The position numbers and the translations under genes were made by a program. DNA of 23,797 nucleotides, from positions 1-23,797 of IMG/VR virus record IMGVR_UViG_3300025011_002363. The stretch is one strand, 5' to 3'. Below, piece after piece: positions 1 through 23,797 of the stretch (position 1 is its first letter; each line of letters opens with the position of its first letter). This DNA comes from a virus. The notes beneath the pieces were generated by a model, which saw only the letters and a program-made list of their open reading frames with translations, had not been told where the DNA came from and made no database searches.

Positions 1-717
1 CCTGATTTCTTTTGCATCATCAGATCTTACTTCTGTAAGGGGAAAAACAACAAAATTTCCGCCCCACTGGTCATCGCTGCATTTTAAGGTTTGTGCGATG
101 TTGCTTACTGAGCCCCCATAAGTAATGTCACATATTTTTTCTTTATTTTTTCGGGGTTGATAATATATTTTATCTGCTTCTCGGATAGGAAATATTTGGG
201 ATCGGCTGTTTCCTCCATAATGTCCGACAATGAACACCCTTTCCCTGTTTTGTGGGACTCCGAAGTCTTTTGAATTAAGTATTTGCCATTCAACTCGATA
301 CCCAATACCGGTAAGAAGCCCAAGAATACTTTTGAAAGTTTGTCCTTCGTTGTGATTAAGCAAGCCTTTAACGTTTTCGAGTAAAATATATCGGGGTCTT
401 TTTTCTTTGCAAATCCGAATGATATCAAAAATGAGGCTGCCTCTTGAGTCTTCAAATCCCTGTCTTTTTCCAGCAATACTGAAAGCCTGGCAAGGAAATC
501 CTCCAACAAGGATATCGAAATCAGGCAATTCGCTTGGTTTAATTTTTGTTGCATCATGAATCTCCAATTCTTCACTTGTATCAAAATATGCCTTATATAA
601 AGCCCTTGAATGCGGATCTATTTCGCAAAAACCTATACTTTTAAATCCTGCATTATCAAATGCTAATTTAAATCCGCCGATGCCTGAAAACATATCGAGA
701 TATTTAATCAATTCCAT
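1..717 (-). CDS. DNA (cytosine-5) methyltransferase, N-terminal 239 residues (cut by window edge)
   Basis: Reading the minus strand from the ATG at 717-715 gives 239 codons without a stop, so the gene continues beyond position 1. The protein carries the ordered C5-methyltransferase motifs: motif I DMFSGIGGF at residues 8-16 (AdoMet binding), motif IV GGFPCQAFS at 72-80 with the catalytic Cys76, motif VI ENV at 114-116, and motif VIII QNRERV at 156-161. The target-recognition domain and motifs IX-X would lie outside the window. The enzyme would methylate cytosine at C5 in a short DNA site, probably to protect phage DNA from restriction. Its start overlaps the end of the portal gene by 14 bases, so it is probably translated from the packaging operon. 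Family assignment is certain; target sequence and role are unknown. Confidence 0.95.
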   Translation of the reverse strand, partial: MELIKYLDMFSGIGGFKLAFDNAGFKSIGFCEIDPHSRALYKAYFDTSEELEIHDATKIKPSELPDFDILVGGFPCQAFSIAGKRQGFEDSRGSLIFDIIRICKEKRPRYILLENVKGLLNHNEGQTFKSILGLLTGIGYRVEWQILNSKDFGVPQNRERVFIVGHYGGNSRSQIFPIREADKIYYQPRKNKEKICDITYGGSVSNIAQTLKCSDDQWGGNFVVFPLTEVRSDDAKEIR

Positions 718-2203
718 GCAAACGCCCCCAAATTTCTGAGATAAATATTATTTTTTCCAAAATTTTTTCAATTTTGTCTGTTTTAACCCCGTTTTTTGCA
801 AGTTTTTCCTGGATTTCTTCATAAGAACTTGCATTATTAACAAGGTCAAAAACAGATCCAAAAATATTTTTTGCCTGTTCCTGCAAATCTTCAACAGAAA
901 ACGAATCTATAAATTCATCTATAGCTTGCTGATCCGGAAACTCTGATTTTGATTCTTTGAACTCTTTAAAATTCTTTGCAGGTTTTAAATTCTGAGTATT
1001 GTTTTGATTTTCAGGTTTTGAAACTTCTATATCCTCTTCCTCAAAGCCATAGGTCTTCATTAAATATTCTTTTGTAAACTTAACCCCTGAATCAGAAAGA
1101 ATTTTATCCCGTTGAGCAATATTTAAATCAACATCTTCTATTTCATACATAGAAAAAACAGGAATATTAATCTGTTCTGAAAAATTTAATTCATAAATCC
1201 ACTTGATGAGATGATTTAAAGTTTTTTCAACCAGTTTTTTGTCAGCATCAATAATATCCTGGCGAACATCCATATGGGTTTTTGAAGCCGAATAGCTGCC
1301 TTTATTGCCAATTTCCGTTGTTAAAGTCTGTCCAAGTATTGCTTTAGAGATTTCAGCATTCATTTTATCGATAAGTTTTTCATAAATCTCTGCTGACGTG
1401 CTTTTTGCAGCTTCATGTATTTCTATTGAAGTATCATCAGGAATTACGGCTATTGCATCCTGAACCATAGAGTTTAAAACATCCGCAAGTTCTTCTGTAT
1501 CTTCAATTTCCGTTCCTCTAGGGTGTTTACCCACTAAAAACGGCATTCCGTATTTTTCTGTGAACGTTATCCAGAACCTTAATCCGCCGTTTTTTAATGT
1601 TACATTCCAAAAAATTCGGGATAATGTTCTTTCGCCGTAAGGGTTTTGATAGCTCGGATTATATTGAGGACAGAGAAACTTTTTATCCGGAAGTTCTTCA
1701 CCTTTGTAATTTTCTCTGGATTTGAATTTTAATTTATTATCATCGTCAAAAACAAACCATTCAGCAGGTTTAGCCTTTATTTCAGAAGGCAAAATCAAAT
1801 TTTCCTGTTTTTGCCATATTATTTCCAGAGGTTGAAACCCAAATAAAACTGCATCAAGGATTTCAGAGATTAATGTATATAAATCAAGATTATTAAAAAT
1901 ATTTTCAACAATTTGAGCCTGTTTGGATTTTGCCTTGCCTCTATCTATCTCCCATTCAAGAGAAAGAACTCCTGATTTTCTTGATTGAACGCAAGCCCAG
2001 ACATGCGGATCGCTTAAAAATCCCCTATATATTTTTATATCTTTTCCCTGTTTTCTTAGGACAGGGTCAGGATCAGGCAAATATAAACCTAGCGAACTGA
2101 AATCAAAAGAGCGTTTTCTCGTAGCAATTTCATTAGCAAGACTCGTGCTTTTGATTTCGCTGAAATTTATATATTCTCGTTCATTGATCCATAATTTTTT
2201 CAT
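704..2203 (-). CDS. Portal protein, Mu gp29-like (DUF935 family)
   Basis: This 499-residue protein matches the Mu gp29-like portal family in length and pattern. Signs are the early segment FLSDPHVWACVQSRKSGVLSL (about residues 62-82), the GFQPLEIIWQ segment near 118-127, and the following WFVFDDDNKLKF. Family members form the dodecameric ring at the capsid vertex through which the terminase pumps DNA and to which the tail is joined. The C-terminal 100 residues are charged and helical and could contact head-completion proteins. It lies just downstream of the large terminase and overlaps the methyltransferase start by 14 bases. An AAAGGGA sequence stands about nine bases before the ATG. In phage Mu the next gene is gp30-like; here a methyltransferase takes that place. 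No damage is visible in this gene. Confidence 0.9.
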   Translation of the reverse strand: MKKLWINEREYINFSEIKSTSLANEIATRKRSFDFSSLGLYLPDPDPVLRKQGKDIKIYRGFLSDPHVWACVQSRKSGVLSLEWEIDRGKAKSKQAQIVENIFNNLDLYTLISEILDAVLFGFQPLEIIWQKQENLILPSEIKAKPAEWFVFDDDNKLKFKSRENYKGEELPDKKFLCPQYNPSYQNPYGERTLSRIFWNVTLKNGGLRFWITFTEKYGMPFLVGKHPRGTEIEDTEELADVLNSMVQDAIAVIPDDTSIEIHEAAKSTSAEIYEKLIDKMNAEISKAILGQTLTTEIGNKGSYSASKTHMDVRQDIIDADKKLVEKTLNHLIKWIYELNFSEQINIPVFSMYEIEDVDLNIAQRDKILSDSGVKFTKEYLMKTYGFEEEDIEVSKPENQNNTQNLKPAKNFKEFKESKSEFPDQQAIDEFIDSFSVEDLQEQAKNIFGSVFDLVNNASSYEEIQEKLAKNGVKTDKIEKILEKIIFISEIWGRLHGID

Positions 2204-2267
2204 TACAAAAAGTCCCTTTAATAAGTTTTAAAGCGGGTTTTGATATTTTATTTTTTTAAAAGGTTAT

Positions 2268-2714
2268 CTAATCGTCATCCCAGTCTGTTTTTTCATACAG
2301 ACCTTTTGTCATATCTATACTTTCCCACCTTCGGCGCGTTGCTACATGAATCGGACCTTTATAATTTTCCGCCGCATGAAGTGCAAGTGCTAAAGCCCAG
2401 AACCTGTCCGCATGACCTGATGCATCTGATTTTTCAACATCAAACCTGATATTTCCTGACGATGTTGTTGTTCTTCTAATAGAATGCAGGTCTTCTCTGA
2501 GTTCCGGATCATTCGACGGAATGTAAACAGTTTTGTCTTCAAAGTTTGTTCTGAGTCCATATGCAAGTTCCTCTTTGACTTTAGGGTTAAAATTAATGCC
2601 TTCAACTCTGTATTTACCGAATTTATTCCGTGCAGATTCTGCTAAAGGCATTCCAAGTCCGGTAGCGTCAATACAGCACCGTCTGAGTTTTTTGTGCTTC
2701 AATATTTTTGCCAA
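2268..2714 (-). pseudogene. Large terminase, C-terminal nuclease fragment (gp28-like, frameshifted)
   Basis: This reading frame holds the second half of the large terminase nuclease domain. CIDATGLG (fragment residues 14-21) carries the second acidic residue and SGHADRFWALALAL (99-112) the third Asp of the RNase H-like metal site. The first acidic residue is in the fragment ending at 2699. The only possible starts are internal, such as a TTG at 2714 inside the helix FRFQEEVLAKILKHKK, and no ribosome binding site is apparent, so I read it as the severed C-terminus rather than a separate gene. The frame relationship to the N-terminal fragment equals loss of one base modulo 3. About 15 residues between DLTVIW and FRFQEE also seem missing compared with my memory of the family, so a deletion near 49 bases is as likely as a single-base loss. 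Confidence 0.82.
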
Positions 2715-3586
2715 AACTTCTTCCTGAAACCGGAATTCAGAACCCAGATTACTGTTAAGTCTTTTGTTCTGCCAATATCCATTCCGACATACAAATCACC
2801 TGTTATTTTTTCAAGTGATTTAAGGACATTATCAAGTTCACAACTTGCAATCATTTCATATGGAAGGAATACGGTTGCTTCATCTATTGCAACACAACAA
2901 TACTCCTGATGCCAGATGGATTCATCAACACATTTTGCCTGTTGTTCTTTAAGCCAATTTTGTTTTTCTTCTTCTGTTATTTTTCTTTGACAAATTTTAT
3001 CAACAAGTCCTTCATTAACTGCAGTCTGTATAGGCGTTGTATGCAAACTCCAAGCAATCTTATCCTTTTTTATATCTTCGATAAATTTAAAAAATCTACA
3101 GCTTTGTCCGTTATGAGTTGATAAAATTCTTATTGGAAATCCCCATGTATTGCAAGGACTTGCAGCAGCCCATAAATCATCCGCATTATTATGGTGTGCA
3201 AATTCATCCAGTACAACCTTTCCGCCTTTGCTCCTGAAAGCTTTGGGGTTGGAGCTTAATGCATGAATCTTTGTACCATTAGCAAATTCAATAACAAAAG
3301 CTTTAATATCGTTTTCTGAATCTATGACTACATTTCCCAGATATCTTGCAGTTTTATCAAAAAGTTTTGTCCATTTTTCGCAGTATTCAATATATTCCTT
3401 TGCGGCAGATTCATCAGCAGAAGAAAACCAGACAGACGGGACTTTTTTCTCCACGCAATCTCTTACATCTTCATAACTTTGAACATAAGTAGCCCCAATA
3501 CGTCTCGATTTCTCCCAAATTTTTATTTGAGATTTATCATTGAGCCACCTGAGCTGATATGGAAGAAAATGCTTATTCAGATTCAT
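2699..3586 (-). pseudogene. Large terminase, N-terminal ATPase fragment (gp28-like, frameshifted)
   Basis: This fragment of about 295 residues contains the packaging ATPase: a Walker A-like EKSRRIGAT at residues 25-33, Walker B plus catalytic acid VVLDEFAHH at 124-132, and the first nuclease Asp in VGMDIGRTKDLTV (Asp270). It then runs into an out-of-frame tail (FRKKFWQKY) and stops. An upstream ATG at 3616 is possible, but the ATG at 3586 is better: GAGG lies about nine bases before it, and it starts one base after the small-terminase stop. An intact protein would translocate DNA into the capsid and cut the concatemer or, in transposable phages, host-flanked genomes. As it stands the nuclease active site is split between two frames, so packaging should fail unless the break is a sequence error. 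Confidence 0.88.
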
Positions 3587-3587
3587 A

Positions 3588-4028
3588 TTATATTGCCTCA
3601 TTATTGGAATCATCATGGCTAATGCCTAGGATTTCTTCTTCAATTAGCCTTATAGCTTCAGGAGTTAAGCCTTTTTTCTCTTCTGAAGATTCTTTTTTAC
3701 TTGCAATATCTTCATATTCTTTAACTTTTATAATTGAAGGGAGAACTCTTGCAAATGTATTCATTCTCGTATAATCAATTTTTTCACCATTATCAAGATC
3801 TTTCTCTATTGAATCCATTATTTTTTGAGCAAAACTATACAATCTTTCATGAAACATTTGCCTGCTTTTTAAATAAAGTTCTCTTTTTGTATTCCAATCT
3901 CCAGTTGCTCCCCACCTGCGAAGAGTTCGTTCATTAGTATTCAATTTTGAAGCTATTTCTTCAAATGTCATTTGTTCAATTACATACATTCTTTCAGCTT
4001 CTGTAGAGAGAAGATGTATTTTTGTCAA
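3588..4028 (-). CDS. Small terminase subunit, Mu gp27-like DNA-binding protein
   Basis: This 146-residue protein opens with a helix-turn-helix (about residues 15-45; MTFEEIASKLNTNERTLRRW is the recognition unit), then a helical middle and a charged C-terminus. Its size, the HTH and its place directly before the large terminase fit the Mu gp27-like small terminase family, which binds the packaging start site and recruits the large subunit. The start is a TTG at 4028-4026; AAGGGG about eight bases upstream supports it, and no ATG lies nearer. It heads the minus-strand operon that continues through terminase, portal and methyltransferase. Transcription probably starts in the divergent region 4029-4277. 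The functional assignment rests on context and HTH rather than on strong sequence memory. Confidence 0.78.
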   Translation of the reverse strand: MTKIHLLSTEAERMYVIEQMTFEEIASKLNTNERTLRRWGATGDWNTKRELYLKSRQMFHERLYSFAQKIMDSIEKDLDNGEKIDYTRMNTFARVLPSIIKVKEYEDIASKKESSEEKKGLTPEAIRLIEEEILGISHDDSNNEAI

Positions 4029-4073
4029 AATATTTCCCCTTTAAGTAATTTTTGTGAATTTGCATAGGAAGTT

Positions 4074-4097
4074 AGAGTCCTAATGGAACTCTTTTTT
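4074..4097 (+). terminator. Weak hairpin followed by T6, plus-strand sense
   Basis: AGAGTCC pairs with GG-A-ACTCT (one bulged A, loop TAAT) and is followed by six T residues at 4092-4097, the form of a weak rho-independent terminator reading on the plus strand. No plus-strand gene lies just before it, so it might stop antisense transcription across the small-terminase gene. It is also inside the 5' leader of the minus-strand operon. The stem is short and the call is tentative. Confidence 0.25.
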
Positions 4098-4148
4098 ATA
4101 AAATATTTTTGAAAACTTTATTTTTTTATCAAATTAACATATATTTTG

Positions 4149-4197
4149 TCCCATTTATAGTGATTTTGGGGACAACCAATATTCACTATAAATGGGA
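4149..4197. promoter_or_regulatory. Perfect 15-base inverted repeat in the divergent late promoter region
   Basis: TCCCATTTATAGTGA (4149-4163) and its exact complement TCACTATAAATGGGA (4183-4197) flank a 19-base spacer. Each outward strand therefore reads the same TCACTATAAATGGGA toward its own operon. A TATAAA lies in each copy (4187-4192 plus; 4159-4154 minus) and could act as a -10 box; no good -35 is visible at 17 bases. The arms extend outward with four more A-T pairs after one G-T position. I infer a two-sided operator or activator site controlling both the packaging and the head operons. An RNA hairpin role is the alternative. Confidence 0.6.
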
Positions 4198-4277
4198 TAA
4201 AAAGCAGTTTATACTACATTTTAGATTTTCAAAAAAATAATTTTAAAAAACATAACCTAAACATAGGGGGATTTTCT

Positions 4278-5321
4278 ATGAAATTTTTTGAGGTATTTAA
4301 AGCAGGAAACTATCCGCAGGGAGTTTTTTCCATGGAAGATGTTGAAACCCTTGCTAAAAATTACGATCCGAAATTTTGTGAAGCACCGATTACTCTCGAC
4401 CATGAACAAAAAGGACCGGCTTACGGTTGGGTATCAGAATTAAAATCAGAAAACGGCAAGCTTAAAGCATCCTTCAGGGATGTTGCGGGTGAGTTAAAAG
4501 ATTTTGTACAAAGCGGCAAATATAAAAAAATTTCTGTAGAAATATACAAAGAACTTGAAGGAAAAAAACCGTATTTAAAAGCTGTTTCTTTTCTTGGAGC
4601 TTGTATTCCGCAAGTTAAAGGAATGGAGCCGGTGGAATTTAAAGACGGCGAATCTGAAATTTATATTTTTGAAATTGAAGAAAAAGTAGAAATAAAAACG
4701 GAAATTAAGACTAAAAATAAACCTACAGAGAATGCGGAAGAAACTCCTGAAATCAAGACGACTGAAGAACTTGTAAAACTGCAAAACCAAATTTCTGAAC
4801 TTGAAAGTCAAATTGTGCTTTTCATCGACCAGCCCAATGTATCTAAAAATAATGACCTTGTAGCAAAACTTCAAGAAAAAGTTGAAAAAATGTCTGTGCA
4901 TATTTTAACAATGCAGGATGAGTCAATCGCACGGCAAAAAGCAGAACAGGAACTCCATAAACTCAAACTGCATATCAAAACCAATGAATTTGAGCAGTTT
5001 TTAAACCAACAAATGTCTTTAGGAAATCTTACGCCGGTTCAAAAAGATCTGAGCTTAAAAATATTCAAAGCTCTTGATAACGTCAAAAAATTTGATGAAT
5101 CCGATTATGTAGAAGAATTTAAGCAATTTATCAAGACTTTTCCAAAACAGGTTGAATTTGATGAAATTGCGACCAAGAAAAAACAAGAAAATATCACGGA
5201 AGAATCAAACGAATTTTCATACGCAAGTGAAGACAGCCTCTCTATCTACAATGAGGCAAAACAAATAGCAGAAAGGGATCATATCTCTTTCAAAGATGCT
5301 CTCTTAAAACTACACGAGTAA
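4278..5321 (+). CDS. Head maturation protease with C-terminal scaffold (Mu-like prophage I protein)
   Basis: This 347-residue protein begins with the typical Mu gpI pattern. MKFFEVFKAGNYPQG, then the PITLDHEQKGPAYGWVSEL segment (about residues 37-55) and KKISVEIYKEL followed by AVSFLGACIPQVKGM (about 107-121), mark the protease domain. From about residue 125 the protein is strongly charged and predicted coiled coil, with repeated E/K runs, matching the scaffold half that is removed or released during capsid maturation. In Mu an internal start makes a separate scaffold form; an internal start here (for example the ATG near 4891 or 4912) is possible but unproven. It is the first gene of the plus-strand operon, has AGGGGG eight bases before its ATG, and lies directly before the major capsid gene. 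Confidence 0.88.
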   Translation: MKFFEVFKAGNYPQGVFSMEDVETLAKNYDPKFCEAPITLDHEQKGPAYGWVSELKSENGKLKASFRDVAGELKDFVQSGKYKKISVEIYKELEGKKPYLKAVSFLGACIPQVKGMEPVEFKDGESEIYIFEIEEKVEIKTEIKTKNKPTENAEETPEIKTTEELVKLQNQISELESQIVLFIDQPNVSKNNDLVAKLQEKVEKMSVHILTMQDESIARQKAEQELHKLKLHIKTNEFEQFLNQQMSLGNLTPVQKDLSLKIFKALDNVKKFDESDYVEEFKQFIKTFPKQVEFDEIATKKKQENITEESNEFSYASEDSLSIYNEAKQIAERDHISFKDALLKLHE

Positions 5322-5334
5322 AAAATGTGGAATC

Positions 5335-5354
5335 GGAGGGGCTTTTGCTCCTCC
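5335..5354 (+). other. GC-rich hairpin between scaffold and capsid genes
   Basis: GGAGGGGC pairs with GCTCCTCC around a TTTT loop (eight pairs, one of them G-U). It follows the protease stop by 13 bases and precedes the capsid gene by 50. It lacks a T-run, so it is a poor terminator. An mRNA-processing or stability element that raises capsid expression is a reasonable guess, not shown. Confidence 0.45.
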
Positions 5355-5404
5355 TTCCAAAACACAAGGAATTCAAAAGTTTAGAATAACCATAGGAGTT
5401 TATT

Positions 5405-5797
5405 ATGGGCAGATTAGAGGATTTACGGATAAATGCGTATTTATCCGAAGTGGCAAGAGGCTACACAAATTCGGCTTTTATCGCTGATTCTTTGTTTCCT
5501 ACAGTTGAATCCGACCTGGAAAAGGTTGAAATATTTGAATTTAACAAGGAAGCTTTTCAGGTTTACGGTACTGAGCGTGCCATAAGAGCAGAATCAAACG
5601 TTGTAAGTCCGAAAAGATTTAACAAAAAACTTACGACTTTAACAGAACACGATCTGGCTTATCCCATTGATTACAGGGAAGAAGAGGAATCCAAGAAAGT
5701 AAAATTACAACTTCACGCAACAAACGTAGTAACAGAAGGACTTAAGCTTAAGCAGGAAAAACAATGCGCCGACTTGGTTCAAGACCCTGCAAATTAG
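5405..5797 (+). pseudogene. Major capsid protein, N-terminal 130 residues up to an in-frame TAG
   Basis: The frame opens at 5405 after a CATAGGAG ribosome site and is intact for 130 codons until TAG at 5795-5797. Reading continues in the same frame, without another stop, to 6319, so the whole gene would encode about 304 residues. Size, order (directly after the protease/scaffold) and the conserved-looking junction DPAN-stop-PTGNK identify it as the major head protein, presumably HK97 fold. The position is usually Tyr in my memory of related proteins, which would need one change (TAT or TAC to TAG); a CAG to TAG change from Gln is also possible. The N-terminal part alone lacks most of the fold and should not assemble. 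Confidence 0.8.
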
Positions 5798-6319
5798 CCT
5801 ACAGGAAATAAGATTATACTTTCCGGTACCTCAAAATTTACTGTAGATGGCTCTGACCCAATCGGCGTTATTGAAGATGCCAAAGATGCTGTAGCCACAA
5901 AAATCGCTCAAGAGCCTAACACTATGGTTATCGGACACGAAAGTTGGAAGGCTTTAAAGCGCCATAAACAAATCAGGGACTTAATAAGCGATAATCAGAA
6001 CAAAATTATAACAATAAATTTCCTGAAAGAAATTTTTGAAATCCCCAATATTATTGTTGGTCGGGCGGTTTTTATCGATCAGAATAATGAATTTGTCAAA
6101 ATTTGGAAAGACAACATTGTACTAGCTTACGTTCCAAATTTAAGCGTAAGAACCGAATATGACCCGTCTTTTGCATATCTTATCAAAAAGAAAAACGCTC
6201 TTAATGTTGATGAGTACAAAAAAGAAGGCAACAAGCTCAGATATATCAGGGCTACAGATATATACACACCTTTTATGGTCGGCCCCGAAGCCGGTTATTT
6301 GATAGGTGATACCAACTAA
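5798..6319 (+). pseudogene. Major capsid protein, C-terminal 173 residues after the in-frame TAG
   Basis: This is the same reading frame as 5405-5797, continuing from PTGNKIILSGTSKF to the TAA at 6319. An internal ATG at 5924 could start a shorter product (from MVIGHESWKAL), but no good ribosome site precedes it. The segment from about 5906 onward (NTMVIGHESWKAL through NIIVGRAVFI, then VRTEYDPSFAY) has the look of the central and peripheral capsid domains. Codon use matches the flanking head genes, so the segment seems to have been under selection until recently. Normal stop: TAA, followed after 52 bases by the next head gene. Confidence 0.8.
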
Positions 6320-6371
6320 TACTCGATAAAAGAGTAAAAAACAAAATATTTAAAACAAATAGGAGGCTAAA

Positions 6372-6617
6372 ATGCCTAAATATACAGTAAAAGGAACTAA
6401 TATCCTGCATAACGGCAAGGTTTATGCCGAAGGGACAACAATCGAACTTAGCGAAAATCAGGCAAAATCTCTTGCTGATTTTCTGGAATCTGTTCCGGAA
6501 ACAAAAAAAGAAACTCCAAAACAGGAAGAAAACACTCCAGATAAACCTGCAAAAGAAACCAAAACTCAGGCTAAAACTTCAAAAGAGCCTGAAAACAAAG
6601 AAGAGGGAGGTAATTAA
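6372..6617 (+). CDS. Small head-region protein, Mu gp35-like
   Basis: This 81-residue protein has a compact N-terminal module (MPKYTVKGTNILHNGKVY, then EGTTIELSENQAKSLADFL), followed by a low-complexity tail of about 40 residues rich in Lys, Glu, Pro and Thr. The N-terminal pattern and position between major capsid and DUF2190 genes match the small gp35-like proteins of Mu-type phages. These have no well-established biochemical role; they may bind the capsid or a head-completion protein. AGGAGG stands six bases before the ATG, and the stop overlaps the next ATG by one base (TAATG). The disordered tail suggests a flexible surface extension. Confidence 0.7.
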   Translation: MPKYTVKGTNILHNGKVYAEGTTIELSENQAKSLADFLESVPETKKETPKQEENTPDKPAKETKTQAKTSKEPENKEEGGN

Positions 6618-6952
6618 TGGAAAGGCTGTACAAACCTCTTTTAATGGAAACCGTTAAAGCTACTGTTGACCTTGACAAACAAAGATTTATCGGATTTGAC
6701 GGAAATTACTGCACTGCAAACTCAAAAGCTCTCGGAGTTTGCGATGTTGAAATCGAAGCAGGTCAATATGCTCCTGTAGCTTTGTTCGGAATCTTACTTG
6801 TACAAACAGCAGCTGCAATTACAGCAGGGAGTAAGGTCGCATCAGATGCAAGCGGTTATGCAGTAGCCTATACGACAGGTGAAATTAACGGCTATGCTCT
6901 TGATGCTGCGGAGGGGGTAGGGGAAGTCATCAGAATTGCAAGGGGTATATAA
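6617..6952 (+). CDS. DUF2190 family protein, probable capsid decoration (cement) protein
   Basis: This 111-residue protein has the DUF2190 pattern: repeated small residues with Gly and Ala, KALGVCDVEIEAGQYAPVALFG (about residues 37-58), ITAGSKVASDASGYAV (about 70-85), and the terminal segment GYALDAAEGVGEVIRIARG. Family members are found beside major capsid genes and several act as capsid-stabilising trimers on the outer shell. The gene starts at the ATG overlapping the previous stop, with GGGAGG seven bases upstream. It lies between capsid and connector genes, as expected. No defects seen. Confidence 0.82.
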   Translation: MERLYKPLLMETVKATVDLDKQRFIGFDGNYCTANSKALGVCDVEIEAGQYAPVALFGILLVQTAAAITAGSKVASDASGYAVAYTTGEINGYALDAAEGVGEVIRIARGI

Positions 6953-6955
6953 AAG

Positions 6956-7390
6956 ATGCCCTATTGCAATCCGGATGACATAAAACAGCAGGTAACAGAA
7001 GCAACATTAATTGAGATTACTGATGACAATCTTGCAGGTGAAATTAATGCAGCAGTTGTCAATGAAGCGATTTTATATTCGGCAACCATTATTGACGGGT
7101 ATTTAAGAGGTCGATACACGCTTCCGCTTCCAACTATTCCTGAAATTGTCAAAATCCTTGCAGTTGATTTAAGTATTTTCAGGCTTTATTTAAGAAGATT
7201 TCACACCGATATGCCTGATTCTATTAATGATAAGTACAAAAATTCTATAAAACTGCTTGAGCAGATTCAAAAAGGAATCATTTCTCTCGGCATTGAAACC
7301 GCCGGAACGCCTCCAAAATGCGGAGAATACAGGACAAATAAGACCTATCGAGATAGAGAATTCCCTAAAATATTTCTGGATACATTCTGA
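6956..7390 (+). CDS. Head-tail connector protein, Mu gp36-like (DUF1320)
   Basis: This 144-residue protein begins MPYCNPDDIKQQ, a hallmark of the gp36-like DUF1320 family, and continues with the conserved helical segment around IDGYLRGRYTLPLP (residues 46-59) and VDLSIFRLYLRR. Related proteins are thought to form the adaptor ring beneath the portal. The last 30 residues (from about GTPPKCGEYRTNKTYRDREFP) are basic and probably flexible. It follows the cement protein by three bases and precedes the gp37-like gene by ten, in one operon. No lesion seen. Confidence 0.85.
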   Translation: MPYCNPDDIKQQVTEATLIEITDDNLAGEINAAVVNEAILYSATIIDGYLRGRYTLPLPTIPEIVKILAVDLSIFRLYLRRFHTDMPDSINDKYKNSIKLLEQIQKGIISLGIETAGTPPKCGEYRTNKTYRDREFPKIFLDTF

Positions 7391-7400
7391 GGTACGGAAA

Positions 7401-7814
7401 ATGACTATTAACGAAATCGAAAACCAAATAATAGAACGAATTAAAAGTCAAATTCAAGACTTACATATTGAAGGATTTCCCGAAAAGCCTTCTGAGTTTA
7501 AATTAACCCACGCTAAAGGCGCAATACTTATTCATTATCAAGGCGGAAATTATTCAGAATCAAAAAGCTTGGGTTATATCATTCAAGATAAAAAACTCGA
7601 ATTCTCTGTAACAATTGTTACAAAAAACCTGCGAAGCCACGAAGGGTCATATTTCTATCTTGATAAAGTCAGACAGATTCTCACAGGTTATAGACCTGCA
7701 AACTGCTCTAAAATGCAGCCCGTAAAAGAAGAATTTATCTCTGAAAACAACGGAATCTGGCAATATTCAATAAATTTCAGTTTAACAACACCAACAATTG
7801 AAAATTTGGAGTAA
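7401..7814 (+). CDS. Mu gp37-like tail terminator/completion protein
   Basis: The ATG at 7401 follows GAGG and a ten-base gap after the previous stop, giving a 137-residue protein. A longer reading from 7257 would overlap the previous gene by 134 bases and is unlikely. The pattern (MTINEIENQIIERI, GAILIHYQGGNY, the beta-rich LEFSVTIVTKNLRSHEGSYFYLDKVRQIL, then VKEEFISENNGIWQYSINFSLTT) fits the gp37 family, whose members complete the tail or join it to the head. It stands directly before the sheath gene, as in Mu-like phages. The family call is good; the exact role is inferred from position. Confidence 0.78.
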   Translation: MTINEIENQIIERIKSQIQDLHIEGFPEKPSEFKLTHAKGAILIHYQGGNYSESKSLGYIIQDKKLEFSVTIVTKNLRSHEGSYFYLDKVRQILTGYRPANCSKMQPVKEEFISENNGIWQYSINFSLTTPTIENLE

Positions 7815-7817
7815 AAA

Positions 7818-9047
7818 ATGCCTGCAAACTTTCTTCACGGAGTTGAAACCATAGAAATCAAAAAGGGAACACGTTCCATCAGGACAGTAAAAACTGCTGT
7901 CATCGGTCTAGTGGGGACAGCTCCGATTAATACGGTCGAAGCGGATTATAAAACGGTGAATAAGCCTGTTTTAATCACAAATGATAAAGATGCGGTATTA
8001 TATTTTGGGCAACTGACAAGTGGATTTACTATTCCTACTGCGTTAAATGCAATATTTGATCAGGGGGCAGGAATTGTAATAGTTGTAAACGTTTTTGATC
8101 CTGCTATTCATACGGCGGTCGCTGATGTTGAACTTTCTGATGTCATCGGAGAGGTTGACACTCAAGGAAAAAGAACAGGTTTGCAGGCTTTTAAAGATGC
8201 TTATTCTTTATTTGGATTTTACCCAAAGACAATTATTTCCCCTAAATATTGCGAAGATGCTGCTGTTGCAACTGAAATAAATGCTGTAGCAGGAAACATA
8301 AGGGCAATTGGTATAATTGACGCTCCTGTTGGAACAACCGTACAGAATGTAATTACAGGAAGAGGATCGTCGGGGGCTATAAATTTTAACTTTAGCTCTG
8401 ACAGGCTTGTTCTTTGCTATCCGCACTTAAAAATCTACGATACTGCAAGCAATACAGAAAAACTTGAACCATATTCCCAAAGGCTCGCAGGGGTTATAGC
8501 AGCGAAGGATATTGAGAGAGGCTACCACTGGTCACCCTCAAATACTGAAATCAAAGGAATTATCGGCGCAGAAAGAAACCTAACTTCAATGATTAACGAC
8601 CCTTCAAGCGAAGTTAATCTGCTTAATGAAGCCGGAATTCTGACAGTCTTTAATTCCTTTGGCTCAGGCTTCAGAACATGGGGAAACAGAAATTCGGCTT
8701 ACCCTGCAAACACAGACCCGACTAATTTTATCAATATCAGGCGGACAGCAGATATAATCCACGAAAGCGTTGAATATTCGATGCTTCAGTTTATGGATTA
8801 CCCGATAGATAACGGTTTGATCGACTCCATTTGCGAATCCGTCAACGCTTTTATCAGGACTTTAATCGGTAGAGGCGCGTTAATTGACGGCAAGTGCAAG
8901 TTTAATCCTGCAAAAAACCCTCCTGCTGAAATCGCAAACGGACATTTATTATTCGATATTGAATTTATGCCGCCGACTCCTGCAGAAAGAATTACCTTCG
9001 AAAGTTTTATAAACATTGAATTATTAAGAAATTTGGGGGTTAGCTGA
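7818..9047 (+). CDS. Tail sheath protein, P2 FI-like
   Basis: This 409-residue protein has the sheath pattern: N-terminal FLHGVETIEIKKGTRSIRTVKTAVIGLVGTAP (residues 5-36), a variable middle, and a C-terminal contraction domain from about residue 260 with EVNLLNEAGILTVFNSFGSGFRTWGNRN and VEYSMLQFMDYPIDNGLIDSI. Sheath subunits form the contractile outer cylinder around the tail tube. Length matches P2 FI (about 395 residues). The gene overlaps the tube start by one base (TGATG). It is intact, unlike the tube gene beside it. Confidence 0.95.
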   Translation: MPANFLHGVETIEIKKGTRSIRTVKTAVIGLVGTAPINTVEADYKTVNKPVLITNDKDAVLYFGQLTSGFTIPTALNAIFDQGAGIVIVVNVFDPAIHTAVADVELSDVIGEVDTQGKRTGLQAFKDAYSLFGFYPKTIISPKYCEDAAVATEINAVAGNIRAIGIIDAPVGTTVQNVITGRGSSGAINFNFSSDRLVLCYPHLKIYDTASNTEKLEPYSQRLAGVIAAKDIERGYHWSPSNTEIKGIIGAERNLTSMINDPSSEVNLLNEAGILTVFNSFGSGFRTWGNRNSAYPANTDPTNFINIRRTADIIHESVEYSMLQFMDYPIDNGLIDSICESVNAFIRTLIGRGALIDGKCKFNPAKNPPAEIANGHLLFDIEFMPPTPAERITFESFINIELLRNLGVS

Positions 9048-9403
9048 TGAGTAAAATCAAGATTAACCGGCTTACGAATGCCAATATTTATATGGATGGC
9101 AATAATTTACTTGGCAGGGCAGAAGAAATCCAACTTCCGCAGATAAAACACAAAATGGCAGACCATAAAGCTCTTGGAATGGTGGGAAGTGCAGAGTTTT
9201 TTGCAGGGATAGACAAGCTGGAATCAAAAATCAAGTGGAATGCGCTTTACACAGAAGTCCTAAAGAAAGCAGCAAACCCTTTTAAAGCCGTTCAAATTCA
9301 GGCAAGGGCTTCTCTTGAAACTTACAACAGCATGGGGAAATTGGCAGAAGTGCCTGCTATTGCGTATTTAATCGGAACTTTTAAAGAATTTCCGGCAACT
9401 TAA
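9047..9403 (+). pseudogene. Tail tube protein, N-terminal 118 residues (P2 FII-like, frameshifted)
   Basis: The frame from ATG 9047 carries the tube-protein start (MSKIKINRLTNANIYMDG) and conserved core (LPQIKHKMADHKALGMVGSAEFFAGIDKLESKIKWNALY) but ends at residue 118 after YLIGTFKEFPAT. P2 FII is about 170 residues. The missing C-terminus is present in the next frame from 9394, beginning GNLKPGDNAEY, so one base seems lost between about 9389 and 9396. CCGG for CCGGG would restore FPGNLKPGD. The tube is the inner channel of the contractile tail, so this break would block tail assembly if real. No slippery heptamer is present at the junction. Confidence 0.88.
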
Positions 9404-9564
9404 AACCTGGGGATAACGCAGAATATGAAACCACGATGAGCGTTAATTACGCAAAATTAATCGTTGATGGAGAGGAAATCTTTGAAATCGACGTTCTCGA
9501 AAACATTTATAAAGTTGAAGGGGTGGATATTCTTGAAACTTACAGGAATAACATAGGAGCATAG
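9391..9564 (+). pseudogene. Tail tube protein, C-terminal fragment (P2 FII-like, frameshifted)
   Basis: This frame has no start of its own. It reads GNLKPGDNAEYETTMSVNYA, then KLIVDGEEIFEIDVLENIYK and a terminal VEGVDILETYRNNIGA before TAG at 9562-9564. The segment DGEEIFEIDVLEN matches the C-terminal signature of P2 FII tube proteins (a DGEELIEIDPLN-like stretch). Together with 9047-9393 it would give a protein of about 172 residues, the normal family length. The stop is followed after three bases by the E-like chaperone gene. Its clean TAG stop also shows that TAG is a normal stop in this element. Confidence 0.82.
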
Positions 9565-9567
9565 GTC

Positions 9568-9861
9568 ATGAACATAACAAAACTGGAAACAAAACAAATA
9601 ATTTTCAATGAAATTCAGGTCAGAGAACCTCTTGTTAGAGACCTGATTCAGGCAGAACGGCTTGCAGGTTCGGCAGACGGGATAAAATATGCAACCGCAT
9701 TAATTTCACAAATCGCAACATTTGACGGAGAAAATCTGCCGCCGGAAGAACTGGAGGATTTAAGCGCCAAGGATTTTTTGGAATTGTCCAAAAACTTGAT
9801 GGAATTTGGGCTGGACAAGCTGGCGAAGGAGTTATCCTCCTCACAAGACACGGAAAAATAG
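9568..9861 (+). CDS. Tail assembly chaperone, short form (P2 gpE-like)
   Basis: This 97-residue helical protein (MNITKLETKQIIFNEIQVRE, DLIQAERLAGSADGIKYATA, FDGENLPPEELEDLSAKDFLEL) has the size and place of P2 gpE: between the tube and the tape measure. Tail chaperones coat the tape measure protein so that tube subunits can polymerise around it. The zero-frame product ends at TAG 9859-9861. Within the gene lies a P2-type slippery site at 9774-9780 from which a longer fusion is made. The Shine-Dalgarno site GGAG is near 9556. The gene is intact. Confidence 0.88.
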   Translation: MNITKLETKQIIFNEIQVREPLVRDLIQAERLAGSADGIKYATALISQIATFDGENLPPEELEDLSAKDFLELSKNLMEFGLDKLAKELSSSQDTEK

Positions 9862-9968
9862 ATTTCAACTCCGTTCTGCAAATGAAAACAGGCGACTTTT
9901 TCTACTGGATTGAAAACACAAAACAGGTACTAAAACTGGAACAGGAAAGCAATGACGAGCCTATTTGA
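9568..9968 (+). CDS. Tail assembly chaperone, long form by programmed -1 frameshift (P2 gpE+E'-like)
   Basis: A -1 slip on T_TTT_TTG at 9774-9780 moves ribosomes from the E frame into an overlapping frame that is open without stops from 9780 to the TGA at 9966-9968. The fusion is about 133 residues (71 from E plus 62 new), close to P2 E+E'. The E' part includes GEGVILLTRHGKIDFNSVLQ and a terminal MKTGDFFYWIEN segment; a catalytic role is not expected. It overlaps the tape measure start (9952) by 17 bases, as in P2. E and E+E' would be made in a fixed ratio. The slip site is the same heptamer as in P2, so I consider this real recoding, unlike the other frame breaks here. Confidence 0.88.
9774..9818 (+). 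promoter_or_regulatory. Programmed -1 frameshift signal: T_TTT_TTG plus downstream stem
   Basis: The heptamer T_TTT_TTG occupies 9774-9780 in the right phase (zero-frame codons TTT TTG). Three bases further on, TTGTCCA (9784-9790) can pair with TGGACAA (9812-9818), a 7-bp stem with a 21-base loop that may stimulate slippage. GGAGG at 9753-9757, 16 bases upstream, is a possible Shine-Dalgarno-like stimulator. The heptamer is seen directly; the stem's role is inferred. Confidence 0.8.
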
Positions 9969-12093
9969 CCTTCAAATCGCAATAAAAGCTATAGATCAGG
10001 CATCGGGAGTATTCCGGAAAGTTTCCAAAGAACTCTCCGGCATCGGTAAAGCTGCAAACGCTGTCCGCTCAGACTTTAAAAACACGCTTGAACAGGCAGG
10101 AATATTGGGGCTTAAGTTTGGAGCAATAGCCGGAGGCATTGGCTGGGCTTTTAAATCGCAGTTTGTTGATACGGCTTCACAATTTGAAAAATTCTCAGCA
10201 ATTCTTGAAACCGTAGAAGGAAGTTCCAAAAAGGCTAAAGGTTCTATGGGATGGGTTTCGGACTTTGCTGCCAAAACTCCTTACGAACTTGATCAGGTTA
10301 TGGATGCTTATGTGAAACTCAAATCTTACGGAATGGATCCTGTGAATGGGCTTCTTACAAGTCTTGGAGATACAAGTTCCGCTATGGGTAAGCCTTTAAT
10401 GCAAGCAGTTGAAGCTATTGCCGATGCTGTAACAGGCGAAAACGAAAGATTGAAGGAATTTGGCATCAAGGCGAGAATACAGAAAAACAATATAGTCTAT
10501 GAATACACCGACATGGGGAAAACTATGACCGCCGTTGCTGATAAATCAAACAGGGCGATGATTCAGTCGGTTTTGACAGGAATATTCAACGCAAAATATG
10601 CAGGGGCTATGGAAAAGCAGTCCAAGACCTGGGGTGGCATAATGTCGAATATTGCCGACCAATGGACACGCTTTAAAACAAAGGTTATGGCGGCTGGAGT
10701 GTTTGACTACCTCAAAAACAAACTGCAAGGAGTATTGGATTATATAAACAAGCTTGCCGAAACCGGAAAACTTGATATCTGGGCAAAACAAATAGGAAAA
10801 AATGTCACAAATATGCTCGATAAAATTTTTCTTGCAGGTATAAAAACTTATAACTGGCTTAAAACTGTCATTCCTGTAATTCAGGATATTGTTAAAAAGC
10901 TTGGCGGGCTTAAAAATATCTGCATATCCCTTGCAGTTATTATATCAGCACAGTTTATTTTGTCTGTAGCTTCCCTGATTAAATCTTTTGCAACTTTGGG
11001 ACTTGAAATTTACTCAACAGGAAGAAGGCTTTTAGCATTCTCCGGCATCCAAAAAACTTATGAAACAACGATATTATCCCTTTATTCGACTGAATATAAA
11101 TTAAAAAATGCAACAGATTTGATGAAAATTAGTTGGCTTGATTTCAGCAATGCCATAAAAAACAAAGGCGGTTTTGCAGGATTTTTGAACTATCAATTGT
11201 TAATTTCCAGAATAAAACTCCTTGAATGGGCTTCATCAGTAAAAATGATGAGTTTGACATCAATATCAGCATTCAGGGGAGCAAGCTTGGCGGCTTTATC
11301 GTTTACGGGGGCAATTCTTACAAACCCAATAACCCTTGCTATAGCAGGGATCGCCGTTGTATTTGCAGGTATATTTTTACTTATAAGAAAATATTGGAAG
11401 CCGATTTCCGGTTTCTTTAAAGGGATGTGGCAGGGGCTTATAGAAGGTCTTGCGCCTATTCTTCCTAAATTCAAAATTCTTGCCGGAGTCTTTTCACCTA
11501 TCCTCACGCCTTTAAAGGCTGTATGGAACTGGCTTAAAAAACTTGTCCAGCCTGTAAACGATACAGGCGGTGCAGCAGAAAAAATGGGGGTTAAGTTTGG
11601 AAAGGCTCTGGCTCGAATTATCACCTTTACTGCAAGCCTGCCTTTTAAGATGTTTAATTTTGGGGCAAAAATTATCGAAATGTTCGCTCAGGGAATAATC
11701 AGCAAGACCCAAATGGCGGTAAATGCAATAAAAAATATCGTCCAGAAAATCCGTGACTACCTTCCTCACTCCCCTGCAAAGATAGGGCCGCTTAAAGACC
11801 TTAATAAAATCAGGCTTGTCGAAACTATAGCCGAAACAATCAAACCGAAGCCGATTAATCAGGCGCTTAATAAGGTTTTAAGTCCGTCAAAACAAAATAA
11901 CTCAGCGTTTGCAGGTATAAAAAATCAAAACTCGTCAAATTCAGTTGTTGTTCACTATAATCCCATAGTTTCAATAAACGGGGCAAGCCCGCAGGAAAAA
12001 GAAGAATTTCTGCAAATGCTAAAACAGCACAAAGACGAAATTTTAAGAATTGTGAAAGCCGAAAACCGAAGAAATATGAGGTTAGCATATTAA
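9952..12093 (+). CDS. Tail tape measure protein (P2 gpT-like)
   Basis: This is the longest gene in the window: 713 residues, starting at an ATG inside the E' end. An N-terminal amphipathic helical region leads to a glycine-rich hydrophobic stretch near 51-67. The segment SQFEKFSAILETVEGSSKKA and FAAKTPYELDQV fit phage tail tape measure N-domains. Hydrophobic segments lie at about 323-345 and 454-478. Near 604-617 is LPHSPAKIGPLKDL, a motif common in tape measure C-termini. The protein sets tail length and probably enters the host envelope during DNA ejection. At roughly 1.5 angstrom per residue the tail would be somewhat over 100 nm (rule of thumb). The gene looks intact. Confidence 0.95.
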   Translation: MTSLFDLQIAIKAIDQASGVFRKVSKELSGIGKAANAVRSDFKNTLEQAGILGLKFGAIAGGIGWAFKSQFVDTASQFEKFSAILETVEGSSKKAKGSMGWVSDFAAKTPYELDQVMDAYVKLKSYGMDPVNGLLTSLGDTSSAMGKPLMQAVEAIADAVTGENERLKEFGIKARIQKNNIVYEYTDMGKTMTAVADKSNRAMIQSVLTGIFNAKYAGAMEKQSKTWGGIMSNIADQWTRFKTKVMAAGVFDYLKNKLQGVLDYINKLAETGKLDIWAKQIGKNVTNMLDKIFLAGIKTYNWLKTVIPVIQDIVKKLGGLKNICISLAVIISAQFILSVASLIKSFATLGLEIYSTGRRLLAFSGIQKTYETTILSLYSTEYKLKNATDLMKISWLDFSNAIKNKGGFAGFLNYQLLISRIKLLEWASSVKMMSLTSISAFRGASLAALSFTGAILTNPITLAIAGIAVVFAGIFLLIRKYWKPISGFFKGMWQGLIEGLAPILPKFKILAGVFSPILTPLKAVWNWLKKLVQPVNDTGGAAEKMGVKFGKALARIITFTASLPFKMFNFGAKIIEMFAQGIISKTQMAVNAIKNIVQKIRDYLPHSPAKIGPLKDLNKIRLVETIAETIKPKPINQALNKVLSPSKQNNSAFAGIKNQNSSNSVVVHYNPIVSINGASPQEKEEFLQMLKQHKDEILRIVKAENRRNMRLAY

Positions 12094-12095
12094 AA

Positions 12096-12584
12096 ATGTT
12101 CGCACAGTTAGGAAATATCCAATTTAACCTGATAACTTATTTTAATGGCATAGAAGAATCTCAAAAACACAACTATGCAGTACATCAAACAATAGAATCA
12201 AAGCCAAAGCTTCAATATATCGGTGATGAACTGGATGAGATGACGATAAAACTTAATTTTCACTCATCTTTTTGCGCTCCGGAAACAGAAATTAAAAAAA
12301 TAAAGGATGCCGCAAGGTTACACGAAGAAATGCCTTTTATTCTCGGTAACGGCAGATATTTAGGGAAATATGTCATCGAGGAAATAACTTCAACCACCCA
12401 GCAGACAGACAAATCAGGAAATTTAATCTCGATAGAATCTAAAATCAGGTTGAAAGAATGGTTTACAGAGCAGTTAAAAGTTAAGAAAAAAGCTAAAAAA
12501 CAGACTGCAAAGAAAAAAGATGACAAAAAATCCTCTAAAAGCAGCCTACCAAAAACTCCCAAACAAATCGTAAGGCAGGAATAA
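12096..12584 (+). CDS. Tail protein, P2 gpU-like
   Basis: This 162-residue protein has the gpU pattern: MFAQLGNIQFNLITYFNGIE at the N-terminus, PKLQYIGDELDEMTIKLNFH (about residues 33-52), and the FILGNGRYLGKYVIEEI segment (about 80-96). In P2, gpU caps the tail tube or completes the tail before head joining. The last 40 residues are very rich in lysine (KVKKKAKKQTAKKKDDKKSS), a low-complexity tail that is longer and more basic than I expect for the family. It follows the tape measure stop by two bases. Confidence 0.9.
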   Translation: MFAQLGNIQFNLITYFNGIEESQKHNYAVHQTIESKPKLQYIGDELDEMTIKLNFHSSFCAPETEIKKIKDAARLHEEMPFILGNGRYLGKYVIEEITSTTQQTDKSGNLISIESKIRLKEWFTEQLKVKKKAKKQTAKKKDDKKSSKSSLPKTPKQIVRQE

Positions 12585-12585
12585 A

Positions 12586-12804
12586 ATGCCACAGGATTAT
12601 TACGAATATGTTACAAAAGACGGAGACCGCTGGGATTTAATCGCTTATGAGTTTTACGCAGATGCAACACTTTATGAACCAATAATCACAGCTAATCCCG
12701 AAGTTCCAATCACTCCAATCCTCCCATCAGGACTAAAACTTAAAATCCCTGTAATGGAGGACAATAACCAAATTCAGTTTGAATTACCTCCGTGGAGATC
12801 ATGA
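12586..12804 (+). CDS. Tail protein X (P2 gpX-like, LysM-related)
   Basis: This 72-residue protein matches the small P2 gpX family, which resembles a LysM domain: YVTKDGDRWDLIAYEFYAD at residues 8-26, then LYEPIITANPEVP and LPSGLKLKIPV. It is needed for tail assembly in P2 and probably sits at the baseplate hub. It starts one base after the gpU stop, with AGGA just upstream. Intact and of normal length. Confidence 0.92.
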   Translation: MPQDYYEYVTKDGDRWDLIAYEFYADATLYEPIITANPEVPITPILPSGLKLKIPVMEDNNQIQFELPPWRS

Positions 12805-12811
12805 AAAATAA

Positions 12812-13774
12812 ATGCTAAAACCTGTATTTAAAATCGAATATGAAAATAAAGACATTACTGCAAGCATTGCTCCTTATGTTTTGTCTGTTACATATTCCGA
12901 TTTTGAACACGGGCAAAGCGATGAAATAGAAATACAGCTTGAAGACAAAGACCAACTCTGGAAATCTTCGTGGTATCCGGTTAAAGGCGATAGTATAAAA
13001 CTAAATATCGGTTATGAAGACGAAAAACATCTAAACTGCGGAAATTTTGAGATTGATGAGATAGAATTTTCCGCTCCGCCAGACATTATAACTTTAAAAA
13101 CTCTTGCCGCTAATATTAAAAAAGCCCTGCGGCAAAATAATTCCGTAGCTTATGAAAATAAAACACTTCTACAAATAGCCCAGGAAATTGCAAATAAACA
13201 CAACTTAAAATTTGTCGGTAATGTTAAAGATATAAAAACAAAAAGAATTACTCAAAACAACAAGCGTGACTTAGAGTTTCTTAAAATTTTGGCTGAAGAA
13301 TACGGATATATCTTCAAAGTTTCTGACAATAAGCTCACTTTTTATGAGACTGCAGCGCTTAAAAGCCAAGCACCTGCTTTAATAATCAATAAAAAAGATA
13401 TTATTTCCTACAACTTTAGGGATAAAACCCACGACCAGTACAAATCCTGCGAAATTTCCTACCACGATTCGAAAAATAAAAAAGTTATAACTGCAAGCAT
13501 CAATGGCAGTTCTACAAAATCAGATGCTTTAAAACTAAATAAACGCTGCGAAAACAAAGAGCAGGCTATTTTAAAAGCAACAGCCGCTTTGAATAAAAAT
13601 GCTCCGATAGAAGGTATTTTAACCCTGATCGGAAATCCGCATATTGTTGCAGGATTAAACATAGAAATAAAGTGGCTTTACAACCTTAGCGGAAAATATC
13701 ATATCAAGACTGCAAAACACACAATCGACAAAAATTCAGGCTATAAAACAGAATTGGAGGTAGAAAAATGTTAA
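12812..13774 (+). CDS. Baseplate hub protein, P2 gpD-like
   Basis: This 320-residue protein follows the gpD/late-control pattern: N-terminal KPVFKIEYENKDITASIAPY, SDEIEIQLEDKDQLW near residue 39-53, a middle LeuGln-rich segment with LLQIAQEIANKHNLKFVG, and RDLEFLKILAEEYGYIFKVSDNKLTFYE near 150-178. Homologues form the trimeric hub (gp27-like) that carries the spike at the tail tip. The ATG at 12812 follows GGAG by 14 bases, a slightly long gap. An out-of-frame ATG at 12801 opens only a five-codon reading and is ignored. It overlaps the gpV gene by seven bases. Confidence 0.92.
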   Translation: MLKPVFKIEYENKDITASIAPYVLSVTYSDFEHGQSDEIEIQLEDKDQLWKSSWYPVKGDSIKLNIGYEDEKHLNCGNFEIDEIEFSAPPDIITLKTLAANIKKALRQNNSVAYENKTLLQIAQEIANKHNLKFVGNVKDIKTKRITQNNKRDLEFLKILAEEYGYIFKVSDNKLTFYETAALKSQAPALIINKKDIISYNFRDKTHDQYKSCEISYHDSKNKKVITASINGSSTKSDALKLNKRCENKEQAILKATAALNKNAPIEGILTLIGNPHIVAGLNIEIKWLYNLSGKYHIKTAKHTIDKNSGYKTELEVEKC

Positions 13775-14277
13775 GATTCGGCATTGTAACAAATATCGAT
13801 GAATTAAAAGCTTGCGCCAGAGTGCAATTTCAAGACAGCGACGGAATGGTTTCATACTGGCTCTCTGTCTTGCAGGTAAAAACATACAAGGACAAGTTCT
13901 ACGTCCTGCCCGATATGGGCGAACAGGTCGTCTGCCTTATGGACAAAAACCTTGAAGAAGGCGTTATCCTCGGTGCTGTTTATTCAGGTATAGATGAATG
14001 CCCCGTGATTTCTAAAGATAAAGTAAAAATCAAATTCCAGGACGGCGCAGAGTTTGAATATGACAGAAAAGAACACGTTTTAAACCTCTTATGCGAAACA
14101 ATCAATATTCAGGCGCTTATTAACCACACCGGATTATTTTTAAATTCTTTAGGAGTCGTTTCAGAAGGCGAAGTCATCGATCACGCAAGCAGTATGCAGG
14201 AGATGAGAAACATTTATAACGGACATACCCACAATGAAACGGATTCTGTAACCCAAACTCCTGACCAACAACAATAA
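13768..14277 (+). CDS. Baseplate spike protein, P2 gpV-like, with HxH tip motif
   Basis: This 169-residue protein has the gpV OB-fold start (MLRFGIVTNIDELKACARVQF) and the typical PDMGEQVVCLMDKNLEEGVILGAVYS (about residues 49-74). It ends in a beta-helix region and YNGHTHNE, where His153-Thr-His155 matches the iron-binding HxH at the apex of P2-type spikes. The trimer would pierce the outer layer of the host envelope. It starts inside the end of gpD, with GGAGG eight bases upstream. It is intact, with a polar tail PDQQQ after the HxH that may extend beyond the tip. Confidence 0.92.
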   Translation: MLRFGIVTNIDELKACARVQFQDSDGMVSYWLSVLQVKTYKDKFYVLPDMGEQVVCLMDKNLEEGVILGAVYSGIDECPVISKDKVKIKFQDGAEFEYDRKEHVLNLLCETINIQALINHTGLFLNSLGVVSEGEVIDHASSMQEMRNIYNGHTHNETDSVTQTPDQQQ

Positions 14278-14288
14278 GGCAAATATTT

Positions 14289-14648
14289 ATGGCAAACTTG
14301 CAGGATATAAAATCTGTCGACTGGCAGCCAAAGCTTAATGAAATCGGCTCTATCGTTGAAGACATAGACGATATCGACCAGTGCATAAAAATTATTTTGA
14401 TGACAAGAAAAGGCTCTGACCCTCACAGACCTGAATTTGGCTCTGACATCTGGCAGTATATCGACGCTCCGGTTAATGTTGCAATCTCTAATATTATTAG
14501 AGAAGTAATGGATGCGATAAATATCTGGGAAACAAGAGTCGAAATCAAAGGTATCACGGCGCAAATAGAAGAATCAAACATAAACCTACAAATAAACAGG
14601 CAAATTAAAAATACCGATATTCAGGGGATTTTGGAGGTGGCGGTATGA
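14289..14648 (+). CDS. Baseplate wedge protein, P2 gpW-like (T4 gp25 family)
   Basis: This 119-residue protein matches the gp25/gpW family: DVDW-like VDWQPKLNEIGSIVEDIDDIDQCIKIILMTRKGSDPHRPEFGSDIW in the first half (the RPEFGSDIW element near residues 48-56 is characteristic). Family members start sheath assembly from the baseplate. It ends by overlapping the gpJ start with ATGA, a typical translational-coupling junction. Intact. Confidence 0.93.
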   Translation: MANLQDIKSVDWQPKLNEIGSIVEDIDDIDQCIKIILMTRKGSDPHRPEFGSDIWQYIDAPVNVAISNIIREVMDAINIWETRVEIKGITAQIEESNINLQINRQIKNTDIQGILEVAV

Positions 14649-15751
14649 GTTTGCCTGTCCCCAACTTTATTGAAAGAGATGCAAATAAAATAACGCAGGA
14701 GTGGATTGCTCTTTATGAGCAAAAAACAGGGAAAACCCTCCAACCTGCACAAATTGAAAGAATTTTGATAGATGTCGGAGTTTACAGAGAAAACCTTCTC
14801 CGCATCGGAATTCAGGAAGCCGCAAAACAAAATTTGATAAATTTTGCAACTTATCCGATGCTCGATTACCTTGGAGAACTTGTCGGGGTTTATCGCCTCC
14901 CTGCGAAATTCTCCAAAACCACTTTTAAATTTAAGCTGGATGAAGCTTTGACTTTCGATTACACAATCCCTGCGAGTATTGAAATAGAATCAAAAGACGG
15001 CAAAGTAATATTTAAAACAGTTCAGGACTCTCTTGTCCTCGCAGGACAGTTATTTGTCGAAGTTGAATCGGAAGCTAAAACAAAGGGAATAATTGGAAAC
15101 GGTTATTTGCAGGGAGAAGTAAATAATCTCATAACTCCAATTTCCTATGTGTCAGAAGTTTTTAATACCACGGAATCCCTTGGTGGGGCAGAGGAGGAGT
15201 CAGATGAGCAATTAAGACAAAGAATAAAGGAAGCACCGGAACAATTTTCAAATGCCGGATCCCGTGGAGCTTACAGATTTCATACAATGTCGGCTCATCA
15301 AAGTATCATAGACGTTGTGGTAATTAATAATCAGCCGGGCGTTGTTGAAATTTATCCGCTGACAAACACTGGCAACCCTTCGCAGGAAATTATTGATACC
15401 GTCCAAAATTACTTATCGGACGACAAAGTAAGACCTCTTACGGATTTGGTTCTGGTTAAACCTCCTGAGCAAATAGATTTCCAGATTATTGCAAACCTTA
15501 CTTTGTATAATTTCGCTGATATTGACAGCATACAGTCGCTCTATATTGAAAAACTTGAAACATATAAACAGGATTTAAAATCAAAACTCGGCAGGGATAT
15601 TGTTCCTACTCAAATTATTGCCCTTTTAAACAGCATTTACGGAGTTTACAAGGTTGAATTAGTTTCTCCATTCTTACAGGAACTAAATTCCAGCCAATGG
15701 GCAAATTGCACAGGCTACCAAATAAACATTGCAGGTTACACAAATGGCTGA
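14645..15751 (+). CDS. Baseplate wedge protein J (P2 gpJ-like)
   Basis: This 368-residue protein has the baseplate J pattern: an N-terminal region with LPVPNFIERDANKITQEWIALYE, the conserved middle FNTTESLGGAEEESDEQLRQRIKEAPE (about residues 175-201), then SRGAYRFHTMSAH and VVVINNQPGVVEIYP. J proteins form the wedge that links hub and tail fibres. GGAGG precedes the ATG by seven bases. The stop overlaps the gpI start by eight bases. No lesion seen. Confidence 0.94.
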   Translation: MSLPVPNFIERDANKITQEWIALYEQKTGKTLQPAQIERILIDVGVYRENLLRIGIQEAAKQNLINFATYPMLDYLGELVGVYRLPAKFSKTTFKFKLDEALTFDYTIPASIEIESKDGKVIFKTVQDSLVLAGQLFVEVESEAKTKGIIGNGYLQGEVNNLITPISYVSEVFNTTESLGGAEEESDEQLRQRIKEAPEQFSNAGSRGAYRFHTMSAHQSIIDVVVINNQPGVVEIYPLTNTGNPSQEIIDTVQNYLSDDKVRPLTDLVLVKPPEQIDFQIIANLTLYNFADIDSIQSLYIEKLETYKQDLKSKLGRDIVPTQIIALLNSIYGVYKVELVSPFLQELNSSQWANCTGYQINIAGYTNG

Positions 15752-16286
15752 TACAAGTCTTATTACAATTAAAGATGAATCAAGTTTGGCTTTTAACGAG
15801 CTGTTTGAGAGGCTTGGAACCTTAAACTTAACTCCGATGCTTATTTATCTTATCGACAATGTTGAAGCTTCAGCCCTTCCGCATCTTGCTGAACAATTTC
15901 ATATCTTAGGCAATGAAGGCTGGCTATTTGCAGTTTCTGACGAAGAAAAACGTGCATTAATCAAAAATGCCGTTCAAATTCACAAATACAAAGGGACAAA
16001 ATATGCGCTTGAAAAAGTTCTTGAGGTTTTAAACCTTAACGGAAAAATTTTTGAATGGTTTGATTACGGCGGAAATCCTTACCATTTCAGAGTAATCCTT
16101 GATTTTTTCAATCGTGGTTTTGATGAAACAACCGAAAAACAGCTTCTTGACCTGATAGAAGAAACTAAAAACGTTCGCTCTGTTATGGAAACACTTGAGA
16201 TTAACCTCGCAACTCAAGCCCAACAGAAACTTATAGCTCTATGTTTAACCGGTGAAGATATTACGATTTACCCGAAGGTGAATTAA
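15744..16286 (+). CDS. Tail protein I (P2 gpI-like)
   Basis: I chose the ATG at 15744 rather than an upstream TTG at 15729, because AGG stands about eight bases before it and the product starts MADTSLITIKDESSLAFNELF, as in the family. The protein has 180 residues. The segment LPHLAEQFHILGNEGWLFAVSDEEKRALIKNAVQIHKYKGTKYAL (about residues 33-77) is the classic gpI core. gpI is a baseplate component next to the fibre attachment site. It abuts the collar-fibre gene (stop 16286, next ATG 16287). Confidence 0.93.
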   Translation: MADTSLITIKDESSLAFNELFERLGTLNLTPMLIYLIDNVEASALPHLAEQFHILGNEGWLFAVSDEEKRALIKNAVQIHKYKGTKYALEKVLEVLNLNGKIFEWFDYGGNPYHFRVILDFFNRGFDETTEKQLLDLIEETKNVRSVMETLEINLATQAQQKLIALCLTGEDITIYPKVN

Positions 16287-16973
16287 ATGTCTGAATTCTA
16301 CTCTATAGTAACAAATACGGGATTTCAAAAGGTCAATGAATGCCTTGTTGACGGCACGAAACTTGACCTGAAATTCATTGCCGTTGGGGATTCTAACGGC
16401 AGTTACTATGAACCTGCAATAGAACAAACTTCGCTTGTAAATGAATGTTGGCGGGGTGAAATATCCGAAATTAATGAAGATAATCTTGGTCTTTTTGCAA
16501 GAAGCCTTATCCCTTTTAATATTGGCGGTTTTTATATCAGGGAAATCGGCGTTTTTGATACAGAAAATAATTTACTAATCGTAGGAAAGCAAGCAGAAAC
16601 GTATAAGCCGATAGTGAGCGAAGGAACCTGCAAGGATATTTGGCTAAAAGTGATTTTAAGTTCAATTAATTCTGATGTTATTGAACTTAAGATAGATCCT
16701 TCCGTTCAAACTGCAACTGTACAATATGTTACAAACCTTTTCAACAGCCATAGCCATTCTGATCTTATGCCAATCCTGATTTACGATACAAATGCAAACG
16801 GCATAGTCGATTCCTGCGAGTTCGTTGATGGCGGAATATTTACCGACAATCAGAATATTAATATTCCGCTACCGCAAATAATACCGCAGCTACTAATGAG
16901 TACGATAATTTATGACCAAAATAACGATGGAATTGTTGATAATGCAGAAAATATTGATGCAGGAGAGTTCTAA
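16287..16973 (+). CDS. Tail-collar fibre protein with two EF-hand-like loops (P2 gpH N-terminus-like)
   Basis: The first 150 of 228 residues fit the phage tail-collar fibre domain: YSIVTNTGFQKVNECLVDG, LDLKFIAVGDSNGSYYEP, and FARSLIPFNIGGFYIREIGVFD. This domain fastens fibres to the baseplate. After an HSHS motif (155-158), residues 167-178 (DTNANGIVDSCE) and 210-221 (DQNNDGIVDNAE) are near-perfect EF-hand/dockerin-type calcium loops with D/N at positions 1, 3, 5 and 9 and E at 12. Each is followed by V/I-D-G/A-G. It is shorter than P2 gpH (about 670 residues) and may be a fibre base, with the next two genes supplying distal parts. Intact. Confidence 0.85.
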   Translation: MSEFYSIVTNTGFQKVNECLVDGTKLDLKFIAVGDSNGSYYEPAIEQTSLVNECWRGEISEINEDNLGLFARSLIPFNIGGFYIREIGVFDTENNLLIVGKQAETYKPIVSEGTCKDIWLKVILSSINSDVIELKIDPSVQTATVQYVTNLFNSHSHSDLMPILIYDTNANGIVDSCEFVDGGIFTDNQNINIPLPQIIPQLLMSTIIYDQNNDGIVDNAENIDAGEF

Positions 16974-16980
16974 ATATTAG

Positions 16981-17008
16981 CAGAAATGACTTTTCAGGTT
17001 TATTTCTG
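16981..17008 (+). other. Inverted repeat between fibre genes
   Basis: CAGAAAT (16981-16987) pairs with ATTTCTG (17002-17008) around a 14-base loop, just after the collar-fibre stop. There is no T-run, so it is not a good terminator. It may protect the mRNA end. AGAAAGGAG just before 17040 is the next gene's ribosome site. Confidence 0.3.
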
Positions 17009-17039
17009 GCAGTTTAATAAAGAAGAAAGGAGATTCTAG

Positions 17040-17723
17040 ATGGGTACAATTCAAATCAAGCGAGGCGTTGCGGCGAATTTGCCGACAAGTGCGGAACATG
17101 GAGAACTGCTGTTTACAACGGATACTAAGAAGTTTTTTGTTGGAAACGGCATAGGGAATCCTTTATCAGAATTTAAGAACGCATCAGAGATTGTTTCGCT
17201 GCTTGCAGAAAAATCCGAACACGGGCATACACACACTTCTATTGAGATAACTGATTTCAATACGGCAGTTGACGCAAGAATTAACCTGCAAAAAGGCGTG
17301 GCAAACGGAATAGCAAGCCTTGATGCAAGCGGCAAAATTCCGACAACACAAATCCCGTCAACTTTTAAAGAAGCTGCCGTTGTTGGAAATATTGCCGAAA
17401 GGGATGTTTTAACTCCGTTTGCAGGGCTCCACGTTCTTGTTCAAGATGCAACGGCGGATCCAACGGTTGAAACAGGCGGAGCAGAATATGTCTATGACGG
17501 AACAACCTATAAAAAAATATCTGAATTAAACAGCTTGGATGCAGTTATAGACTGGTCAAATATTCAGAATAAGCCTGATTTAGTGCAGAATTTCCTTGAT
17601 TTCACAGATACACCGGATTCTTATGCAGGAATGGCAGGTAAATTAATTTCTGTAAAACCTGATCTTTCTGGACTTGAATTCGTGGATCAATTCTCCGGAA
17701 ACCTTGATGGCGGTTCTTTCTAA
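17040..17723 (+). CDS. Tail fibre protein with Mtd_N-like head
   Basis: This 227-residue protein begins MGTIQIKRGVAANLP, then EHGELLFTTDTKKFFVGNG, the short repeat-type head seen in phage fibres and in the tropism determinant N-domain. After EHGHTHTS (a metal-binding-like His motif near residue 61) and ITDFNTAVDARI comes GVANGIASLDASGKIPTTQI, common in phage fibre shafts. The end (about 200-227) is GLEFVDQFSGNLDGGSF, with DGGSF resembling the tail ends of neighbouring fibre genes. It probably trimerises and forms a shaft or adaptor between collar and receptor-binding fibre. It has no recognisable enzymatic domain. AGAAAGGAG precedes the start. Intact. Confidence 0.8.
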   Translation: MGTIQIKRGVAANLPTSAEHGELLFTTDTKKFFVGNGIGNPLSEFKNASEIVSLLAEKSEHGHTHTSIEITDFNTAVDARINLQKGVANGIASLDASGKIPTTQIPSTFKEAAVVGNIAERDVLTPFAGLHVLVQDATADPTVETGGAEYVYDGTTYKKISELNSLDAVIDWSNIQNKPDLVQNFLDFTDTPDSYAGMAGKLISVKPDLSGLEFVDQFSGNLDGGSF

Positions 17724-17739
17724 GAAAAACTGAGGCATT

Positions 17740-17761
17740 AGGTCAGGCAAATGCCTGACCT
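17740..17761 (+). other. Strong perfect hairpin between two fibre genes
   Basis: AGGTCAGGCA and its complement TGCCTGACCT flank AA, giving up to ten pairs (eight with a realistic AAAT loop). It lies between the two Mtd_N-headed fibre genes and has no T-run after it. An mRNA stability or processing role, or a recombination hot spot for fibre exchange, are possibilities; neither is shown. Confidence 0.5.
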
Positions 17762-17790
17762 GGCTTCCAATAGAGATTATTGAGGTAAAT

Positions 17791-19245
17791 ATGACTAATA
17801 TCAGATTCAGAAGAGGAAATAAAGCTGATTTGCCTGATCTGGCTCCATCAGGATTGCCGCTTTGGTGCGAAGATACGAAAGAACTTTATATCGGCACCGA
17901 TTCGGGAGTTTCTCCTGTTGTTACAAATAATAATTATTTTCCGAATTTTGTGCCTTACTGTTTAAATTCCGGAAATCAGGATTCCAACGGCTATGCTGAT
18001 ATAATTAACAAGGTTTCCAACACCGAAGTTTCTTTTAAAGTCGGCGGTTCCTATCCTAATATTGGCGTAACTTTTCCAAACGGAAATCATTACACTATAT
18101 CTTCAATTCCCAATTTAATAAATTTAACAGAAAACGGCACATATATTTTTATTATCGAAGAAGAAGGTTTGGTTAAATTAGCAGACGGCAACTATTCTGC
18201 AATTGCTACTGCTGTAAAACTAGCTTATTCTGCAAATGAAGTCTCTCCTGCAATGACATCCAATACCCAAAACGGTTTTACTTGTTGGATGGAAAATGAT
18301 TACAACCCGGGAGTGCCTTTAAATGTTCCTACTGCATATTACTTAATGGACAAAAATACAGGTACATCAGTTACTTTCGTAGAAGGCGATCAAGGTAATT
18401 CATATTCTTTCATCGTTAAAAGTGATATTGCGATTAAAATTAATCGTGTTCAAATCGAAGGTCCCGGAAATTTTGGGTTAGGCGGAAACAGCCTTGTATC
18501 AATTTTTGGATCTAATAATGGAATAAACTGGACTTCCATAACAAGCGTTTCTTCAACAGCAATAACGGATATAACTAATGAAAGTTACTATACTTACTAT
18601 AAATTTAAGCCGAACATTAATTTAGTCGGCGGTTACAGCCAATACAGTACATGGTTAAATAATATTAATTTTTGGTATCCTGTCAATTACAGTGGCGGAA
18701 ATATTTCTGAAGGCTATACATATCCTGAAAGTGGAGATGTTTCTATAGTACCTGCTATGACTTCAAATAGTTCCGGTGGTTGGACTGCAAGCGCTCAAAG
18801 TGAATCCACTGGTGCGGAAGCTTATAAAGCAGTTGACGGTAGTGTAGCTGCTAATAATAGGTTTTATTCAAGCTTAAATGGAGTATGTTGGTGGAAAACA
18901 GCTAAAAATTCAGGTACTTTTAATTGTTCCAGAGTTTCAATAAAAGCGTGTGAAGATTATTACGCCTCTGCTCCAAAAGATTTTACAATTAGAGACCAAG
19001 CAGATAATAGTTTAGCAATTTTAACAAACCAAATATTTTCAGCTGATGAAACAAAATATTATGATATAAATGCAACTGGAATTTCTGGGATAAAAATAGA
19101 TACAACAGCGACTGCAAATAATGCCTCAGTAGCATTTAAAGAAATAAAACTTTATACGTCCGTTTCTTCGGCAGACGGTGATTATCACTTATTAATAATC
19201 AAATTCCATATAAAGCACAAAAAAGAATTAATAGTTCTTGGTTAG
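17791..19245 (+). pseudogene. Receptor-binding tail fibre, N-terminal 484 residues (frameshifted)
   Basis: The start MTNIRFRRGNKADLP, then LWCEDTKELYIGTDSG, is the same Mtd_N-like head as the preceding gene. Two similar domains follow at about residues 151-270 and 320-455, each opening with PAMTSN. They resemble F5/8 type C (discoidin, CBM32-like) carbohydrate-binding domains; IFGSNNGINWTSITSVS is a typical strand. The frame runs to GDYHLL and then reads nonsense (IIKFHIKHKKELIVLG) before TAG. Coding continues in the next frame to 19649. A lost T near CACTT (CACTTT would read HF-INNQIP) restores it. The protein would contact surface glycans of the host. GAGG stands just before the ATG. Confidence 0.83.
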
Positions 19246-19649
19246 ATAAACAATTTCTAAAACTTGGGGAAGATACAAAAACAAGTGGAACTCTTGGGAT
19301 TCCCAGAAATTACGCTTTTAACAGAAAATCTTATAAAAAAATCAGTTGTCCGGTTTATTCAACAAAGACTGACATTACGCACAACTTAGGCACAAATAAT
19401 ATTAAAATAACGGCTTATTTAGTATGTAAAACCGCCGAACTAGGGTATGCGGTTGGGCAAAAAGCGCAATTTATAACTTACAGCAGTAATTTATCTGTCC
19501 CTGGTTTCATAATTAAAGACAATAATACAGTATCTTTTGTAAACGGAAATCAAAACTTGATTGTTCAACAAAATGGCAGTCCTTATTACTATGCCATAAT
19601 TACCCCTGCAAACTGGGATCTGGAAGTAATTATAGAAGGAAATTTTTAG
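19182..19649 (+). pseudogene. Receptor-binding tail fibre, C-terminal fragment (frameshifted)
   Basis: This frame is open from 19182 to TAG 19647-19649 and has no proper start. It reads INNQIPYKAQKRINSSWLDK, a GTLGIPRNYAFNRKSYKKI stretch, HNLGTNNIKITAYLVCKTAE, then LGYAVGQKAQF and a final WDLEVIIEGNF. The composition and the ending look like a distal fibre beta-rich head. It continues directly from 17791-19190 after a shift equal to one lost base, and the whole gene would encode about 618 residues. It ends 20 bases before the next gene. Receptor binding by this tip is inferred. Confidence 0.75.
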
Positions 19650-19669
19650 CAAAAAGATAAGGAGATTAT

Positions 19670-20254
19670 ATGGCAACAGTTAATGAGTTGAGAACAGGTG
19701 ACATGATAGCGTTCAAAAAAGGCAAAAACTTTGTTGCAGCGGTTATTCATCTTTTTACAAATTCTGACGTGAATCATGTCGGAATTATTGTGAAACTTTA
19801 CAACGGAATCGGTCACGATTTCCCTTTTATTATCGAAGCAAACCCTGATGATGTTGAATACAGCTTTCTTCCACGAAAAATGAAAGACGATAAAGATGAA
19901 ATATTTGTTTACAGATTAACAGATGAAAACTATAAAAAACTTAATGAAAATCTCGATTCTTTTTATCAATTTATGAATGAGCAAATCGGCAAGGCTTACG
20001 ATTTTCCGCAGGCTATTGAAACAGTTATCAAAACAGTAACAAAAGATTCTTATGCCACGTTTTTTTGCTCAAAATTAGTCGGCGCAATTTATCAGCATGC
20101 AGGAATAATAACTCCTGAAATGCTCAAAAAATACGGATTCAAATGCGTTTCGGAACTAACGCCGGCTGATTGCTGCAAACTGCCAATATTCAAAGACAGT
20201 TTTAAACTTTTAAGTTTAGAAGCGGAGGTAAAAAATGTTACAAGTAAAAATTGA
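19670..20254 (+). CDS. Permuted NlpC/P60-like (C92-type) peptidase or amidase
   Basis: This 194-residue protein begins TVNELRTGDMIAFKKG (residues 3-18), then VNHVGIIV with His36, IIEANPDDV with Glu56, and much later FFCSKLVGAIY with Cys133. A His-first, Cys-last order is the mark of the circularly permuted papain-like fold of the YiiX/C92 type. Such enzymes cut peptidoglycan peptides or lipid-linked acyl groups. Between fibre genes and an M15 peptidase it could be a wall-active lysis or entry enzyme. No signal peptide or membrane segment is visible, so export would need a holin or tail delivery. It starts after AAGGAG, and its end overlaps the next gene by 20 bases. Confidence 0.75.
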   Translation: MATVNELRTGDMIAFKKGKNFVAAVIHLFTNSDVNHVGIIVKLYNGIGHDFPFIIEANPDDVEYSFLPRKMKDDKDEIFVYRLTDENYKKLNENLDSFYQFMNEQIGKAYDFPQAIETVIKTVTKDSYATFFCSKLVGAIYQHAGIITPEMLKKYGFKCVSELTPADCCKLPIFKDSFKLLSLEAEVKNVTSKN

Positions 20255-20642
20255 AAATTTTTCGAAGACAGAAATAGCCTGTAAATGCTGCGGCAAAATT
20301 AATGTTAGTGATAAAGGCTTAATTTGTTTGCAGGCGTTCAGATATTACCTGAACAATAAGTTTAAAAAGAATATCAGGCTTAATATTGAGTCTGCTTGCA
20401 GGTGTATAAAGCATAACAAAGAAGAAGGCGGTGAAAAACTTTCCCGGCACGAATGTGAAACTAAAAAATCCGACGCATTTGACCTTACAAGCTCTGATAT
20501 TGATTACAGAACAATTTATCAGGAAGCTGTCGCCTGCAAGCTGTTTTCAACAGTTATCAGGTACGACAAGAAACATTTTGTTCATGTAGATACAAGACCT
20601 CGGGGAAATTACGGAATCGAAGCCTGGGGGTGGAACAAATGA
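20235..20642 (+). CDS. M15-type peptidase, probable endolysin
   Basis: This 135-residue protein follows the small M15 endolysin pattern: NFSKTEIACKCCG at the start, then IESACRCIKHNKEEGGEKLSRH (about residues 51-72), the Asp-containing SDAFDL, and FVHVDTR near 115-121. His72, the Asp of SDAFDL and the His of HVD would bind zinc. Family members cut the peptide stem of peptidoglycan. The usual spacing S-x-H-x2-G-x-A-x-D is stretched here: four extra residues (ECETKKSDAFD) lie between His and Asp. GGAGG stands about seven bases before the ATG. The stop overlaps the next start (ATGA). No holin is visible beside it. Confidence 0.82.
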   Translation: MLQVKIENFSKTEIACKCCGKINVSDKGLICLQAFRYYLNNKFKKNIRLNIESACRCIKHNKEEGGEKLSRHECETKKSDAFDLTSSDIDYRTIYQEAVACKLFSTVIRYDKKHFVHVDTRPRGNYGIEAWGWNK

Positions 20643-21256
20643 GCTGGAGAGACGGGCTTGACGCTCTGAATCTTAATAAAGGAGCTTTTCAAAGTTCAAA
20701 CGACTTCGGGATTCCCGATATGAAAAAACAGGATTTTGAAGTTAAAAACCTAATCCCTTACAGGGTAAATCAGGACAGGAACGGCACAGCGCACTTTTAT
20801 CTTGATGATTACAGGTTTGAAAGATGCTGGAATAATCCCTTGCAGCAATTAAAAAGCCTTAAAGAATATGAAGGAGTATTAACGCCTGATTTTTCCATGT
20901 ATCTTGATTATCCAAAAGCCTTGCAGGTGTGGCAAACTTACAGAAACCGCTGGCTCGGGTGTTACTGGCAGCAGGAAGGCTTTCAGGTAATCCCGACAAT
21001 AGGCTGGTCTGATAAATCAAGTTTTGAATTCGCTTTTTTAGGCGTGGAGAAACATTCAACTGTTTCTGTTGGAACTGTCGGCATTTTAAAAGATAAAAAT
21101 ACTGTAAAGCTTTTTCTTGCAGGGTTTGAAGAAATGTTAAGAAGAATAGAACCTTCCTGTGTTTTGGTTTATGGCAACAAAATCAGGGAACTCGAAGGTA
21201 TTTCATATATTAAATGGTTTCAGCCATACAGTAGTAAGTGGAACAAGGAGATTTAA
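20639..21256 (+). CDS. DUF4417 family protein of unknown function
   Basis: The ATG at 20639 overlaps the previous stop as ATGA, so I prefer it to the ATG at 20630; the protein has 205 residues from MSWRDGLD. It shows the DUF4417 signature: FYLDDYRFERCWNNPLQQL, YEGVLTPDFSMYLDYP, RNRWLGCYWQQEGFQVIPTIGW, then SFEFAFLGVEKHSTVSVGTVG. The family is common in phages and mobile elements and has no established biochemical role that I can name. The position after the lysis genes suggests accessory function. It ends two bases before the basic GGRGS protein, and the two may act together. Confidence 0.85.
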   Translation: MSWRDGLDALNLNKGAFQSSNDFGIPDMKKQDFEVKNLIPYRVNQDRNGTAHFYLDDYRFERCWNNPLQQLKSLKEYEGVLTPDFSMYLDYPKALQVWQTYRNRWLGCYWQQEGFQVIPTIGWSDKSSFEFAFLGVEKHSTVSVGTVGILKDKNTVKLFLAGFEEMLRRIEPSCVLVYGNKIRELEGISYIKWFQPYSSKWNKEI

Positions 21257-21258
21257 TC

Positions 21259-21747
21259 ATGGGCGGACGTGGATCAAAAAGCGGAGCAAAAAATTCTACA
21301 AAAAGTAGTGCTGCAAAATCTGAAATTACAAAGCCGACAAAAGCTGTAGCGTTGCCTCAACCTGAAACACAAACTGCCGGTCGTAAAAGCCAAATGATGG
21401 ATTTATTAGGTCAAAGAGTTACTAAGGCGCACATAGCTTCTATGTCAAATGAACAACTTAAAAAATACGCTAAAGATAACTATAAAGTTAGTAAAAAGTT
21501 AAACAAAAAGTACAGAGAAGCTGATACCAATGTAGTGTCTTCTCAAAAAATAGTACGTAATCTTGAACCGCTAGTGAAAAGATATAACGACCCTACAGAT
21601 AAAAATGAACTTGCTAAAGCAAGAAGGCGGGTTACAAAAAACCAAAAAATATTGAAAGAAACCAGAACAAAAATAAATATTAATGAGCAAAACCTTTCAA
21701 AAGCTTTTGATGAAAGCGATAAAAGAGGCATTAACCTTTTTAATTAA
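21259..21747 (+). CDS. Basic GGRGS-motif protein, function unknown
   Basis: The ATG at 21259 follows AAGGAG by eight bases; a TTG at 21238 lies inside the previous gene and is unlikely. The protein has 162 residues, is strongly basic, and begins MGGRGSKSG. This glycine-arginine start recurs in phage and element proteins, several linked to DUF4417 or minor head proteins; I know of no proven role. After a low-complexity Ser/Lys/Thr region (to about residue 50) comes a helical part with HIASMSNEQLKKYAKDNYK and a coiled-coil segment rich in Lys, Arg, Asn and Glu to the end. DNA or RNA binding is possible on charge alone. Confidence 0.6.
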   Translation: MGGRGSKSGAKNSTKSSAAKSEITKPTKAVALPQPETQTAGRKSQMMDLLGQRVTKAHIASMSNEQLKKYAKDNYKVSKKLNKKYREADTNVVSSQKIVRNLEPLVKRYNDPTDKNELAKARRRVTKNQKILKETRTKININEQNLSKAFDESDKRGINLFN

Positions 21748-21852
21748 TATGTCCGAATGATAAAGAATTACCTAAATTTCTATGTTTAGAGTTCCATTTC
21801 AGGAACAACGAGTTAAAATGTCAATGTTAGCAATAATCAGAAGGGCTTAAGA
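21747..21852 (+). promoter_or_regulatory. Candidate promoter region with ATATGTCCGAA half-site
   Basis: ATATGTCCGAATGATA at 21747-21762 matches the left arm of the inverted repeat at 23372-23417 (ATATGTCCGAAAGATA). About 60 bases on, AACGAG and TTAAAAT at 21807-21819 resemble AACGAGGTAGAAT at 23434-23446, whose spacing is 59. TAAAAT (21814-21819) could be a -10 box. GTTCC-N6-GGAAC (21791-21806) is a small palindrome just upstream. AGAAGGG is the ribosome site for the gene at 21853. A shared regulator is inferred. Confidence 0.45.
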
Positions 21853-22086
21853 ATGGATTTAGCATTCGGTACAAAGGTTTACGACTATAATAAAAATGAT
21901 ATCGGAATTTTAATTCAGTCTTACAATCTTGGTTATATTGATGCCCCTGATAAATATGGCGCACAAGTCCTGGCGCCAACAGGGAAAATTTATGCTGCCA
22001 ACCTGGACAACCTTCTCCCAATATGCGATATAGATGAAGAAGAAATTAAAACCCTGAATATTCCTGAATGTTTTTTAATTGATTAA
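21853..22086 (+). CDS. Small acidic hypothetical protein
   Basis: This 77-residue protein is not a family I recognise. It starts at an ATG after AGAAGGG, and begins MDLAFGTKVYDYNKNDIGILIQSYN, a beta-rich pattern; then GAQVLAPTGKIYAANLDNLLPI and an acidic end with DIDEEEIKTLNIPE. No membrane segment, cysteine pair or catalytic motif is visible. It is the first gene after the promoter-like region and is followed 27 bases later by another orphan gene, so the two probably form a short operon. It may be an early or accessory phage function, but nothing in the sequence shows which. Confidence 0.6.
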   Translation: MDLAFGTKVYDYNKNDIGILIQSYNLGYIDAPDKYGAQVLAPTGKIYAANLDNLLPICDIDEEEIKTLNIPECFLID

Positions 22087-22113
22087 TTATAAAATTACGG
22101 AAAGGATATAAAG

Positions 22114-22416
22114 ATGACAGAGATTCAAAAAACAAAAAATAAAAAATGGGGCTTTTATGGCACAATCAAGCACGATTGTACAACAAAAAAAGAAGTAGAA
22201 AAAAAGTGGGCAGAAGCTTTTATTACATTAAAAGAACTTTCAGATTTGCCAAATGACATTATACGTAGATTTTTAGATTCCCAAGCCGGACGCCACCTTG
22301 CAGATAGATGTTATGATCAAGGTGAAGTGGCAAATACAATTAGAAAAGAATGGGATGGATTCAAAAGAACTATTTTTTCAAGAGAATACGAAGTTTCTGA
22401 CGAAGAATTTTACTAA
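22114..22416 (+). CDS. Hypothetical protein with RFLDSQAGRHLAD motif
   Basis: This 100-residue soluble protein starts after GGAAAGGA at the right distance. A conserved-looking segment IIRRFLDSQAGRHLADRCYD lies at residues 49-68, and WGFYGTIK near residues 12-19. I recall similar FLDSxxGRHxAD motifs in small mobile-element proteins of unknown function. It is mainly helical and has no signal peptide. It ends 11 bases before the 3' end of the convergent mrr gene, with no clear terminator between them. Role unknown. Confidence 0.65.
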   Translation: MTEIQKTKNKKWGFYGTIKHDCTTKKEVEKKWAEAFITLKELSDLPNDIIRRFLDSQAGRHLADRCYDQGEVANTIRKEWDGFKRTIFSREYEVSDEEFY

Positions 22417-22427
22417 GAATAGCAGCT

Positions 22428-22934
22428 TTATACCTCAGGATTTTTATACATAGCCAGATTTACTTTTTTCAACTCATAATTTTTTACCGGCACAACTCCA
22501 AAATTATAATCTATCATAAATTCTACAAGTTTTTTTCCGTCAATTAGCACTATATTTTTAGAAGTAATGGTCTCAATGTATTCATAAGTTTTTTTAGAAA
22601 AACTTGACGAAGTAATAAATATACCTTTGTTTACCTTATCACCTAAACTGCCTACAAAATCACGTACTTCACCACCCGGGACAGTTTTTTCATGTTTTTT
22701 AGCTTGAATGTAAATTTGGCCTTTAAATCCAAAAGGATCTTCAAGTATTTTTCCATCAACTCCGCCATCACCGCTTTTTTGAGTAACATAAGAATGTTTT
22801 TCATCACCATATCCCATACTCAAAACCATATCAAGTGCCAGTTTTTCAAAGAAACTATCATTTAAGCTTTTTATTTCATTCAATAATTCGGTTTCCAGAT
22901 TAGTCATATACTCTTTAAAGCTGGAGTCAATCAA
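22428..22934 (-). pseudogene. mrr: Mrr-type restriction endonuclease, C-terminal catalytic fragment (frameshifted)
   Basis: This fragment holds the Mrr catalytic domain: SFFEKLALDMVLSMGYG (residues 27-43), then GDGGVDG with Asp60, and IYIQAKKH with Gln77 and Lys79, the D...QxK core that cuts DNA. GEVRDFVGSL and KGIFITSSSFS are also typical. The M at 22934 sits at ATTGAC/ATGAC-type codons in the middle of the linker and has no clear ribosome site, so I read it as the severed C-terminus. The frame upstream continues as KEIEDSFTNQTPES, which joins the N-terminal fragment if one A is restored (CAAAGG to CAAAAGG). Intact Mrr enzymes cut foreign methylated DNA. Confidence 0.85.
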
Positions 22935-23314
22935 AGATTCAGGGGTTTGATTTGTGAATGAGTCTTCAATTTCCTTTGAAGGTATTCAATAAATTCCGGA
23001 TATTGTTTTAAAAAGCTTTTGTCTATTTTTGCAGGTTTACTTTTTAAAACATCCAAGCCTCTTTTGGTGATTTTAAAAACACCCCTTTTAGTAGATTCAA
23101 TTAAACAGGCATTTTTTAAGTATTTATTTGCCCAATTGATTCTATCGTAAAGAATTGTTGATGTGCCGCTTGGAAGTAACTCTTCTTTTTCTTTTTCAGT
23201 AAGTTTAAATTGCCTGGACAAAATTTCCAAAAGTTCTTTGTAGCCATACTCTTTAGAATCCTTAACGGTATTTAACAAAGGAAGCATAAACTCTTCATAA
23301 GTAGGTATAGGCAT
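22931..23314 (-). pseudogene. mrr: Mrr-type restriction endonuclease, N-terminal winged-helix fragment (frameshifted)
   Basis: The likely start is the ATG at 23314 (MPIPTYEEFMLPLLN), preceded by TTGGAG at the right distance; a TTG at 23335 would add seven poorly conserved residues. The 127-residue product matches the Mrr N-terminal domain: EYGYKELLEILSRQFKLTEKEKEELLPSG, then ILYDRINWANKYLKNACLIES and GVFKITKRGLDVL. This domain reads the DNA target. The reading ends in out-of-frame residues (RKLKTHSQIKPLNL) and a TGA. The true continuation is in the next frame. The gene points away from the inverted-repeat region at 23372-23417, which probably holds its promoter. Confidence 0.85.
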
Positions 23315-23371
23315 TTTCACACTCCAACAATTCAAATAACTCTCTTTTTATATCATAAATTTACATAAATT

Positions 23372-23417
23372 GATATATGTCCGAAAGATACAAAAACGTA
23401 AAATTCGGACATATATC
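23372..23417. promoter_or_regulatory. Perfect 14-base inverted repeat between mrr and the next gene
   Basis: GATATATGTCCGAA (23372-23385) and TTCGGACATATATC (23404-23417) are exact complements around an 18-base spacer, in a divergent intergenic region. Arm centres are 32 bases apart, close to three helical turns, which suits two dimers on one DNA face or one looped tetramer. AGGAGG and TTG at 23480 serve the gene downstream. The half-site is repeated at 21747. A repressor or activator operator is inferred. Confidence 0.6.
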
Positions 23418-23479
23418 GACTATTTTTAAGCAGAACGAGGTAGAATCAGCAAGGTTAAAGAATTACAGGAGGAAAAACC

Positions 23480-23797
23480 TTGCAGAGTATGGATTTTAAA
23501 ACTTTTATTAACGGTGTAGGCAACGACTTAAAAACTTCTATCGATGATGTAATCGGTGCAATTATTACAATTCAGGAGGATGTGGCAAGTCTTAAAACCA
23601 AAACATCAAAGCCTGACAAAGATACTGCAAAGGCTTTGCTTGAATATATCGGTATGGACGAAGGTAAAACCAAACAAAACCTTGAAGCTCTTTGTGGTAA
23701 GGAACTTCAAAAGCATTTAAAATGGCTAAGCGATTATTGTTTTAAATATAATTGCACTCAGGAAGAAGCCCTGCAAAGAATAATCGACAGAAATTAA
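23480..23797 (+). CDS. Small helical hypothetical protein
   Basis: This 105-residue protein starts at TTG 23480, seven bases after a perfect AGGAGG; the ATG at 23489 is possible but 16 bases away. It is mostly helical (MQSMDFKTFINGVGNDLKTS, IDDVIGAIITIQEDVASLKTK), with a lysine-rich linker (SKPDKDTAK) and a second helical half ending NCTQEEALQRIIDRN. One Cys pair (Cys67-like and two in the C-terminal half) is not arranged as a clear zinc site. I recognise no family. It is the first gene after the 23372-23417 inverted repeat and ends exactly at the window edge. A regulatory or early phage role is possible only from position. Confidence 0.6.
   Translation: MQSMDFKTFINGVGNDLKTSIDDVIGAIITIQEDVASLKTKTSKPDKDTAKALLEYIGMDEGKTKQNLEALCGKELQKHLKWLSDYCFKYNCTQEEALQRIIDRN

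What the first reader, a model, noticed from the sequence alone, without database searches (positions are those of the whole stretch)
21747..23479. Two accessory genes share a promoter layout built on ATATGTCCGAA
ATATGTCCGAA-N-GATA occurs at 21747 and 23375. At nearly the same distance (60 and 59 bases) both have AACGAG followed by TA-AAT (TTAAAAT or GTAGAAT), and start codons are 106 and 105 bases from the motif. The middle has diverged. This argues for co-regulation of the 21853 operon and the 23480 gene by one factor; the second site is in a perfect 14-base inverted repeat, the first a half-site.
Basis: seen in the sequence. Interest (0 to 1): 0.6.

Follow-up and report, generated by a model that had tools for sequence, protein, structure and literature searches.

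The report
Repeated control element of Gastranaerophilales phages
The two matching stretches are two worn copies of a short control element, apparently undescribed, that sits in front of almost every optional gene cassette in Mu-like viruses of an uncultured gut cyanobacterial lineage, and in front of transposase genes of related jumping elements, so it probably switches those genes on together.

Summary
In detail: ATATGTCCGAA-N-GATA at 21747 and 23375, AACGAG-TAnAAT 60/59 bases on, start codons at 106/105, and perfect 14-base inverted arms in copy B. Within the window alone the layout is not beyond chance; outside evidence decides it. Relatives of this phage are Mu-like prophages of Candidatus Gastranaerophilales. 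They carry mostly 2-4 copies of an element: Box 1 (TGTGTCNRAATGATACNRAA), about 36 variable bases with a weak ACTTSAWNTT box, and Box 3 (GAGTGATKAATGT) at a fixed 54-55 bp. It lies just after the preceding stop codon and before the next cassette gene. The same element precedes the Mu/TniA-type transposase and a small operon in related transposons. A Box 1 matrix built without the window ranks the two window sites first and second on both strands. Spacing classes one helical turn apart, lack of consistent covariation, and -35/-10-like spacing of Boxes 2 and 3 favour an activator-dependent promoter over an RNA. Copies are also junctions of cassette mosaicism. The window's Box 3 is diverged, so its -10 is inferred. 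The activator is unknown; a Mor-family protein is a candidate for the phages only. No transcription was measured.

The parts
21747..21764 (+). Box 1, copy A (ATATGTCCGAATGATAAA); TGTC starts at 21750, two bases after the stop codon of the upstream gene (ends 21747)
   Evidence: exact motif; second best site of the window with a matrix built from relatives, 18.3 bits; nhmmer 21748-21827
21791..21800 (+). Box 2-like stretch, copy A (GTTCCATTTC), like the middle box of transposase-leading copies
   Evidence: read from sequence and compared with copies; weak
21807..21827 (+). Box 3, copy A (AACGAGTTAAAATGTCAATGT); inferred -10 TAAAAT at 21814-21819
   Evidence: aligned to GAGTGATTAATGTnAATGT by nhmmer; Box 3 matrix alone does not score; -10 is inference
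21853..22086 (+). first gene of the led operon, 77 aa, related to small proteins of element-led cassettes (FGTKV..IGIL family)
   Evidence: 35% identity over 57 aa to the L035 cassette protein, E 2e-10; similar proteins follow element copies
22114..22416 (+). second gene of the operon, 100 aa, phrog_8020, unknown function
   Evidence: the L038 homolog (45%) directly follows an element copy at 8371
23375..23392 (+). Box 1, copy B (ATATGTCCGAAAGATACA); TGTC starts at 23378
   Evidence: exact motif; best site of the window with the relatives' matrix, 21.3 bits
23372..23417 (.). perfect 14-nt inverted repeat around copy B (arms 23372-23385 and 23404-23417, spacer 18); a second, inverted Box 1 core facing mrr
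23434..23446 (+). Box 3 position, copy B (AACGAGGTAGAAT); inferred -10 TAGAAT at 23441-23446
   Evidence: homology with Box 3 of relatives rests on position only
23480..23797 (+). gene led by copy B, 105 aa, TTG start after AGGAGG, unknown function
   Evidence: no relatives found

Best explanation
The two sites are diverged members of a family of activator-dependent promoters that lead accessory gene cassettes in Mu-like transposable phages of Candidatus Gastranaerophilales, and that also lead the TniA/Mu-type transposase gene and a small accessory operon in related transposons. Box 1 (TGTGTCNRAATGATACNRAA, imperfect dyad GTGTC-N5-GATAC) is the binding site of a dimeric activator. Boxes 2 and 3 are a weak -35 and a non-consensus -10. 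The activator sits about 61-63 bp upstream of the start point, or one helical turn further (about -70 in the window), as in class I activation, and recruits RNA polymerase. In the window this would switch on the 21853-22416 operon and the 23480 gene together. Because every cassette carries the same leader, homologous recombination between leaders can swap cassettes while keeping them under the same control. Shown: the element, its conservation, position, orientation, spacing and mosaicism. Inferred: promoter function, start point, activator, and when it acts.
For: 86 distinct copies with near-invariant Box 1 and Box 3 at 54 or 55 bp in 78 of them. 70 of 73 copies lie beside the upstream stop codon and all 73 are followed by an ORF start within 60 nt. 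In 383 genomes of the order, 75 have the two-box pattern and the reversed control has none; match lengths are 59-62 or 72 only, i.e. one helical turn apart (also 0 control hits). No consistent base-pair covariation among same-length copies. Box 2 TTGATA/TTGATG lies 17-18 bp before GATNAAT in many copies (sequences). Copies lead transposase genes as well as cassettes. Both window sites are the top two Box 1 sites.
Against: No transcription start is known. Box 3 is a poor match to TATAAT in relatives. The 72-bp class may descend from one insertion, so the helical argument is not fully independent; the window spacing (63-64 aligned on GAG) is 8-10 bp, not exactly 10.5, longer. Strong hairpins in part of the copies (z down to -8) are not explained by a promoter. 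The activator is not identified, and the Mor-family candidate is missing from nine genomes with transposon copies only. Window Box 3 does not match the relatives' matrix.
Confidence: 0.55

Rival explanations
1. A structured 5' leader RNA: Box 1 is or overlaps the promoter (extended -10-like TGATACRAAA), and the transcript carries the variable hairpin plus Box 3 as a translational or antitermination control of each cassette.
For: Mean fold z -1.6, about a third of copies strongly folded, down to -8; Box 1 can form GUGUC-N5-GAUAC; Box 3 lies close before the start codon, especially in transposase genes.
Against: Median z only about -1, no position-wise covariation, rigid 54/55 spacing, no Rfam match.
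Confidence: 0.2
2. Operator of a repressor: Box 1 and the copy B palindrome bind a phage or transposon repressor that silences transposase and cassettes in the dormant state.
For: Box 1 is an imperfect dyad; copy B has a second inverted core; a small HTH_3 gene lies divergently beside Box 1 in some transposons.
Against: Box 1 lies about 60 bp upstream of the inferred start at a fixed distance, unusual for simple repression; most copies have no adjacent HTH gene; copies are far from the phage early region.
Confidence: 0.13
3. The element is mainly a recombination site that organises an exchangeable cassette array (attC-like or by homologous recombination), with regulation secondary.
For: 98 pairs of copies share upstream but not downstream sequence, 168 the reverse; conserved ends around a variable, often palindromic middle.
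Against: Box 1 and Box 3 are not inverted copies of each other; fixed orientation and position before start codons; single copies before transposase genes are not arrays; plain homologous recombination at any repeat explains the mosaicism.
Confidence: 0.08
4. Box 1 is a transposase end-binding site.
For: About 20 bp, begins TGT, present next to transposase genes and, inverted, at the other side of transposons.
Against: Homology of duplicate transposons extends more than 300 bp upstream of Box 1. In the transposon beside tRNA-Ser repeats of a different sequence, TGTACGGATA..GATTATTTG, lie at the right end. Phage copies lie internally.
Confidence: 0.03

Closest known systems
Start-associated sequences (SAS) and extended SAS of Cluster K mycobacteriophages (PMC3203893)
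   Same: Repeated, mostly one-orientation elements just upstream of start codons of scattered phage genes, two conserved boxes around a variable spacer, function inferred from conservation.
   Different: Different sequence; ESAS boxes are 17-bp imperfect inverted repeats, here Box 1 and Box 3 are unrelated; spacing here is rigid; here the element also leads transposase genes in transposons.
Mu middle promoter Pm with activator Mor (PMC4390567)
   Same: Mu-like phage, sub-consensus promoter, dyad of two 5-bp half sites in 15-16 bp, and a Mor-family gene in the relatives' early region.
   Different: Mor site is centred at -43.5 and replaces the -35; Box 1 is inferred near -61 or -70. Copies also occur in genomes without a detectable Mor.
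P2 late promoters with activator Ogr, TGT-N12-ACA (PMC3931495)
   Same: One activator drives several units through a repeated upstream TGT...ACA-type dyad.
   Different: TGT-N11-AC with a non-conserved third base instead of TGT-N12-ACA; leads accessory cassettes, not the structural operons.
Class I activation as by CRP at -61.5 / -72.5 (own knowledge)
   Same: Inferred activator position and tolerance of one extra helical turn.
   Different: Site sequence differs; CRP-type HTH only below cut-off in the carrier genomes tested.

Membership tests
Cluster K SAS/ESAS | 13-bp SAS GGGATAGGAGCCC at the start codon and 17-bp imperfect inverted repeats upstream | tested here: not met
   consensus of 86 copies is TGTGTCNRAATGATACNRAA and GATKAATGTNNATGTA, which are not inverted repeats; SAS definition
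Cluster K SAS/ESAS | repeated element before start codons, one orientation | tested here: met
Mu Mor/C-dependent promoters | phage encodes a Mor/C-family activator | tested here: inconclusive
   relatives encode one with 21-22.8 bits, below the Pfam cut-off of 24.9; the window's own early region is not in the record
Mu Mor/C-dependent promoters | 16-bp dyad with 5-bp repeats centred at -43.5 | tested here: not met
   15-bp imperfect dyad, inferred centre -61 to -73; start point not measured
Mu Mor/C-dependent promoters | activator present wherever the promoter is | tested here: not met
   no Mor match in nine genomes with element copies
P2 Ogr-dependent late promoters | TGT-N12-ACA | tested here: not met
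   TGT-N11-AC, third base 55% A
LexA (SOS) promoters | host encodes LexA | tested here: inconclusive
   no LexA_DNA_bind match in 3 of 5 carrier genomes, one over the cut-off
Known structured RNA families (Rfam 15) | covariance-model match | tested here: not met
   no match up to E 1 in window, L035, L038, L041
Transposase end-binding site | located at the element's termini | tested here: not met
Any activated promoter | transcription start at a fixed distance after Box 3, dependent on Box 1 | not testable with these tools
   needs RNA mapping and reporter assays

The most novel reading that the evidence does not exclude
One regulatory code is shared by different kinds of mobile elements in one bacterial order: Mu-like phages and TniA-type transposons place transposase and accessory cassettes under the same element, so a single host-borne or element-borne factor couples the activity of several resident mobile elements.
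Probability: 0.35. Interest if true: 0.7.

Novelty: new variant of a known kind. Interest (0 to 1): 0.5.

Why it matters
It gives a searchable marker that locates prophages, transposons and their small unknown cargo genes in uncultured Gastranaerophilales, on whose prophages I found almost no literature. It predicts a regulon of accessory genes with a common switch, and suggests how cassette arrays can be reshuffled without losing control of expression.

Tried and rejected
Exact 16-mer scan of IMG/VR: 27 matches without shared context, treated as chance. Close-relative searches with the 21853 and 23480 proteins: none. blastn of 21600-23797, and of a relative's element, against known phages: none. 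RNA family and covariation: none. Box 1 as prophage terminus or transposase end: first favoured because upstream flanks differed, dropped after comparing duplicate transposons and a right end. LexA or CRP as factor: LexA not detected in 3 of 5 genomes, CRP-type HTH only below cut-off. Same motif before the structural genes: not seen. The inverted Box 1 of copy B as promoter site for mrr: a TATAAA lies 59 bp away against 63-64 for the two plus-strand copies, so not claimed. Generic in-window significance test: not significant, kept in the report.

Full report
Observation. The sequence is as described: Box 1 cores at 21747 and 23375, AACGAG-TAnAAT at 21807 and 23434, starts at 21853 and 23480, and perfect 14-nt arms around copy B. 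A generic in-window test of 'shared 11-mer plus shared 6-mer at matched offset' is not significant, so the pair needed outside evidence.

Origin. The window is an IMG/VR virus record. Its tail-sheath protein is 72-76% identical to proteins of prophages in the order of G005, and its DUF4417 protein 55-61% to proteins mostly in MAGs labelled Candidatus Gastranaerophilales. A complete relative in G002 (contig 3, about 8-49.6 kb) has head and tail genes, then accessory cassettes, then a convergent early region with Mu/TniA-type transposases, AAA proteins, a GemA homolog and a Mor-family protein. So this is a Mu-like transposable phage.

The element. In relatives the accessory region holds mostly 2-4, up to about 5, copies of one element. 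From 86 distinct copies: Box 1 TGTGTCNRAATGATACNRAA, most positions 94-100% conserved; Box 3 GATKAATGTNNATGTA preceded by AGAGT; distance 54 or 55 in 78 of 86. A weak middle box reads ACTTSAWNTT; in many copies TTGATA/TTGATG lies 17-18 bp before GATNAAT. Of 73 copies, 70 start beside the stop codon of the upstream ORF (most often 3 nt away) and all 73 have an ORF start within 60 nt after Box 3 (median 29).

Spread. Genome-wide scans show the element directly before transposase genes and before a small operon (MIELGKK.., MTEKDY..) in transposons without phage genes. The two-box pattern occurs in 75 of 383 genomes of the order and never in the reversed control; match lengths are 59-62 or 72, nothing between, although 52-82 was allowed. 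The extra 10-11 bp lies between Box 1 and the middle box.

The window copies. A Box 1 matrix built without the window ranks 23378 and 21750 first and second of both strands (21.3 and 18.3 bits, next 5.3; shuffled maxima average 6.1, one outlier 18.6). nhmmer aligns 21748-21827 to the whole element. Box 1 to Box 3, aligned on GAG, is 63-64 here, near the longer spacing class. The window's Box 3 resembles a sigma-70 -10 (TAAAAT, TAGAAT) more than the relatives' Box 3 and does not score with their matrix, so its homology in copy B rests on position. The first operon gene is related to small proteins of element-led cassettes, and the homolog of the second directly follows a copy in L038.

Mechanism. 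Rigid spacing, spacing classes one helical turn apart, absence of covariation and -35/-10-like spacing of Boxes 2 and 3 favour a DNA-level, activator-dependent promoter with the activator near -61 or one turn further. This is inference; no start point is known. Against it, about a third of the copies have strong but unrelated hairpins in the middle, which keeps a leader-RNA model alive. The activator is not identified: the Mor-family gene is found with the full phages only, LexA and CRP-type regulators are missing or weak, and a small HTH_3 gene lies next to some transposon copies only.

Mosaicism. Among 83 copies, 98 pairs have homologous upstream but unrelated downstream sequence and 168 the reverse; L054 and L055 share the element up to Box 3 and then enter different genes. 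The leaders are exchange points, most simply by homologous recombination.

Verdict. Real, conserved, and not described in the libraries searched. In kind it is close to start-associated repeats of mycobacteriophages (PMC3203893) and to Mor- and Ogr-type promoters (PMC4390567, PMC3931495), and it fails at least one tested defining feature of each.

Noticed in passing
window 22428-23335 (-): A Mrr-type restriction endonuclease gene (Mrr_N, then Mrr_cat) sits between the two led units, on the opposite strand, and is split over two reading frames near 22931-22990: disrupted gene or sequencing error.
   Followed up: partly
window 4144-4202: A 27-nt inverted repeat (85% complementary, 5-nt gap) lies between the divergent structural operons, a candidate operator or bidirectional late promoter; the two relatives compared do not share it.
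   Followed up: partly
L151 2000-10000; L147/L148; L150: Gastranaerophilales carry transposons with TniA/TniB-like proteins, a second Mu-type transposase and cargo genes; one lies beside a tRNA-Ser gene, with repeats TGTACGGATA..GATTATTTG at that end.
   Followed up: partly
L134 17060-17857: The first element-led gene of the prophage accessory region is a DUF4268 protein, with apparent counterparts in many relatives.
   Followed up: no
window 20630-21256: A DUF4417 / phrog_940 'nuclease' protein marks the border between tail and accessory regions and is a good anchor for finding this phage group.
   Followed up: yes
window 23480-23797: The record ends exactly at the stop codon of the copy B gene, as if trimmed at a gene boundary, so the early region and the activator are probably just outside.
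   Followed up: no
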